From assembly GCF_018448935.1 (NCBI RefSeq), contig NZ_RCWC01000032.1:1-64000 (forward strand): DNA of 64,000 bases, written 5' to 3'. Each line of letters begins with the position of its first letter. Within the stretch, counting starts at the first letter, position 1. Positions 1 through 64,000 of this stretch are shown piece after piece. This DNA is from Photorhabdus noenieputensis (GTDB lineage Bacteria > Pseudomonadota > Gammaproteobacteria > Enterobacterales > Enterobacteriaceae). The position numbers and the translations under genes were made by a program. The notes under the pieces are model-generated. The model saw nothing but the letters and a program-made list of their open reading frames with translations, was not told the origin of the DNA and did no database searches.

Positions 1-839
1 GCGATATCGACCGTCCGATTGTGACGGGGTGTACCTATAACGGCCTCAACCGCCCGCCTCTTAATTTACCGCTGGAGAAAACCCGTACCACCTTTAAAAC
101 CCGGACTCTCGGAGGGCAGGGATTTAATGAACTGCGCTTTGAGGATAATAAAGGAAGAGAGGAAGTGTTTATTCATGCTCAGCGGGATATGAATAGCCAG
201 ATTCTCTGGGACAAAACCACGCAGATAGGCCATGACCAGCAAACAGAAGTGGCGCATAACCGCACGGCGATAATTAAAAACGATGATGATGAAGCCGTGC
301 AGGGCGGCCAGACGCTTGAAGTTGGTCAAAATCAAACGGTGACCATTAAAGGTCAGCAAGCCCTTTCCATTGGTAAAAGCCATCAATTAAACATCGCCGA
401 TAACCAGCAAATTACCGTGGGTAAACATATCACGGTGCACTCTGAAAGCGGGCAAATCATCATTGGGAACGCAGGCGGGCAGATAGTTATTGACCCGATG
501 GGCAATATCCGCATCGAAGGGGTCAGCATCACCATGACTGACCATATTACTGGCAAGAAATCCGCCGGTGCGCTGTTTGACTACTCCGCCCGCTATACCC
601 TGCTCAGTGAGCACAGCGATAAGCCGCTGGTGAATGTCCCCTACACCATCACCACCGGCGATGGTCAGGTCATCCCGGGTAAAACTGACGCACTGGGCAG
701 AACAGTGACGGTGCAGAGTGCGGCAGAAGAAAATCTGCAACTGCGTTCACCAGAAAACCCACCGAAACCGAAGCAAACCTTATATCAGGCCAGTGATAAC
801 ACACCGGTAGAGCATGTTATGGAATTTACGGAGGAATAA
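1..839 (+). CDS. vgrG: T6SS spike protein VgrG, C-terminal part (5' end outside window)
   Basis: The open frame runs in from base 3, before the window, so this is a 3' fragment of about 278 residues. It begins at the end of the gp5-like OB domain (DRPIVTG), followed by the GGQGFNELRFEDNKG motif and the repeated beta-helix of VgrG (IHAQRDMN, GQNQTVTIKG, HSESGQIIIGN). After the helix there is an extra module at about 190-245 (KPLVNVPYTI, then GKTDALG) resembling a transthyretin-like cargo-docking domain. VgrG trimers form the tip of the T6SS needle and carry effectors. The nuclease effector starts two bases after the stop, suggesting that this VgrG delivers it. Family call is firm; the role of the C-terminal module is inferred. 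Confidence 0.95.
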   Translation, partial: DIDRPIVTGCTYNGLNRPPLNLPLEKTRTTFKTRTLGGQGFNELRFEDNKGREEVFIHAQRDMNSQILWDKTTQIGHDQQTEVAHNRTAIIKNDDDEAVQGGQTLEVGQNQTVTIKGQQALSIGKSHQLNIADNQQITVGKHITVHSESGQIIIGNAGGQIVIDPMGNIRIEGVSITMTDHITGKKSAGALFDYSARYTLLSEHSDKPLVNVPYTITTGDGQVIPGKTDALGRTVTVQSAAEENLQLRSPENPPKPKQTLYQASDNTPVEHVMEFTEE

Positions 840-841
840 GT

Positions 842-2200
842 ATGGCAATATCCAACAACGGCAAGATGTGCCCGGCTGTCACATCAATCACCTGTACGAT
901 GGAAATAGGGGTCTTTCCCGCCGATGAAGATCCCTGTTATTTGGCGAGAAAAGCCGAATACGCTCTGCGTTTGCCGGCAATGATCGTCACCAAAATGGGC
1001 GCTATTCGCTTTCTTAATCAAGTCATTATGAGTGGGTTGATTAAGGTTGAGGAGCTTAAGCATGACTTTTTATGGCCCTATAAAGCGGAAGTGGTGTTTG
1101 CTATCCGGGGGAAGAAGGATGTTCCTTTGCCTATGCTGGCGACCAGTCTGGCCTCTAAACAGCTTTATGGCGATAACTTACCGCAATCCAGTAATCCGTT
1201 CGCCCGGCCTTCTGCCGACGACGCGGAGAAATTTGGTGTTGTTAGTATCCGTCGGCCCGATATTATTTTGGTTAAAGATGAGACTCTCCGTTGGCCGGGC
1301 AGAAATGCCACCTACTTCGATGGTTCTGTGCACCCTGATAATCTAAAGATGTTGATTGAGGTGAAATTTCCGGGGGATGAACTCACTAAAGGGCAACAAA
1401 CTGATTACATTCAGATTGCGACCGAAGACCGCTTTGGTGTGATGCGTATCGACGATAACCGCACAGAAGAGCAAAAACAGTATGATGAAGCGTGGCGAAA
1501 ACTTTATCAGCCCGGTTCCCAGCACTATAAAAATCCCATTCCACTGGCCCCGCTGCCGCCCGGTTCGCCGCCTGATGATGAAGCTTTACCCGCTCCTCCC
1601 GCAGAGGGTGTACCGGGGACTATTCCGCAACCTCTGACAAAAAATCCACCGCTTCTCAGCACTTCCCGCTGGTCGTTTTTACCCAGCTATGAAGACTGGG
1701 TTGTCCTCGGGCAGGAGGTGGCGGGTTTAGCCGATAATGGGTTGAATTATGTCCGCGACAGTACCCGGGAGCTTCTTGCCCAGTTTGGTTCATGGCTCAA
1801 TCAAACCGGCAAGTGGGTGTGTGAAGAAATTATTGACCCGATAAGCCATCAGGCCAGCTACGCATTTTCCTGGGTCAGTGAACAAACGGGAAAAATCGTG
1901 ACCTGGACGGAGAGTGAGATAAAAGCCCGGTGGCAGACTGTGCAACAGGGTTCAGATATCACCCTGGAAGAGCTAAAAAACATTAGCTGGATGCAAATAT
2001 TAAAAGAGGTGGGTGAAGGGATGCTGGAAATGGTGGTGATTATTGCCGGTGTTGCTGTTGTTATCCTGGTCACCCTTGCCGTCGCTGCCGCATTGATTGC
2101 ACTGGTGGAAATTTTAGCTGCCGCTGCCGCAGTTAGCGCCGCCGCGTTAGCCGCCGTCCTGGCAATATTGGCGAGTGTGACATTCGCCACCGCTTCATAA
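842..2200 (+). CDS. T6SS nuclease effector, VRR-NUC/PD-(D/E)xK type (TseV-like)
   Basis: This 452-residue protein lies between vgrG and two immunity-type genes. Residues about 130-190 carry a PD-(D/E)xK signature: D140 in RRPDIILVKD, then E173 and K175 in LIEVKFPGDE, and Q185 in QQTDY. This matches VRR-NUC nucleases such as the TseV T6SS effectors, which cut DNA in target bacteria. A Pro-rich linker (about 232-262) is followed by a helical region and a long hydrophobic Ala/Val/Leu stretch (about 395-450) that may help it cross or insert in a membrane. It starts 2 bp after vgrG with AGGAATAAGT upstream. Known: TseV3-type effectors pair with DUF3396 immunity proteins, as here. Inferred: antibacterial activity. 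Confidence 0.85.
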   Translation: MAISNNGKMCPAVTSITCTMEIGVFPADEDPCYLARKAEYALRLPAMIVTKMGAIRFLNQVIMSGLIKVEELKHDFLWPYKAEVVFAIRGKKDVPLPMLATSLASKQLYGDNLPQSSNPFARPSADDAEKFGVVSIRRPDIILVKDETLRWPGRNATYFDGSVHPDNLKMLIEVKFPGDELTKGQQTDYIQIATEDRFGVMRIDDNRTEEQKQYDEAWRKLYQPGSQHYKNPIPLAPLPPGSPPDDEALPAPPAEGVPGTIPQPLTKNPPLLSTSRWSFLPSYEDWVVLGQEVAGLADNGLNYVRDSTRELLAQFGSWLNQTGKWVCEEIIDPISHQASYAFSWVSEQTGKIVTWTESEIKARWQTVQQGSDITLEELKNISWMQILKEVGEGMLEMVVIIAGVAVVILVTLAVAAALIALVEILAAAAAVSAAALAAVLAILASVTFATAS

Positions 2201-2216
2201 TTAACGGAGAGAAAAT

Positions 2217-3362
2217 ATGGAAACTGTAGATTACTTTGCCCAATTGAAATCACAACTGACTGCGTTTACCTTCCTCAATGGCGATGGGCTGACCGTTTCC
2301 CGTCTTGGGATTTCTATCACTCTGTTTTTTAAACAGGGCTACACTCAGGAAAAAAAGCAACGCATTCTGGCCTGCTACCGCCGTTTTCGGGAGGAATTCG
2401 GTACTCACCTGCGTTTTCACCGTCATGAGCTGAAAGGGTTAAGAAAATATTCCCCGGAAAATATTGCTAAAGTTGAGGAGGGTATTCTTAATCAGAAAAA
2501 AAACCAGCTTTCTAGCTGGGATGTTAGTGACGCTAGAAATCTTTATGAAGCTCCACGCTATCTGATGCATTATCTGGATTCCCGAGAAATTGATGGTGAC
2601 GATGATAGCTCCTACCTGAGTCTGGTACTGCCCTGGGATTATCTGAAAGAGCAAGAGGGTATGACCCGGTTTATAGACTGGCTGGATTTTTTGTGTGAAC
2701 AGCTTGAACCGGACAGTGGTGACTGTGGTTACTGTCTGGTCCTGCCCAAAGATTACTATGACTATTTTCCTTTAGAGTACCAATTGGCGCAACGTTACCC
2801 TTCCCTGCAAGTGAACTCCGCAGTGCACACAGCTAAATTACAGTATGAACACTCTATCCGTGGCATTAACTGGATCACCCTGCTATCCAAACGCTTTGTA
2901 AACCGACTGGGTGGGGAATTCTGGATACGTCAGGTGCTGCGCCCCTACCGGGATGTGGTGATTAGTTCTTATTCCAATGGTCTGATTATCCGGGCCGGTC
3001 AATACCCGAACTTAACGCCACTGCCGGGCAGTGTCCCGGAGAGTTATTTTGCTATTAACCAACTGATACGTCCGATACGGGTCATTCCCCGTGAAGGCCA
3101 TTCCCTGCACTTCTATGGTGAAGGGCATTTTAATTCAACTTCCACCTTGGCTTGGTATGCCCGTTATGACCGTGGACCGCTACAAGTGACCCCTTTGAAA
3201 GGTGACCATCCGGCACTGGTCAGCGGGATCTGGCAAACCGATAGCCTGCCGGGCCAGCAGTACTTCTTTGCTCAGGGGGCGATGTCTTTTGATGTTGAAG
3301 GTGCAGAGACGGGCACAACCCTCTGGCATCTGGTACGGGAAGCGGCAAGTATGTGGGAATAA
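2217..3362 (+). CDS. DUF3396 T6SS immunity protein, copy 1
   Basis: A 381-residue cytosolic protein of the DUF3396 (type VI immunity) family with no signal peptide. It follows the VRR-NUC effector by 16 bp, with GGAG seven bases before the ATG. Recognisable stretches include AQLKSQLTAFTFLNGDG near the start, YEAPRYLMHYLDS and PRYLM/LVLPWDYL in the middle, and RPYRDVVISSY near residue 245. The next gene is almost the same over its whole length. It is expected to bind and block the adjacent nuclease in sister cells; that pairing is inferred from position and from characterised TseV/TsiV pairs. Confidence 0.85.
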   Translation: METVDYFAQLKSQLTAFTFLNGDGLTVSRLGISITLFFKQGYTQEKKQRILACYRRFREEFGTHLRFHRHELKGLRKYSPENIAKVEEGILNQKKNQLSSWDVSDARNLYEAPRYLMHYLDSREIDGDDDSSYLSLVLPWDYLKEQEGMTRFIDWLDFLCEQLEPDSGDCGYCLVLPKDYYDYFPLEYQLAQRYPSLQVNSAVHTAKLQYEHSIRGINWITLLSKRFVNRLGGEFWIRQVLRPYRDVVISSYSNGLIIRAGQYPNLTPLPGSVPESYFAINQLIRPIRVIPREGHSLHFYGEGHFNSTSTLAWYARYDRGPLQVTPLKGDHPALVSGIWQTDSLPGQQYFFAQGAMSFDVEGAETGTTLWHLVREAASMWE

Positions 3363-3399
3363 CAGATTATCCACCGACTCATCACTCACGGAGAATATG

Positions 3400-4545
3400 A
3401 TGGAAACTTTAGACAACTTTGCCCAGTTGAAATCACAACTGACCGCATTTACCTTCCTCAATGGCGATGGACTGACTGTTTCTCGTCTGGGTCTCTCGAT
3501 TACCCTGTTTTTTAAACAGGGTTACACCCTAGAGAAAAAGCAACGCATTCTGGCTTGTTACCGGCGTTTTCGGGAGGAGTTTGGTACTCAACTGCGTTTT
3601 CATACTCATGAATTAAAGGGGTTAAAAAAATATTCACCGGAAAATATTGCCAAAGTCGAAGAAGGAATCCTAAATCAGAAAAAAAATCAGCCCTCTAGTT
3701 GGGATGTTAGTGACGCTAGAAATCTCTATGAAGCCCCTCGCTATCTGATGCATTACCTGGATTCCGATGAAGCTGATGGTGACGACAGTAGCTCTTACTT
3801 GAGTCTGGTATTGCCCTGGGATTATCTGAAAGAACAAGAGGGCATGAGCCGGTTTATGGCCTGGCTGGACTTTCTGTGTGAACAACTCGAACCGGACAGT
3901 GGGGACTGTGGTTACTGTCTGGTGCTGCCCAGAGATTACCATGACTACTTTCCCTTAGAGTACCAGCTAGCGCAACGTTACCCTTCATTGCAGGTTAATT
4001 CTGCTGTTCATACAGCCAAATTACAGTATGGACATTCCATCCGTGGCATTAATTGGATCACCCTGCTGTCCAAACGATTTGTAAACCGACTGGGTGGGGA
4101 ATATTGGATACGTCATGTGCTGCGTCCCTACCGGGATGTGGTGATTAGTTCTTATTCCGATGGCCTGATTATCCGGGCCGGTCAATACCCGGACTTAACG
4201 CCACTACCGGGCAGTGTCCCGGAGAGTTATTTTGCTATTAACCAACTGATACGCCCAATACGGGTGACACCTCGTGAAGGCCATTCATTGCACTTCTATG
4301 GTGAAGGGCATTTTAATTCAACTTCCACCCTGGCCTGGTATGCCCGTTATGACCGGGGACCGCTACAAGTGACCCCTTTGAGAGGTGATCATCCGGCACT
4401 GGTCAGCGGGATCTGGCAAACCGATAGCCTGCCTGACAAACAGTACTTCTTTGCTCAGGGGGCGATGGCTTTTGATGTTGAAGGTGCAGAGAAGGGCACA
4501 ACCCTCTGGCATTTAATACGGGAAACGGAAAATACAACGGAGTAA
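3400..4545 (+). CDS. DUF3396 T6SS immunity protein, copy 2 (tandem duplicate)
   Basis: A second DUF3396 protein, nearly identical to the preceding one, with scattered substitutions (for example DYYDYF to DYHDYF). An open frame extends up to 3202 inside copy 1, but the true start is at 3397 or 3400: ATGATG follows GGAG (3390-3393), and 3400 reproduces the start (METxD) and SD spacing of copy 1. The duplication is at both DNA and protein level and looks recent. It may be a dosage increase, or an immunity variant kept against a related effector. It lies between copy 1 (37 bp) and a PAAR gene (3 bp). Confidence 0.87.
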   Translation: METLDNFAQLKSQLTAFTFLNGDGLTVSRLGLSITLFFKQGYTLEKKQRILACYRRFREEFGTQLRFHTHELKGLKKYSPENIAKVEEGILNQKKNQPSSWDVSDARNLYEAPRYLMHYLDSDEADGDDSSSYLSLVLPWDYLKEQEGMSRFMAWLDFLCEQLEPDSGDCGYCLVLPRDYHDYFPLEYQLAQRYPSLQVNSAVHTAKLQYGHSIRGINWITLLSKRFVNRLGGEYWIRHVLRPYRDVVISSYSDGLIIRAGQYPDLTPLPGSVPESYFAINQLIRPIRVTPREGHSLHFYGEGHFNSTSTLAWYARYDRGPLQVTPLRGDHPALVSGIWQTDSLPDKQYFFAQGAMAFDVEGAEKGTTLWHLIRETENTTE

Positions 4546-4548
4546 ATA

Positions 4549-4821
4549 ATGCGTAGTGTAGTGGAAGGGAAAAAAATTATCCTTAAAGGTGATACCACAA
4601 CAACCGGAGGCGAGGTTTTAAAGGGTTCCGATTTGGTAAATCAACAACTATCGGTTGCCTGTAAAGGTGACCCGGTGTTTTGTCCCGCCTGTAAACAAAC
4701 CGGCGCTGTTGCGGAAGGTTCTAACTTGTTCAATATACAAGGAATACCTGTCGCGCTGGAGGGGCACCTTGTTAATTGTGGTTGCCCGACCGGCGATTGT
4801 CGATTAAAGGTACGGTCATAA
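4549..4821 (+). CDS. PAAR-like spike-tip protein
   Basis: A 90-residue protein with the layout of PAAR-type tips: G-D-T-T-T-x-G-G near residue 14, SVACKGDPVFCPAC in the middle and GHLVNCGCPTGDCRL at the end. The Cys/His pattern is typical of the metal site at the PAAR apex. The start lies 3 bp after the second immunity gene, so vgrG, effector, immunity genes and PAAR probably form one transcript. The protein would sharpen the VgrG tip and may help load the effector. It carries no toxin extension of its own. Confidence 0.85.
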   Translation: MRSVVEGKKIILKGDTTTTGGEVLKGSDLVNQQLSVACKGDPVFCPACKQTGAVAEGSNLFNIQGIPVALEGHLVNCGCPTGDCRLKVRS

Positions 4822-5479
4822 CTATCAAATGCTAAAGCCTTTAATTCAAATACCCATAAAACCAGAGCAGGTTTTAAACTGTGATTAAAAGTTGTTTTTT
4901 TAACGTATGATTTTAATCGGTATCTGGTTTTAATCTTTTTTTATCTTTTGGATATTAGTTTTTTGCTAAATTTAAACATCATGATATATCGTAGTTTTAC
5001 GTTTAAATGAGCATTAATCATATCCGATTTATTTTGACTGACACTGTTTTACCGACATGGTTTTACCAATGTTGTTTTACTAATATTGTTTTACTGGCAA
5101 TTCTGCGAGCTTTTATAAATTATCACCTTTTGTTTTTTCGTGGTTAGCTTGGTCTCTTTTCCCGCTTTTAAAACCACACTGATAGATAAAAAAGGGGTTT
5201 TTAACAATCGCCCCGTAAATCCTGACCTAATGCGAGGGTTTACGGCGGTTTTTGCCAATCCCTATTTTTCTGGCTTGCGCCACGCCAGTACTCAGAGCAT
5301 AAAGGCGGCTCACAAATTCATAGTTAACAAACAATCCTTTCCCTCCATCGACTTAGTCATCCGACAACTCGCTAAATTTGTTAGCTTTCTTGCAGATTTA
5401 GTTGATTAATTTGCACAACCTGCCTTTCCTGCACATCATATAAATTATTTCATTAACCATTATCCATTAACGAAAACTT
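4822..5479. other. Gene-poor AT-rich stretch before uhpA
   Basis: This 658-base gap separates the T6SS island from uhpA. It holds a four-copy 14-bp tandem repeat (5046-5101) and an open frame of 89 codons at 5140-5409 whose product I do not recognise and which lacks a convincing ribosome site. The rest is T-rich with no RNA gene visible. The uhp promoter probably lies between 5410 and 5479. Confidence 0.5.
5046..5101 (+). repeat. Four tandem 14-bp repeats with a GTTTTAC core
   Basis: The heptamer GTTTTAC occurs at 5046, 5060, 5074 and 5088, an exact 14-bp period. The seven bases following each copy vary (cgacatg, caatgtt, taatatt, tggcaat). The regular spacing of about 1.3 helical turns suggests an array of protein sites or a degenerate minisatellite. 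It lies about 380 bp upstream of uhpA. Confidence 0.6.
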
Positions 5480-6112
5480 ATGATTAGAGTTGCACTTATT
5501 GACGACCACGTCGTTGTCCGTTCCGGCTTTGCCCAACTACTCGCGCTTGAAAAGGATCTTGAAATCGCCGGGCAATACGCCAATGCCAAAGAAGCTTGGT
5601 TGGGTTTACTCAGAAACCCGATTGACGTTGCTGTGATGGATATCGATATGCCCGATGAAAGCGGTTTACACCTGCTCACCCGGTTACGGCAAAAACGGCC
5701 TGATTTTCGTACCATTATTCTCAGTATTTATGACACCACGGCATTTGTACAAAGCGCGCTGGATGCCGGTGCCTGCGGCTATCTCACCAAACGATGCGGC
5801 CCGGAAGAATTAGTACAAGCAGTACGTTCCGTACATCAAGGCGGTTGCTACTTGTGCGCCGATGCACTAAAAGCACTGCGTCAGACACCACAAGAGATTA
5901 AAGCACTGCAAGTTCTGACGCCCAGAGAACGAGAAATATTTTCTCTACTTATCAATGGCATCAATGTTAAAACTATCGCAGAACAACTCAACCTCAGTCA
6001 TAAAACAGTTCATGTTCATCGTGCCAATATTCTTAGCAAACTCCAGTGCGATAGCACTATTGATCTGGTTCATTACGCTCTGCAACACCAGATTCTAACG
6101 GGGAACTTATGA
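5480..6112 (+). CDS. uhpA: Response regulator UhpA (NarL/LuxR family)
   Basis: This 210-residue regulator has an N-terminal receiver domain with acidic residues D8/D9, phosphoacceptor D54 in AVMDIDMPDESG and K109-type Lys in YLTKRCG. A C-terminal LuxR-type HTH follows (LTPREREIFSLL, then VKTIAEQLNLSHKTVHVHRANILSKL). It matches UhpA, which activates sugar-phosphate uptake genes when phosphorylated by UhpB. Its stop overlaps the uhpB start (ATGA), so the two are translationally coupled. In E. coli UhpA controls uhpT; here the likely target is the operon running into afuABC, which is inferred. Confidence 0.93.
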   Translation: MIRVALIDDHVVVRSGFAQLLALEKDLEIAGQYANAKEAWLGLLRNPIDVAVMDIDMPDESGLHLLTRLRQKRPDFRTIILSIYDTTAFVQSALDAGACGYLTKRCGPEELVQAVRSVHQGGCYLCADALKALRQTPQEIKALQVLTPREREIFSLLINGINVKTIAEQLNLSHKTVHVHRANILSKLQCDSTIDLVHYALQHQILTGNL

Positions 6113-7653
6113 ACAGAGGATCACGATTTGGCCTGATATCACTTTTTCTGCTGTTTTTCTATTCACTGAGTTGGCTTGCTCTGTGGACTATCAGCTTCTA
6201 CCTGAATGATAACGGGCAACAAGCGGCACTGCTTTTGCCACAAGGGTTGCGGCTGGCACTGTTTATCCTACTGGGGCGTCGTTACTTACCCACCTTATTA
6301 GCCACTGAGATTATTATTTTGCTATGGCTCGGCAGTGAACAACTTATTACTCACAATATCATTCTGTTATCCCCCTTTCTCAGCCTAATACCTGTCCTTA
6401 CAGTGCAGCAATTCTGGGAGCGCTATACTCTGTATTGGCAGCGGCTCTCGATTCTGCTAGTCGGCGTAGCCGCCAATAGTGTGTTACAGGCCGTTTGTCT
6501 GGGGTTTACGCTGACTGTCGGTGCCAGCCATCTGTTTCTCACCTCGATAACCGGTGGCGTTTTGCTGTCACCTTTTGTTTATCTGATCCATGAATATCTG
6601 CGTCAGCAACATTTAAGAAATATGCTGCAACCGAGTGATCCTGATCCGCAGTTACGCCCTTCCTTGTTGATGTGGTGCTGTCTATTCTGCTTGCTCGGGT
6701 TAAGCGCCCAGATCTTTATGTCACCAGAAATTGAGAATCTTTTAATCATTCTCATATTTATTCCCAATGTCTTTATGGCCTACCGTTACGGTTGGCAAGG
6801 TGGCGTACTGGCGGCTCTGTTAGGCAGTCTCATGATTACATCAGCTCGGCAATTCAGTGGTACTTTTAACGACTTAAGCGAACTGGAAATGTTCCTGACC
6901 ATTCAGTCCTTATTAGGCATGGGCTTAGGGATAGCAATCAGCCGTCAGCAACAGCTCGCTGAAAATTTGCAACGTTACCGTGAATTGCTAGAACGGGAGT
7001 TAACCGCCCGCCGTATCCTGATGAAGAAACTGATTCACACAGAAGAAAACGTTTGTAAAAGCATTGCCCGCGAGTTACATGATGAAATTGGTCAGAATAT
7101 TACCGCCATTCAAATTCAGGCAACGCTGATAAAACGTACCGCCGCTACCCCGGCAACAGAGATGATCGCAGGGCAGATCAATCATCTTGCCCAACAGATT
7201 CATCAATCCACACGTCAATTATTACGCCAATTGCGCCCACCGGTTTTAGAAGAGATGTCTTTAGAAAAAGCACTTCACCATTTGATCCATGAACTTGCAT
7301 TTAAAGAACAAAATATCGATTGCCAGTTGGATTACCAGCTTCCTCAAAATCCAACGGATGAAACGGTGGTTTTTACCCTTTACCGCTTGGTTCAAGAGTT
7401 ACTGAACAATATCAGCAAGCATGCTCAAGCGACTCGAATCGCTATCATCCTGCGGCAATACCGGGATGTGATCGAACTCAGAATTAGTGATAACGGCATC
7501 GGCATTGCAGAAGACAAAATAAAAGGCGGATTTGGCCTCCAGGGTATTGAAGAACGTATCCGTGCATTAGGGGGAGATTGGCAATTAAGTAATGATAACG
7601 GCACACGCATAACTGTTAACTTGCCCACAAATTCTGATGAAAATCAGGCATAA
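6109..7653 (+). CDS. uhpB: Sensor histidine kinase UhpB
   Basis: A 514-residue inner-membrane kinase. About eight hydrophobic segments in the first 280 residues form a MASE1-type sensor region. A HisKA_3 dimerisation domain follows, with the phosphorylated His near 324 (IARELHDEIGQN), then an HATPase domain with N box (LVQELLNNISKHA) and G boxes (ISDNGIGI, GGFGLQGIEERI). In the Uhp system UhpB relays the signal from UhpC to UhpA. The gene overlaps uhpA by 4 bp. Length and domain order are those of intact UhpB. Confidence 0.93.
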   Translation: MNRGSRFGLISLFLLFFYSLSWLALWTISFYLNDNGQQAALLLPQGLRLALFILLGRRYLPTLLATEIIILLWLGSEQLITHNIILLSPFLSLIPVLTVQQFWERYTLYWQRLSILLVGVAANSVLQAVCLGFTLTVGASHLFLTSITGGVLLSPFVYLIHEYLRQQHLRNMLQPSDPDPQLRPSLLMWCCLFCLLGLSAQIFMSPEIENLLIILIFIPNVFMAYRYGWQGGVLAALLGSLMITSARQFSGTFNDLSELEMFLTIQSLLGMGLGIAISRQQQLAENLQRYRELLERELTARRILMKKLIHTEENVCKSIARELHDEIGQNITAIQIQATLIKRTAATPATEMIAGQINHLAQQIHQSTRQLLRQLRPPVLEEMSLEKALHHLIHELAFKEQNIDCQLDYQLPQNPTDETVVFTLYRLVQELLNNISKHAQATRIAIILRQYRDVIELRISDNGIGIAEDKIKGGFGLQGIEERIRALGGDWQLSNDNGTRITVNLPTNSDENQA

Positions 7654-7741
7654 ATAAGAATTATTCCTATTTTCCTAAAACCTTACCCCATCCATTTTCA
7701 TTAATTTTTCTTTACATTTTCTTTTCATGGAGGAGTCTCGT

Positions 7742-9067
7742 ATGCAAGCCACCAGCCAGGAACAGATTTCACAACACTATCGCCGCTGGCGTGGTCGTCT
7801 GCTAATTTCCATGATCATTGGCTATGCCGCATTTTATCTGACGCGAAAAAGCTTTAACTTTGTCATGCCCGTTATGCAATCGGAATTAGGACTGGATAAA
7901 GGGCATATCGGCTGGATAACCAGTCTGTTCTATCTGGCTTACGGCAGCTCAAAATTTATTTCCGGCGTATTTCATGATCGCACCGGTTATCGCTGGTTTA
8001 TGGGTGCCGGATTAGTGATGACAGGTGTGTTAAACATTATCTTTGCTTTCTGCTCATCATTTTCCGCACTGCTGATCATCTGGACACTAAACGGCTTCTT
8101 TCAGGGATGGGGCTGGCCGCCCTGCGCCAGATTGCTGACACACTGGTATTCCCGCAATGAGCGCGGCTTCTGGTGGGGATGCTGGAATACCTCCATTAAT
8201 ATTGTCGGTATTACCGTCCCGATGTTATCCGCTTTTCTGGCGACAACTTACGGCTGGCAAACAGCGCTGATGATGCCGGGAATTATCGGCATTTTATTAG
8301 GTATCTGGCTCTGCCATCAGTTATGCGACATACCACAACAACAAGGTTTGCCCAGTGTAGGACAGTGGCGGCAGGATTTACTGGAGCTTCGACACGAACA
8401 ACTATCGCCCCCCATGCCGATGATGCAGATACTGCGGGATACGATCTTAACTAACAGAACTATCTGGTTGCTAGGATTCTCCTACATTCTGGTCTATCTC
8501 ATCAGAATGGCGATTAACGATTGGGGAAACCTATGGTTGTCGGAAACACATGGTGTCAATCTGCTCAGTGCCAATGCGACGCTCTCACTGTTTGAACTCG
8601 GTGGTTTAACCGGTGCACTGTTTTCTGGTTGGGGATCTGATTTACTGTTCCGCGGCCAACGCGCCCCAATGATTCTCCTGTTTGCTCTTGGACTATTCGT
8701 AGCTGTCACCGCATTGTGGCTGACTCCCATTCATCACTACGCGCTGTTGGCAGTCTGTTTTTTTAGTATCGGTTTTTTTGTATTTGGCCCGCAAATGCTG
8801 ATTGGGCTGGCCGCTACAGAATATTGCCATAAACAAGCCGCCGGTACCGTCACGGGTTATCTGGGTTTGTACGCCTACCTGGGCGCGGCAATCGCAGGCT
8901 GGCCGCTAAGTCAGGTGGTTGCCCACTATGGCTGGTCAGGGATGTTTGCCCTGCTCACCGCCGCAGCCGCCATGATGGGTTTGCTGTTAATGCCACTGTT
9001 AATGGCAGACGTTGGTAAAAGGGAACATGGAGTAGCCTCGCTACTTTCTAATAATAAGCAGTTTTGA
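7742..9067 (+). CDS. uhpC: Hexose-phosphate sensor UhpC (MFS, OPA family)
   Basis: A polytopic MFS protein of about 441 residues in the organophosphate:phosphate antiporter family, with the typical RRWRGRLL start, YAAFYLTRKSFNF in TM1 and GFFQGWGWPPCARLL near TM4. UhpC is a transporter turned receptor that senses external glucose-6-phosphate and signals to UhpB. I chose ATG 7742, which follows GGAGGAG at seven bases; an in-frame ATG at 7727 lies upstream of that site. Only 17 bp separate it from afuA. No uhpT transporter is present; an ABC importer follows instead. Confidence 0.92.
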   Translation: MQATSQEQISQHYRRWRGRLLISMIIGYAAFYLTRKSFNFVMPVMQSELGLDKGHIGWITSLFYLAYGSSKFISGVFHDRTGYRWFMGAGLVMTGVLNIIFAFCSSFSALLIIWTLNGFFQGWGWPPCARLLTHWYSRNERGFWWGCWNTSINIVGITVPMLSAFLATTYGWQTALMMPGIIGILLGIWLCHQLCDIPQQQGLPSVGQWRQDLLELRHEQLSPPMPMMQILRDTILTNRTIWLLGFSYILVYLIRMAINDWGNLWLSETHGVNLLSANATLSLFELGGLTGALFSGWGSDLLFRGQRAPMILLFALGLFVAVTALWLTPIHHYALLAVCFFSIGFFVFGPQMLIGLAATEYCHKQAAGTVTGYLGLYAYLGAAIAGWPLSQVVAHYGWSGMFALLTAAAAMMGLLLMPLLMADVGKREHGVASLLSNNKQF

Positions 9068-9084
9068 ATACTAAGGATAAGACA

Positions 9085-10116
9085 ATGAAACTGAAACCTC
9101 TCTCTACACTTATCGCAGCCGGTCTGGTCGTTGCTGCATTTACCAACAGCGCTCAAGCCGCCGGGCGATTGATCGTTTATTGCAGCGCCACTAACGCTAT
9201 GTGTGAAACCGAAACCAGAGCATTCGGTGAAAAATACAATGTAAAAACCACTTTTATCCGTAATGGCTCAGGCAGTACCTTGGCAAAAATTGAAGCCGAA
9301 AAACGCAATCCACAAGCGGATGTCTGGTACGGCGGTACTCTGGACCCACAATCTCAAGCGGGAGAGATGGATCTGCTAGAACCTTATAAATCCCCTAATC
9401 TGGCGCAAATCATGCCACAGTTCCGCGACCCGGCTAAACGTAAAGGCAACTACAGCTCCGCCGTTTATGTCGGTATTCTGGGCTATGGCGTCAACACTGA
9501 ACGTCTAAAAGAGAAAAATCTGCCGATTCCAACCTGCTGGAAAGATCTCACCAAGCCGATATATAAAGGCGAAATTCAGATTGCCGATCCTCAAAGTTCA
9601 GGCACGGCTTACACTGCATTAGCGACCTTTGTTCAGTTATGGGGCAAAGATCAGGCATTTGATTATCTGAAAAAACTAAACACCAATATTTCTCAGTACA
9701 CCAAATCCGGCATTGCCCCAGCACGAAATGCCGCTCGTGGCGAATCTGCGATTGGCATCGGCTTCCTGCATGATTACTCATTGGAAGTAGAAAATGGCGC
9801 ACCACTAAAACTTATCGCGCCATGTGAAAGCACCGGTTATGAAATCGGCGGCGTAAGTATCATCAAAAATGCCCGCAACATGGACAACGCCAAGCTGTTT
9901 GTTGACTGGGTGTTATCCAAAGAAGCACAAGAATTGAGCTGGAAGAAAGGGAAAGCTTATCAAATCCTGACCAACACCAAAGCGAAAGCGGCTCCTTTGG
10001 CACTTAAATTATCGGATCTGAAACTGATCAATTACGACATGGATAAATATGGTGCCAGTGATGTACGCAAAGAGTTAATTACCAAATGGGTGACAGAAGT
10101 GAAAATGGCTAAATAA
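9085..10116 (+). CDS. afuA: Sugar-phosphate ABC importer, periplasmic binding protein AfuA
   Basis: A 343-residue class of iron/sugar-phosphate periplasmic binding protein (family 13-type fold). It has a signal peptide ending ...TNSAQA-AGRLIVYCS. Characteristic stretches are GSGSTLAKIEAEKRNPQADVWYGG (split here by GS repeats) and IADPQSSGTAY. AfuA was first called a ferric-iron protein, but characterised AfuA proteins bind glucose-6-phosphate and related hexose/heptose phosphates. The Uhp genes directly upstream support the sugar-phosphate role. Start: ATG 9085, with AAGGAT upstream; a TTG at 9064 is in frame but overlaps uhpC. It is first in afuABC and is followed by two hairpins. Confidence 0.9.
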   Translation: MKLKPLSTLIAAGLVVAAFTNSAQAAGRLIVYCSATNAMCETETRAFGEKYNVKTTFIRNGSGSTLAKIEAEKRNPQADVWYGGTLDPQSQAGEMDLLEPYKSPNLAQIMPQFRDPAKRKGNYSSAVYVGILGYGVNTERLKEKNLPIPTCWKDLTKPIYKGEIQIADPQSSGTAYTALATFVQLWGKDQAFDYLKKLNTNISQYTKSGIAPARNAARGESAIGIGFLHDYSLEVENGAPLKLIAPCESTGYEIGGVSIIKNARNMDNAKLFVDWVLSKEAQELSWKKGKAYQILTNTKAKAAPLALKLSDLKLINYDMDKYGASDVRKELITKWVTEVKMAK

Positions 10117-10124
10117 AGCCAGTC

Positions 10125-10147
10125 AAGGGCGGATCACCTCCGCCCTT
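10125..10147 (+). terminator. Intercistronic hairpin 1 between afuA and afuB
   Basis: AAGGGCGGA (10125-10133) pairs perfectly with TCCGCCCTT (10139-10147) across a five-base loop. No T run follows, so it is more likely an mRNA-stabilising or attenuating hairpin after the binding-protein gene than a full terminator. Confidence 0.65.
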
Positions 10148-10198
10148 AGAAGCTATCCGTCAGGCTACTTTATGTTTCCGCACCAATGGATAGCTTCT
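10148..10198 (+). repeat. Intercistronic inverted repeat 2 between afuA and afuB
   Basis: AGAAGCTATCC (10148-10158) and GGATAGCTTCT (10188-10198) are a perfect 11-bp inverted repeat with a 29-base loop, immediately after the first hairpin. The tandem arrangement suggests retention or processing of a stable afuA message relative to afuB. Confidence 0.6.
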
Positions 10199-10237
10199 TA
10201 CTGCTGCTACCACACAATAATAAAATAGAGGGAAATT

Positions 10238-12316
10238 ATGTCTCACGCCTTTATTCTGCCTATCAGACAAAAGCAGGATGCCGTGTTCTGGTGGGTTGCT
10301 CTGATGTGGCTGGCCTTCGCGCTTTTGCCATCATGGAGCCTGGACTATGGCCTATTCGAATCTACTCAAGATGAACTGCTCGCCGCCTACGGCTGGAACG
10401 GATTAAACATCAGCTTACTGTGGTTCCTGCTGCCCTCGGCGTTGCTGCTACGTCCGCTCACACCAGCAAACCGCAATCAGTATAGCCGCCACTATTTTGA
10501 TGCAGGTTATGCCTTATTATGCGCGCTATTTGTGGTTATCAGCGCAGCTATTATCGGTCGTGGGCTGGGCTACTCCACGATTTTCCTGTTTATCTCGCTA
10601 GGCGCGATTATTACTCTGGCCCTGTCTCGCCTTGAATGGTTAGGTGGTGATAGTTTTGTTATCGGTTCATTAGTCGCGGTTATTGCCCTCATCGGCCTAT
10701 TTATCCTTTATCCGAGTATTGCCATCTTTATTCCGATGTTTACGGATGACGCCGGTCAGTTTGCCCCATTTGCTTTTATATCGATCCTAGGGCAAGCACA
10801 TATTATTCAGGTTATCATCAACTCTGTTTTGCTTTCGCTGGCGGTTGGCGCAGGTTGCACCTTCTTCGGGCTGGTACTGGCAATTTATACCGCTCGAATC
10901 GCCCGCCGCTCCGCGATTATCGGCCGGGTATTCTCCATCTTACCCATCGTCACACCACCGTTTGTTGTTGGTTTAGGCGTCACCCTGATGATGGGCCGTT
11001 CCGGCTATATCACTGAATTTATGGCAACCTGGTTTGGCCTAACCAACACCAACTGGCTGTATGGCTTTACCGGCATCTGGCTGGCGCAAGTTCTGGCCTT
11101 CACGCCAATGGCCTTTATGATCCTTGATGGCGCTATCAAAACCATCCATCCCTCATTGGAAGAAGCGGCTTATACTCTGCGTGCCAATCGCTATCAGACG
11201 TTCTTCAATGTTTTTATCCCACTGTTGAAACCGGCACTGGCGAACTCTTTCCTGATTGTCATTGTCCAGTCACTGGCGGATTTCAGTAACCCATTGGTAC
11301 TGGGCGGTAGCTTTGACGTACTGGCGACCCAGATCTATTTCTATATCACCGGTTCTCAACTCGACTATCAAGCCGCCAGTACTCTCGGCGCTTCGCTGCT
11401 GGTTTTCTCGCTACTGGTCTTCTGCGTGCAATACCTGTGGATTGGTAAACGTTCCTACGTCACGGTTTCCGGCAAATCCTACCGTGGTGATGTACAACCG
11501 TTGCCAACTTCGCTGATTTGGGGTGTCTGTGCCATCCTATTTATCTGGGTTGTGTTCAACATTCTGTTATACGGCAGCATCTTTTACGGCAGCTTCACCG
11601 TCAACTGGGGCGTGGATTACACCCTGACCTTCGATAACTTTATCAAACTGTTCGGTCAAGGTATGCACGACGGCGCATGGCCATCATTACTGGATACCCT
11701 GCTCTACGCCGGTATCGCGGCCCCCATTACCGCCATCCTCGGTTTGCTAATTGCCTACATTGTCGTACGTCAGGAATTTCGCGGTAAAAAAACCATCGAA
11801 TTCACCACCATGCTGTGCTTTGCCGTACCGGGCACCGTCGCCGGGGTTTCCTACATTCTGGCCTTCAACGATTCACCTTTTTATCTCACCGGAACGGCGG
11901 CAATCGTCATTATCTCCATGACCATGCGCAATGTACCGGTGGGTATTCGGGCAGGGATTGCCGGTCTTGGACAAATTGATAAATCACTGGATGAAGCTTC
12001 ACTCAGCCTGCGTGCCGGATCGATGAAAACCATCTTCCATATACTGTTGCCCTTACTACGCCCGGCGATTTTATCTGCACTGATCTACAGCTTCGTTCGT
12101 GCGATTACCACCGTCAGCGCGATTGTCTTCCTAGTCACCCCAGACACCCGCGTAGCAACCTCTTATATTCTGAATCGGGTGGAAGATGGTGAATACGGAG
12201 TGGCTATCGCTTATGGCTCGATCCTGATTGTGGTTATGCTGGCCATTATTTTCTTATTTGACTACCTGATTGGCGAAGCGCGGATCTCGCGTTCCAAAGC
12301 CAAAAATACACAGTAA
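10238..12316 (+). CDS. afuB: Sugar-phosphate ABC importer, fused permease AfuB
   Basis: A 692-residue inner-membrane protein in which two permease (BPD_transp_1) domains are fused. The EAA-type cytoplasmic loops that contact the ATPase are seen twice, as LEEAAYTLRANRYQTFFNVFIPLL at about 307 and LDEASLSLRAGSMKTIFHILLPLL at about 588 (each quoted region contains EA followed by G/N and IPLL/LPLL). About 12 or more membrane segments are predicted. Start ATG 10238 has AGAGGGAA upstream. It lies between afuA and afuC and forms the translocation channel. Confidence 0.92.
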   Translation: MSHAFILPIRQKQDAVFWWVALMWLAFALLPSWSLDYGLFESTQDELLAAYGWNGLNISLLWFLLPSALLLRPLTPANRNQYSRHYFDAGYALLCALFVVISAAIIGRGLGYSTIFLFISLGAIITLALSRLEWLGGDSFVIGSLVAVIALIGLFILYPSIAIFIPMFTDDAGQFAPFAFISILGQAHIIQVIINSVLLSLAVGAGCTFFGLVLAIYTARIARRSAIIGRVFSILPIVTPPFVVGLGVTLMMGRSGYITEFMATWFGLTNTNWLYGFTGIWLAQVLAFTPMAFMILDGAIKTIHPSLEEAAYTLRANRYQTFFNVFIPLLKPALANSFLIVIVQSLADFSNPLVLGGSFDVLATQIYFYITGSQLDYQAASTLGASLLVFSLLVFCVQYLWIGKRSYVTVSGKSYRGDVQPLPTSLIWGVCAILFIWVVFNILLYGSIFYGSFTVNWGVDYTLTFDNFIKLFGQGMHDGAWPSLLDTLLYAGIAAPITAILGLLIAYIVVRQEFRGKKTIEFTTMLCFAVPGTVAGVSYILAFNDSPFYLTGTAAIVIISMTMRNVPVGIRAGIAGLGQIDKSLDEASLSLRAGSMKTIFHILLPLLRPAILSALIYSFVRAITTVSAIVFLVTPDTRVATSYILNRVEDGEYGVAIAYGSILIVVMLAIIFLFDYLIGEARISRSKAKNTQ

Positions 12317-12331
12317 TCACGGAGTGACGAC

Positions 12332-13387
12332 ATGACACAACAAAATTTTGTCGAACTGAAAAATGTAACCAAACGGTTCGGTAGCAACACCGTGATCGAT
12401 AATCTGGATCTCTCTATTCCGCAGGGACATATGGTGACACTGTTAGGGCCATCCGGCTGCGGCAAAACCACCGTATTACGTCTGGTTGCCGGGCTAGAGA
12501 AACCTAGCGCAGGTAAAATTTTCATTGACGGTGAAGACGTCACAGATCGCTCTATTCAGCAACGAGATATCTGCATGGTCTTTCAGTCCTATGCCCTATT
12601 CCCGCATATGTCACTGGGGGAAAATATCGGTTACGGGTTGAAAATGCTAGGGCGGCCTAAAACAGAAATACGGGAACGGGTTAAAGAGGCGCTGGAGCTG
12701 GTGGACTTAGGCGGCTTTGAAGATCGTTACGTAGACCAAATCTCCGGCGGTCAACAACAGCGTGTCGCTCTCGCTCGCACGCTGATCCTCAAGCCTAAAG
12801 TGTTACTTTTCGATGAACCGCTGAGTAACCTTGATGCCAATCTGCGCCGCAGTATGCGCGAGAAAATCCGCGAATTACAGCAGCAATTTAATATTACCTC
12901 GCTATACGTTACCCATGATCAAAGTGAAGCATTTGCCGTTTCCGATGCGGTACTGGTGATGAATAAAGGTAAAATCATGCAAATTGGCACGCCACAAACA
13001 CTCTATCGCCAACCGGCGTCTGAGTTTATGGCAAGTTTTATGGGAGATGCCAATATCTTCCCGGCGACTTTGGGTACTAGTTATGTTGAAATTTTCCAAT
13101 ATCGCCTGCCACGACCAGCAAACTTCACCACCAACCGGCAATCGGTAACGGTAGGCGTCAGACCGGAAGCGATTACCCTGAGCCATCAAGGAAATAGCAG
13201 CCAACGCTGCACCATTAGCCATGTGGCTTACATGGGGCCACAATATGAAGTCACAGTCGATTGGCAAGGGCAAACTCTGTTGTTACAGATTAACGCTACC
13301 CAATTGCAACCCGATGTTGGCGATAATTATTATCTGGAAATTCATCCGTTTGGAATGTTTATTTTGACCGAGAAAAGCAGCAGTTAA
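12332..13387 (+). CDS. afuC: Sugar-phosphate ABC importer, ATPase AfuC
   Basis: A 351-residue ABC ATPase of the PotA/FbpC class. It has Walker [10 protein letters not shown] near 37, the Q loop [11 protein letters not shown], signature ISGGQQQR, Walker [11 protein letters not shown] and the His switch [11 protein letters not shown]-terminal TOBE-type domain (about 245-345) follows. It starts 15 bp after afuB with ACGGAGTGA upstream. It hydrolyses ATP to drive import through AfuB. Spacing and order show one afuABC operon, probably continuous with uhpABC. Confidence 0.93.
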
Positions 13388-13421
13388 TTTGATTACAAAA
13401 AATTCTAACTTTTAGATCAAG

Positions 13422-13441
13422 AGGCCGCCAAATGGCGGCCT
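13422..13441 (+). terminator. GC-rich hairpin after afuC
   Basis: AGGCCGCC (13422-13429) and GGCGGCCT (13434-13441) pair perfectly with a four-base loop, 34 bp after the afuC stop. It is a strong hairpin but lacks a downstream T run. It probably marks the end of the afu transcript. Confidence 0.6.
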
Positions 13442-13506
13442 GAGAAAGATGATTTAGAAGGTTAAAAATACGTTGCCGCAGAACTTTTGCAGTATGATGA
13501 TAAAAA

Positions 13507-13869
13507 ATGCTCGAACCGGGACTTTTAGTAGAAGTGAAAGTAAGCACTAAATTGGACGAAATGCTTAGCTTTGCAAAAGAGCTGGAAGAGGCTGGTATTT
13601 CTAACGGTGATTTAACCAAAAAACTTGAAGCTAGAATTCAGGTTCGCAATTTAAGTAAACATATAGCTAAAGCTCGCCCGATGTCTGGAGATGAAATCAA
13701 AAAATTACGCGACCGTTATAACATTTCTCAAGCTAGTTTAGCTCTGGCGCTTAATATGACGAAAGAAAGCGTATCGAAATGGGAGCGTGGTGAAATTAAG
13801 CCCAATGGGGCAGCATTAAGAATGCTAAACCTCATTGATAAACAAGGATTGAAAATTATCACTGCTTAA
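13507..13869 (+). CDS. HTH antitoxin-like regulator (HigA/MqsA-type HTH), orphan
   Basis: A 120-residue protein. The C-terminal half (about 60-118) has an HTH of the HigA/MqsA type (MSGDEIKKLRDRYNISQ, VSKWERGE, ALRMLNLIDKQGL). The N-terminal half is helical and charged. No complete RelE/HigB toxin lies next to it; only 120 bp separate it from afuC. No good ribosome site precedes ATG 13507, and ATG 13561 is an alternative. It may be an orphan antitoxin or a solitary transcription regulator. Confidence 0.75.
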   Translation: MLEPGLLVEVKVSTKLDEMLSFAKELEEAGISNGDLTKKLEARIQVRNLSKHIAKARPMSGDEIKKLRDRYNISQASLALALNMTKESVSKWERGEIKPNGAALRMLNLIDKQGLKIITA

Positions 13870-13949
13870 CATAACCATTAAAGGTACCTTTCGGGGTGCT
13901 CTGACCGCTGACAAACCTCGTTTAAAGCACTGATACAGGAGCAGAAATT

Positions 13950-14261
13950 ATGAAAATACAGACTTTTGAAAGCGTATGGGACGCGATCAGTGATACACCA
14001 GAGCAGGCCGAAAACATGAAGATCCGTGCTCAACTAATAAATATTCTCAATGCATGGATAGCAAAACGGGAATTTACCCAAGCTGAAGCCGCCAAAGTAC
14101 TGGGGATTACCCAACCCCATGTTTCAGAGCTTGCTAGGGGGAAAATACAGCTTTTCAGTGTGGATAAACTGATTACGATGATGGCTCATGCAGGTGTGTA
14201 TATCCGGCATATCGAGATAAGCGAGCCGGAAGTCGCTTTAACCACGTTGCCCGCCGTTTAA
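13950..14261 (+). CDS. XRE-family HTH protein (HTH_37, antitoxin-like), orphan
   Basis: A 103-residue protein of the short XRE class that serves as antitoxin for RelE/ParE-type toxins. Its HTH at about 40-75 reads FTQAEAAKVLGITQPHVSELARG. The start follows CAGGAGCAG, a good ribosome site. Only 80 bp separate it from the preceding HTH gene and no toxin gene is visible. A convergent hairpin terminator follows. Antitoxin function is inferred. Confidence 0.8.
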   Translation: MKIQTFESVWDAISDTPEQAENMKIRAQLINILNAWIAKREFTQAEAAKVLGITQPHVSELARGKIQLFSVDKLITMMAHAGVYIRHIEISEPEVALTTLPAV

Positions 14262-14268
14262 CCCTAGC

Positions 14269-14309
14269 AAAAGTGAGATCCAGTGCTTAACGCACTGAAT
14301 TTCACTTTT
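14269..14309. terminator. Bidirectional terminator between convergent genes
   Basis: A long imperfect palindrome: AAAAGTGA (14269-14276) with TCACTTTT (14302-14309), and inside it CAGTGC (14281-14286) with GCACTG (14292-14297). The A and T ends make it usable from both strands, between the HTH gene (+) and the HicB-like gene (-). Confidence 0.75.
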
Positions 14310-14311
14310 AC

Positions 14312-14551
14312 TTAAAAGCCCCTGATTTCATTACCGCTATACAATTTGTAAGGTTCTATACCCTCTTTTTTACACTCATCAAAGAAGATCGCCAAAGATT
14401 TAGTTCCTTCTTTCTTCAACTCACCAATGTTATAAGCGTAAAAGTCAGCGCCACCACTTAACCCAACAAATTCACCGCGAAACATCTCGATTTCTTGATC
14501 AAAAGTGATAACAGCCACATGGCCGTCAATTTTTAATGTATTGTTGATCAT
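14312..14551 (-). CDS. HicB-like protein lacking the DNA-binding tail, orphan
   Basis: A 79-residue protein matching the N-terminal partially degraded RNase H-like fold of HicB antitoxins: IDGHVAVITFDQEIEMFRGE, then a helix and FFDECKKEGIEPYKLYSG (motifs shortened here). Usual HicB proteins continue with an RHH or HTH domain of 30-50 residues, which is absent. No hicA lies beside it. It may be a truncated antitoxin or a small stand-alone HicB-fold protein. Confidence 0.7.
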   Translation of the reverse strand: MINNTLKIDGHVAVITFDQEIEMFRGEFVGLSGGADFYAYNIGELKKEGTKSLAIFFDECKKEGIEPYKLYSGNEIRGF

Positions 14552-14656
14552 GACCTAATTCTCGACTAAAACAGCAAGAACCTGGCAAATAATGGAAATA
14601 AACTCTCCAGGTTCCTGATTAAATATTAAACACAAAAACAACAACAAATAAACATA

Positions 14657-17600
14657 TTATTTAAATAGTTCTCTTACCTGACCAGAAAATACCTCACCTC
14701 CATCCTTCGCGGTATAACGTACATGCAAAATAATATCTGTCAAATTATCCAAAATATCTCGCTGTATATTGTCTGTTGCCGCTGATGGGAAAATGAGTTT
14801 CCAGTCAGAAACCGCGCCCGTTCCTTCAAAAGGTAAATAGCGATCATCACCGAAATTAAGATTAAATGTACCGCTATCATTAATCCCTGATGAAAGTGCG
14901 ATTTGTTGGCTCGCTCTCAAATTCGTAACAATTTGTTTATTATCGCCTTCTTTATTTGAAAGTAAATATTTCACACCATTAATATCCGGCGTTTTCAATG
15001 TATAACTTTTGGTTTGAGTTAAAGTCGCTTTAATATCCTGATAAGGACCAATTAATGTCGGCAGCGTGACCGATACAGAAGTGATCTGGCGTAAATAATG
15101 CCCGGCATAATCTTGATCAAATAATTTTTCATTCAGTATAAATGTAATTCCTTCACCAGTTTTAAGCTCAGATTGAATATCTGTCCATTTTTTCGTATCA
15201 GATAATAGATTTTTTAACGAGATAGTTTTAGTTAACTCTAAACGACGTTCATTACGATTCAAATAAGCCGATTCCATTTTCAGTAAATTCAGTTTTATTT
15301 TTTCTCCTACCAATAAACCATTATGGTTATCATCCCAACCATTTTGCACAATAAATTGGGTGGCAAAATCTCCCATTTCATATTGCCAGCATGCCTGTGC
15401 ATTTAAACATAGCGAAAGCACTGCATCGTAAGCCTGACGATATAATGACATCATCTGATCATTCAGCCATTGATAAAGCGAAGATTTCGTTACCCTGGTT
15501 ACAGTCAGAAACTGATACATATCCTGCTCTTTTTGCAGTTGTGCCTGAGATTGTTGTAATGTTGTATTCGCAGCGGAGATTTGTGCCTCTTGCTGTTCAA
15601 GCTGTTTTTTCAACATTTCCAGCTCACTTTCCGCCTGTTTATATTGAATCTCCCACTCTTCACGTCGCCGGTTATAACCCGCTTTAATACTTAATGTATC
15701 ACTCGCCATCTGCATGATTAATGATGCAGTACGTGTAATACCCGCAGAACAAACAAGCGGCATATGCCATCGTTGTCCACCAAATGATGTCCCCGCAATG
15801 CTAGGTATCAGCGAAGCGGCACCGGCGGCGGTTAACATTCCTTCTTCAACAGAAGAAATAATTTTTGCCGTACCTTGTAAATTCAGAGCATTAGTTTCAT
15901 CTGTAGAAATGTTTTCATCATAAAGCGCCTTATAATGATCAATCCGCTGTTGTAATGTCTGCTGACTTTTTAATAATGCCTCTTTCCCTTTTTCAGCAAT
16001 TGCGACAGCATCTTTCTGCAATGAAATAGCGAAAATAGCTAAATCTTTTAAATGTAATTGATTCAACTCTTCCTGTTCCGCACGATCTTTACGTTCTTGC
16101 GCACTCAAGAGTAAATCACCAAAATGACTTAATGTATCTACCGCATGATAAACACTGGGTAACAACGCGCGGAAACGATAAGGCGGTATATTCAAAATAC
16201 CCGTACTACTGGCTGCCAATAATGATCCACCGTTTGCCATTAAAGTAAGCAAATTTTTTGGATCGACAGGCGTTGCATATAATGGTAACGACAGAGGTTT
16301 ACCATCTAACGTTAAATTATGGCGCAAGTTATAAAATCTACTGGATAAAATATCCCAATACCACAGTAAATCATTATTCAAAGGCACTCTGAATATCGCA
16401 TTATCGACCGCCGTATGAGCACTGACTTTAGTGGCTGGCAGATCAATTAATATATCAGGATCAATATTACTCTCAAATTCGCGTAATTTATTATTCTTTG
16501 AAGAGGTAACATCTGCCAATTCAATCGGTAGCCAATGACTAATTAAATCAAAATCGGGTCTGGGTCCAAGTAATTGCTGTGCTTGAAGATAGCGTAATTT
16601 AGCATTATTAAGTCCGTCATTAGTCAGAAAGCGATAAAAACTATCACCAAAATCAATTAAGTTCCGCACATACATTTGAAATATGGCTTTCTTATAATGT
16701 ACCGGATCAGCATAAGCTATTGCATCTGGATCTTGTAATTCTTTTAATTGTACTGAGCTATCTTGAGAAACCTCTAACAGGCTGCAATTCCAATAATTTA
16801 GGCTACCATTAGCTTTATTCTTTACTCCTGGGTTGAAAATATAGTGTAACCAGTTTTGGGCATCCTGATATTGTTGTGAGGCATTGAGTTGATACGCAAC
16901 TAAATAAGGCACATGGAAGAAAAGCTCCCAGAAATAAATACTATTTGCTCCGTTAAGCGCTGAATCATTATTTTCATCACTCCCCGGAATAGGCGGCTCT
17001 TTAATATGTTGTGCCTCCCAATTCAGTACATCAGCAATACAATGGTTAGCCCGCGCAATAAGCTCTTTGCCAAATAGGGTATTTAATCTGATAGATCGAT
17101 ATTTAAATTGCAATTCAGTAATATCCAGATACTGTGCTTGCGTTTTTTTATCATAAGTCAACAGCAAATTAGGATAGGGAGTTTTACTTATTTTAACTTC
17201 ATAATAGTTATAACCTAAGTCCGCATCTTCACCCTCTTTCTTATAACCTAATTTTAAAAACATACTCGAATCATTACCATTTATTTCAGCGAGATCAAGT
17301 TCTACCGTAGGAATAATACTCTTTCCATTGAGTAATTGGTGTTCTGAATATAACAGACTATCACTCCCCCCTTTAGTATGCCATAAACAGAAATCAGCCT
17401 CCCTATAACCTGAATGATCAATATCTACTTTTGGCGTTCCCTCTCCAGAAGCAACAAGTTTACCACCAGACTTATTGAGTTCTGAACTAAATACTTTAGC
17501 TTCTTGTAATCCAGACAGAGGCACTTCCATTTCTTTGATAAAATGATAAGCATTACCTTGCTTTTGTCCCCATTCAGAAAAATTAACATTCAACTCAGGA

Positions 17601-19072
17601 TAACCACTCTGACTAGAATTAAACATAATATAAAAATAGTCACCTGATGCATAACTATTATCATTAATAGTCACCGCGACAGAAACCGTTATTTTTCCAT
17701 TATTTTCTTTAGCGCCATCAGCGAGTGAAATATTAACCTTTCCTGCTTCACTAGATTTACTTTTAAGATCAATATCACATGCTACAGATTTAATAATCTC
17801 TTTCCCAATCGACAAACTATTATTACCACTGAGACGTAGTTTTCTACTACCCATTTCAGCAAATAGTGTCATTTTCCCTGTCGCAAGCCCAGGATAACTT
17901 CCTGACTCCCGATAAATAGGTTTATCAACTAATTTGTATGTATCCCCAAAATAGGCTGACAACATATTCGATTGCGTAAGATCTTGCGTAGGATTAGATT
18001 TCATCTGTTGATAAATATAGAGATCTAATGACTTATCACCAACCAAAGGCACAGGAACTTCATTAAATAGTAAATTACAGGAGTACGGATAATTCTTTTC
18101 TCCTGATCTATTATTTTCTGTTTTTACTGGCTTACAAATAGCAGAAATAACTAATACCGGTTCAGCTCGTAAATCCATTAATGCAATCAGTTCAAAGCCA
18201 TCATTAATTTTATTCTTATCGCCAGTAAAAGTACGTAATTTATTTGGAAGACTCCATTCACCATTAAATTTTCGATATATCAAATTAATACTATAATAAT
18301 TTTCTTCTTTATTATTATCAGCTTCATGTGCCAACCAAACGATATGAAGACGACCATCAATAACAATTGGCCTGATCTTAATCACTTCCCCAGTAGCAGG
18401 AATACCAATTTTTTCCCACTCTTGCCAAGCAGTAGGGTTAATGACATCTTGCATATTTCGATTAGCCATATTCAGCGATCGCCAATAATATTGACCTGGC
18501 GTAATATTCATCTTACCAATGAAATAATATTCAGCCTGAGCGGGTGCTAATTCTTTAGTCGTATTGATATAGCCACTCATTAACTCTAAATTACTTATCT
18601 CTTCAAATTTATTCAAATAATTCAATATAACTTCTTGAACAACTTCATCACTCAATTTTCCTTTATTTAAATTATCCTCCAACTCTTTAAAATCACTTGT
18701 TTTACCTTGACGTAATATAGGACTAATATAATTCTCTGGATAATTCCATAATTGTTGAAAACCAGCCCAAATATTATATTGGCTTAAAACATTATTCCAT
18801 GTTTTTACTTTATCTTCATATTGATAATCATATCCTGATTCCATATTAAGCATAATGCCATTAATATATTGCTGAACACTGGAAATCGCTTGTGCAACGA
18901 CACTGGTATTAACCTGACTAGACACCTGATTATCAATAAGTAAATATTGATACAAATCATCCGGTGTTTTTAAATCGGGTACATTCGCTGTTTTTGCAAT
19001 ATGCCCCAAGTAATAACTAACCAATCCATCACGAACATTCTCAGCTAATTTTTTAGCAACAATATTTTTCAT
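14657..19072 (-). CDS. tccB: Insecticidal Tc toxin A subunit, C-terminal half (TccB)
   Basis: This 1471-residue protein is the pore and linker half of a split TcA. It has the TcB start pattern (YLLIDNQVSSQV, then AISSVQQYINGI), the neuraminidase-like and linker region, and the characteristic pore domain (about 1000-1250) of long amphipathic helices with EQQEAQISAANTTLQQSQAQ. The TcB-binding domain closes the protein. In split toxins TccA plus TccB equal one TcdA-type chain, which forms the pentameric injection bell. GAGGT precedes the start. It is the last gene of the operon. No TcB/TcC (tcdB, tccC) gene is in the window, so those must be supplied from elsewhere. Confidence 0.92.
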   Translation of the reverse strand: MKNIVAKKLAENVRDGLVSYYLGHIAKTANVPDLKTPDDLYQYLLIDNQVSSQVNTSVVAQAISSVQQYINGIMLNMESGYDYQYEDKVKTWNNVLSQYNIWAGFQQLWNYPENYISPILRQGKTSDFKELEDNLNKGKLSDEVVQEVILNYLNKFEEISNLELMSGYINTTKELAPAQAEYYFIGKMNITPGQYYWRSLNMANRNMQDVINPTAWQEWEKIGIPATGEVIKIRPIVIDGRLHIVWLAHEADNNKEENYYSINLIYRKFNGEWSLPNKLRTFTGDKNKINDGFELIALMDLRAEPVLVISAICKPVKTENNRSGEKNYPYSCNLLFNEVPVPLVGDKSLDLYIYQQMKSNPTQDLTQSNMLSAYFGDTYKLVDKPIYRESGSYPGLATGKMTLFAEMGSRKLRLSGNNSLSIGKEIIKSVACDIDLKSKSSEAGKVNISLADGAKENNGKITVSVAVTINDNSYASGDYFYIMFNSSQSGYPELNVNFSEWGQKQGNAYHFIKEMEVPLSGLQEAKVFSSELNKSGGKLVASGEGTPKVDIDHSGYREADFCLWHTKGGSDSLLYSEHQLLNGKSIIPTVELDLAEINGNDSSMFLKLGYKKEGEDADLGYNYYEVKISKTPYPNLLLTYDKKTQAQYLDITELQFKYRSIRLNTLFGKELIARANHCIADVLNWEAQHIKEPPIPGSDENNDSALNGANSIYFWELFFHVPYLVAYQLNASQQYQDAQNWLHYIFNPGVKNKANGSLNYWNCSLLEVSQDSSVQLKELQDPDAIAYADPVHYKKAIFQMYVRNLIDFGDSFYRFLTNDGLNNAKLRYLQAQQLLGPRPDFDLISHWLPIELADVTSSKNNKLREFESNIDPDILIDLPATKVSAHTAVDNAIFRVPLNNDLLWYWDILSSRFYNLRHNLTLDGKPLSLPLYATPVDPKNLLTLMANGGSLLAASSTGILNIPPYRFRALLPSVYHAVDTLSHFGDLLLSAQERKDRAEQEELNQLHLKDLAIFAISLQKDAVAIAEKGKEALLKSQQTLQQRIDHYKALYDENISTDETNALNLQGTAKIISSVEEGMLTAAGAASLIPSIAGTSFGGQRWHMPLVCSAGITRTASLIMQMASDTLSIKAGYNRRREEWEIQYKQAESELEMLKKQLEQQEAQISAANTTLQQSQAQLQKEQDMYQFLTVTRVTKSSLYQWLNDQMMSLYRQAYDAVLSLCLNAQACWQYEMGDFATQFIVQNGWDDNHNGLLVGEKIKLNLLKMESAYLNRNERRLELTKTISLKNLLSDTKKWTDIQSELKTGEGITFILNEKLFDQDYAGHYLRQITSVSVTLPTLIGPYQDIKATLTQTKSYTLKTPDINGVKYLLSNKEGDNKQIVTNLRASQQIALSSGINDSGTFNLNFGDDRYLPFEGTGAVSDWKLIFPSAATDNIQRDILDNLTDIILHVRYTAKDGGEVFSGQVRELFK

Positions 19073-19118
19073 ATTCTGAACCTCTATTAAATTTTTTATT
19101 CCACCATGAAAATTACTT

Positions 19119-22007
19119 TTACAGAGTTGCTACCATCGCTGTACCAACCTGTTTATAATCCTCATAAGAGGAATGAGCATTGATATTTATCGTCGCTAAT
19201 AATGAACGCATGGAAAGTGCCATTTCCTCAGACCAAACTTTAAGCCTCATCATAATATCTATTTGAGCTAATGTTTTGACTGTATTATCTTCCTTGCCAA
19301 CAATATGTGAATTAGCTAATAGCACTTCATCACTCTGCCATGACAATAGTTCAGTTAATATTTTCACCATATTAACTTTATCGTTACTTTTATTACTCTT
19401 ATTGACTAGCTCCAAATAACGCAATATTTTATCTTCCGCGTTATCTAAAGAAGAAACTAATTGCATCCAATCTCGGTAGCGACTGAAATAATAAATAACC
19501 GATAAAGAAAGTTGCGTATTCTGGCAGCCAAACCATTCAGGATGTTCAGAAAAATGCTTCAACATCACAGTACTCAGTTGGAAAGTCTTAATCACTGAAA
19601 TATATCGCGATAAATCATACATCAGTACTAAATAATCCTGACCGATCATCTCTGGCTGTAAATTCTTATTATCAAACAGTTCAAATGACTTTAATAAAAA
19701 ATCGTAACTACTTGAGCCGTTCCAGTTTAAAATAAATAGAGGGAACGGTTGTGATAGCTGAAATGCATTTGCCAACATACTAGCCGATATTGCATTTTGT
19801 GCGGATTGAGTTTGAGTAATAATTGCAGCCCATTGCTCAGTAATAGATACTTTTATTTTATCATCAAGCAATATGTTTTTTATCGCTTTATTAATTTCAT
19901 CAGTAACATTAACATCAGGCTTAACTAAACCATATTTTTGGTGAGATACCGCATCTAAAACAGTTTGACGTGGAGTTAACCAATCAATCAAATCACCATT
20001 ATTATCCAATGTAGGTAAGATATTTGATGATAAACTTTCCAGGGTTAAACTTGCTGAATTACGATGCAATCCAACTTGATTAATAAAGGCCACCTGTGCC
20101 GCATTGCCGGTCATAACCACTTCATTAGCTGGTAATAAGAATAGTTGAAGCGTACCAACAGATAATTTATTTATTCTCAACCATTCTGTGGTTTGCTCCA
20201 TAGCAATCATAATATCAAACATATCTGTTTGCCGATTATTTCCTGCCTGCGATAAATAAGGCATACCAGCGACCTGTTTTAATACTTTATTGCCACCTAT
20301 CAGCGTTAACAAAACCACACCTTCCTGTGGTGTTAACCCCAAAACTCTCGACAATCGCACAATGCGATAAAACGCAGAAACAACAGGAAGTGAACATGTT
20401 AAACTCTTTTTGCCTATCGATTCAGCAATTAATGGCGCTAATAGAGCAAAATCCTTCGCTGCAATTTTTAATCCAGCACATAACTTGCCAATAATCTTAT
20501 CATCCTGTTTTGTCTCGGAATAAAATTCACGATCATCAATCACCAATGGCGCATCAAATAACGAAGGTGAATTGAAAATCTGATCAAAGAAAGAAATAGC
20601 TGTGCCCGTCGAGAAAGGGGTAATTTGATATATCAATGCGGCAAAATCATCAGGCGAAATATGATATTTTTTACTCCAATGATGAAAAATTCCTAACATA
20701 CGTAAGGTATTATCATTCATCTGTAACTGTTTATTTGCCTCCCCTTCTGCCCGCATAGTTGCCGTCACCAATAAATCAAGTTTATCTACCGGCAAATTAA
20801 CCCATTTCCACAACCGTATCATGCGATTTAATCTATCAAAGCGTTCATGATTTACACCGGATAGTTTATTTACCGCTTGTGGCAAATGATCACTGGAGAC
20901 AAATTCACGATACAAATGTAAAAAATCACTCTCTTTTGCATTTGGCCCATTAATAAAAACAGCGCCATAACTATAAGGAGCCGCAGGTATAGCTAAATTA
21001 AGCACATTTTTAGATAATCTCACATTATTTTGTTCTAATACCGTCCCTTTATTGGTAGATATTCCTTTTATACACAATAATTGCTCAACTTCTGCGACAG
21101 AAAGAGTTGTTTGTGTAGTGAAAGTTGATAACAATTCAAGTAACTCTGCACTACTAACGCCATAATTATCCTGATAGAATTGGCTATTAGACGCATTCAA
21201 TGGCTCATTAATTATTTTTTGTTGGCAAATACCTAGTTGATTTGCTAAAGGGGCGACAAATTCTCCATTAGCAGTATTCAGATTGGATTTAAGAAAATAA
21301 GGATAACGCTTATCTGTCTGTTGCATCATTTCCAAACAAAAAAGTTTTTTATTATCAAATGTTAAGTTAATTTGGTTTTGCGCATAATCATAAGGGAGTT
21401 GAAATGGATAACGTACATTAGCCAAAAGATCATAACTGGATAAATTTGCCTTTCCTTGTTGTTTTAATATAGCTTGCAAACGTTGACTTAGCATAGTATT
21501 AACCAATGACAGTGTTGAAATCTCCTGATTAATACTGACATCATCCAGCATTAAATGCGCTAAATCAGAACGGCGCTCATCGATTTTAATTGCCTCATCC
21601 TCTGCATTGAATTCAATATCCATCGCTAATTTATAAATCTCTGCTAAATAAGCAACCGGTGAATTATTTGCTTCCGGTGCGCCATTTGGGCAGTACTGCT
21701 GCCAATTATCCTGAAATAAGGATTGATATTGAGGACCTTCTTTTAATGAAAGCGAAGAATAATTTTTGGCATATGTATTATGAGTGTAATGCTGCTGGCG
21801 AAATTTACGGGCTATTTGTATAGCATAGCTGTTTGCCATATCATAAATATCTGCTACCTGATGGTTTGAATTATACTTCTCTAAAAATATATTACGGGGA
21901 GTTCTTATAATATCAAAAATAGATTTATAACCTGATTCCATTATCTTATCGGTAAAGTTATATTTATTACCTAATTTATTTAGCAACGGGCTAATATCAT
22001 GACTCAT
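19119..22007 (-). CDS. tccA: Insecticidal Tc toxin A subunit, N-terminal half (TccA)
   Basis: A 962-residue protein, close to the length of known TccA. The N-terminus matches the VRP1/SpvA-like start of TcA chains (LGYKSIFDI-type motif as SGYKSIFDIIRTPRNIFLEK shortened, then SPVAYLAEIYKLAMD near 135 and RRSDLAHLMLDDVSIN near 165). The remainder is helical shell domain. It forms the outer alpha-helical shell of the TcA bell together with TccB, whose gene starts 46 bp downstream. Start ATG 22007 follows AAAGGCGATCCT. No signal peptide, as usual for Tc proteins. Confidence 0.9.
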   Translation of the reverse strand: MSHDISPLLNKLGNKYNFTDKIMESGYKSIFDIIRTPRNIFLEKYNSNHQVADIYDMANSYAIQIARKFRQQHYTHNTYAKNYSSLSLKEGPQYQSLFQDNWQQYCPNGAPEANNSPVAYLAEIYKLAMDIEFNAEDEAIKIDERRSDLAHLMLDDVSINQEISTLSLVNTMLSQRLQAILKQQGKANLSSYDLLANVRYPFQLPYDYAQNQINLTFDNKKLFCLEMMQQTDKRYPYFLKSNLNTANGEFVAPLANQLGICQQKIINEPLNASNSQFYQDNYGVSSAELLELLSTFTTQTTLSVAEVEQLLCIKGISTNKGTVLEQNNVRLSKNVLNLAIPAAPYSYGAVFINGPNAKESDFLHLYREFVSSDHLPQAVNKLSGVNHERFDRLNRMIRLWKWVNLPVDKLDLLVTATMRAEGEANKQLQMNDNTLRMLGIFHHWSKKYHISPDDFAALIYQITPFSTGTAISFFDQIFNSPSLFDAPLVIDDREFYSETKQDDKIIGKLCAGLKIAAKDFALLAPLIAESIGKKSLTCSLPVVSAFYRIVRLSRVLGLTPQEGVVLLTLIGGNKVLKQVAGMPYLSQAGNNRQTDMFDIMIAMEQTTEWLRINKLSVGTLQLFLLPANEVVMTGNAAQVAFINQVGLHRNSASLTLESLSSNILPTLDNNGDLIDWLTPRQTVLDAVSHQKYGLVKPDVNVTDEINKAIKNILLDDKIKVSITEQWAAIITQTQSAQNAISASMLANAFQLSQPFPLFILNWNGSSSYDFLLKSFELFDNKNLQPEMIGQDYLVLMYDLSRYISVIKTFQLSTVMLKHFSEHPEWFGCQNTQLSLSVIYYFSRYRDWMQLVSSLDNAEDKILRYLELVNKSNKSNDKVNMVKILTELLSWQSDEVLLANSHIVGKEDNTVKTLAQIDIMMRLKVWSEEMALSMRSLLATININAHSSYEDYKQVGTAMVATL

Positions 22008-22141
22008 AGGATCGCCTTTATTTATTGTAAATATATGGATGGGTATTTTATCTAAAAACGATAATAGGCTTGAGAACAGAGATGCAATAAAGAATAAGAA
22101 GTTTATTGCATCATCTGATGGTTATTAAAAGCAGTTAGTTA

Positions 22142-24457
22142 TCAACTGATTTTCGGCTCAAGTGTAATCAGAGCATATCCCGCACGATTGGGTTTATTCT
22201 TATGTGTCACTCTGAGTAAAACAATTTCCGAACGAGTAATATCATTTGGTGCAGTATAAGTTGCAGTATATTTTTCGATGTCATCACCAAACTCATTTTT
22301 TATGACTTCTGGTTCACCTACCTTAATATTTCCTCTTGCAGGCATAAGGCTCCATTCACTTGGAGAAGTCAAATCATTACCGACAGAAGAGAACTTCATT
22401 ACAGCATCGGGTGTTAATAACTCTTGATTATAGCTAGGATCAATCTTGAATTCAGCTATAGTACTTTTACTGATAAGCAAAATATTAACTTTATCTAAAT
22501 CGCCATTATCAGCAACAGCCGTCACCGTAACCATATTATATCCGGCCGGGAAAGAAGCTGGAGGCGTATATTTGCCATTCGCATCAACAACGCCATAAAC
22601 AGTACCCGTTTCCACACTCCAATTCACTTTCTTATTGCCATAAACAGTAAAATTGGCTTCCTTATTAACATCATTCTCATTGATAACAACAAAAGAAGGA
22701 CTAACCGATACTGAGGAAGGCAACAGAGTGACAACCGCTGAAGCTTTAGCGTTTGTTTTTGAGTCTGTCGCCGTAATTGTCACAATTTGACTATTCCCTT
22801 TTATCTTAGTTGGTGCCGTATAATCTCCGGTATTAGCATCAATACTGCCCAATTCCGCTGGAGTAATGGACCAATTTACCGTTGCATTGGTGTTGGTTGT
22901 AAATTTATGCTTAGTTTTCACTGGCATAGTTAATTGAAGATCATTAATTTTAAAAGCGGTTGATGTTGGAGAAATATCACCAAATAGCACCATATCCCCA
23001 GGCACATACACTTTATCAAATTCAAGATAATTGCTTTCAGGAAACAGAAGGTGATTAACCGCAAATAGACTAATGCTATCTAATTTAATCTTTGCAACAT
23101 TGGATAAATTATTTTCAACAACACCTTTAACAATTTCTGCTGTTTTATTAATAAACTTTTCTTTAGGGTAAAAATGTATTCCCCAAACAGGTTCATCTAG
23201 TTTGTCATATCTGGTGCTCATTCTATTATTTAATTTTAATTCAATCTCATCATTATATTTTACATGAGGCGTAATATCTATCGAACCATCAATATAAAAA
23301 TCAATTTTAGACTTGTACCAACCACCGCTTATCGGAGAATCGTTAAGAATACCAACTGGTTGGGTAAAATGATAAGAGTGGCCATTATTATCCTCCCCAG
23401 AAAAGACAATTTTTTCCTTGCCTGGTTTAATATGCATTCCTGAATAGGGGATCTTGGCATTCTCTAACCACATATTACTGTTATCATGATATTTCACCAT
23501 TCCTGTCCATACTGTATACCCTCCTCCTTCATATTTTACAGGTTCATTGCTCTCAGCATACCCACTTGTTATATTCAAATAGCTAGCTGAGTCATCCGAC
23601 TGACTATCTAACTTAACTAATTCTAAATTTACACCCGTTGAACTCGGTAATAAACTTTCATATTGCGGCTTAAGGATATTCTCAAAAAGTGTCTTATTAC
23701 TGATAATTAGCGTCGCAGAACGATTATCCGGTATCAAATAAGGAAAATTACTTGAGTTAATTGGTAATTTTCCACCGTTAGGATTATAGTTTGTTGCAAT
23801 AAATAACAACACCGCCCCATGACCATAATTATTAGAACCATATAAATTAGCACCGGGTGCCGGTTGAGTTCTAATTTTAAACATTATTGGAACCAGTCCA
23901 GCCATATTATCCAGCTTCAAAATACCTAACTCATAAGTTACGTCATTATCTTTAAGCCAATTACGGAAAAACTCCTTGACTTCTGCTGGCGCATCATCAA
24001 TAACATTGACTACATTCAAATTTCCCTTTTTAAATTCAACAACAACTTTTCCATCATTATCAACAGAACCTGTCGCCGCAATCAAGTCTACGGTTATTGT
24101 CATATAGTAATCATTATTCGGCGTAATTCTTTGATAATTCTTTACTCTACCGTCATCATAAAGTTCTATTATCGTGCCAGAAATAAAGTTTAATTTTACC
24201 GTTGCCTTAGAACTCTCAATTGATGAATTTTCAAAGGAAATTAACGGCACTCCCAATATCAAATTATCAAATTTTATCTTTTTATTTCCACTTTCCCAGC
24301 AAATAGGCGAAAAATGTGTACCTTCACTTACTTTTCTTACATATTGCTGTTCAAACAGCATATTTATTTTAGTTCTATCATAGGCAGCAATAATATCCCA
24401 TTCCAAAGTCTTTGTTTTACCGTTAAAATCATCAATAATGCTATTTTCCGTGGTCAT
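22142..24457 (-). CDS. P47/OrfX-like (TULIP-type) protein with Ig-like repeats, Tc-linked
   Basis: A 771-residue protein, first gene of the toxin operon. Its start (TKTLEWDIIAAYDRTKINML) recalls the P47/OrfX proteins of clostridial neurotoxin clusters, which have lipid-binding TULIP folds; that assignment comes from memory of the W-D-I-x(4)-D/S start and is moderate. From about residue 500 there are three Ig-like (Big-type) repeats, each with a WS core: VNWSITPAELGSID, VNWSVETG and SEWSLMPARGNI. I placed the start at ATG 24457, with AGGTGAT upstream; an ATG at 24481 lacks an SD. The gene lies 134 bp before tccA on the same strand. No signal peptide is seen. Function is unknown; helper of Tc toxin is inferred from position. 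Confidence 0.7.
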   Translation of the reverse strand: MTTENSIIDDFNGKTKTLEWDIIAAYDRTKINMLFEQQYVRKVSEGTHFSPICWESGNKKIKFDNLILGVPLISFENSSIESSKATVKLNFISGTIIELYDDGRVKNYQRITPNNDYYMTITVDLIAATGSVDNDGKVVVEFKKGNLNVVNVIDDAPAEVKEFFRNWLKDNDVTYELGILKLDNMAGLVPIMFKIRTQPAPGANLYGSNNYGHGAVLLFIATNYNPNGGKLPINSSNFPYLIPDNRSATLIISNKTLFENILKPQYESLLPSSTGVNLELVKLDSQSDDSASYLNITSGYAESNEPVKYEGGGYTVWTGMVKYHDNSNMWLENAKIPYSGMHIKPGKEKIVFSGEDNNGHSYHFTQPVGILNDSPISGGWYKSKIDFYIDGSIDITPHVKYNDEIELKLNNRMSTRYDKLDEPVWGIHFYPKEKFINKTAEIVKGVVENNLSNVAKIKLDSISLFAVNHLLFPESNYLEFDKVYVPGDMVLFGDISPTSTAFKINDLQLTMPVKTKHKFTTNTNATVNWSITPAELGSIDANTGDYTAPTKIKGNSQIVTITATDSKTNAKASAVVTLLPSSVSVSPSFVVINENDVNKEANFTVYGNKKVNWSVETGTVYGVVDANGKYTPPASFPAGYNMVTVTAVADNGDLDKVNILLISKSTIAEFKIDPSYNQELLTPDAVMKFSSVGNDLTSPSEWSLMPARGNIKVGEPEVIKNEFGDDIEKYTATYTAPNDITRSEIVLLRVTHKNKPNRAGYALITLEPKIS

Positions 24458-24481
24458 ATAATCACCTATTTTAGACGTCAT

Positions 24482-24853
24482 AAAAGATTTGTTATTAGAG
24501 GAAGCGTATTAGACAATAGCTGCCGCTATCATATTAATTAAATAATATGAAAGTAATCACTAGAATAATTTATATTCGTGTTCTATTGCCAACTTAGACA
24601 TAAGTTGAATGAAAAATATATATTATTCAATTTACCCTAATAGATTAGCAATCAATTAGGATATATATGATAAGCATAACATATATTAATGAAAATATAA
24701 TACAGTGAAACATTAATAAAAAACATGTAACGGCTAATATATAATATTAGCCATATAATTAATATTTAAATACAAAAAGCAATAATTACACTGTAAAACA
24801 TATATTATAAGTTCTGTGAATACTAAAAACCCTTTCTATATAATTTATTCTGT
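24482..24853. other. AT-rich intergenic stretch upstream of the Tc operon
   Basis: About 370 bases, more than 75 percent A+T by eye, separate the toxin operon from the ammonia-lyase gene; both are on the - strand. Apart from short A/T palindromes (TTGAAT and ATTCAA near 24605-24630) I see no gene, RNA or repeat. It should hold the Tc promoter and the end of the ammonia-lyase transcript. Confidence 0.4.
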
Positions 24854-25822
24854 CTAAGATTGTTTTGACAGCAAAGCACAATAACGCTCAATATCCACAT
24901 TACCGCCACTGACAATGATCCCAACTCTCTGTCCTTGCAACTGCGTACTCATTTGGCGTACAGCAGCAAAACTCAGGCAGCCGGTCGGTTCGACAACCAT
25001 TTTCATTCTTTCCGCATAAAAACGCATTGCATCCACCAATTCTTCATCAGAAACAGTGAAAATATCATCAACATTTTTTTGAATAATATCGAAAGTATAT
25101 TGCCCAAGATGTTGAGTTTGCGCGCCATCAGCAATGGTTCTAGGCGTATCGATATGAATAATTTTGCCCTGACGAAATGATTGTTGAGCATCATTACCGG
25201 CTTCCGGCTCTACACCATAAATTTTACATTCAGGAGAGAAATGGTGGGCAGCAAGCGCACTCCCTGAAAGCAGCCCTCCACCACCGAGGCAGACAAACAA
25301 CGCATCCAATTCCCCAACTTCTTCAAACAGCTCTTTTGCCGCGGTTCCCTGTCCGGCAATAACGTGCGGATGATCATAAGGAGGAATTAAGGTCATCCCC
25401 TGCTTTTCTGATAATTCACGGCCAATCTGTTCACGATCATCCGTATAACGATCATAAAAAACAATTTTACTGCCATAACCTTCAGTCGCTGCTACCTTAG
25501 CCGCTGGCGCATCGAACGGCATAATGATTGTCGCCGGCATATTCAGTATACGAGCCGCCAATGAAATCGCCTGAGCATGATTACCCGATGAATAAGTCAC
25601 AACCCCATTGCGGCGTTGTTCGTCACTAAATTGTGATAGCGCATTAAAAGCACCACGAAATTTAAATGCTCCCATTCGCTGATAATTTTCACATTTAAAA
25701 AATAACTTGGCTCCAGTCATTTCATCAGCAGTGCGGGAAGTCAGAACTGGCGTACGATAAGCATAACCTTCCATACACCGGGCAGCAGCAATAACATCAT
25801 CATAAACAGGAATATTTTTCAT
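24854..25822 (-). CDS. PLP-dependent threonine/serine dehydratase family (threo-3-hydroxyaspartate ammonia-lyase-like)
   Basis: A 322-residue fold-type II PLP enzyme. The PLP Lys is K54 (GAFKFRGA), the substrate loop is SSGNHAQA (78-85) and the phosphate loop GGGGL (180-184). There is no C-terminal ACT domain, so it is not the biosynthetic IlvA. Length and motifs fit the serine racemase / threo-3-hydroxyaspartate ammonia-lyase / catabolic threonine dehydratase group; the substrate cannot be settled from sequence alone. It probably shares an operon with the tetR gene 67 bp upstream. Confidence 0.85.
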   Translation of the reverse strand: MKNIPVYDDVIAAARCMEGYAYRTPVLTSRTADEMTGAKLFFKCENYQRMGAFKFRGAFNALSQFSDEQRRNGVVTYSSGNHAQAISLAARILNMPATIIMPFDAPAAKVAATEGYGSKIVFYDRYTDDREQIGRELSEKQGMTLIPPYDHPHVIAGQGTAAKELFEEVGELDALFVCLGGGGLLSGSALAAHHFSPECKIYGVEPEAGNDAQQSFRQGKIIHIDTPRTIADGAQTQHLGQYTFDIIQKNVDDIFTVSDEELVDAMRFYAERMKMVVEPTGCLSFAAVRQMSTQLQGQRVGIIVSGGNVDIERYCALLSKQS

Positions 25823-25889
25823 AGGAATAACCGTAAGTTATACGAAATAGCAGACAAAATATCTACTCCAGGAAAACCTATCAAAATAA

Positions 25890-26510
25890 CTATAATTCAG
25901 AATCTCTGTGCGCCTGATTAATAATTGCTTTTGCCATCCATTTAGTGATCTCAATAATTTCTTCATTATCCATCTGCCAAATATCTTTCATCACCAAAAA
26001 GACCTCAGAACCATAAATCAGGGAAAAAGCACGGATGACATTTTCCAAAGTATCCGGCGGAAAATGCCCTTTTAATGGCTCAACAACCATTGCCAAGATA
26101 TCTTTACGATGCCCACGAACCAATTTCTTTTCCTGTTTATCCTCAGATAAACATCCCTGAGCCCATTGCTGCAAGGAAACCAGCAGAGCAGCTCGTAACG
26201 CGCCTTCATGTTCAAACATGCGAGGATAGGCAAAATTCAACAACTCAATAATCCGCTCCTCCGTTTTTTCACTGGTCGGCTTCCAGGTAAGAATCGGCCC
26301 AAGGCTGGCACCAACAATCGCATCAATTAAATCACTTTGAGTCGGAAAATAGCGATAGGCCGTTGCCCTGGAAACACCAGCATGCATTGCCAATTCAGAA
26401 ACCGAAGGTATCGCTCTCTGTTCAAAAAGTTCCAACGCCGCATTTATTAGCAATGTATAAGTTTTTTTCCGAGTACCGGTAAAATGAGTTTTCTTCTTCG
26501 AGTCCATCAT
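25890..26510 (-). CDS. TetR/AcrR-family transcriptional regulator
   Basis: About 206 residues. The N-terminal HTH reads LINAALELFEQRAIPSVSE then AGVSRATAYRYFPTQSDLID. The C-terminal ligand domain has no recognisable specificity. Starts at ATG 26510 or 26507; a GTG at 26516 is in frame, just upstream. It stands ahead of the ammonia-lyase gene and divergent from the Tm-1-like gene, with a 16-bp palindrome (26638-26653) between them as a likely operator. Control of both neighbours is inferred. Confidence 0.88.
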   Translation of the reverse strand: MMDSKKKTHFTGTRKKTYTLLINAALELFEQRAIPSVSELAMHAGVSRATAYRYFPTQSDLIDAIVGASLGPILTWKPTSEKTEERIIELLNFAYPRMFEHEGALRAALLVSLQQWAQGCLSEDKQEKKLVRGHRKDILAMVVEPLKGHFPPDTLENVIRAFSLIYGSEVFLVMKDIWQMDNEEIIEITKWMAKAIINQAHRDSEL

Positions 26511-26637
26511 CCCCACAACTCTTTCACAATAAAAATCGCTAGATTAACACTTATGGTTAAAATACTTTTTCGCTATCATCACTCTACTCAACTATCTACA
26601 AAACGATCAAATTGATTCATCTTATTTATGGATAAAA

Positions 26638-26653
26638 TGAGATGACTGTCTCA
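26638..26653. promoter_or_regulatory. Candidate TetR operator
   Basis: TGAGA (26638-26642) and TCTCA (26649-26653) form a palindrome around a six-base core, in the divergent region between tetR and the Tm-1-like gene. It touches a possible -10 (TAAAAT, 26633-26638), which would suit repression. Confidence 0.45.
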
Positions 26654-26746
26654 ATTTGATAATATAACAGTGATACTTGAGTCCCATCTTGACTATAATC
26701 TGTCCATGAATGAGTAGTCAGCACTAGGGAAGTATTCATAATTATA

Positions 26747-27958
26747 ATGAAAAAAAACCAAGGCTATGTTTATATCGCTACTATTTTTGATACCAAACGC
26801 GCAGAAATTTTCTACGTTAGGGATCTGATCAAAAAAGCTGGCCTTGCTGTTCGAACTGTGGATTTGACTACTCAATCAGGCTCACTGGAAAGAGGTGCCG
26901 ATATTACTGCTCAAACAGTAGCAGAATATCACCCGCAAGGTAAAGAAGCCGTTTTCTGTGGTGATAAGGGGAAAGCCATTTCCGCGATGTCAGTTGCTTT
27001 CAATGTGTTTTTATCAAAACAAACTGATGTTTTAGCAATTCTAGGTTTGGGAGGTTCCTGCGGCACAGCACTGATCACACCGGCAATGCAATCTTTACCC
27101 GTAGGGATACCAAAACTTATGGTTTCTACTATGGCTTCCGGTGATGTTTCTGGCTATGTGGGTGTTAGCGATATATCCATGCTGTATTCAGTCACCGATG
27201 TATCCGGTCTTAACCGTATCTCTCGCCAAGTGTTAAAAAACGCGGCCAACCAAATTGCAGGGGCTGTCTATTTTCATGAAGAGAACAATATTGAAGATAA
27301 ACCGGCTATTGGTCTGACGATGTTTGGTGTGACGACACCTTGCATACAGTTATTAACCAGAGAGTTGGAACAGCAGTATGATTGTCTGGTTTTCCACGCA
27401 ACCGGTAGCGGTGGCAAAACAATGGAAAAACTAGCCGAAAGCCGTTTGCTTCACAGTCTACTGGATATCACTACCACTGAAGTCTGTGACTATCTGTTTG
27501 GTGGTGTTCTTGCCTGTGACGCTGACCGTCTGGGGGCAATCGCCCGCACGCAAATACCTTATATTGGCTCTTGCGGAGCGTTGGATATGGTGAACTTTGG
27601 TCATCTAAACACTATCCCAGAACGCTACAAATACAGGCAATTTTACCGTCACAATTCGCAAGTAACATTAATGCGCACCATACCCGCAGAGAATCAGCAA
27701 ATGGGAATTTGGATCGCTGAAAAACTCAATCAGTGCGAAGGAAAAGTAAAATTCATTATTCCAGAAGGTGGTTTTTCCGCTTTGGATATTAAAGATGGGC
27801 CATTCTGGAATCCCGATGCTAATCAAGCATTTATCCAAGCTTTTGCAGCTACATTGATAGAAACGGAAAATAGACAACTAATTAAAAGCCCTCATCATGT
27901 GAATTCACCTGATTTTTGCCAACAGGTGATTAACGAATACCGGCAGATGATGGCTTAG
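26747..27958 (+). CDS. Tm-1-like ATP-binding domain protein (UPF0261)
   Basis: A 403-residue protein of the UPF0261/Tm-1 family. Its start ([20 protein letters not shown]) and [15 protein letters not shown] match the ATP-binding module first seen in tomato Tm-1, a viral-RNA replication inhibitor. Other family motifs are [15 protein letters not shown] and [10 protein letters not shown]. In many bacteria it is paired with a PEP hydrolase/TIM-barrel gene; no such partner is here. The ribosome site (GGGAAG) is distant and weak. The molecular function in bacteria is not established. Confidence 0.88.
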
Positions 27959-28276
27959 CATCGACGGTAAGACCGTTGCAAAAACAACACTGACACTGAA
28001 AGATTATATACAACTAATTAATGACTAAGCAAAAAGTTGCCAAAAGAGGGCATTCTAATGCTATTGTTCTATCAGTGACGAACTTACGACGTGTCTGTTG
28101 GAACGTTGTACTAAAAGAAATTAAAGCGGTTGATTATTCGTGTTCTAAAGGGAAGCCATAAGAACTTCCTGTTAATAACCTTGCAGTAAGATGTTAGGAG
28201 TTAACAAACTAAATTAAAACATAAATATACCTGCTTTGTTTTCTCCCTTTCGGAGCTTATTTCCGTCAACACCAGG
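27959..28276. other. Gene-poor stretch between the Tm-1-like gene and tnaB
   Basis: About 320 bases without a convincing gene. A 46-codon frame at 28021-28161 lacks a ribosome site. The right end leads into a strong + strand intrinsic terminator (28277-28307), which is far from the Tm-1-like stop and suggests a separate short transcript (see ncRNA entry). Confidence 0.4.
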
Positions 28277-28307
28277 CTCCTGCGGCCCCCACCGCAGGAG
28301 TTTTTTT
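28225..28307 (+). ncRNA. Candidate small RNA ending in an intrinsic terminator
   Basis: On the + strand a pyrimidine-rich stretch with a small hairpin (CTCC CTTTC GGAG) is followed by a single-stranded spacer and then a strong terminator. This is the layout of Hfq-dependent sRNAs. I cannot match it to a named sRNA, and the 5' end is a guess. It could instead be the 3' UTR of the upstream gene. Confidence 0.3.
28277..28307 (+). terminator. Strong Rho-independent terminator
   Basis: CTCCTGCGG (28277-28285) pairs with CCGCAGGAG (28292-28300) across a six-base loop, followed by seven T residues (28301-28307). It is directional for + strand transcription and overlaps the last two bases of tnaB on the other strand. 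Confidence 0.88.
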
Positions 28308-29550
28308 ATGAATAAACCGGCAATAGATTAAAATTTGATAAGATATGCGCGACAGCATTCAGTACACCAAATAGAAAAATCAAGCCGATCATCACATTAC
28401 CTCCCCAAACCCTATACATAGGACTGCCAAATCGCTTACGAGATGCTCTGGCAAGTAATGCGGGAACGATAGCCGCCCAAACTGTCGCAGCAAGGCCGGC
28501 AAAACCAATCGCATGAATAAAGCCATTCGGGTAAATCATTCCACCAACCATTGGCGGAAGAAACGTCACCAACGCCGTTTTGAAACGCCCTAACTTGGTA
28601 TCATCAAATTTAAGCAAATCAGCCAGATAATCGAACAACCCAAGCGTGACACCAAGGAATGAGCTGGCAACCGCAAAGTTAGAAAAGAGCGTTAATAATA
28701 AGCCCAGAGCTGAACTGTTCAATCCTCCACTTAATGATTGAACCAAAACATCAATATTGCCCCCTTTTGCGATAATTGCGACAAAATCAGGCCGGGAAAT
28801 ATTGCCCATTGTTCCAATCAACCAGATCAAATAAAGCACCAAGGCCATTGATGTGCCAATAAACAGGCATCTCTTTATTTTCTCTGGCTCTTTTCCATAA
28901 TATTTCATCAGGCTAGGAACATTGCCATGATATCCAAATGAGGCCAGGCAGAAAGGTAAAGTCATTAATACATAAGGCCAGTAAGTTGAATTGATTTCAG
29001 TTGTATTAAACAATACTGCTGGTTTAACGTTATAAAGCAAACCGCCAAACGTCATGAAGAAAGTTAATACCTTAGCACCAAGAATAATCGATGTTATCCG
29101 GCTGACAGTTTTAGTACTTAGCCAGACAATAAATGCCACAACCAAAGCAAATAAAAAACCAGCAAACCCAGGAGAAAGATCTATCGATACCTCCCGCATA
29201 GCATGTTGAATAATCGATCCGCTAGCGGAAATATAAGCGTAGGTCAGTATATATAAAACAAAAGCAAGGGTAATACCATTAATGATATTCCAACCATTGC
29301 CCAATAAATCTTTCGTGATGGTACTGAAACTGGAACCAATCCGATAATTAAGATTGGCTTCCAATATCATTAATCCTGAATGCAACATGCAAAACCAGGT
29401 AAAAATTAAAGCGGCAATTGACCAGAAAAACCATGCCCCTGACATGACCACCGGTAAAGAAAACATGCCCGCACCAATAATCGTTCCACCAATGATCATG
29501 GCACCGCCAAATAAAGATGGAGACGATTTTTCTATCGACGAAGTAGCCAT
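28306..29550 (-). CDS. tnaB: Tryptophan permease TnaB (HAAAP family)
   Basis: A 414-residue protein with about 11 membrane segments, of the Mtr/TnaB/TyrP aromatic amino-acid permease family. The family start is [20 protein letters not shown], with [15 protein letters not shown] in the middle. It lies downstream of tnaA on the same strand, 105 bp away, as in E. coli, so it is called TnaB and not Mtr. It brings in tryptophan for TnaA. A 32-bp ERIC remnant sits in the gap before it. Confidence 0.92.
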
Positions 29551-29572
29551 ATGCGTTACCCTAGCGTTGCTT

Positions 29573-29604
29573 TATACCCGTTATCTTTCAATTCATAGGG
29601 TATA
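29573..29604. repeat. Internally deleted ERIC remnant between tnaA and tnaB
   Basis: TATACCC (29573-29579) and GGGTATA (29598-29604) are the exact ends of the two full ERIC copies in this window, joined by only 18 bases that match their sub-terminal parts (ATCTTTCAA on the left, TTCATA on the right). It can still form a 7-bp stem in the tnaA-tnaB message. Confidence 0.65.
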
Positions 29605-29655
29605 GTAAGCAATAAAATTGGGGATGCCCTCAGACAAGCAGCATCCCGATCTTTA

Positions 29656-31056
29656 TTATTGAATTGGTTTTAATCTTGCAACGAAATGACGTAGTACGGA
29701 TGGTTCATAAGTAAAAGTTAATCCTTTAATCTGAGAAAATCGCTCCTTCAAGGAAATAAAGGCTTCTACAACATAATCCATATGATCATTAGTATAAACG
29801 CGACGAGGAATAGTTAATCGCAAAAGCTCCATTGGTGATGGTTTCTGTTGCCCGGTTTTTGGATCACGACCTAATAACAAAGAACCAATTTCCACACTTC
29901 TTATTCCCGCCGCCAGATATAACTCATTATTCAGTGCATGAGCCGGGAATTGTTCCCCCGGAATATGCGGTAATAATAATTTAGCATCAACAAATACCGC
30001 ATGACCACCGGTTGGATATTGTATAGGAATACCTGCCTCTCTTAATCTGTCACCTAAATAAGCCACCTGATTAATACGATATGCCAGATAATCTTCATTC
30101 ATCCCCTCTTCAAGGCCAATTGCCAGTGCCGCCATATCGCGCCCGGCAAGACCGCCATAAGTCACAAACCCTTCCATTGGCACACAGCGGGTACGCACTT
30201 CATTAAAGAGATCTTCATCACCACGGAAACAACAAAGACCACCAATATTAACTAAAGGATCTTTTTTAGCTGACATTGTTAACATATCGCCATATTGATA
30301 CATCTCCTTGACGATCTGTTTAACGGATTTATTTTCATAGCCCTTTTCTCTTTGCTTAATAAACCAAGCATTTTCACAGAAACGAGCTGAATCAATCACT
30401 ACAGGAATATCATGTTGCTTTGCAATCTCATACACGGCTTTCATATTAGCGAGAGAGATGGGCTGACCACCAGAACTATTACAGGTAACGGTTGTCACAA
30501 TCGCGACAACATTATCAGCGCCTTGTTCTGCTATCGTTTTTTTCAATTCATCAATATCAAAATCGCCTTTCCAGTCATAATACGTAGTTGTATCAAAGGC
30601 TTTTGATGTGACGACATTAATCGCTTTCGCGCCATTTAATTCAACATGAGCCGCTGTCGTATCAAAATGGAAATTAGAAATAAAGACCGGATGCTTTGCA
30701 CCACCTTGCGCTTTTTTACGGGCAATTAATGTCGGGAATAAAATCTGCTCAGCTCCGCGCCCCTGATGAGTTGGAATAGTATATTGATAGCCAATTAATT
30801 CATTAACTTTATCACATAGATGATAATAATTACGGGAACCTGCATAAGCCTCATCCCCCATCATCATGCCCGCCCACTGGCGATCACTCATTGCTCCGGT
30901 ACCGGAATCTGTCAGCAAATCAATATAAACCGCATCACTGGGTAATAGAAATGGATTATATCCAGCTTCTGCTAATGCTTTTTCACGTTCAGCACGGGTA
31001 GTCATGCGAATATTTTCTACCATTTTAATACGGAAAGGTTCTGGAATACGTTTCAT
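29656..31056 (-). CDS. tnaA: Tryptophanase TnaA
   Basis: This 466-residue PLP enzyme splits L-tryptophan to indole, pyruvate and ammonia. The PLP Lys is K265 in [13 protein letters not shown], and [10 protein letters not shown] near 95 binds the cofactor phosphate. The sequence follows tryptophanases of the Proteus type ([27 protein letters not shown]) and ends [11 protein letters not shown]. Tyrosine phenol-lyase, the nearest relative, has TMSGKKDCLVNIGG instead. It is preceded by tnaC, so expression should depend on tryptophan and, through the CRP-type site upstream, on catabolite control. The indole produced may act as signal or as a precursor. Confidence 0.96.
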
Positions 31057-31178
31057 ATATATTTTTTATCCAATAGTTGGCTATACGCATATTTCAGACA
31101 AATTTACAAAAACAGCCAGAAATATGCCAAAATAAATGCAATGATTAAAAAATTTAATTTTAAATATAACCAGAACAA

Positions 31179-31277
31179 CTAATCAGGGAAAAAATGAGAA
31201 ATACGATGATCGACATTAAACCATGCTTGAACATTACAAGAACAAATAAAACAATAACGTAAAAATATAGAAATCAT
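31179..31277 (-). CDS. tnaC: TnaC leader (arrest) peptide of the tna operon
   Basis: A 32-codon frame 122 bp upstream of tnaA that ends in WFNVDHRISHFFPD. It keeps the features needed in E. coli TnaC: Trp, Asp four residues later and Pro twelve residues after Trp (W12, D16, P24 in E. coli). Tryptophan makes the ribosome stall on such peptides, blocking Rho from terminating before tnaA. Here one Asp codon follows the Pro before a TAG stop, whereas in E. coli the stop follows the Pro directly. The SD (AGGGA) is about 15 bases from the ATG, and a stop lies four codons upstream, so ATG 31277 is the only start. Confidence 0.85.
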   Translation of the reverse strand: MISIFLRYCFICSCNVQAWFNVDHRISHFFPD

Positions 31278-31338
31278 AAAATTAATTTATTCCCTGATTA
31301 AAATCAGCCATTAAGATATAGATAATATTTAAATTATC

Positions 31339-31354
31339 CGTGACCAATTCCACA
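31339..31354 (-). promoter_or_regulatory. CRP-type binding site upstream of tnaC
   Basis: Read on the - strand this is TGTGGAATTGGTCACG, which matches the CRP consensus TGTGA-N6-TCACA at eight of ten positions. It lies 62 bases upstream of the tnaC start. The E. coli tna promoter is CRP-dependent, so the position is sensible. The core promoter itself is not clear. Confidence 0.6.
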
Positions 31355-31603
31355 AAAACAAAAATATTATAAATATCATTTTACATATGAGTTCAATTTA
31401 ATGAATCGTATAAATCAACAAGAAAAACAGATAATAAATTGAGTTTAATAAAAATAACAATACAATTAAACACCATCAATTAAAAAAATCACTAACACAG
31501 CAAACCACCCCATAAGAGCTTAAAAAAACAAGTTAAATAACGTAAAAATTAATAGAGTTATTTACTCAGTTTTTCCAGAAATAAAAAATAGCTTTATTAG
31601 ATC

Positions 31604-31730
31604 TATACCCTATGGATTTCAAGATGGATCGCGACGGCAAGGGAGCGAATCCCCGGGAGCATAGAGAACTATGTGACCGGGGTAAGTGAGCGCAGCCAAC
31701 AAAGAGGCAACTTGAAAGATGACGGGTATA
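31604..31730. repeat. ERIC element, full length (127 bp)
   Basis: Begins TATACCCTATGGATTTCAAG and ends GGGTATA, with inverted ends. Internal blocks AATCCCCGGGAGCATAGAG and GTGACCGGGGTAAGTGAGCG resemble the ERIC primer regions. Its length equals the standard 126-127 bp of enterobacterial repetitive intergenic consensus. A second copy in opposite orientation is at 40350-40472. It lies between tnaC and the VOC gene. Confidence 0.85.
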
Positions 31731-31827
31731 TTACTATTTAATTTATTAGGCTATAATATTTTTATTCTGGATAAAATTAATCCATTCTCATATAATAAAA
31801 TAAATATCTTAGAATATAGGATAACAA

Positions 31828-32259
31828 ATGGAACAACATAAGCCCTATTGGAATCGTATGGTTCCAGAACTTACTGTTACTGATTTTTCTCTATCTCTGG
31901 ATTTTTATCAAAACATTCTCGGCTTCCAATTGCTTATTCGACGAAGTAATCCAGATTTTGCATACTTAACACTTGGTGAAGCGCAACTCATGCTTGAAGC
32001 ATTACATGATGATGGCTGGAACACAGCCCCATTAAATTATCCTCTTGGAAGAGGCGTGAATTTTCAGATTGAAGTTGATGATTTAGCACCTTTACTGCAC
32101 AGCTTAAAAGTTAATAACATCAAACTATACCAAGAGGTTAAAGATAATCACTACCGTATTGATGAAGTGATTGCATGCCAACGAGAATTTCTTGTACAAG
32201 ATCCTGACGGTTATCTGCTACGTTTCAGCCAATTTATAGAGAACATAATGTCATATTGA
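31828..32259 (+). CDS. VOC-family protein (glyoxalase/bleomycin-resistance fold)
   Basis: A 143-residue single-domain VOC protein. The first beta-alpha-beta-beta-beta unit has VPELTVTDFSLSLDFYQNIL and the second ends VQDPDGYLLRFSQ, the usual bleomycin-resistance-type ending with a Glu/Asp-rich metal or ligand site. The start follows AGGATAACA. Such proteins either sequester glycopeptide antibiotics or act on small metabolites; sequence alone does not decide. It stands alone between the ERIC element and the small secreted protein. Confidence 0.85.
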   Translation: MEQHKPYWNRMVPELTVTDFSLSLDFYQNILGFQLLIRRSNPDFAYLTLGEAQLMLEALHDDGWNTAPLNYPLGRGVNFQIEVDDLAPLLHSLKVNNIKLYQEVKDNHYRIDEVIACQREFLVQDPDGYLLRFSQFIENIMSY

Positions 32260-32415
32260 ACATAATATTTTGCTATATCAGACAATTTGCTCACATTTCT
32301 TCAATATCTAATCTGAAACTATTTCAGTAACACTCATAGCAATATTATGTTATTAATTTAAATAGTCTCATTCAATTGATATTAAAATAGAATATTAGTA
32401 ACTAAAGTTAATTTC

Positions 32416-32444
32416 AAAAAAATTCGCCCTAATTAAAGGGCGAA
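32416..32444 (-). terminator. Rho-independent terminator for the small secreted-protein gene
   Basis: TTCGCCCT (32423-32430) and AGGGCGAA (32437-32444) pair across a six-base loop. On the - strand the hairpin is followed by seven T residues (complement of 32416-32422). Confidence 0.75.
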
Positions 32445-32527
32445 AAATAGAGATAAAGAAAGGTAAAATTTCGCATAATACTATAACTGTGCTAACTTAA
32501 TATTAATAGAATTCCATTTTCGATTAA

Positions 32528-32758
32528 CTATTTTTTTTCAGATACAATAGACGTTGAATAATCAGAATTTAAATGATTAGGAGTTTGAGAACCGATAATA
32601 CATGTTGTAGTATTAGATGAAAAAATAACGCATTCTGCCGCACATATAGGAAAGTACGGAGACAATATACAAGCATGGGTAGATGTAGAAAAAGCAGAAA
32701 AGAAAGTCAACGTTAAAATGGCCCAAAGTAACTGGTGTTGTGGTCTATTTGTCATCAT
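32528..32758 (-). CDS. Small secreted protein with four cysteines
   Basis: A 76-residue product with a clear Sec signal (hydrophobic core LLWAILTLTFFSAF, probable cleavage after STHA). This leaves about 47 residues with four Cys (mature start CILSPYFPICAAEC, then TTTC), which could form two disulphides. AGAGAGGTGAT just before the ATG pair is a strong ribosome site, and an intrinsic terminator lies downstream on the same strand, so it looks like a true single-gene transcript. I do not recognise the family. The Cys after the signal is a poor lipobox match. Confidence 0.55.
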   Translation of the reverse strand: MMTNRPQHQLLWAILTLTFFSAFSTSTHACILSPYFPICAAECVIFSSNTTTCIIGSQTPNHLNSDYSTSIVSEKK

Positions 32759-33140
32759 ATCACCTCTCTGAATGGTATATTTTCATTTCCTTATATTCGA
32801 CTCCTTTAAATTAATTATAGAGCAAAATTTAACCGCAAAGTTTTTTTTATCACTTCGTTGATAAATCGTTTAAGTTGTCATAAAAATTTGAATAACCAGA
32901 TTCTAAAAATCTCATAACTCAATAAAATTATTTATCAATATTAAACTATAATCAACATTTGAATAAAGTTATCTAATGGTTTAATCCGCATAATAAGATA
33001 ATTATAACTGAAAAAGTTGATATCTTATAAATAAAAATAATTAATCAAAGAAACTATATGAAATTTTTTTCAAATTTGGCGTTTAAATTTTTTATCAATT
33101 CAGGTAATCATTTAAATATCTTAATTATTTACAATTAAAT
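32759..33140. other. AT-rich intergenic stretch, nothing identified
   Basis: About 380 bases of very AT-rich DNA upstream of the small secreted-protein gene. Its promoter should lie near 32770-32830. I see no other gene, RNA or repeat. Confidence 0.4.
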
Positions 33141-33428
33141 TTATTTACTTTTTGATCTACATTTCCTCACAACAAACGTACTATAACTAAATGTATTAAC
33201 TAAATATATTAATAATACTGTAGCCACAGTATACGCATCCGTAGCGGGAAAATAGGTACTAAATTTGGCAACCTCCTTCGACCATGACAAAATCACTTGG
33301 TTCTCAAATTCCACATTCACCATGTATAACATGCCCGGCAAAAATTCATCAGTTTTTCTAACATATTAGACAAATGGCGACGCTGATATTTGTTGCCAAT
33401 CATTCTCCTTATGACGCTCGTTGGTCAT
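33141..33428 (-). pseudogene. Possible decayed small gene with an internal stop
   Basis: On the - strand an ATG at 33428 opens a frame (MTNERHKENDWQQI) that meets a TAA at codon 21 and then continues in the same frame to 33141. The continuation has protein-like composition, including FATDAY-type and hydrophobic VATVLLIYLVNTF segments. One in-frame stop splitting a longer frame is suggestive of decay. I do not recognise the family, and it may be chance. Confidence 0.25.
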
Positions 33429-33616
33429 TATTTAATTTGCACCACAAAGAGTTTCTAAAACAGAACAAACCCAATCATAGAATTCATTTTTTTATCTTTC
33501 TTTATCTCATCTCTGTTAACGGATAAATAAACCATGTACAATGCGCAGATATTTTTTGAGTACGCGGCATCTCAAGAAATAATTCATTTACCTTTTTCAA
33601 TAAGCAGGTTTTTCAA

Positions 33617-34957
33617 ATGCATCAAACTGATGTTACTGAGCGTTCGCTCTTTTCATTAAGCTGGCCGATTTTTATTGATATTCTCCTTCATCTGGCCACT
33701 TTATTAATTAACACTTATATGGTGAGCCACGTTTCTACTTCTTATCTGGCTGCTATGGCTGTAGGTAATCAGGTATTTGATCTGTTTATCACTATATTCA
33801 ATTTTATCAGTGTTGGATGCACTGTCGTCATTGCTCAATATATTGGCGCAGGCAAACGGGATAAAGCTAGCCAGGCGATCCATATTTCTATTGCATTCAA
33901 CTTTTTGCTTGGGTTTAGCTGTGCACTGATTACTGTCTTCTTCGGCTATAAAATCTTGCATATCATGAATATGCCGGAACATCTGATGGAAGATGGTTTC
34001 AACTATCTGCACATTCTCGGTATCTGTCTGATCCCCGAAGCCATTTCGATTATTCTGGCTGCTTGTCTGCGAGTTTATGGGAAATCGAAAGCGGCGATGT
34101 ATGTCACTTTGATTGCTAACTTGCTGACAGTGATAGGTAATATGATCGTCCTATATGGTTTCTTCGGCTTACCTAAATATGGTCTGGAAGGTGTCGCCTG
34201 GTCTACGGTCTTTGGCCGGATTGTCGCCGTGATCCTATTATTTTGCCTGCTCAGTTATGGCCTGCGGATCAAATTTACGCTGGCAGGTTTCCTGCGCTGG
34301 TCACAAGGTATGTTGGGCAAAATCTTATATATCGGTTTACCCGCTGCGGGTGAAAACGTAGTGTGGATACTGCAATATATGGCAGCTATAGCATTCATTG
34401 GGCTAATGGGTGAAATTCCATTGGCAGCACAAACACTCTATTTCCAGCTATCGTTGTTCGTGATGTTGTTTGGCATTTCTATCAGCATCGGTAACGAAAT
34501 TATGGTCGGCCATCTGGTCGGCGCTAAGCGGTTTGAAGATGCTTATATTCGTGGCCTTAATAGTCTGAAAATTGGTTGTATCGTCACTATTGTAGTGGTC
34601 ACCGCTTTCTGGTTTTTCAGAGTGCCAATTCTGCATTTTCTGACGCAAGATGAAGCCATTATCAAACTGTTGTTACCACTATTCTTACTGTCCGTTTTTA
34701 TGGAGCCAATCCGTACCGCGAATATCGTTATGGTGAACGCACTGCGCGCTTCCGGTGATGCGCGTTTCCCACTCTATGCGGCCATGTTCTTTATGTGGTG
34801 TATTGCTATTCCAGTGGGATACTTTTTGGGGATCAAAATGGAAATGGGCATTTTAGGCATTTGGATCGGTTTCTTCTGTGATGAATGGTTGCGCGGGCTC
34901 ACTAACATCTGGCGTTGGAAATCTAAAAAATGGCAAACTAAACGGCTCGATATTTAA
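33617..34957 (+). CDS. MATE-family multidrug/toxin exporter
   Basis: A 446-residue protein with 12 predicted membrane helices in two MatE halves. The family start is LSLSWPIFIDILLHLATLL with MVSHVS; the second half begins GKILYIGLPAAGENV. MATE proteins export cationic drugs or metabolites using Na+ or H+ gradients. It is monocistronic, with a hairpin terminator 39 bp after the stop. The substrate is unknown; it lies upstream of the nucleotide-type cluster but a 790-bp gap separates them. Confidence 0.9.
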   Translation: MHQTDVTERSLFSLSWPIFIDILLHLATLLINTYMVSHVSTSYLAAMAVGNQVFDLFITIFNFISVGCTVVIAQYIGAGKRDKASQAIHISIAFNFLLGFSCALITVFFGYKILHIMNMPEHLMEDGFNYLHILGICLIPEAISIILAACLRVYGKSKAAMYVTLIANLLTVIGNMIVLYGFFGLPKYGLEGVAWSTVFGRIVAVILLFCLLSYGLRIKFTLAGFLRWSQGMLGKILYIGLPAAGENVVWILQYMAAIAFIGLMGEIPLAAQTLYFQLSLFVMLFGISISIGNEIMVGHLVGAKRFEDAYIRGLNSLKIGCIVTIVVVTAFWFFRVPILHFLTQDEAIIKLLLPLFLLSVFMEPIRTANIVMVNALRASGDARFPLYAAMFFMWCIAIPVGYFLGIKMEMGILGIWIGFFCDEWLRGLTNIWRWKSKKWQTKRLDI

Positions 34958-34995
34958 GAGAATAGTTAAAGTTCCTTCCAGTTTCCCCACACACC

Positions 34996-35024
34996 ATAAG
35001 AGGTACCCAATGGGTACCTCTTAT
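34996..35024 (+). terminator. Hairpin terminator after the MATE gene
   Basis: ATAAGAGGTACCC (34996-35008) and GGGTACCTCTTAT (35012-35024) are a perfect 13-bp inverted repeat with a three-base loop. No long T run follows, but the stem is strong and sits just past the stop. Confidence 0.7.
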
Positions 35025-35813
35025 TAAAACGCACAATATTCATTTCCATTGCCTCCGATATTCTTGATGAGCAAAAAGCATTGTTAAACATAGCGATTAA
35101 TATCATTCCAAATATACATTTATACAAAATAACCAATGGAATTATATCATCACAATAATATTGTGATATGAATTGTCATTTTTAGTGATTAAAAAAAATT
35201 ATTTTTATAGCAATTATCTATGGAATATTTTCATACATAATATAAACAAATAATTCCCACTGAATAAATAGAATGTAATTGCATATTTATTATCGTTACT
35301 ATTTTAAATTCTAGGCGATGATATTTTACTCATAATTAAAATTAACCAAGCCAATAAACACAATTATTAAACACTTTTATTTAAGATAAATTTATATATA
35401 TTACATCCATTTCCTAAAAAAATAGATCTATATTACTTTTGCAATTAAAATATTAGATAAACAGTGCCCAAATCTTTCCTATCAACATTAGCAGAATTAA
35501 TTCTTTATATATTTAAACTGAATCGTTGTTTATCTAACTTAAAAATAACTCTTCCTAAGTAAATATAAAACCAATTGGCTTAACAAAGTTATCTAAATTG
35601 TCATATTTAGCTAATAACCTTATTGAGAAATTTTTTCTTTCCACTATTATAAATCGATGAAAGGTTATTGAGTTTATTAAACCAACCCTTTACTCTTTAA
35701 TCCGATTTCTTTTTAAAAGAAGCAAAAGACATATTTATTCGTTACATTACAAGCTGTAATTGCATTAATCACAATCGTTATTAATTTTTAAATAATTAAT
35801 TAGGATGCATTCA
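35025..35813. other. Long AT-rich stretch before the HisA-like cluster
   Basis: Nearly 790 bases, strongly AT-rich, with no frame of note, RNA or repeat that I can see. Its right end should hold the promoter of the five-gene cluster. Such long AT-rich leaders are typical of silenced (H-NS-bound) accessory clusters in these bacteria; that is inference. Confidence 0.4.
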
Positions 35814-36590
35814 ATGATAAGTAAGGAAACATTCGAGATATTTCCCTCTATAGATATTGTTGACGGAATAGCAATGACATCAAATTCCGCAATTCGATTA
35901 ACCCGTGGTGAAAGCCCCACATTACGGCGACCTTTAGGCACTCCGGCGGAAGTGGCTCTCGCCTGGCAAAATGCCGGGGCAAAATGGATACATGTTGTTG
36001 ATCTTGATGCTGCATCAGGGCGAGGCTCAAACAGCCATCTGATTGCTGATGTCCTTGCTGCGGTCAATATTAATGTACAGGTCTGTGGCGGAATCAGAGA
36101 TGAAACCATCTTGCGCAAAGTATTAGCAACCGGATGCCAACGAGTTAATTTGGGGACCGCGGCATTAGAAAATCCAGATTGGTGCGCCCGAGCGATTGCA
36201 GAATATGGCGATAAGATCGCCATTGCTCTGGATGTAAAAAGCACACCAGAAGGTTATCAACTGGCTACGCATGGATGGAATGTCAGCAAAGGCAATCTCT
36301 GGGATGTTCTTGAGCGTCTAGACAAACAGGGTTGTCAACGCTACGTCGTCACCGATATTGAGCGGGGAGGCATGATGAGTTCGCCAAACTTCACGCTATT
36401 ACAGGAAGTCTGTGCGAAAACATCATCACCCGTTATTGCCGGCGGGGGAGTATCGAGCCTGGATGATCTTCGCGCTTTAGCCGATCTGTCCACTATCGGT
36501 GTCGAAGGTGCAATTCTTGGTCAAGCTCTACATATTGGTAAGGTTCCTCTCGAAGATGCCCTTGCTGCAACACAATCATCGAGACGTTGA
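35814..36590 (+). CDS. HisA/PriA-like sugar-phosphate isomerase paralogue outside the his operon
   Basis: A 258-residue (beta/alpha)8 protein of the HisA/HisF family. Catalytic Asp equivalents are D14 in FPSIDIVDG and D181 in VVTDIERGG, and phosphate loops are CGGIR (92-95) and AGGGVSS (209-215). HisA isomerises ProFAR in histidine synthesis. Here the loop after D14 is about six residues longer (IAMTSNSAIRL), and canonical TDxxxDG has become TDIERGG, so the substrate may differ. Start ATG 35814 has AGG nine bases upstream; ATG 35805 abuts the SD. No other his genes are near; it leads a cluster with PRTase, HAD, PurA-like and Nudix genes. Confidence 0.82.
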   Translation: MISKETFEIFPSIDIVDGIAMTSNSAIRLTRGESPTLRRPLGTPAEVALAWQNAGAKWIHVVDLDAASGRGSNSHLIADVLAAVNINVQVCGGIRDETILRKVLATGCQRVNLGTAALENPDWCARAIAEYGDKIAIALDVKSTPEGYQLATHGWNVSKGNLWDVLERLDKQGCQRYVVTDIERGGMMSSPNFTLLQEVCAKTSSPVIAGGGVSSLDDLRALADLSTIGVEGAILGQALHIGKVPLEDALAATQSSRR

Positions 36591-36592
36591 AT

Positions 36593-37795
36593 ATGCCTGA
36601 ATTTTTATCTCCTGCTTTGGATCTTCGCTCTATTGGTTTACTGGGCGAATTACGTAGCGTGCCCAACACAAGATATTTAACGAAAGAAGTAATGGCACTA
36701 CCTAGTTTACTCACGGAGAAGCCAGAATTTGTGGGTTCCCGCGGTGCTGCCTATTACGAACAAAAACCTTGTCACGAACTACTGATGACGGCGAAATATT
36801 ACACAGAATATATCGCTCAACTTGAGTGTAGCGACAAGCTGTGTACTGCCCCATCAAAATATATATTGGCCGATCATAGCCTGGCAAAACTGCTCAGAAT
36901 TGTTGATAGCTTATTAAGTTCTCCGCAGACGGTTAACGAAGATATTGTGTCATTTATTGATGGGATCAAAGAGTGTGCAAAAGTCGTCAGCTCAACGCTA
37001 ATGGGCACAGCATTCACTTTTTCACCCTCGCCGATCCATGACCTGAAATTACCTTCATCTACGGAACACCAAGTGCCCAGACCGTTTATTGAAGGAGATA
37101 ATCATCTGTTAACTTTGGCCGCAGCCCAAATTGACAAATGCCCCAACTCATCTGTTATTGGCATCATGTTAGGAGGATCAGCGGCGGCGGCAGTCACAGC
37201 CGCAGCATGGAATAGTGAGCTAAATTTAGTGAAAGTTTCCCGTTACGATGATACCTCTCACAAAGGCAACCATCTCTGGGGGCGCAATATTCCACCTGAG
37301 CGAACCGTGACAATTATTGATGATAATTGTGGAACAGGTGACACCTTACGTCAGGCAATCGATCTGGTCATGGCCCAAACCGGGCAACGTCCGAAGGCCC
37401 GAGCCGTCGAACTGCATTGGGAAAAATTATTACGCACCCGCGTTTATGGACATGCTGATCGTGTATTCAGCCCTGAAACTTTAGATGTATTGACGCCTTG
37501 GTGTTTCAGACATCATCGAGTCCTGAATCGTTTAATTCATCAGCCTTTCGCTGATGATAAATATACTTATACAACTACGGCGGATTGGGTTGCCTATTCA
37601 TACAGTTTATTGTCCGTCCTTCATGACACCCTGACAGACTCAACATGGGCAGTCAAATTATTGCGTTTTTTATTAAATCTAAAAGCACAAACACCGCTGA
37701 ATTATGAACAGCCAATCGATGCATTTAAAGCCTTGGCACACCAATGTCCTGAATGTTCAGCTCGCAAAAACTCGTTTGGAAAAGGAGTTAATTGA
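36593..37795 (+). CDS. Type I phosphoribosyltransferase-like protein
   Basis: About 400 residues. A PRPP-binding motif VTIIDDNCGTGDT at 239-251 (four hydrophobics, two acids, then TG) marks a type I PRTase fold spanning roughly 165-290. GIMLGGSAAAAV at 190-201 would be the pyrophosphate loop. N- and C-terminal parts are unfamiliar; the end carries a CPEC pair and HxCxxC-like Cys (HQCPECSARK) that might bind metal. The start is ATG 36593, 2 bp after the HisA-like stop, so the two are coupled. It probably transfers or exchanges a base on a ribose-phosphate. Exact reaction unknown. Confidence 0.75.
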   Translation: MPEFLSPALDLRSIGLLGELRSVPNTRYLTKEVMALPSLLTEKPEFVGSRGAAYYEQKPCHELLMTAKYYTEYIAQLECSDKLCTAPSKYILADHSLAKLLRIVDSLLSSPQTVNEDIVSFIDGIKECAKVVSSTLMGTAFTFSPSPIHDLKLPSSTEHQVPRPFIEGDNHLLTLAAAQIDKCPNSSVIGIMLGGSAAAAVTAAAWNSELNLVKVSRYDDTSHKGNHLWGRNIPPERTVTIIDDNCGTGDTLRQAIDLVMAQTGQRPKARAVELHWEKLLRTRVYGHADRVFSPETLDVLTPWCFRHHRVLNRLIHQPFADDKYTYTTTADWVAYSYSLLSVLHDTLTDSTWAVKLLRFLLNLKAQTPLNYEQPIDAFKALAHQCPECSARKNSFGKGVN

Positions 37796-37797
37796 TT

Positions 37798-38457
37798 ATG
37801 ACAACAGCACATATTATTTGGGATTGGAATGGCACATTACTTAATGATGTCAATGTTTCATTGAGCGCAACCAATTTCGCACTAGCAGAAATTGGTATTG
37901 AACCACTGACGCTGGATCAATATCGGGAACATTATTGTGTTCCAGTACAAACTTTCTATAAACAAGTGATTGGCCGAGAACCTTCATCTTCTGAATGGTC
38001 AGTAATCGGAAAAATATTTAATTTTCACTATCTCCCAGGTATTCAGAAAGCCAGTTTAACAGAAGGTGTAAACCAGCTCCTCGCTTCCCGCTATGAAACA
38101 GGTGCAACTCAGTCAATATGCTCATTGATGGAGCATCATGAATTGGTCCCTATGCTTGATAATCATGGTATTGGCAAATTCTTTACCCAAATAGATGGCA
38201 GAAATACGCCATTATTGATCACCGGCAAATCAGAGCAATTGGCTAACCATCTCAAAAAACTCAATGTTTCTCCTGAACAAAGTGTGGTTATTGGCGACGC
38301 CACCGATGACGCAATTGCCGCATTAGCAGCAGGAACTCATGCCATTCTTTATACCGGAGGAACCCACAGTCGTGTCAGTCTTGAAACTGCCGGTGTTCCC
38401 GTGGTTGATACATTAAGTGAAGCGTTATTAATAGCTGACTCTTTGGTCCATAAATAA
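37798..38457 (+). CDS. HAD-superfamily phosphatase (DWNGT subtype)
   Basis: A 219-residue HAD hydrolase of the phosphoglycolate-phosphatase type. Motif I is IIWDWNGTLLND with nucleophile D9; the usual second Asp (DxD) is Asn. Motif III Lys is in TGKSEQ and motif IV is IGDATDDAIAA. The cap region (about 20-85) is helical. GGAG (37784-37787) serves ATG 37798; a TTG at 37792 overlaps the PRTase stop. It could remove a phosphate from the product of the neighbouring genes. Confidence 0.82.
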   Translation: MTTAHIIWDWNGTLLNDVNVSLSATNFALAEIGIEPLTLDQYREHYCVPVQTFYKQVIGREPSSSEWSVIGKIFNFHYLPGIQKASLTEGVNQLLASRYETGATQSICSLMEHHELVPMLDNHGIGKFFTQIDGRNTPLLITGKSEQLANHLKKLNVSPEQSVVIGDATDDAIAALAAGTHAILYTGGTHSRVSLETAGVPVVDTLSEALLIADSLVHK

Positions 38458-38637
38458 CTATAAATAGGTTGTTCAAAATAATCGGATAAGAAAAGGGATA
38501 ATTTATAACGGTGTACGAATAGATAGTTAGCATATTAGTTTTAAAAGAGCAGATTATTCATCTTAAAAAAGATTATCCAAACTGGATGATTTAACTATTA
38601 TTTAGGGTAAATCAATAAATAATTAAGGAATAGATTC

Positions 38638-39897
38638 ATGTTAACGGCTGTAGTTGGACTCCAATTTGGAGATGAAGGCAAAGGAAAATTTGTTGACTAT
38701 TTATCTAGTAATATCAATAATATTGCTCGGTTCAATGGCGGCGCTAATGCAGGTCATTGTGTGCAACATGGTAATCTAAGAGGCTCTTTTTCTCAATTAC
38801 CCGCATCACTCAACAAAAAGAACTTATATATCTGCCAAGGTGCTTTAATCAGTCTTCCCATTCTGGTTAAAGAGATCGACTTTATACAAAAAGAACACAT
38901 TGATTCTAATATATTTATCGACCCGCGATGCCATATTGTCTTACCATTACACTCCGAGTTAAATCGAGCGTCAGAAAAATATAAAGGTAAACAGAAGATA
39001 GGCTCAGTTGGTGTCGGTGTCGGGGCTTGTGTTGAAGACAAAACCAACCGTCATGGTATTCGGCTTATTGATACACTTGATAAAGAAAAATTAAGGAGTA
39101 AATTAGCATTTCTTTGGAATATCAGAGAAAAACAAATCAATCATGTTTTTAATGCACAAACCACATTAAATTTTGAAGAGATGTTAGAAACAACACATCA
39201 ATATGGCAAGAGGATAGCACCCTATTTCACGTTCACTAATGAAATTATCGGTGATTTACTTAATTCGGGAAAGGATGTTTTACTTGAAACATCACAAGCC
39301 ACTTTCTTAGATAATAGTTTCGGTACTTATCCTTATACCGTGGCGTATCAGACATTAGTGCAAACCTGCTTTGCCATGATAGGTATACCGGCACAAAAAA
39401 TGCATATTGTCGGTGTAATGAAATCTTATATGATCCGTGTCGGTAACGGACCATTCCCCACAGAATTATTGACAGAACAGGCTGATTACATTCGAGAACG
39501 CGGAAACGAGTATGGCACCGTTTCAAAAAGGCCAAGGCGTTGTGGCTGGCTGGACTTATCTCTGATTAAACACGCGGTGAAACTCAATGGCGTAACCGAA
39601 CTCGCCATAACGAATGTTGATGTTCTTGCTGATTTACATGAAATAAAAGCCGCTATTGCCTATGAAATCGATGATAAGCCCATCTGTTGCGATGAAGCAT
39701 TATTACAGCTCGATAGAGCCAAACCTATCTATAAAACATTTAAACCCTGGGGCGCACTTAACTCATCATATACACATTTAACAGAACTACCTACTGAGCT
39801 GATTGACTTCTTAACTTTTATTCAAGACTATGCTGGTATCCCAATCAAATATATTTCCTATGGGCCAGACAGAAATCAGACATTAGTCATGAAATAA
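38638..39897 (+). CDS. Divergent adenylosuccinate synthetase paralogue (PurA-like)
   Basis: A 419-residue PurA-family enzyme. Catalytic D12 (GDEGKGK) and H40 (GGANAGH) are kept, as are RPRRCGWLD (298-306), GNGPFPTEL and GPDR near the end. The IMP-phosphate loop is altered: canonical IGTTGRGIGP reads IGSVGVGVGA (121-130). QGT-type and NTTAGG motifs are changed to SQATFLD and YQTLVQT, and the GTP-base motif TKxD is TNVD (325-328). These changes suggest a different nucleotide or base acceptor and not housekeeping PurA. Start has AAGGAATA upstream; 180 bp separate it from the HAD gene. Confidence 0.88.
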   Translation: MLTAVVGLQFGDEGKGKFVDYLSSNINNIARFNGGANAGHCVQHGNLRGSFSQLPASLNKKNLYICQGALISLPILVKEIDFIQKEHIDSNIFIDPRCHIVLPLHSELNRASEKYKGKQKIGSVGVGVGACVEDKTNRHGIRLIDTLDKEKLRSKLAFLWNIREKQINHVFNAQTTLNFEEMLETTHQYGKRIAPYFTFTNEIIGDLLNSGKDVLLETSQATFLDNSFGTYPYTVAYQTLVQTCFAMIGIPAQKMHIVGVMKSYMIRVGNGPFPTELLTEQADYIRERGNEYGTVSKRPRRCGWLDLSLIKHAVKLNGVTELAITNVDVLADLHEIKAAIAYEIDDKPICCDEALLQLDRAKPIYKTFKPWGALNSSYTHLTELPTELIDFLTFIQDYAGIPIKYISYGPDRNQTLVMK

Positions 39898-39913
39898 AAG
39901 CGTGGAGAAAATA

Positions 39914-40342
39914 ATGATTCACTATGTAACAGGGTTTATGTTTTCTAAAGATAAAAAACATGTTTCCCTGATTTCAAAATTACAACCCAGTTGGCAAAAA
40001 GGGAAGCTTAACGGGGTTGGTGGAAAAATAGAGGCTGGTGAAAGCCCTCAACAAGCAATGGCAAGAGAATTTGCCGAAGAAGCCGGCATTGAAACACGGC
40101 CTGAAGAGTGGCGATTATTTACCGTCTTAACTCGCCCTGACGTTTATCAGGTAAATTTTCTCTACATGTATGATGATCGGGTCTATTCTGTCAATTCTAT
40201 TGAAAAAGAGATCGTTAATATCTATGAAACAAATTCATTACCCGATAATGTGATCTATAATTTACGTTGGTTGATTCCGATGGCGGCCGATGAGCATTTA
40301 CGTTTCGATAAAGAGATAGAGATAACAGAAATGCGGGGTTAG
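39914..40342 (+). CDS. Nudix hydrolase
   Basis: A 142-residue Nudix protein with a complete Nudix box (GKIEAGESPQQAMAREFAEE then AGI), so it should be active on a nucleoside diphosphate derivative or oxidised nucleotide. GGAG six bases before ATG 39914 decides the start; a GTG at 39902 is in frame. It lies 16 bp after the PurA-like gene and is the last gene of the cluster, followed by an ERIC copy. It may clean up or act on a pathway intermediate; substrate unknown. Confidence 0.85.
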   Translation: MIHYVTGFMFSKDKKHVSLISKLQPSWQKGKLNGVGGKIEAGESPQQAMAREFAEEAGIETRPEEWRLFTVLTRPDVYQVNFLYMYDDRVYSVNSIEKEIVNIYETNSLPDNVIYNLRWLIPMAADEHLRFDKEIEITEMRG

Positions 40343-40349
40343 TACGGTA

Positions 40350-40472
40350 TATACCCGTCATCTTTCAAGTTGCCTCTTTGTTGGCTGCACTCACCCCGGT
40401 CACATAGTTCTCTATGCTCCCGGGGATTCGCTCCCTTGCCGCCGCAATCCATCTTGAAATCCATAGGGTATA
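40350..40472. repeat. ERIC element, full length, opposite orientation
   Basis: The reverse complement matches the copy at 31604-31730 nearly base for base, with a few substitutions and a four-base deletion in the GTGAGCG block. Ends are TATACCC and GGGTATA. It lies just after the Nudix gene stop and may act as a 3' mRNA structure. Confidence 0.85.
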
Positions 40473-40799
40473 TATCGAGTAAAAATAACCCCTGTGCTAT
40501 TGTTCCGTAATGAACTCACAGATTGGAAAAGATCATGAATCCTAAGGAAACAAAGCTCTCCAGTGCAGATTTATCTATGCCAGTTACGATCAGTCATTCT
40601 TATAAATTTTTCAGCATTGTCGGAGCATATTGGGCTTTGAAAAGGATTCCTGCTTCAATGGATGACCGGGCTATTACATGATTAAATTAATATATGAATT
40701 TTAATCACTTCTTCAAAAGGGGAGATGAATAAGAATGGACTCTTTAATTTGTGGTAATAACATTTCGGTAATAACATAGCTAACGAATAAATCATAAAA
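40473..40799. other. Short gene-poor stretch between ERIC and the fimbrial terminator
   Basis: About 330 bases. The only frame is 48 codons at 40535-40681, with GGAAAAG six bases upstream; it has no recognisable family. No RNA gene or repeat is visible. Confidence 0.35.
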
Positions 40800-40819
40800 G
40801 TGACCGTTCCGTCGGTCAC
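40795..40819 (-). terminator. Terminator of the fimbrial operon
   Basis: GTGACCG (40800-40806) and CGGTCAC (40813-40819) pair across six bases. On the - strand the hairpin is followed by TTTTATGATTT, 53 bp after the mrpJ-like stop. Confidence 0.7.
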
Positions 40820-40871
40820 GAAACTCAGTCATCAACGGGTTTATCGATCCCCCGACTGGCGTCGAGATCAG

Positions 40872-41177
40872 TTAACATCCAAATTTACCCAATGTAGCCT
40901 CCGCAATAGGGATATATTGGTCTGTTAATTTATTGATGCTGTTATTGGCTACAGGATAACTACAATCAAGGAAAAACCAGTTTATCGGCGTCTCCAATAT
41001 TGAAGCGATCTGCACCAGATGGGATAAATTAATTCGGTTTATCCCCCTCTCATAACGTGAGAGTTGTTGCTGACTAATACCTATTCTTTCCGCCAATTTG
41101 GCGGCGGTCATACCCAACTCTTTCCTTCTTTTTTGAATACGCTTCCCTACTAATAGATGATCTTGTTTCATTTTCAT
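40872..41177 (-). CDS. mrpJ: MrpJ-like HTH regulator at the end of the fimbrial operon
   Basis: A 101-residue HTH protein. The HTH (about 22-55) contains ISQQQLSRYERGI, the hallmark of the MrpJ family of fimbria-linked regulators in Proteus and Photorhabdus. MrpJ proteins repress motility when fimbriae are expressed, and Photorhabdus relatives repress other pathways in the fimbriate state. It is last in the operon, 30 bp after the adhesin, as mrpJ is in Proteus. ATG 41171 is an alternative start. Confidence 0.87.
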   Translation of the reverse strand: MKMKQDHLLVGKRIQKRRKELGMTAAKLAERIGISQQQLSRYERGINRINLSHLVQIASILETPINWFFLDCSYPVANNSINKLTDQYIPIAEATLGKFGC

Positions 41178-41207
41178 CCCAGCCTTTAAATTAAAAAAAC
41201 ACCTTTA

Positions 41208-42026
41208 TTATGGCATCGCCAAAATTATTGCCCCTGATCCTGAAAAAGGTCCTGCCTCTACCCTGCCATTTTTCTGTAAAATTGATTTCACTGTAACGGG
41301 TACATTTCCTCCCGCCGGGACAAACACAGCAACACCGTCTTCACCATTTTTCTCATTTAAGAGCAATTTAGCTTTCAAGCTACCATCACTTCTTAAAGGT
41401 ACTAATCCCCTGTCAGGTCCCGTCGCTGTCACGATAATCTCGATGTCTACATTACAGGTCACATTGATATTTTCCGCTCTGGTTGCGCCTTCCAGTTTTG
41501 CCTCATCAATACTACCGTAATTAAGTTCAACGGAGCCTTCACTGACTTGACAAAATCCTATCGGCGGTGGTGCAACGCCGCATAAAGATCCAGGCAACAA
41601 TCTTCCATGAAAGCCATTTTGATCAGTCTCATAAAATAACCCGACACACTCCTGATGCGATCGAATCGCAGGACCAAAATGTTTTGCCACTCCGGTGATC
41701 GGAAAACTGGTATATTTCAATATCTCCGCCTGCACTTGTTTCATTGTCTTGAATCTTTCCACGCGAGTATTAAATATCCTATAAGGCTGCCCTGAATAAC
41801 CATCAGCAAAATGGCGATGGTTAACCGATATCCAACACGCAGAATAACCATAACAAGGATTTGGCGTAAAATCGTTTTCTTGGTCCCAACGTTCAATGAC
41901 AAAAGTATAATAGGCATTTGTCGGAATACCCTCGGATTTAGTGATATATGAAAATATCGATGCAACCGCATTTGATGAAAACAGCGATAATAAAAGTACC
42001 AGGCAAATAGAGAATAACTTTTTCAT
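41208..42026 (-). CDS. Fimbrial tip adhesin (MrpH-like)
   Basis: A 272-residue protein with a signal peptide (cleavage near SNAVA). The N-terminal receptor domain contains NHRH (H70, H72) and H116, which line up with the zinc-binding His trio of MrpH. A pilin domain follows (about 157 onward: FCQVSEGSVELNYG) that would join the fimbrial tip by strand exchange. It is the last structural gene, as mrpH is in Proteus. Start ATG 42026. Confidence 0.82.
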   Translation of the reverse strand: MKKLFSICLVLLLSLFSSNAVASIFSYITKSEGIPTNAYYTFVIERWDQENDFTPNPCYGYSACWISVNHRHFADGYSGQPYRIFNTRVERFKTMKQVQAEILKYTSFPITGVAKHFGPAIRSHQECVGLFYETDQNGFHGRLLPGSLCGVAPPPIGFCQVSEGSVELNYGSIDEAKLEGATRAENINVTCNVDIEIIVTATGPDRGLVPLRSDGSLKAKLLLNEKNGEDGVAVFVPAGGNVPVTVKSILQKNGRVEAGPFSGSGAIILAMP

Positions 42027-42053
42027 TTAAGTTACCTAATAAAACCGTGCAAA

Positions 42054-42599
42054 TTAGTCATAATTCAGATTAATTGTTGCAATCGCATGAAATACACCTC
42101 GCTTAATCGTCTGGTTAGCTAGCGCAGTGGGTTCTGCCTGCACATATGCTTGCAGTACAATCAAGTTTTCCCTCTCTTTTAACGGATACTCTTCCCCCTC
42201 TTTATTCAACGACAACCGTTTGCCTTCTGCCGTTTCTATACCGATGGCAATCCCAGAGGCTTGGCTCCCTGCACTTAATGCTAATAAGCCCGGCAATTGC
42301 GTATTTTCCATGCCACTGAATGTCAGTTTAATCGATTTCCCCACACTCATATCGCAACCAGATAACCTGAGTAGAAAAAGCTCACTATGGGTCCTGCCAT
42401 GCAAATACAAATATTTCTCAGAAATTGTTGCAAAATCAAGCTGGATATCTTCATCACCCGATTTAATCGTGCAAGGTTCTTTAACTAATGCACCGTGAAA
42501 ATGCATATTATCCGCAGCCTGTACCCCTTGATGACCATAAACCGTGGCCGCAATCACCATAAAACCAACACGCAACACGAATAATTTTAAGTATTTCAT
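42054..42599 (-). CDS. Minor fimbrial subunit
   Basis: A 181-residue pilin with a signal peptide ending GVQA and the pilin pattern: HGALVKEPCTI (first Cys), LSGCDMS (second Cys) and a C-terminal INLNYD donor-groove strand. It lies between the MrpG-like gene and the adhesin; Proteus mrp has no gene in this slot, so it is an extra subunit. It overlaps neither neighbour (11 bp and 27 bp gaps). Confidence 0.82.
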   Translation of the reverse strand: MKYLKLFVLRVGFMVIAATVYGHQGVQAADNMHFHGALVKEPCTIKSGDEDIQLDFATISEKYLYLHGRTHSELFLLRLSGCDMSVGKSIKLTFSGMENTQLPGLLALSAGSQASGIAIGIETAEGKRLSLNKEGEEYPLKERENLIVLQAYVQAEPTALANQTIKRGVFHAIATINLNYD

Positions 42600-42610
42600 T
42601 TAGTTTCCTT

Positions 42611-43102
42611 TCACTGGTATTCCGCCAGTAATGTCGCCGTCACTTCAAATGCCCCTTCCGGCAACGTACTTCCTGGTTTTTTCACCGGCACCGCTTGTAT
42701 TACCGGCTGTTTCTGTGATGTCACCGGAATACGCTCATTAAGGGTGAATGCTTTACCATCCAACGTCAGACGAATGCCTAAATCCGTAATATTGGTTTGC
42801 AACGCGGCGGCATCAAATGAAGTTGGCGGGCCAATCACGGTCAATCCTAAACTCCAACCTGAGATATTAGGCGCACATACCAACTGGTAATTCACGGGCT
42901 TGGTATAATTCACCCCGTCCACCTGATAAATGCCAACATTGTGACCAAAATAGACATCAATCATATTGCCGTCGTTAATCACGCAAGGGGGCGCTTCAAG
43001 CAGTGTGCCGTGAAACCACATATTATCTGCCGCCTGTCCCGGCATCACACTGATTAACCCCCAGCACGCACCCCAGAAAACACGATAGATCAGAGGGTTC
43101 AT
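42611..43102 (-). CDS. Minor fimbrial subunit (MrpG-like)
   Basis: About 163 residues; signal peptide ends GQAAD. The pilin signature is APPCVINDGNMIDVYFG with the second Cys in QLVCAPNIS and the end LLAEYQ. ATG 43102 follows GGGAG at eight bases and is preferred to the GTG at 43120, which overlaps the previous stop. The PPCVINxGxxIDVxFG block is shared with the next subunit upstream, so the two are paralogues. Confidence 0.83.
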   Translation of the reverse strand: MNPLIYRVFWGACWGLISVMPGQAADNMWFHGTLLEAPPCVINDGNMIDVYFGHNVGIYQVDGVNYTKPVNYQLVCAPNISGWSLGLTVIGPPTSFDAAALQTNITDLGIRLTLDGKAFTLNERIPVTSQKQPVIQAVPVKKPGSTLPEGAFEVTATLLAEYQ

Positions 43103-43116
43103 TGCATGTCTCCCGT

Positions 43117-43683
43117 TCACTGGTATTCAACCATCATGGTCGCACCCGCGCCAAAGTCGCCGCCTTGCAATACCGCAGCCATATCTTTTACCGGCACCGC
43201 ATGTAACTCAGGAAAATTAGGATAGCTAAATTTCATCCAGTCATTGACGGGCAATTTTCGTCCGTTATGAATAACGGCGATACCTAACCCAGAGTGATTG
43301 GTTTGCAACACCGTTCGATCAAAACTGGCAGTGTTACCCGATATCATCATTTTCATCGCATTAGCCGGCATTTTTTCACACTTCACGCTGTATTTGACAG
43401 GTTGCATATAATGAACCCCATCAATCCGAGTAATCATCACGTCGCCAAAGTCCACATCAATAGTATCGCCATTATTAATTACGCAAGGTGGAGGAGCGAT
43501 AACCACGCCGTAAATATTGACCGGTGTTTTACCCGCAAAATTGCTGACAGGTCTTGCGGCTAAATTTGTCAGTAAATCAGCCTGAGCATTTACACTTAAC
43601 AAACAGCCAAACAGTAATACGCTCCATTTTTTCTGCCTGTGATACTGTTTTTTTATTCGCAGAGAACACAGAGAATTAGTCAT
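43117..43683 (-). CDS. Minor fimbrial subunit (MrpF-like)
   Basis: 188 residues, with a hydrophobic signal (SVLLFGCLLSVNAQA) after a basic N-terminal extension. It contains PPPCVINNGDTIDVDFGDV and a second Cys in YSVKCEK. Its C-terminal strand is ATMMVEYQ. Overlaps the stop of the preceding gene by 8 bp, so translation is coupled. Related to the MrpG-like subunit that follows. Confidence 0.82.
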   Translation of the reverse strand: MTNSLCSLRIKKQYHRQKKWSVLLFGCLLSVNAQADLLTNLAARPVSNFAGKTPVNIYGVVIAPPPCVINNGDTIDVDFGDVMITRIDGVHYMQPVKYSVKCEKMPANAMKMMISGNTASFDRTVLQTNHSGLGIAVIHNGRKLPVNDWMKFSYPNFPELHAVPVKDMAAVLQGGDFGAGATMMVEYQ

Positions 43684-44260
43684 AATTCACCCTGAAATCC
43701 ACTACCGCGCGATATTGCCCAATCCCTAGCGCTCTCGGCGTCCGCACCGGCGTTACGTAATATTCCAAGCTGTCCTGCACCGCTGCCACAAAACGTGGAC
43801 GTCCCCGCTCTCCCAACCGGATATCATTGTCCGCGCTATCTGTTATCTGTAACCCCAACCCGGTGATACCGGTCACCCGCACCAGATGTGGATAATCGCG
43901 ATCCGCCGGTGCCACAAAACTAACCGTCACCACCGGCTGTAACTGATCCCACGTCAGATTGCCGGTCCGCCTGTCATCGACAGCCCCTTTGGTTCTTAGA
44001 CAGTCACGAAACTTCAATGTGAACGGTATCGGTGTCCCTTTATCACCTGGCTGGCGTAAGTCACTGTTTGGCGTGCTCCCCAGATTCACCTCCTGCCATG
44101 CAGAGGTCATGTCCAGTCTACAAGCCGCCTCAGTCAGCCCACCAAACACATGCAGTTCACCACGCAACTCGTCTATATCTGTTGCCCCCGCCTGATTTTC
44201 CATCACTGGTATCAGCCAGATCGCCAGTGCCAATACGCAACTTACCCGCTTGATGTTCAT
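43676..44260 (-). CDS. Minor fimbrial subunit (MrpE-like)
   Basis: 194 residues with a signal peptide ending NQAGA. First Cys in LTEAACRLDM, second in KFRDCLRTKG, end VVDFRVNYD, which is the usual pilin donor strand. It sits just after the chaperone gene as mrpE does. Resembles the MrpB-like subunit in length and end motif. Confidence 0.82.
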   Translation of the reverse strand: MNIKRVSCVLALAIWLIPVMENQAGATDIDELRGELHVFGGLTEAACRLDMTSAWQEVNLGSTPNSDLRQPGDKGTPIPFTLKFRDCLRTKGAVDDRRTGNLTWDQLQPVVTVSFVAPADRDYPHLVRVTGITGLGLQITDSADNDIRLGERGRPRFVAAVQDSLEYYVTPVRTPRALGIGQYRAVVDFRVNYD

Positions 44261-44284
44261 CGTCGCCCCTCCCGACTTTACCCA

Positions 44285-45061
44285 TCACGACGAACGTTTA
44301 GTCACCTGACAATGGTTCCCGGCACAACTAAAAGTCAATTGCGGTCGGCCACCATAATCATTGACATACGTCAGTACCGGCGCACTCCCTAATGCCACGG
44401 CACTACCACTCAGCACCGCACTGCTTTTAGGCGCTACCATAAATGGTTTAAAGCCCGCCACCGTCTCTCCCTTAAGCTGGCTCGACGCATCTACCACAGT
44501 GATGTAATACGGTGTCGGATTGTTCACTTGATATTGGTCTCCCTGACGCGTCAAGGTCATCTTTTCTTGCCACGGATTATCCAAATCGGTGCGGCTGGCA
44601 AAAATGGCTTTCGGACGATAGAACAGCTTGATTCGAGTTTGTAGCGCAATCTGCAAGGTATTCGGCTTCTTACTGCGCGGCGGAATTTCACGCAAATTAA
44701 AATAGAACAAGCTTTCCCGATCTTGTGGTAACTGTGCGGTTGTTGGTAGTGACTGTATTTTCACCTGACTCTTAGCGCCCGGCTCCACCCGCTGTACCGG
44801 TGGTGTCACCACTAACGGACCATTGATTTTGTTACCCTGTTCATCTTCTATCCATCCCTGCGCCAGATACGGCAACTCTTTGTTCTGGTTGCTGATATCC
44901 ATACTGGTGGATTTGTCCTCACCGTTAAATACGATGCGGGTACGATCCAGCGCAATGGCCGCCATTGATTCACTGATCACTGACAGACTTAAGATAGCGA
45001 TCGTGACTACATTGATTGTGTTCTTCAATTTCATGCTCATACTCATTCTTAGAATAATCAT
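44285..45061 (-). CDS. mrpD: Periplasmic fimbrial chaperone (MrpD-like)
   Basis: A 258-residue PapD-type chaperone with a signal ending SESMA. The first strand reads ALDRTRIVFNGEDKS, and the conserved chaperone motif is FYFNLREIPP near residue 120. K/R residues anchor the pilin C-terminus, and the second Ig domain ends with VNDYGGRPQL. It folds subunits in the periplasm and hands them to the usher gene product encoded upstream. Start ATG 45061 after GGTGA; Met 6, 8 and 10 are alternatives. Confidence 0.92.
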   Translation of the reverse strand: MIILRMSMSMKLKNTINVVTIAILSLSVISESMAAIALDRTRIVFNGEDKSTSMDISNQNKELPYLAQGWIEDEQGNKINGPLVVTPPVQRVEPGAKSQVKIQSLPTTAQLPQDRESLFYFNLREIPPRSKKPNTLQIALQTRIKLFYRPKAIFASRTDLDNPWQEKMTLTRQGDQYQVNNPTPYYITVVDASSQLKGETVAGFKPFMVAPKSSAVLSGSAVALGSAPVLTYVNDYGGRPQLTFSCAGNHCQVTKRSS

Positions 45062-45125
45062 TGCAGGTCACCGCGATACACTTCGGTGACCGCAATAAAG
45101 TTTTCACGCTGCCAGTCAATCAAAG

Positions 45126-47681
45126 TTATGGCCGTTTATTACCGTCGGCCGGTTGGCAAAGCAGTAATAACGAAGCCATCTCTTCGACTTTTGGTAATTG
45201 ATGCGGCAGCTCAATCACACATTGCAATTCCCCATCCCAACGCACATCCAGTTTCTCTCCGGGATTTATCCCGCTCAGGTAGGTGTTCCCACCATCACTG
45301 ACGATACCGATCTCCCGTTGATCCTTATTCAGTACCGTTGCCCCAAACGGCGGTGCGCTACCGTCCGGCAAGCGGATCAGCGCCATCGCTTTTTCACCGG
45401 ATATCACCTGGAATTTACGATAACCAATCGCCCCTTCCGTCAGTGTTGCTTGTTGTACCGACCGTACTGCCTCCACGTTGTCCGGCAGTTTGTTCAAATC
45501 AATACTCGCACTGTTACGGTAATAGTTGTTCACATCAGAGATCACCGCTTTACCGAACATATTGGTATGGGTAATCGCGCCAAAACCTTTCACGGGTACG
45601 CCGCCGACACCATCGGTATCTACCATCAAACGGGTGGTACCCGGCATATTAATGCGATGCAGTGCCGCGCCTTTCGGCGTCACAGTCATCCCCCCCTGAA
45701 TAGAAAGCGCTCCCGTGGTATAACGCCCATCCTGATAACTCGCACTGGTCGTCAATTGAGCACGATCACCGTAATGGGTTAAATAACCGTTAGCCGCGGC
45801 CTTACCATCAATACTGGTGCCAACCGCTAAACGATAGTTACTGTTTTCATTAATCCGGTCGTAATAACCTACCGTGTGGGAGTTACCTTCCCGATTGGCC
45901 ATTGCGTTATAACTGACAGTTCCTGAATTACCCCACGGCAGGGATAATGTCATATACATTCCGTCGTCATTTTTACCTTCATATTTATTACGGTAAGCAG
46001 ACAGATTCAGGTTAATGTTCTTATAACTGCCAATATCAAAATAGCGTGATATTGATACGTTATAGCGATCGTTATTCGAACGATTCCAATAAGTTTGGTG
46101 GCTGTAATTCAAGTAGATACTGGTACCAATATGTGTGAACTGCTTGTTCAACATAATGGTGTACAGCTCTTTATTGCTCTCCGCGTCACCATCGTGATAA
46201 CGACGATCCAGATACTGGCTCAGGCTCATAAAATCACGTTCCGAGAAACGATAACCGGCAAAAGTCACCTGGCTGTCATACTCCTCAAAACGCTTGGAAT
46301 AACTGAGACGATAAGAGCCGCCAGTCAACGTTTGATCCTCAGCAGGTAAATGGGCGCGGGATTCAGTGACATCAAAGGAAAGCGCACCGAAAGCCATCAG
46401 ATCACGCCCAACCCCCAATGACAACGCATTATAATCCCCGGCTCCCAATATCCCGCCGTACAGTGACCAACCGTTGTTTATTCCCCAAGAAAATTCGCCG
46501 ATACCAAAACCCGCTCCTTCACTATGATGCTTCCAGTTAGTTGGCTTGCCCGCCGCCAGTTTGTACTGCACTCGGCCCGGACGGGTTAAATAAGGAATAT
46601 TCGCGGTATCTATCTGAAATTCTTGTAAACCGCCATCTTGCTCCTCGACCCGTACATCCAATTTGCCACTCACTGCGTCATTAATGTCCTGAATACGGAA
46701 TGGCCCTGGCGCAACTTGGGCCTCATACAACACCCGTCCCTGCTGACGAATCGTCACTCTGGCATTGGTTTTCGCTACCCCTGTCACCTCCGGCGCATAG
46801 CCTCGCAGGTTCGGAGGTAACATATTGTCATCCGTTACCAGACTGACCCCGGTAAAACGGAAGCTGTCAAAGATATTTGAATTGAGGTAATCCTCACCCA
46901 ACGTTAGCTTAGCCTGCCAACGCGGTATTGCCCGGTATAAGTAATAACGGCTCCAATCCCAATTCTTCTCAGTACTCCCTCCTCGCCCCGAGATGTGGTT
47001 ATATTGTGATTGCCAGTCTGCCCGCAGACGCCACGCGCCCAAATTTATCCCGGTCGTACCATTAGCGCTGATATTCTGATTTTCATTTCCCTTCGTCGGC
47101 TTAGAAACTTGGGCATTGACGTTATAATCAAACATCATCCCGAAAATCCCTTCATCCCAACGTGACGGTGGGTCCCAGTCTGGTGAGCTATATTCGAGAT
47201 AGGCTTGAGGCACACTCAGGTATAATGTGTCACTGCTCAGATCACCGCGCACCGTCATGCCAGGCAGCGTTTTAGTCTCCAGACACTGGTTATTGTTCCA
47301 CCAAGTAATCTTTGATTCCCATTCCGCCCGCAGCCCTAACTGTTTCACCAATTCAGGCGGCAAACATGCCACACTCCCCTGAGTATCATCCGGTGGTCCC
47401 ATAAAAGTGACCGGCATTTCCGACAGTTCGCTTTTATTCAGCTTTATCGCCATCTGATAATCCCCCGGCATGATATAACCCGCGCGGGAAAACTCTTTTA
47501 AATTAATCCGAGAACGATCCTGAACATCCAATACATCCGTATTAAATTCAATTTCCTCTTCCGCATACACAGCATGAGTACCCATGAAAGCAAGCAGTAC
47601 CGAAACAATAAGAGGTTTCAGGACACACCGAACCGAGACCACCTTGTTATATTCAGTGGTCAAACCCAAAAATAAAGCCAT
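45126..47681 (-). CDS. mrpC: Outer-membrane fimbrial usher (MrpC-like)
   Basis: An 851-residue usher with signal peptide (cleavage near VYA-EEEIEFN). The N-terminal domain binds chaperone-subunit complexes (FNTDVLDVQDRSRINLKEF shortened), the 24-strand barrel spans about 140-680 with a plug domain (GRVLYEAQVAPGPF), and the C-terminal domains follow (PDGSAPPFGA). It is intact. It assembles fimbriae across the outer membrane and lies between the MrpB-like and chaperone genes. Confidence 0.94.
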   Translation of the reverse strand: MALFLGLTTEYNKVVSVRCVLKPLIVSVLLAFMGTHAVYAEEEIEFNTDVLDVQDRSRINLKEFSRAGYIMPGDYQMAIKLNKSELSEMPVTFMGPPDDTQGSVACLPPELVKQLGLRAEWESKITWWNNNQCLETKTLPGMTVRGDLSSDTLYLSVPQAYLEYSSPDWDPPSRWDEGIFGMMFDYNVNAQVSKPTKGNENQNISANGTTGINLGAWRLRADWQSQYNHISGRGGSTEKNWDWSRYYLYRAIPRWQAKLTLGEDYLNSNIFDSFRFTGVSLVTDDNMLPPNLRGYAPEVTGVAKTNARVTIRQQGRVLYEAQVAPGPFRIQDINDAVSGKLDVRVEEQDGGLQEFQIDTANIPYLTRPGRVQYKLAAGKPTNWKHHSEGAGFGIGEFSWGINNGWSLYGGILGAGDYNALSLGVGRDLMAFGALSFDVTESRAHLPAEDQTLTGGSYRLSYSKRFEEYDSQVTFAGYRFSERDFMSLSQYLDRRYHDGDAESNKELYTIMLNKQFTHIGTSIYLNYSHQTYWNRSNNDRYNVSISRYFDIGSYKNINLNLSAYRNKYEGKNDDGMYMTLSLPWGNSGTVSYNAMANREGNSHTVGYYDRINENSNYRLAVGTSIDGKAAANGYLTHYGDRAQLTTSASYQDGRYTTGALSIQGGMTVTPKGAALHRINMPGTTRLMVDTDGVGGVPVKGFGAITHTNMFGKAVISDVNNYYRNSASIDLNKLPDNVEAVRSVQQATLTEGAIGYRKFQVISGEKAMALIRLPDGSAPPFGATVLNKDQREIGIVSDGGNTYLSGINPGEKLDVRWDGELQCVIELPHQLPKVEEMASLLLLCQPADGNKRP

Positions 47682-47700
47682 AACATTCCCAGATCGATGA

Positions 47701-48249
47701 TTAATGATAATCCAGCCTGAACCGAACCGTGGTTCGATACTGCCCCGCTTGCAATAACTGGTGATTACCCACCAATCGCATCGCGTAATTAAGCGTCATC
47801 TTCCCTGCCTGTAAGTCCCCCACCGGTAGTGGAGTTCCCGGATGCGCCTGATTGCCGTATGTATCTGTAATTTGTAATGCCACTCCTTGAGCCACACCAG
47901 ATAACCGGAAATTGTTCCCATCCGGCACCCCGTCAAACGTCACCTGAAAGCGGTGCCAATCGGGTTTACCCAAGGTGGCGGAAGTCAGTACACAGTTAAT
48001 CAAACGGATGGAAAAGGGGCGAACGGGTCCCTGTCCATCATGTATCATCCGGCTTACCGGGATTGTGGCTAACTCAATCGTCTGGTCACGGCTACCTGCG
48101 TCAATTGCACAGGCCGTATCAATTATGGTGCCTTGCATGCTAACGCGACCATATCCTTGCGTTCCTCGTGAAGCAGCCGTTTCAGCTTCAATAACACAAG
48201 AAAACATTAACAGGCAGGGCGCTACAACAACGGCAGCATATCGACTCAT
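47701..48249 (-). CDS. Minor fimbrial subunit (MrpB-like)
   Basis: About 182 residues, signal peptide ending VIEA. Pilin features: MQGTIIDTACAIDAGS with the first Cys, LINCVLTSA with the second and RTTVRFRLDYH at the end. Start ATG 48249 follows GGAGAGAAG; an ATG at 48276 has no SD. It is the second gene of the operon as mrpB is in Proteus. Confidence 0.84.
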   Translation of the reverse strand: MSRYAAVVVAPCLLMFSCVIEAETAASRGTQGYGRVSMQGTIIDTACAIDAGSRDQTIELATIPVSRMIHDGQGPVRPFSIRLINCVLTSATLGKPDWHRFQVTFDGVPDGNNFRLSGVAQGVALQITDTYGNQAHPGTPLPVGDLQAGKMTLNYAMRLVGNHQLLQAGQYRTTVRFRLDYH

Positions 48250-48288
48250 CACTTCTCTCCAGCTAAACTTATTCAAAACTTTTGATTA

Positions 48289-48318
48289 GGAAACGCCCGC
48301 CTCCCTGTCAGCGTTTCC
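48289..48318 (-). terminator. Hairpin between major pilin and the rest of the operon
   Basis: GGAAACGC (48289-48296) and GCGTTTCC (48311-48318) pair across 14 bases, 15-44 bp after the pilin stop. Partial termination or 3' stabilisation here would yield more pilin message than usher message. Confidence 0.55.
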
Positions 48319-48332
48319 GTGCATGAAAAGAC

Positions 48333-48872
48333 TTATTGATAAGTCAACTGGAAGTTGGCAATGCCGGTGAAATTACCCGGAACAACAGCATCAGGTGAAG
48401 TATCCCCCTGAAGATAGGCAGCAAAACGCAGATCATTATTACCATCACGCAGAGCGACAGCCGGTGAAGGGGTACCTAGTTTGATTTTGTTACCACCCGC
48501 ATCAGTGATCGCAATACCCGCACCTTTAGCAATTCCTTCGATACCTAGCAAACCATCACCGCCGGTGATGCTAGATTTAGCGCCAACAAACGTCGTGGTG
48601 ACTGTACTTATCGTTTCAGTCGTACAGTTATCTAAAGAAATTTTGAATGGCGTGGAAGAAGAACGGCCACCGTTTTGCAAAGATAAGCTAGAAATAGAGC
48701 CTAGTGGGACTACCTGATCAACTGTTTCCGGGGTGATAGAACAAGGTGAATCAGTAATAGACCCGGTAAAAGTCACCGTTCCGTGACCTTGGCTAGGATT
48801 CGCTGCATTGACAGAACCCGCAGCCAAAGCTACACCTAACCCCAGGGCCATAACCAATTTATTCAATCTCAT
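48333..48872 (-). CDS. mrpA: Major fimbrial subunit (MrpA-like pilin)
   Basis: About 179 residues. Signal peptide MRLNKLVMALGLGVALAAG with cleavage near SVNA-ANPSQG. Mature pilin has TFTGSITDSPCSITPE (first Cys), SLDNCTTE (second) and FQLTYQ (donor strand). I start at ATG 48872, with AAGGAATT nine bases upstream; the longer frame to 48956 has no signal or SD. It is first in the operon, downstream of the invertible promoter segment, so its expression should be phase-variable. Confidence 0.93.
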   Translation of the reverse strand: MRLNKLVMALGLGVALAAGSVNAANPSQGHGTVTFTGSITDSPCSITPETVDQVVPLGSISSLSLQNGGRSSSTPFKISLDNCTTETISTVTTTFVGAKSSITGGDGLLGIEGIAKGAGIAITDAGGNKIKLGTPSPAVALRDGNNDLRFAAYLQGDTSPDAVVPGNFTGIANFQLTYQ

Positions 48873-49007
48873 GTGAATTAATTCCTTGAATTTAAGGATA
48901 AAATACCCAATACCATAAAAAAATAACCGTGCAGGATTCCAGCTCCATGCACCCAATATTCAGCGCAAAATAATTTAAAAATATCGGATTAATATTTTTC
49001 TAAACCA

Positions 49008-49027
49008 AACAAAATGCACCAAACTGT
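49008..49027. repeat. Left inverted repeat of the fimbrial phase switch
   Basis: AACAAAATGCACCAAACTGT, 19/20 identical to the reverse complement of the right repeat at 49295-49314. It lies between the pilin and recombinase genes, where P. mirabilis mrp has its recombination site. Confidence 0.87.
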
Positions 49028-49156
49028 TTTTTTTAGTCAAAAACACTAAGAGTGCATAATATTTCGGAGTTAACACTTGAAAAAATATATTAATTTGAAC
49101 TTATAATCTAATTAATCGATTAATATTTGATTGAATTCAGATGAACCCACTAATTT

Positions 49157-49185
49157 TTTACAATAAATTAATGGCAGAGTATAAA
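49157..49185 (+). promoter_or_regulatory. Candidate sigma-70 promoter inside the switch, pointing right
   Basis: TTTACA (49157-49162), 17 bases, then TATAAA (49180-49185): each hexamer matches the consensus at five of six positions. It is the best promoter I found within the segment and faces the recombinase gene. Confidence 0.55.
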
Positions 49186-49294
49186 AAATAGTAAAAAATA
49201 ATCAAAAAAAATCATATATTATAAATAGTTAAGCATTGGCAATTTGGCATTACACAAAATTTGACTTAATCAGTCGTTTTATAGGAACATATTT

Positions 49295-49314
49295 ACAGTT
49301 TGGTGCATTCTGTT
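49295..49314. repeat. Right inverted repeat of the fimbrial phase switch
   Basis: ACAGTTTGGTGCATTCTGTT; its reverse complement differs from the left repeat at one position. It lies about 240 bp upstream of the recombinase start. Confidence 0.87.
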
Positions 49315-49556
49315 CAGTTTCTTTTTATTGTTAAATAATTTCCAAATATATAATTACAAAGCTAACAAGTTGATATTTTCTATTAAAAAATGGCTATTTA
49401 TAACTATCTAAAAACGATATTTATAGATTTTTGTCAAAATCAATAGAGTTACCAGCTAATAATTTTATAGAAGTTCTATTAATTGATATATTCCGGTAGA
49501 TTAATATTATTTTTCTACCTATAACTATCCGCCCCAATTGCACAGGAATTATTTTC

Positions 49557-50129
49557 ATGAAGAAACGTAAGTTTTTAACCAGATATGAAATTAATGCGAT
49601 TTTAGAAAAAGCACGTCAGGGACGTCACGCCGAGCGAGATTATTGCATGTTATTGATGTGCTTTATTCATGGTTTTAGAGTGAGCGAACTATGTAATCTA
49701 ACGTTATCCGATCTTGATCTTAGTTCGGAAATTATTCACGTCAGGCGATTAAAAGGGGGATTATCAACAACACACCCGCTAATACCCGAAGAAATTAAAG
49801 CACTAAATCAATGGCTTAATATTAGAAAAAGTTGGCGAGAATCAGATACGGAATGGGTCTTTTTATCACAAAAATCAGGGGCTATTTCACGCCAGCAAGT
49901 TTATGGTTTATTAAAACGTTATGGCAAGCAAGCATTAGTTAATATTTCACCTCATCCACACATGTTAAGACATGCTTGTGGTTACGCTCTCGCTGATTTA
50001 GGAAGAGATACACGCCTTATTCAAGATTACCTCGGTCATCGAAATATATCCCATACCGTTATTTACACCGCAAGCAATGTGAAACGATTCTTCAAGATAT
50101 GGGAGGCTCCTACGAAAGGACTCGATTAA
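49557..50129 (+). CDS. mrpI: Tyrosine recombinase of the fimbrial switch (MrpI/FimB family)
   Basis: A 190-residue short tyrosine recombinase with all catalytic residues: R41 (GFRVSEL), K66, H135 and R138 (HPHMLRHACG), H161 (LGHRN) and nucleophile Y170 (VIYTASN). It has only the catalytic domain, like FimB/FimE/MrpI. Divergent from the fimbrial operon and next to the inverted repeats, it should flip the promoter segment. Ends 81 bp before a bidirectional hairpin terminator. Confidence 0.95.
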   Translation: MKKRKFLTRYEINAILEKARQGRHAERDYCMLLMCFIHGFRVSELCNLTLSDLDLSSEIIHVRRLKGGLSTTHPLIPEEIKALNQWLNIRKSWRESDTEWVFLSQKSGAISRQQVYGLLKRYGKQALVNISPHPHMLRHACGYALADLGRDTRLIQDYLGHRNISHTVIYTASNVKRFFKIWEAPTKGLD

Positions 50130-50210
50130 TTTCAATATTTTTTATGTAAGATATGTAACATGAGAAACTATTTCTCTTTGAAACAAAAAATCATCTCATT
50201 ATTCAATTGT

Positions 50211-50244
50211 AAAAATCCTCGTCCATCTATTGATGAGGATTTTT
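50211..50244. terminator. Hairpin terminator after the recombinase gene
   Basis: AAAAATCCTC (50211-50220) and GAGGATTTTT (50235-50244) pair across 14 bases. The A- and T-rich ends make it usable from both strands. Confidence 0.78.
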
Positions 50245-50396
50245 ATTCGATAAAATCGTTATTCATCTCATAAGATATTACCTATTATTTCTTATAATTA
50301 CTTGTTTAGAAAAAAATAAATAAAACCATGTATTTAAGGGTAATTTAAACAATAAATTATATTATTACATAAATGGATATTTTCACAGGAATGAAG

Positions 50397-50437
50397 AAAA
50401 TAAAATCACTGGAAATTATACCCTGTTTTCCAGTGAT
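50397..50437 (-). terminator. Terminator of PixA pair 1
   Basis: ATCACTGGAAA (50405-50415) and TTTCCAGTGAT (50427-50437) are a perfect 11-bp inverted repeat; on the - strand TTTTATTTT follows. An identical stem follows pair 2. Confidence 0.8.
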
Positions 50438-50496
50438 AGCCTGCTGACTTTTAATATTTCATGGTTAATTTATTCAGTTTTTAGGTAATGTTAAAT

Positions 50497-51093
50497 TTAA
50501 TCAGCTACTTGAATATTTGGAGAATGAGAAAGATAGCCAATAAGATTACCCGTGTTGTCTTTAACATTCCATCTTTCGAAAATGGATATATACCATGAAT
50601 ATTTGGCTATGCCTGGAGTACGTAATTTAGATCCTTGATTGAAAATATTACGAGTTTCAAACACGACAGGATAGTCTTGGTTCGTCCCTGACGTTGCCCC
50701 TTTACTTGGGGCCGCCACTTGAGATATAGCTGAAGTTAGGGTCGGTGGCGAAACTAGCGATTGGGTACCTACCCCGGCCATATGATATAGAAAGACCTGA
50801 TCATCAAATTGAGCTGATAGGGTTGAAGCTCGCCATCTAACGATATCCCCCACCTTACCTTGAATTAAAAGTGTACCTTGAGCATTATTTTTGGGAATAT
50901 AGATATTATTTTGAGAGGTAATGTAATAAATATATTTATCACCCATTACCGTTGGTTTGCTAGGGTCCGGACTAATGGCCTTACCCAGATCGTTTGTGAT
51001 AGCTTTTACATCAACAACGGCAAGAACATCAATAAATTGTACACCAATAGCGGATTTTATATCATCCGGATCTGCATATTCAATATTATTCAT
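50497..51093 (-). CDS. AidA/PixA inclusion-body family protein (pair 1, second gene)
   Basis: A 198-residue member of the AidA/PixA family, named after the Xenorhabdus inclusion protein PixA. The family pattern is QFIDVLAVVDVKAI at the start, then YYITSQNNIYIPKNNAQGTL, GDIVRWRASTLSAQF and SKYSWYISIFERW-type ending (SWYISIFERW). Nearly identical to the gene at 52314. No signal peptide; cytoplasmic inclusion or regulated abundant protein. Lies 39 bp after its partner gene. Crystal formation is inferred from the family. Confidence 0.85.
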   Translation of the reverse strand: MNNIEYADPDDIKSAIGVQFIDVLAVVDVKAITNDLGKAISPDPSKPTVMGDKYIYYITSQNNIYIPKNNAQGTLLIQGKVGDIVRWRASTLSAQFDDQVFLYHMAGVGTQSLVSPPTLTSAISQVAAPSKGATSGTNQDYPVVFETRNIFNQGSKLRTPGIAKYSWYISIFERWNVKDNTGNLIGYLSHSPNIQVAD

Positions 51094-51132
51094 AATACCA
51101 TTCCTATTTTTACATATTGGTTTTATAAGTAT

Positions 51133-51714
51133 TTAATTATCCAGAACTTTAATGAAAGGATCATGACAAACATATCCAATGAGTTGTCTTTTACGATATA
51201 TTTTCATATACCAGGTATATTGACCGTATCCCTCTTTCTGAGCCGTCGAGTGATGATAATATCTTGTTATTAATCCGCCACTATTTTCTCCATCTCTTTT
51301 ATATACTACACTACTTATATTATTATTATCATCTTTAGCCAAATAAGGAATAGAAATATCACCAAAATCAAGTTCCGGTAATGATATAAGCGTAACACCA
51401 CCACCACCAATTGCTGTTCCTGTCATTTGGCATAAAAGTACTGTATATTCAAATTGCTGTGTCAAAGACATTGGTCTCCATCTAATGACATCACCAACAT
51501 TGACAGTTATCTCCAACTCGCCTTTAGCATTATTTTTAGGCGCATAAAGATTCCCAGTACTTGTTATATAATAAAAATAATCGTTAGATACCGCTTTTGC
51601 AGTTCCTAATGTTTGTGATTTACTTAAATCATGACGACTAACGATAGCTTCTGCATCGACACAAATCAGAATATCTACAACTTGATCTTTCAAAATCGTT
51701 ATAGAGTCACTCAT
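51133..51714 (-). CDS. AidA/PixA inclusion-body family protein (pair 1, first gene)
   Basis: A 193-residue AidA/PixA family protein. Stretches include DQVVDILICVDAEAIVSRHD, YYITSTGNLYAPKNNAKGEL and VIRWRPMSLTQQF. It belongs to a different subgroup from its downstream partner (Q-rich FEYTVLL compared with DDQVFLYHM). It heads the bicistron; the conserved palindrome sits 77-100 bases upstream of the ATG. GGAG precedes the start. Confidence 0.85.
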   Translation of the reverse strand: MSDSITILKDQVVDILICVDAEAIVSRHDLSKSQTLGTAKAVSNDYFYYITSTGNLYAPKNNAKGELEITVNVGDVIRWRPMSLTQQFEYTVLLCQMTGTAIGGGGVTLISLPELDFGDISIPYLAKDDNNNISSVVYKRDGENSGGLITRYYHHSTAQKEGYGQYTWYMKIYRKRQLIGYVCHDPFIKVLDN

Positions 51715-51790
51715 ATCTCTATCTCCTTCACAATAAAGTGTTAGATTGTTTAATAATCATCTTTTATATTAATAAGTAAGACCAAAAAAA

Positions 51791-51814
51791 CCACTAATAT
51801 AAATCATAGTTTTT
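51791..51814 (-). promoter_or_regulatory. Conserved operator-like palindrome upstream of pair 1
   Basis: On the - strand: AACTATGATTTATATTAGTG. The same block occurs upstream of pairs 2 and 3 at almost the same distance (77-100 bases). Its TATGA-N6-TtAGT layout resembles a degenerate CRP/FNR half-site pair. Regulator unknown. Confidence 0.5.
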
Positions 51815-52217
51815 AAAATCAAATTACTTGTATTTTTATAATGATTTTCCAGCATATAAATAAGACTCACATTAATATTGAATTACAAAATTATTATTTC
51901 TAGTATTAAATCACTACTTGTAAACATAAGTCATTCAACATTCTCTCTTGCGTTAAAGTTATACTTTCCTGATATTTAACTATGAAATTATTTTTTTCAT
52001 AACTAACAATAAAAACACTGAGTAAAAAATAAAATATCGAGTAATTAATTTAACTTTAAACCTTTAGTTTAATAATAAAATAAGGGAAAACTTTATATAT
52101 TTGGTCAGTAATATGGCAGTGAAACTTTTATATTAAATATCATTCTGCCTACCCTTGGCATAACACATATATCAATCAGTTGAATAATTAGATTACCATT
52201 AATCATCGTAAATGAAG

Positions 52218-52254
52218 TAAAATCACTGGAAATTATACTCTGTTTTCCAGTGAT
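52218..52254 (-). terminator. Terminator of PixA pair 2
   Basis: ATCACTGGAAA (52222-52232) and TTTCCAGTGAT (52244-52254), the same stem as after pair 1, with TTTTAC following on the - strand. Confidence 0.78.
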
Positions 52255-52313
52255 AATTTACCAACTGTTAATATTTCATGGTTGATTTATTCATTTTTTA
52301 GGCAATGTTAAAT

Positions 52314-52910
52314 TTAATCAACGACTTGAATATTTAGAGAATGAGTAAGATAGCCAACAAGATTACCAACGTTGTCTTTCACATTCCATCTTTCGAAAAT
52401 GGATATATACCATGAATATTTGGCTATACCTGGAGTACGTAATTTAGATCCTTGATTGAAAATATTACGAGTTTCAAACACGACAGGATAGTCTTGATTA
52501 GTCCCTGACGTTGCCCCTTTGCTTGGGGCCGCGACTTGAGATATCGCTGAAGTTAGCGTTGGTGGCGAAACCAGCGATTGGGTGCCTACCCCGGCCATAT
52601 GATATAGAAATACCTGATCATCAAATTGAGCTGATAGCGTCGAAGCTCGCCATCTAACAATATCCCCTACCTTACCTTGAATTAAAAGTGTACCTTGAGC
52701 ATTATTTTTGGGAATATAGATATTATTTTGAGAAGTAATGTAATAAATGTATTTATCATCCATTACCGTTGGTTTGCTAGGGTCCTGACTAATGGAATTA
52801 CTCAGATCGTTTGTGATAGCTTTTACATCAACAACGGCAAGAACATCAATAAATTGTACACCAATAATGGGTTTTATATCATCTAGATCTGTATATTCAA
52901 TATTACTCAT
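52314..52910 (-). CDS. AidA/PixA inclusion-body family protein (pair 2, second gene)
   Basis: A 198-residue protein nearly identical to the gene at 50497, differing mainly near the start (DLDDIKPIIG compared with DPDDIKSAIG) and the end (GYLTHSLNIQVVD). The start and the 39-bp gap to its partner are the same as in pair 1. Both genes of the pair are displaced by exactly 1817 bp from pair 1, which points to one tandem duplication event. Confidence 0.85.
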   Translation of the reverse strand: MSNIEYTDLDDIKPIIGVQFIDVLAVVDVKAITNDLSNSISQDPSKPTVMDDKYIYYITSQNNIYIPKNNAQGTLLIQGKVGDIVRWRASTLSAQFDDQVFLYHMAGVGTQSLVSPPTLTSAISQVAAPSKGATSGTNQDYPVVFETRNIFNQGSKLRTPGIAKYSWYISIFERWNVKDNVGNLVGYLTHSLNIQVVD

Positions 52911-52949
52911 AATACTATTCCTCTTTTTATATATTGGTTTTATAAGTAT

Positions 52950-53531
52950 TTAATTATCTAGAACTGTAATGAAAGGGTCATGACCAATATATCCGATTAG
53001 TTGTTTTTTACGATATATTTTCATATACCAGACATACGAACCACGCCCCGCTCTCTGGGCTATTGACTCATGATAATATCTTGTTATTAGCCCGCCGTTA
53101 TCTTCTCCATCCCTTTTATATACCACACTACTTATATTATTATTATCATCTTTAGCCAAATAAGGAATAGAAATATCACCAAAATCAAGTTGTGGTAATG
53201 TTATAAGCGAAACGCCATTGCCGTCATTAACTTGTAATCTCATGTAGCATAAAAGTATTGTATATTCAAATTGCTGCGTCAAAGACATTGGCCTCCATCT
53301 AATGACATCAGCAACGTTAACAGTTACCTCCAACTCTCCTTTGGCATTATTTTTAGGCGTATAAAGATTTCCAGTGCTTGTTACATAATAAAAATATTTA
53401 TTATGTACTGATTTTGCCGTCCCTAGTGTTTTTGATTTACTTAAATCATAATTACTAAGGATAGCTTCTACATCCACACAAATGAGAATATCTATAACTT
53501 GATCTTTCAAAATCGCTATAACGTCGCTCAT
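52950..53531 (-). CDS. AidA/PixA inclusion-body family protein (pair 2, first gene)
   Basis: A 193-residue homologue of the gene at 51133. It is more diverged than the second-gene pair: for example VDVEAILSNYDLSKSKTLG compared with VDAEAIVSRHDLSKSQTLG, and MRLQVNDGNG compared with MTGTAIGGGG. The SD and the leader palindrome are shared with pair 1. It keeps the IRWRPMSLTQQFEYT core of the family. Confidence 0.85.
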   Translation of the reverse strand: MSDVIAILKDQVIDILICVDVEAILSNYDLSKSKTLGTAKSVHNKYFYYVTSTGNLYTPKNNAKGELEVTVNVADVIRWRPMSLTQQFEYTILLCYMRLQVNDGNGVSLITLPQLDFGDISIPYLAKDDNNNISSVVYKRDGEDNGGLITRYYHESIAQRAGRGSYVWYMKIYRKKQLIGYIGHDPFITVLDN

Positions 53532-54066
53532 ATCTATTCTCCTTCACAATAAAGTGTTAGATTGTTTAACAATCATCTATTATATTAATAATTCAGTTAA
53601 AAAAAACCACTGATATAAATCATAGTTTTTAAAAATAAATTATCCATATATTTAAAATAATTAATTTAATATATAAATAAATTCCATATTAATATTGAAA
53701 TGAAAAATTATTATTTTTAGTATTAAATCACCATTTGCAAACATAAATAATTCAACATTCTCTCTTGAGTTAAAGTTATACTTTTGTGATATTTAACCGT
53801 AAAATTAATTTTTTACTGTTATTTATAAGAAATTAACAATAAAAATATTGTAGTAAAAATAAAATATTAAATAATTAACTTAACTATAAATTTATATTTT
53901 AATAATAAAATGAAAATAAATTTAATATATTTAGTAAGTAATATGGCAGTGAAACTTTAAGTTTTTATATTTAATACCATTCTGCCTATCCTTGGCGTAA
54001 CACGTATATTAATTCGTCAAACTAAAATACTAAGTTACATTAGCTAGTTAAATAGTTAGATTACAA
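53532..54066. other. Intergenic region of the PixA array (unit 2/3 boundary)
   Basis: About 535 AT-rich bases, recognisably related to 51715-52200, including the operator block (53607-53630) and ATATGGCAGTGAAACTTT near 53940. The terminator stem found after pairs 1 and 2 is missing here, so pair 3 ends without it. No other gene seen. Confidence 0.5.
53607..53630 (-). promoter_or_regulatory. Conserved operator-like palindrome upstream of pair 2
   Basis: On the - strand: AACTATGATTTATATCAGTG. Contains TGAT-N4-ATCA, the core of an FNR/CRP-type site. Lies 76-99 bases upstream of the pair 2 start. Confidence 0.52.
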
Positions 54067-54657
54067 TTAATCTTCAGAAATAACGATACTAGTTAATGGC
54101 GTATGATAGCAATAACCAACAAGCTTATTTGAGTCATCATAGATAGATAGATACCATGCATATTGAACTATACCAGGTCTACGCAGCGTAGATTTTTGAT
54201 AGTAAATATGTCTTTTTTCATAGAAAAAATCGGATAAAGGCTCTTGTGGCAATTCAATAATATCTTCTTTCGGAGGCATTAGCGCTTTTTTAATCTTGGG
54301 AACAACAACATTCGTTAATGTATATATAGTCATTGGTTGAGAAATGCAATCATCAGCATCCTTTTTTTCCAGACGATATAAAAACACCTTATGGTTAAAT
54401 TGAGCAGATATGCTAGAAGATTGCCACCTAACCATATCACCTACCTTACCTGTAACTTTAAGTGAATTTGTAGCGTTTTTCTCGGGAGAATATGCTTGAT
54501 ACTCAGTGGTAATATAATATAACAAGTTATCATCAATTTTAGTCGGCTTTTTATAATCCTGGCTCAGACGGTCAAACTTATTTAAGATAGATTGCACATC
54601 AATACAGATTAAAATATCTATACTCTTAGAAAATTCAGCATTATCATCAGTATTCAT
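54067..54657 (-). CDS. AidA/PixA inclusion-body family protein (pair 3, second gene)
   Basis: A 196-residue family member, clearly more divergent: SIDILICIDVQSILNKFDRL, YYITTEYQAYSPEKNATNSL, DMVRWQSSSISAQFNHKVFL and an RRPGIVQYAWYLSIYDDS end. The middle (about 105-145) is Lys/Pro-rich and unique. Its position, second in the pair, and its Ser-Ile-Ser-Ala-Gln-Phe block tie it to the 50497/52314 subgroup. Confidence 0.83.
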   Translation of the reverse strand: MNTDDNAEFSKSIDILICIDVQSILNKFDRLSQDYKKPTKIDDNLLYYITTEYQAYSPEKNATNSLKVTGKVGDMVRWQSSSISAQFNHKVFLYRLEKKDADDCISQPMTIYTLTNVVVPKIKKALMPPKEDIIELPQEPLSDFFYEKRHIYYQKSTLRRPGIVQYAWYLSIYDDSNKLVGYCYHTPLTSIVISED

Positions 54658-54693
54658 AATGTTGGCCCTATTATCTTATATTGATTTTGTAAT

Positions 54694-55215
54694 TTACAAA
54701 ACGTGAACAAAAGAGCTATGAGAAATATACCCAATTAACTCAAGGTTATAATGTATGCTTATTATAAAAGTCAATTTTTCTCTACCTGATTTCTTACCTT
54801 CTGATTCTATATAAGATTGTGTTACAGATTCTACTCCATATTTAAACGGTGTACCGGGTAACTGCTTATCATCTTGTTCTGGGTAATTGACCCTTGTGAC
54901 TTCTTGAATATACTTTATCGGTGCGATAGTTTTATAACTATTTTCTTTAGTTTTTTTGTATAAGTTTACTGAATGTATTAATTGTTGAGTTAAAGATATT
55001 ACTCTCCACCTGACAGTATCGCCGACACCCACTTTTACTATCAATTTACCCGTAGCATTATCTTCAGGTATATCAGCATTTTCATTATTAGTAATGTAAT
55101 GAAAATATTTATTATCTACCATTGCAGGGTTGTCTGGATTTGTTCCCAGTTTATTGTAGTTATTAATAATACCATCAACATCCACACAAATAAGAACATC
55201 TACAGTTTCATTCAT
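54694..55215 (-). CDS. AidA/PixA inclusion-body family protein (pair 3, first gene)
   Basis: A 173-residue member, shorter than its homologues in pairs 1 and 2 (193). It has TVDVLICVDVDGIINNYNKL, HYITNNENADIPEDNATGKL and VRWRVISLTQQLIHSVNLY. It is the first gene of the third bicistron, 36 bp before its partner; the operator block (55294-55316) lies 79-101 bases upstream of its start. Confidence 0.82.
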   Translation of the reverse strand: MNETVDVLICVDVDGIINNYNKLGTNPDNPAMVDNKYFHYITNNENADIPEDNATGKLIVKVGVGDTVRWRVISLTQQLIHSVNLYKKTKENSYKTIAPIKYIQEVTRVNYPEQDDKQLPGTPFKYGVESVTQSYIESEGKKSGREKLTFIISIHYNLELIGYISHSSFVHVL

Positions 55216-55293
55216 TTTTTTACCCCTTCATTGGATTAAGTCGCCCTAAGAGTCCTCTATCACTCTAATAATTAACTACTAAACCTGAAATAA

Positions 55294-55316
55294 CTACTGG
55301 TATAAATCACAGTTTA
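55294..55316 (-). promoter_or_regulatory. Conserved operator-like palindrome upstream of pair 3
   Basis: On the - strand: AACTGTGATTTATACCAGTA. Here the left half is TGTGA, a perfect CRP half-site. The alignment with the two other copies makes this a shared control site for the whole array. Confidence 0.52.
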
Positions 55317-55510
55317 GATAAGAAATTTACTTATATATTTATCAGAAATCTTTTTAGACACAGCCAAATCCTACCGATAATTTATTGTTTTAAAAAAGAA
55401 TTCAAATCAAATTAATATCATGACGATATTAGTTCATAAACAGATTAGTATTCTTTTAAAAGGTAAAACAATATATGTCATCAGCATTTAACTAAAGTGT
55501 GAGCGATTGC

Positions 55511-55543
55511 ATAAGGGATTTCCTCAAAGAGGAAATCCCTTAT
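55511..55543. terminator. Perfect hairpin downstream of the phosphoethanolamine transferase gene
   Basis: ATAAGGGATTTCCTC (55511-55525) and GAGGAAATCCCTTAT (55529-55543) are a perfect 15-bp inverted repeat with a three-base loop. No strong T run on either side, but the stem should act as a terminator or as an mRNA end. Confidence 0.7.
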
Positions 55544-55598
55544 CTTCATACAATTTTACTCAATGATTAAATCATCAATTGATATTTTTCGACAAGAA

Positions 55599-57158
55599 TT
55601 ATGTATCGGGAAAATCTTCATTTAATTCATCATAATCTTTAACTTCATTTTTAAAGGTAACTATCTTAGTTTGCCCACTGCATTGACTATTAGACATCAT
55701 ATGACAATCGTCGGGAATATTCTTTTCTCTTATTCCAAGCCATTCAGAAAATAGCGTCAGAAAGTGTAATCCACTTCTTTGTGCCGTTATCTCTTCACGA
55801 TAAGAATAATCACTGCCGGTAATAAAAAACGGCACCTGAAAACTCTGTTTATTTTCATCATCATGTGTCAGGTTTTCTTGATCGGTTCCTTTATCAACAT
55901 AAGAAAGCCCATGATCCGAAAAATAAAGCATCGTCCATCTTAAATGATGATGATTAGCCTCAGACGCAATGTCAGAAAGCAATTTATCTGTATTAGATAT
56001 ACTTTTGACATAACAAGAAATTTCTTCCGATTGTAAGAACAGATCATATTTTCCATTCGTTCTGACGCACGCTTGTGGGTGAGATCCCATCAGGTGAATA
56101 ACAATCAGTTTTTTCTTCTTTTCCGGTATTAATGCCTTTTTAATGTAAGGCATCAATTTATCATCAGGCAAATAACGCCGGTCATCAGAACTTCCACTTT
56201 TCAGGAAGTGGACGCTATTTGCCTGTTGCCCAATCAACGCCACCGGAGAATCAAAAGCACTCTTCATCCCCTGATTAGATATCCAATAGGTATAAAACCC
56301 AGCTTTTTTCGCCAACGTTATGACACTATCATTCAAATTGATCGCATTCTCACCTTTCAGAGCCAGTGAGTTAGTCAAAGATAACTGTGTCGATGCCGCC
56401 GATGAGATATAATTTGTAAATATCTTGCCATTAGCTTTATCCAGCCACGGCGTATTGTTATAAGGAAAGCCATACACATTCATAAAGTCCTTTCGAACAC
56501 TTTCACCAATGACCATGATATAGGTTTCATATTTATCCTCTTTTACCACCGGCTGCCAAGAGTCTTTCTGTTTTATTATTTCAGCGAACCTAATTCTTTC
56601 TGAATTAACTTCTTTATAGCTCTCAACGACATCACTAAAAAATCTCACTTCGGGTAATCCTGATGCCAATAGATTAAAATCAGGATTGAAACCGGAATTT
56701 ATATACCCTTTTACCGGTGACCAGAAAGCTGAAAACACAAAAAACAGTGATAAAAATATTGTACTCTTTCTCTTCAGCGTCACTTTTACCTTAAAAGATA
56801 AAATCATTAATAGAATAATAGCCGACACCACTAAATAGGTAAAAAGAGGCAGCCCGCTGATAAACTCTAACGCTTCATTTTTATTCGTGTAAATTAAAGA
56901 TCCCACTGAATTGATATCGGGACAACCATAATTCAATCCTACAGGGGAATAGATCACACTCATTAACCCAATCATAAATACCAAAATATAATATATATAT
57001 TTGTTAAAACTGGATAATAATATCAGCATTGAAAAAGCACTAAATACATATATAAACTTTAGCTGATATCCAAGGCTTAAATGGGCCAATGAAATAAAAC
57101 CAAATAAGCATATCAAAGTGAAATTTTCTTGGATTTTTTTACTCAACAGCATACTCAC
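55599..57158 (-). CDS. Phosphoethanolamine transferase (EptA/CptA-type, sulfatase fold)
   Basis: A 519-residue inner-membrane enzyme. Five membrane segments lie in the first 150 residues and a periplasmic catalytic domain follows. The metal/nucleophile motif is VIGESVRKDF (E219), with nucleophile T257 in SSAASTQLS and YFSDHGLSY late in the protein. It transfers phosphoethanolamine to LPS lipid A or core. This modification commonly gives resistance to host cationic peptides. The start is GTG 57158 after AAGGA, or ATG 57152. Single gene followed by a hairpin. Confidence 0.87.
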   Translation of the reverse strand: MSMLLSKKIQENFTLICLFGFISLAHLSLGYQLKFIYVFSAFSMLILLSSFNKYIYYILVFMIGLMSVIYSPVGLNYGCPDINSVGSLIYTNKNEALEFISGLPLFTYLVVSAIILLMILSFKVKVTLKRKSTIFLSLFFVFSAFWSPVKGYINSGFNPDFNLLASGLPEVRFFSDVVESYKEVNSERIRFAEIIKQKDSWQPVVKEDKYETYIMVIGESVRKDFMNVYGFPYNNTPWLDKANGKIFTNYISSAASTQLSLTNSLALKGENAINLNDSVITLAKKAGFYTYWISNQGMKSAFDSPVALIGQQANSVHFLKSGSSDDRRYLPDDKLMPYIKKALIPEKKKKLIVIHLMGSHPQACVRTNGKYDLFLQSEEISCYVKSISNTDKLLSDIASEANHHHLRWTMLYFSDHGLSYVDKGTDQENLTHDDENKQSFQVPFFITGSDYSYREEITAQRSGLHFLTLFSEWLGIREKNIPDDCHMMSNSQCSGQTKIVTFKNEVKDYDELNEDFPDT

Positions 57159-57854
57159 TCATTTCCTTTAAATCTATGCAATAATCTACGTAATACAACA
57201 TCAAAAAATTCATAATCTTTTCTTATCAATAGGCGTGGTTTTTCAATAAGAAAATCTGGGGTTAATCAACTACCACGTGCCACAATTCCAAGCAGCACCA
57301 TGCAGATTGCTACACTGAGTCATTAAACTAACGCATAAAAAAACACCTTACTCATTTATCTATAACTTAGTTGAGGATTTCCTAAGCAAGACAGTTATTA
57401 ATTGTCCATATTTGATTAACGGCATGTAAATAATATGCGTTTTTTTTGTTAATAGCAAAAGTTCTGAATATATCGATCCTGATCGTGATTTTAAACTATA
57501 CTTAATAAATGGTTTATGTACGAAAGCATATATCTGGAGATAACAGTAACTAATTGAAAAATAGTAAAAACATCTGCCATAAGCACTGCGCATCTCAAAG
57601 AAATATTATCCTCTCAATCGATATTCAGTAATAGAGGAAGCGAGTCAGACCAAACTATCTGTTATTACAAACTATCTGTTATTAAAAGCTATTTATGAAC
57701 ATTAGCCACTGAAATTGATGACATAATCTAAGCTTTTCATACAAAGTTAAACACTCTGGCATTCCAGTCAATCCAGCCAGGAAAATTCAATAAGATATTG
57801 ACAATAGATGGCACACATGGAAAGAATCATCTCGAAACCATTAGGAGATTAGTG
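57159..57854. other. Intergenic stretch between the transferase and the pRiA4b ORF-3 gene
   Basis: About 700 bases. A 77-codon frame at 57360-57593 (-) is low-complexity and has no family or SD; I treat it as chance. The rest is AT-rich with no RNA gene. The transferase promoter should be near 57170-57250. Confidence 0.4.
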
Positions 57855-58469
57855 ATGAATGAAAAATTCTATCAATTAAAAATAACACTTACAGACTCAA
57901 AACCCGCTATTTGGCGGCAATTTGTCGTTCCAGCCTCTATTTCATTTGACAGGCTGCATGACGTGATACAAATCGTTATGGGATGGCAGGATAGTCATCT
58001 ACATGAATTTCGCATTGGCAAATTGCGATTAACAGAAATGCCAGAAAGCTCATCTGATAGCAAGGAAGAAGATTTATACCGTCTGGCTGATCTGATTAAA
58101 CAAAAAGGGCGATCTTTTACCTATCTCTATGATTTTAGCGATGAATGGGAACACGAAATTACCTTAGAAAACAGTCATTATCCTGCCAATAACCTCCCGC
58201 TTCCTTTTTATTGTCTGGATGGCGCTCGCGCTTGTCCCTTGGAAGATACCGGCGGGATTGACGGTTATGAAAATTTAATCGCAATACTGAATGATCCTGA
58301 CCATGAGGAATATGTAGATACACAGCAATGGGTAAGTGAATTACTTGCTCTGGATGAAGATGAAGATTTCGACTTCGAACAATTTCCCATTAGCAATATT
58401 AATGCCTTTCTAGCGCTCTATTATCGCTGGTCACGAGATCGTTACCATCTCTTGTGGGATTGGGAATGA
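57855..58469 (+). CDS. Plasmid pRiA4b ORF-3 family protein
   Basis: A 204-residue protein of the pRiA4b ORF-3 family. The family features are YQLKITLTDSKPAIWRQF at the start, MGWQDSHLHEF, YLYDFSDEWEHEI in the centre and an acidic ending. The start is ATG 57855 with AGGAG seven bases upstream; the longer frame from 57798 has no SD. Family members occur on plasmids, in transposons and as single chromosomal genes; molecular function is unknown. It stands alone. Confidence 0.87.
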   Translation: MNEKFYQLKITLTDSKPAIWRQFVVPASISFDRLHDVIQIVMGWQDSHLHEFRIGKLRLTEMPESSSDSKEEDLYRLADLIKQKGRSFTYLYDFSDEWEHEITLENSHYPANNLPLPFYCLDGARACPLEDTGGIDGYENLIAILNDPDHEEYVDTQQWVSELLALDEDEDFDFEQFPISNINAFLALYYRWSRDRYHLLWDWE

Positions 58470-59148
58470 ATTTAACAATAGGACAAATCTATCATCATTG
58501 GGAAAAGTTTCAGATAAGCCACTATGACGAACATCGGGGCTTAATTTGAATTAATTTTTCCCGTGGAATTAGATGATACTCAACTCAGTATCGAGTGCAG
58601 TTTCTGCGGTGTTTTCAGATTAGCCCTATTAAGCTGCACTGGTATTGAATACCATTATCATCACCCATTTGATATTAAATACAGCAACTATAACGTCAGG
58701 TATTAATATTCCGGCCTCATTAACAAAGTTATTAAAACAACGACTAAATAGATAATGCCATTAATCATCGTAACAGATTGTAATAAAAATATTTTTTAAC
58801 TAAAGATTAATATAGCGAATTCGAAATAACCTGATATGTCTTGATTCCATATATAATTTGTAACACTTTCTTACAAATTTATATTTTTGTAAATTTGAAA
58901 AAAACGCTTGCTATCTGATGAATGTTTAATTATTAATTAAGCTTCATCATATGAACTACATTTAAAAGAATTACCCCCCTGTTCCCCTTATTCTTGGGGA
59001 TTAACTGATTGGGATTGATCTCTCTCTTCCTCTCATTCAACTCGCCATTATTCACGCGATAAACGCTGCGTTTATCGGTGATGATGGGATTTTTACGACG
59101 TTATTTCTTTGGCAAAAAGAATTAATGATTTCAACGTCTGGACAAAAT
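58470..59148. other. Gene-free stretch before the second T6SS island
   Basis: About 680 bases. A pyrimidine-rich run near 58980-59040 and the AT-rich 58700-58960 part may carry the promoter of the T6SS genes. I see no gene, RNA or repeat. Confidence 0.4.
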
Positions 59149-59424
59149 ATGACGCTAAAAAACGCAATACGACAAGGCGACAGAACCTCTCACGGCGGTT
59201 CTGTCTTAGCCGGTGATGACAGTTTTAAGGTCTTGGGTAAAGGCGTGGCACGGATTAACGATCCCGTGTCGTGTCCAAAGTGTGGCGGGCATCAAACCAT
59301 TGCTGAGGGAACGCCAACCGCAGTCGGAACCAATAAACAAAAACTGGCTCTGGCAGGTATGAAAACTTCCTGTGGTGCCACGCTGATCGCCTCACAAACC
59401 TCTTTCCAGATAAAAACCTTATAG
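59149..59424 (+). CDS. PAAR-domain spike-tip protein
   Basis: A 91-residue PAAR protein. Motifs: AIRQGDRTSHGGSVLAG, GVARINDPVSCPKCGGHQTIAEG and a closing TSCGATLIAS. It would cap a VgrG spike. ATG 59149 gives the usual short PAAR start (MTLKNAIRQGD); ATG 59125 is in frame with a weak SD. It has no toxin extension and is followed 11 bp later by tssF. Confidence 0.9.
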   Translation: MTLKNAIRQGDRTSHGGSVLAGDDSFKVLGKGVARINDPVSCPKCGGHQTIAEGTPTAVGTNKQKLALAGMKTSCGATLIASQTSFQIKTL

Positions 59425-59435
59425 GACAATGTGTT

Positions 59436-61187
59436 ATGAATAAAAAAGAGTCTCTATTCCTGCAAGAATTGCAGTATATACGGCAATTGGCGCAGGAAGC
59501 CGCAAAAAAAAATCCGCACCTGGCAGATTTTTTATCTGCCGGTGATCCGGATATTGAGCGAGTGATTCAAGCCTTTGCGCTGTTAGCTGCCCGTCTTCGC
59601 GAAAAGATTGAGGATGAGTTTCCCGAACTCACATCAGGGATGCTGGCTCATATTTGGCCATATGCCATGTGCCCGGTCCCTCCCACGAGCATCGTTCAAT
59701 TTTCACCCAAAGGGACTCATCACCTGAGCGCGATGACGTTACCAGAAGGGGCACCGGTTTTTGCCGGAGAAGGAGAAGAAGAAGTCAGTTTTGAAACCTG
59801 CTGCCCTCTGCATATCGAACCACTAGCGGTGATTGACCGGCAACTGAACGCAACCCCAGAGTACAGTGAGATAACGCTAACACTGCAATGTTCGGAGAAT
59901 ATCTCAGAGTGGCGCAGCCAACCGCTACATTTCTTTCTGGGCAGCGATCATCTGCAAGCCGCTGAATTAGCCTTATGGCTTGACTTTAATCTGTGTGATG
60001 TCTTTTTGCGAACACAGGACAAAACCATCACGCTTGATGACAGTTACCCAGTCCCGGCATTGTGGGGAACCGCACGGCAGGTTGCCATCCTGCCGACGAT
60101 GAAAACCTCGCCATACTCTATCTTGCAACTGATGACTGAGTACTATTACCTGCCCCATGTACATGATTTTGTGACGATTGATATCAAGAAAGATCGTCGA
60201 TTGGTGGAGTTGAACGCAGATCGGACATTCGAGCTGATTTTTCGGTTTGATGGTCATTTGATGCTAAACGATATTTCCCAAACCTTTCTGTTGGACTGCG
60301 TGCCGGTAAGACATCTGGAGCCGATGAGTGCGAAGATCCCGGTAAACAGTGAAGCCAACCATTATCAAATCCCATTGGATTCGACGAAACAACTGTTCAA
60401 ACTGAACCACCTTTACATATCAACTGAGCCGAAGCTAGAACGTGGGCAACCATACCGCTATCTGCCGATTGAGAAATTCTCCCAAACCGCTCGTTTTCTG
60501 CCGGATGCTGAGTTTCTTTACTATTATCAACTGAGGACAGAATGCGATATGTCGCAGCGTACCCTGCAACATCTTCACTTCTTTGACTGTAACGGCCAAC
60601 CAGCGGATAACCTGCCGCCACAAACCATTTTTTGTCAATTTACCGGTTATCAGACACGGGCCTCTAACTTGGGTATCGGGGAGATTAATCTACCGGGAGA
60701 ATATGCCTCGGGGCTGAAAGTGAGCAATATCACCCCAGTTTCTTCTGCTTGCCACTCAACAATGACGGAGGATCAAATAGGTAGATCGGCCTGGTCAATC
60801 ATCTCTTTCTTTTCCGTATCACCCTGGATGGCTTTTCAAACCCACTCGTTAAAAGAGCTGATCAAGCTATTCGATTTCTCCTCCGATCAGTCATTAAGCA
60901 AACGTATCCAGGAACATATCGACGGTATCGTTCAACTGGATAACATCCCAATAGATCGCTTCGATAAAGGGGTTCCAGTGCGTGGCCATCAACTCGTCCT
61001 GACATTGAACCCGGATTGTTACGCCAATCAGGGGGAGATGCATCAGTTCAGTCTGGTGGTGTCACGCCTGATGAGGCTTTTCATCAGCATGCGCACTTTT
61101 GTGATGATGAAGGTTATTGACGGCCAGACGGGAGAAATCCTGTGGGATTTTCAACACATGATGTTCGGGTTACGCCCTGATATGTAA
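59436..61187 (+). CDS. tssF: T6SS baseplate protein TssF (VasA/ImpG)
   Basis: A 583-residue full-length TssF. The N-terminal motif FLQELQYIRQLAQEAAKKNP is typical, followed by ERVIQAFALLAARLREKIEDEFPELTSGML-type helices (shortened) and a C-terminal half ending HMMFGLRPDM. TssF is part of the baseplate wedge with TssG and TssK. Here it has no tssG neighbour but stands between a PAAR gene and a lipase effector, so it is either an extra copy serving this cargo module or a displaced baseplate gene. The main T6SS cluster is not in the window. Confidence 0.88.
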   Translation: MNKKESLFLQELQYIRQLAQEAAKKNPHLADFLSAGDPDIERVIQAFALLAARLREKIEDEFPELTSGMLAHIWPYAMCPVPPTSIVQFSPKGTHHLSAMTLPEGAPVFAGEGEEEVSFETCCPLHIEPLAVIDRQLNATPEYSEITLTLQCSENISEWRSQPLHFFLGSDHLQAAELALWLDFNLCDVFLRTQDKTITLDDSYPVPALWGTARQVAILPTMKTSPYSILQLMTEYYYLPHVHDFVTIDIKKDRRLVELNADRTFELIFRFDGHLMLNDISQTFLLDCVPVRHLEPMSAKIPVNSEANHYQIPLDSTKQLFKLNHLYISTEPKLERGQPYRYLPIEKFSQTARFLPDAEFLYYYQLRTECDMSQRTLQHLHFFDCNGQPADNLPPQTIFCQFTGYQTRASNLGIGEINLPGEYASGLKVSNITPVSSACHSTMTEDQIGRSAWSIISFFSVSPWMAFQTHSLKELIKLFDFSSDQSLSKRIQEHIDGIVQLDNIPIDRFDKGVPVRGHQLVLTLNPDCYANQGEMHQFSLVVSRLMRLFISMRTFVMMKVIDGQTGEILWDFQHMMFGLRPDM

Positions 61188-61212
61188 TGTTAATCGTAAG
61201 GAAATAGTATCA

Positions 61213-63135
61213 ATGAGCAAATTAAGCCCACTCGATTGTCTTGACTGTAAAAACATACTGAAAAACTGGCTGGAATTTCAGTTGGTGGATGAACAGGGGA
61301 AACCCTTGGTCAATATGCCTTATCGTTTGAAAATCCGTGGAAATCCTTTGTTGGGACGTAAAGGAGTTACCGATGGCAATGGATTGCTAAGGGAAGAAGA
61401 TATGCCTCCCCATCCGGTAACCTTGTATATCGGTGCCCAACCGCTGGCCGATGAGATGGAACAGCGCCCGTTGCGGGAAAAACGGGGAGAGGCATTTTCA
61501 GTGGTGAAACCAAAAGCAGAAGCCGAAGGCTATCAATATCGCTATGTGACTATCGGGCAGATTAGTGATGGATTGCCGGAGATTCAAGGGTGGGACCCCA
61601 AAGATATCCCACCTCCCTATCATTTCCCAGACCCGGAACCAAAAGGCTATCAGGTCCATCCTGTGAATCGACGATATGTTCTGGAAGTGTGTCCATTTCG
61701 AGCTTGGGTTTTGCTGCTACATCATCAAAAAGAGTATTCCATTGTGAATGCTTATAACCAGTGTTTGATGAGTGTGCTGGCCTATGCCGATGGAGATGTT
61801 GATATTGAAGGTTCAGTGAAACACTTTTTTAACCGGCAAATGGTGGATGTTTCAAGATTGCCCTATAAAGTGGAGGAATTGTCGGCAACGCCTGTAGTTT
61901 ACGATGTACCGTTTAGTGAACGTTATACTCAAGTGGAATTTATTGATTCACAAGCAGGGAACAACAAACAAGGTGATACCAAACTGTTTTATGTTGCCAG
62001 TAAGAAAGATGTGATTGTTAGTTGGCGGGGAACCTCTAGCCTGGATAATTACCTGACTGATGCCACTTTCCAGCCATTGGCTTTAAGTTGCGATGATGAC
62101 AAAGCGTTGTGCAGTGATTTTATTCATCATGGTAAAGTGCATAAAGGGTTTTGGGAGGCATTTAATCTGGGGGGAAGGTTAATCGTTCCCAGTGATAAAA
62201 TTAAAACTAAAACAGTATTCCGAGATATCACCAGTTTGGTTAGAAACAAGCGATTATTTATTTGCGGCCATAGTTTGGGAGGAGCGTTGGCATTATTGCA
62301 CAGTGCGCAACTGAAAGAACACAATCCTTGTCTCTACAGTTACGGGATGCCGCGAACATTAACTCGCAGTGCAGTAGAGGAATTGTCTTCTATTATCCAC
62401 TATCGTCATGTTAATGAAGATGATGTAATCCCTTCTGTGCCATTTGAGCAGGATATGGATAATGTTTTTTTCAATTATTGGGCACCGGCGGGGTATGACT
62501 GGGCGGTTATGAAGTTGCTGTCGCCGTCACCGATTATTCAGGCAATTAAACAGGCGACAGCCAGTAAAGAAATTTATCTGCATCATGGTAAAGTTGTCCA
62601 TTTTTTTCAAGCCAACAGTTGCCCGGAATGGCTGATTTCCGCCCGGAATATCTCCCTGATAACCGGTGTTGCTGAAAAAATATTAGATAACGCTACAAAA
62701 CTCTACTTAATTCCTGAGTTAAATCAGGAAACAGAAAAGGATTTTTCGCTGGCCGGTGAGCGGCAGAATGCGTTGTTTAATCAGCTCAGTCAACAAGAAA
62801 AAGACAAACTGTTTGTTGAAAACAGAAGTGCTGATTTGAAAGGCGGATTCGGTTTCTCTAATCATAGCTCGTATAAATATGCGGGTTATATTGACAAGCG
62901 CCTCAGAGAGTTATGTGAACCGGATAAGATTACGGTCTATCAGGACAGTCAGCGTCAATTTAAGGCGAAAATGGACAGTTATAAGATGCTTATCCCTGAC
63001 AATGTTTACTACCGAAATCTCTATTTTCTGGATATGGATAAGCAGTTAATAAAATCACTGACGGTCAGCCAGCAGGAAGAACAGGGAGAACTGGCCTTAC
63101 AGCATTACTGTGATAAACAGGAACTGTCCGTATGA
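61213..63135 (+). CDS. T6SS lipase effector (class 3 lipase domain)
   Basis: A 640-residue protein. The N-terminal part (about 20-75) has a transthyretin-like module (GKPLVNMPYRL, then GVTDGNG) like the tail of the VgrG at the start of this window. From about 170 a class 3 lipase follows with nucleophile S354 in GHSLGGA, Asp in NEDDVIP (D404) and a late His (about 457-463). No signal peptide. It is followed by an overlapping membrane-anchored gene, the usual arrangement for a phospholipase effector and its periplasmic immunity protein. Phospholipid substrate is inferred. Confidence 0.85.
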   Translation: MSKLSPLDCLDCKNILKNWLEFQLVDEQGKPLVNMPYRLKIRGNPLLGRKGVTDGNGLLREEDMPPHPVTLYIGAQPLADEMEQRPLREKRGEAFSVVKPKAEAEGYQYRYVTIGQISDGLPEIQGWDPKDIPPPYHFPDPEPKGYQVHPVNRRYVLEVCPFRAWVLLLHHQKEYSIVNAYNQCLMSVLAYADGDVDIEGSVKHFFNRQMVDVSRLPYKVEELSATPVVYDVPFSERYTQVEFIDSQAGNNKQGDTKLFYVASKKDVIVSWRGTSSLDNYLTDATFQPLALSCDDDKALCSDFIHHGKVHKGFWEAFNLGGRLIVPSDKIKTKTVFRDITSLVRNKRLFICGHSLGGALALLHSAQLKEHNPCLYSYGMPRTLTRSAVEELSSIIHYRHVNEDDVIPSVPFEQDMDNVFFNYWAPAGYDWAVMKLLSPSPIIQAIKQATASKEIYLHHGKVVHFFQANSCPEWLISARNISLITGVAEKILDNATKLYLIPELNQETEKDFSLAGERQNALFNQLSQQEKDKLFVENRSADLKGGFGFSNHSSYKYAGYIDKRLRELCEPDKITVYQDSQRQFKAKMDSYKMLIPDNVYYRNLYFLDMDKQLIKSLTVSQQEEQGELALQHYCDKQELSV

Positions 63136-63890
63136 AAATATTGAAGATAACGCTGTCCTTATTATTTCTCTATTCTATTTACTGGGCGTTTGGTGACACC
63201 TTTTTCAACTGGCTATTTCCCTTTTCACCCGACGAGAAGAAACAATTGATTACGGTGGAAGGTGTCGTGCCGAAATACACAAAACCGTATGTGTCTGCGC
63301 AATATATCTCAAAAGACTGTCTTAGATATCAGTTTGATGCAGGTATGTCGCCTTATCAAGTGCCGACTTATTATGGATTGGATTTGGATGTAAAAGCTGA
63401 TCCACAAACTGGTTACTTTCAGGCGAAATTGCCTTTCAATGGTGGAGGATGGTGTAAATGGAAAATCAATCAAGCTTCTGTGGCAGTAGGATATACCGAT
63501 GTCCGACATCTGGTGAAAGATGCTGTGCCATATACGGGAACCGGCTTAACCGCATTTATTAATGATGCTGTCCAGACGAATATTAGTGAAACTGCGGAAT
63601 TAAATACTATTAATTTTAGCCCCATCATCTACCCTGTTTTGGAAATGGTTGAAGGATTTCCTAAAAGCGTATATTTACAAGGTGAAGTATCAAAAATGCG
63701 TTCCTTTCGACTGAAATTAACTCCAGGAGCTAAATGGAAAATTATCTTTAAGCCTAAGCTGGATGAAACAAAAATGGCGAAGGTCACTGTGACTAACGGG
63801 AAAGGTGAATGGGTTGAATACTCTAACGGCAAGATTGATAAGGGTACTCAATTAGTCGATTTTCGGTTCATGTACATGAATATGAAATAA
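63132..63890 (+). CDS. Probable immunity protein for the lipase effector, membrane-anchored
   Basis: 252 residues. The N-terminal hydrophobic helix (LKITLSLLFLYSIYWAFG) is an uncleaved signal anchor or signal peptide, so the body lies in the periplasm. The start overlaps the lipase stop (ATGA), so the two are coupled. I do not recognise the family. The periplasmic side is where antibacterial lipases act, so an immunity role is reasonable by position. Two Cys pairs may form disulphides. Confidence 0.7.
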   Translation: MKILKITLSLLFLYSIYWAFGDTFFNWLFPFSPDEKKQLITVEGVVPKYTKPYVSAQYISKDCLRYQFDAGMSPYQVPTYYGLDLDVKADPQTGYFQAKLPFNGGGWCKWKINQASVAVGYTDVRHLVKDAVPYTGTGLTAFINDAVQTNISETAELNTINFSPIIYPVLEMVEGFPKSVYLQGEVSKMRSFRLKLTPGAKWKIIFKPKLDETKMAKVTVTNGKGEWVEYSNGKIDKGTQLVDFRFMYMNMK

Positions 63891-63917
63891 CGCTGTAGGA
63901 ATTGAGGAAAATTTACC

Positions 63918-64000
63918 ATGATAAATATCAAGCAATACTTATCTGTTTTATCAGTGATTTTACTATCAGGCTGTGCTGATCCAAATGAGCCGCTTTCTCC
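63918..64000 (+). CDS. Lipoprotein, probable second immunity gene (3' end outside window)
   Basis: Only the first 27 codons are in the window. They form a lipoprotein signal with lipobox LLSGC (cleavage before Cys at position 19). ATG 63918 follows GAGGAAAA. It is the next gene after the membrane-anchored immunity gene with a 27-bp gap, so probably part of the same immunity set. Truncated by the window edge. Confidence 0.8.
   Translation, partial: MINIKQYLSVLSVILLSGCADPNEPLS

Follow-up and report, generated by a model that had tools for sequence, protein, structure and literature searches.

Here we describe a compact unit of five plus-strand genes in Photorhabdus, located within a 64,000-nucleotide stretch of DNA (the window), that is probably an operon by which Photorhabdus and some Xenorhabdus make a dedicated product, a small phosphoribosyl-derived nucleoside-like metabolite. 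The substrates, reaction order and product put forward below are those that we infer.

Gene content and organization of the five-gene unit

All five predicted genes were confirmed, and together they make up one unit. A prior reading of the letters by themselves (the sequence-only reading) had proposed five neighbouring plus-strand genes from ribose-phosphate and nucleotide families, and all five open reading frames (ORFs) are present with family matches that agree with this description. The ORFs, all on the + strand, encode a HisA-like protein that we assign as a PriA-type (HisA/TrpF-like) TIM-barrel protein (35805..36590; PF00977, TIGR01919 and residue table), a 402-residue phosphoribosyltransferase (PRTase)-like protein with a helical N-terminal extension (36587..37795; PF00156), a HAD hydrolase with the motif I DWNGT (37792..38457; HAD_2), a PurA-like ligase whose IMP pocket is altered (38638..39897; PF00709 and residue table), and a Nudix hydrolase with a Nudix box (39902..40342; NUDIX). 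As had been suggested, the first three genes are nearly contiguous or overlapping: they overlap by 4 bases with the listed TTG starts and are separated by 2-base gaps with the likelier ATG starts of the PRTase (36593) and of the HAD protein (37798, preceded by AAAGGAG). A second ATG at 35814 is a possible start for the HisA-like gene and agrees with the start of several relatives. The spacing is 180 bases from the HAD to the PurA-like gene and 4 bases from there to the Nudix gene. GC3 is 0.32-0.38 across all five genes, and a GC split between the first three genes and the last two was dropped for this reason. A promoter scan of the sequence gave chance-level results (22 found versus 21.6 expected).

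The genome has its own housekeeping hisA, hisF and purA located away from the unit, in agreement with the earlier statement that these genes lie outside the housekeeping operons, and the members of the unit are therefore extra enzymes.

Distribution and conservation

The PRTase gene was found in 12/12 Photorhabdus genomes and in 6/30 Xenorhabdus-group genomes searched, and all 18 of these carry the five genes in identical order, with flanks that vary. Co-conservation elsewhere, which had been proposed as a check on the cluster, is thus borne out. Within the Xenorhabdus group, the PRTase, HAD and HisA-like genes match exactly the same 6 of 30 genomes; the coincidence of the HAD or the HisA-like gene with the PRTase has a probability of 1.7e-6 per gene if genomes are treated as randomly drawn and kinship is ignored. 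Purifying selection acts on each of the five genes (median dN/dS 0.04-0.17). Three of the 18 genomes carry a broken member, among them two of the 12 Photorhabdus (HAD in one and PurA in the other).

Matches to the PRTase were absent from every other genus in the family, class and phylum samples, from plasmids and phages, and from viral contigs in a scan limited to close relatives; a phage or plasmid origin was rejected on these grounds. The PADLOC models of anti-phage defence gave a single weak match, to the Nudix protein (33 bits), and we do not favour a defence role. A comparison of neighbouring genes of the window revealed no transporter or regulator common to all 18 genomes: a MATE gene lies near the unit in 7/12 Photorhabdus stretches and an HTH gene in 8/12, and each is found in 0/6 Xenorhabdus-group stretches.

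A PriA-type protein that lacks a catalytic aspartate

The first gene had been called HisA-like, a name that holds for the family fold (PF00977, 204 bits) but not for HisA proper. The protein scores 295.8 bits against TIGR01919 (PriA) versus 187.9 against TIGR00007 (HisA), and it is 50-54% identical to three actinobacterial PriA proteins versus 33% to the HisA of its own genome. TIGR01919 is its best NCBIfam model, with a score under the equivalog cut-off of 306.45. The PriA family has been reported to be confined to Actinomycetota.

The catalytic pair of PriA is Asp11 and Asp175, and Ser81 and Arg143 are specific to the PRA reaction. Like the housekeeping PriA of Actinomycetota, the protein described here keeps the ProFAR-binding residues, with Asp11, Arg19, His50, Arg85, Thr105, Trp145 and Thr170 all in place (Asp11 in 18/18). 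It differs from these enzymes in its sub-cut-off score, in a longer loop 1 and in three substitutions: Asp175Gly (18/18), Ser81Cys (18/18) and Arg143His (17/17, one further sequence having a deletion). The TDxxxDG motif, which had been noted as altered, reads TDxERGG as a result of the glycine, and Glu173 is a new invariant residue. The longer active-site loop that had also been noted corresponds to a 6-residue insert after strand 1, which reads AMTSNSAI in 18/18; loop 5 exceeds that of two of the three PriA proteins compared by 4 residues, but does not exceed that of the remaining one. Because Asp175, named as catalytic in PriA, is lost, it is doubtful that the protein carries out the isomerase reaction.

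A PurA-like ligase with an altered IMP site

Judged by its residues, the fourth protein appears to retain the catalytic, GTP and aspartate residues of adenylosuccinate synthetase (PurA) but to have an altered IMP site. It resembles PurA in its full-length family match (PF00709, 428.7 bits versus 538-624 for full-length housekeeping PurA) and in keeping Asp13 and His41, along with Arg303, Arg305 and Asp333. Asp13, His41 and the GDEGKGK loop, which we take to be the catalytic elements of PurA, are kept in 17/17 sequences that have this region. It differs from PurA in that Thr129 and Thr239, presumably both ligands of the IMP phosphate, are replaced by valine in 18/18 sequences; threonine is found in 30/30 housekeeping PurA. 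The fixed residue changes in the HisA-like and PurA-like proteins argue against simple hisA/purA duplicates. Identity with PurZ of Z-genomes was considered and rejected (NF038379, 99.9 bits versus a cut-off of 300). The best plasmid match of the PurA-like protein (38%) is from Lactococcus, without related neighbours there.

The PRTase, HAD and Nudix proteins

The PRTase scores 23.4 bits against PF00156, under the cut-off of 26.3, and is predicted to adopt a type I PRTase fold, in which an acidic PRPP motif is present. Seven cysteines are invariant. In a fold comparison of the model, the predicted core aligns to PyrR, APRT, HGXPRT and OPRT; the C-terminal third and a large part of the helical N-terminal region are hardly covered by this comparison. 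The model was built from 17 sequences, with a mean pLDDT of 59.7 and better values at about residues 60-165 and 185-272; an earlier, poor model from 8 sequences (mean pLDDT 48) was left out of the comparison.

Motif I of HAD phosphatases is DxDx[TV]. The HAD protein (HAD_2, 61.9 bits) departs from this pattern with DWNGT in 18/18, where Asn replaces the second Asp, and DWNGT is also found in relatives from Streptomyces and Kitasatospora. The Nudix protein (NUDIX, 44.4 bits) carries the Nudix box Gx5Ex7REUxEExGU in 18/18, the U positions of the pattern being left open.

The best plasmid relative of the HAD protein (51%) is from Streptomyces chartreusis, where it adjoins preQ0-type genes and a Nudix gene. 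This neighbourhood is only a hint, since PRTase and PriA are absent from the 40.6-kb stretch around the relative and PRTase is absent from the plasmid. For the Nudix protein, the best plasmid match (41%) is from Variovorax, without related neighbours there.

Comparison with known nucleoside systems

No description of this operon was found among the matches listed for open-licence papers. The sequence-only reading had likewise named no matching pathway, nor the precedent for the PriA-type protein. AdeK, as the excerpt of its report describes it, is a PriA paralogue that exists in addition to the housekeeping genes and was recruited into the nucleoside cluster for adechlorin and 2'-amino-2'-deoxyadenosine (ade), has Ser81Cys and Arg143His, shows HisA activity only, keeps Asp175 and complements hisA (PMC13055916). 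The PriA-type protein described here shares with AdeK its PriA paralogy and both substitutions, and differs in the glycine found at position 175 in 18/18 (PMC13055916). The ade cluster, according to the same excerpt, has HisG-type and SAICAR-synthetase-type genes, in contrast to the type I-fold PRTase, the PurA-like ligase and the gammaproteobacterial host here (PMC13055916). More broadly, ade/pen clusters contain HisG, SDR and SAICAR synthetase genes, which are absent from the five conserved genes.

Other small operons of Photorhabdus are known to yield two nucleoside antibiotics, according to excerpts of PMC9239236 and PMC12691670. The adg operon of P. luminescens, which makes 3'-amino-3'-deoxyguanosine, is likewise a small five-gene nucleoside operon; as listed in the excerpt, it comprises homologues of pur10, pur4, pur7 and pur3 (adgB-E) plus an MFS gene, and unlike the unit described here it includes no PriA, PRTase or PurA gene (PMC9239236). 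We therefore rejected the adg operon as the identity of the unit, as well as the 4'-thiothymidine thm genes, which gave no match to it. In the tubercidin system, a PRTase builds the nucleotide, a Nudix enzyme removes phosphate and PurA/PurB chemistry has been proposed, all of which have likely counterparts here; it differs in its 7-deazapurine scaffold and in relying, as has been proposed, on the PurA of primary metabolism, and the excerpt notes no PriA gene (PMC6112128). We also considered and rejected a hydantocidin-type cluster: no title on its biosynthesis was found among the matches listed, and on our reasoning an Amadori product does not yield the hydantocidin carbon skeleton.

Proposed function and alternative explanations

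In the pathway that we propose, the type I-fold PRTase would join PRPP to a heterocycle or an amine, and the PriA-type protein would rearrange a bis-phosphoribosyl compound, either the PRTase product or one resembling ProFAR/PRFAR; Asp11/Asp130 or Glu173 are the candidate acid and base. With GTP, the PurA-like ligase would activate a carbonyl group of the ring and attach aspartate to a substrate other than IMP, after which fumarate may be released by the housekeeping PurB. Removal of phosphates by the Nudix and HAD proteins would free a product that is presumably exported or bioactive. The sequence-only reading, by which a modified nucleoside or imidazole is the output of these genes, is plausible and has a precedent in AdeK (PMC13055916); overall, that reading is partly supported.

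Counting against a dedicated operon are the broken member in 3/18 genomes, the Asn that takes the place of the second motif I Asp in the HAD protein, the loss of Asp175 in the PriA-type protein, the lack of a transporter or regulator common to all 18 among the compared neighbours, and the absence of HisG, SDR and SAICAR synthetase genes; moreover, occurrence of the PRTase in all Photorhabdus genomes searched would be expected of core physiology no less than of an antibiotic. It is accordingly conceivable, if rather unlikely, that the same chemistry has an internal role in core physiology or symbiosis, yielding a nucleotide-derived signal, a cofactor or a salvage product. The 12/12 occurrence, the strong purifying selection and the lack of a common exporter or regulator among the compared neighbours would suit such a pathway, but the PRTase occurs in only 6/30 genomes of the Xenorhabdus group and in no other genus of the samples, a member is broken in two of 12 Photorhabdus, and operons just as small give rise to other nucleoside antibiotics in Photorhabdus.

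The residue changes at the IMP pocket, with the presumed roles given above, bear on a further explanation that we consider improbable, namely an antimetabolite defence set, with the PurA-like protein serving as an inhibitor-resistant adenylosuccinate synthetase while toxic nucleotides derived from the PRTase product are removed by the Nudix and HAD proteins. A second PurA beside the housekeeping enzyme and the clustering of the changes at this pocket are in line with it, as is the standing of PurA as a target of hydantocidin monophosphate and hadacidin in the excerpt of PMC6136348. Yet the loss of both presumed IMP-phosphate threonines in 18/18 should hurt the use of IMP, which a resistance copy needs. 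Redundant hisA and purA copies with ordinary activities, kept by chance near nucleotide genes, would account for the strong family scores of both proteins, but are very improbable given the lower PF00709 score of the PurA-like protein, the fixed active-site changes in both, and the exact coincidence of three genes across 30 genomes.

We thus favour the dedicated biosynthetic operon. As a tentative extension of this proposal, a PriA without Asp175, a PurA without IMP-phosphate recognition and a new PRTase family may have been recruited for two reactions new to their families, giving a new class of nucleoside-like metabolite kept for life with nematodes and insects. Nucleoside clusters with recruited primary enzymes are already known, and the operon would be a variant of these. 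Enzyme specialisation has been studied in depth in PriA, and here a PriA-type protein is found in Gammaproteobacteria with the AdeK substitutions and without Asp175, in a small operon that tractable laboratory strains carry, that E. coli could express as a whole and whose chemistry is directly testable. Symbionts of insect-killing nematodes are a productive source of antibiotics; for two folds that are already well studied, the operon could bring new reactions to light, together with a new nucleoside from these bacteria.

Conservation and distribution of the five-gene unit

The ORFs of all five plus-strand genes proposed by the sequence-only reading were confirmed in the window. In Pfam and NCBIfam searches these comprised a HisA-like gene (35805-36590; His_biosynth/PriA-type), a PRTase gene with a weak phosphoribosyltransferase match (36587-37795), a HAD gene (37792-38457; HAD_2), a PurA-like gene (38638-39897; adenylosuccinate synthetase), and a Nudix gene (39902-40342; NUDIX). 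The first three overlap or almost touch, as had been noted. The 5.36 Mb genome also possesses housekeeping hisA and hisF, located on a different contig, as well as housekeeping purA, so the HisA-like and PurA-like genes of the window come in addition to the housekeeping set.

Co-conservation, named beforehand as a check, was borne out: across 18 genomes, 12 of Photorhabdus and 6 of the Xenorhabdus group, the five genes share identical order and strand, a comparison that leaves out P. akhurstii locus L028. Within the stretches fetched, the flanks of the unit vary among these 18 genomes; a MATE gene lies nearby in 7 and an HTH gene in 8 of the 12 Photorhabdus stretches, and neither is found near the unit in the Xenorhabdus-group stretches. 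A two-domain UPF0261 protein of unknown function is encoded at 26747-27958 of the window, near genes that we labelled from reading the sequence as TetR-like regulator, amino-acid-transporter-like and tryptophanase/tyrosine phenol-lyase-like, and in X. budapestensis a relative lies at a distance of 6-7 kb from the unit.

The PRTase is the most distinctive protein of the five. We identified it in all 12 Photorhabdus genomes searched and in 6 of 30 genomes from the genus of X. szentirmaii (the Xenorhabdus group). In the family sample it was present in 2 of 198 genomes (154 genera), both Photorhabdus, and the phylum (1/398) and class (1/369) samples returned solely the window's own genome. No match was found among the plasmid or phage records searched, or among viral contigs scanned for close relatives. 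A profile of the 12 PRTases identified 16 loci in genome contigs (11 Photorhabdus, 4 Xenorhabdus and one Enterobacteriaceae MAG), in a scan that relied on just two peptide patterns and that distant relatives may escape. Within the 30 Xenorhabdus-group genomes, searches with the HAD (E≤1e-20) and the PriA-like protein (E≤1e-50) matched the six PRTase-bearing genomes and no others; this exact co-occurrence covers these three proteins, the PurA-like and Nudix genes having been followed in those six. Across 392 family genomes, the PriA-like gene turned up in 5, every one Photorhabdus.

Median pairwise dN/dS was 0.04-0.17 across the five genes, with the PRTase evolving fastest (0.14-0.17). Pairs with dS ≥3 were excluded, and the sequences used were 8/12 Photorhabdus and 4/6 Xenorhabdus-group for the PRTase (hits that continued beyond a preceding stop were excluded, as was the broken X. 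budapestensis copy, L037), 5/6 Xenorhabdus-group for PriA, and 11/12 Photorhabdus for each of HAD and PurA. Visible damage is present in 3 of the 18 units: HAD has an early stop at locus L017, PurA is missing its first 81 residues at locus L020, and L037 combines an internal deletion in PriA with a broken PRTase frame. The presence of the PRTase in every Photorhabdus searched would fit a role for the unit in core symbiosis physiology and not competition, a reading that we regard as unlikely and against which it counts that 2 of these 12 genomes have one broken member gene each.

Predicted properties of the encoded proteins

The label HisA-like required revision to PriA-type: the protein reaches 295.8 bits with TIGR01919 (hisA-trpF), short of the 306.45 cut-off, versus 187.9 bits with TIGR00007, and shares 50-54% identity with three actinobacterial PriA versus 33% with its own genome's HisA. 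The longer loop held, as loop 1 carries a 6-residue insert. A 2026 paper describes the PriA family as exclusive to Actinomycetota, with Asp11 and Asp175 as catalytic residues, Arg19, Arg85, Thr105, Trp145 and Thr170 required for ProFAR, and Arg143, Ser81 and His50 required for PRA (PMC13055916). At residue 81, HisA has Gly and PriA has Ser, with Thr found in a third subfamily (PMC4462073).

Asp11, Arg19, His50, Arg85 and Thr105 are unchanged in 18/18 cluster proteins, and Asp130, Trp145 and Thr170 in 17/17, one protein having a deletion. Ser81 is replaced by Cys and Ser200 by Gly in 18/18, and Arg143 by His in 17/17. Asp175 is Gly in 18/18 (L037 by alignment across its deletion), whereas Asp occupies this position in the genome's own HisA and HisF and in all three PriA, a small comparison set of five sequences from which AdeK is absent. 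Judged from these kept and changed residues, the pocket should still accept a ProFAR-like two-phosphate ligand, but the canonical acid-base pair is incomplete; Glu173, invariant in 17/17, could substitute for Asp175.

At 428.7 bits, the PurA-like protein scores below the full-length housekeeping PurA of a 120-genome sample (538-624). Asp13 and His41 are unchanged in the 17/17 proteins having that region, as are Arg303, Arg305 and Asp333 in 18/18. Relative to the 30 best-scoring housekeeping PurA, a biased choice, the cluster proteins carry Thr128Ser, Thr129Val, Arg131Val/Ile, Gly225Ala and Lys331Asn, and Val238-Thr239-Ser240-Ser241 is replaced by Thr-Val-Ala-Tyr; PDB chain 4m0g_A likewise lacks Lys at 331. 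We take Thr129 and Thr239 to be IMP-phosphate ligands, Arg303/Arg305 to serve Asp, and Asp333 to serve guanine. With these roles assumed, the pattern is that of a predicted ligase retaining GTP and aspartate with its other substrate altered.

HAD motif I reads DWNGT in 18/18 proteins, Asn replacing the second Asp. The best plasmid relative of the HAD (51% identical), from Streptomyces chartreusis, adjoins genes for GTP cyclohydrolase, QueE and 6-carboxytetrahydropterin synthase and a Nudix gene. The Nudix box is present in 18/18 Nudix proteins, using a pattern that leaves two hydrophobic positions open. Separately, plasmids of Pantoea ananatis and Mycetohabitans carry similar uncharacterised clusters encoding two Nudix proteins, aminotransferases, a Gfo/Idh oxidoreductase, a HAD protein, a desaturase and MTA phosphorylase, possibly another nucleoside-type pathway.

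Other features of the window

A 26-nt inverted repeat (88%; 49002-49027 and 49295-49320, copies 267 nt apart) resembles an invertible promoter switch for fimbriae. It is flanked by a minus-strand gene labelled from reading the sequence as a fimbrial-type subunit (48333-48956) and a plus-strand tyrosine recombinase gene (49557-50129; PF00589). A minus-strand run of PixA-like inclusion-body protein paralogues follows at 50497-55215, of which the two tested both match PF12306, and a plasmid pRiA4b ORF-3-like protein of unknown role (PF07929, 202 bits) is encoded at 57798-58469.

Relationship to known nucleoside systems

The nearest described logic is that of the adechlorin cluster. Its PriA paralogue AdeK is reported (PMC13055916) to have lost TrpF and kept HisA activity with Ser81Cys and Arg143His, both of which the cluster PriA-like proteins carry. 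Membership of the adechlorin cluster was nonetheless rejected, because the unit is without that cluster's HisG- and SAICAR-synthetase-type genes. Photorhabdus also makes 3'-amino-3'-deoxyguanosine (PMC9239236) and 4'-thiothymidine (PMC12691670) from small operons whose gene content differs from that of the unit. Histidine-, purine- and PRPP-using enzymes that lie beyond the housekeeping set, are conserved with fixed alterations and move together as one unit lead us to lean towards the view that the five genes form a dedicated nucleoside-type biosynthetic operon.
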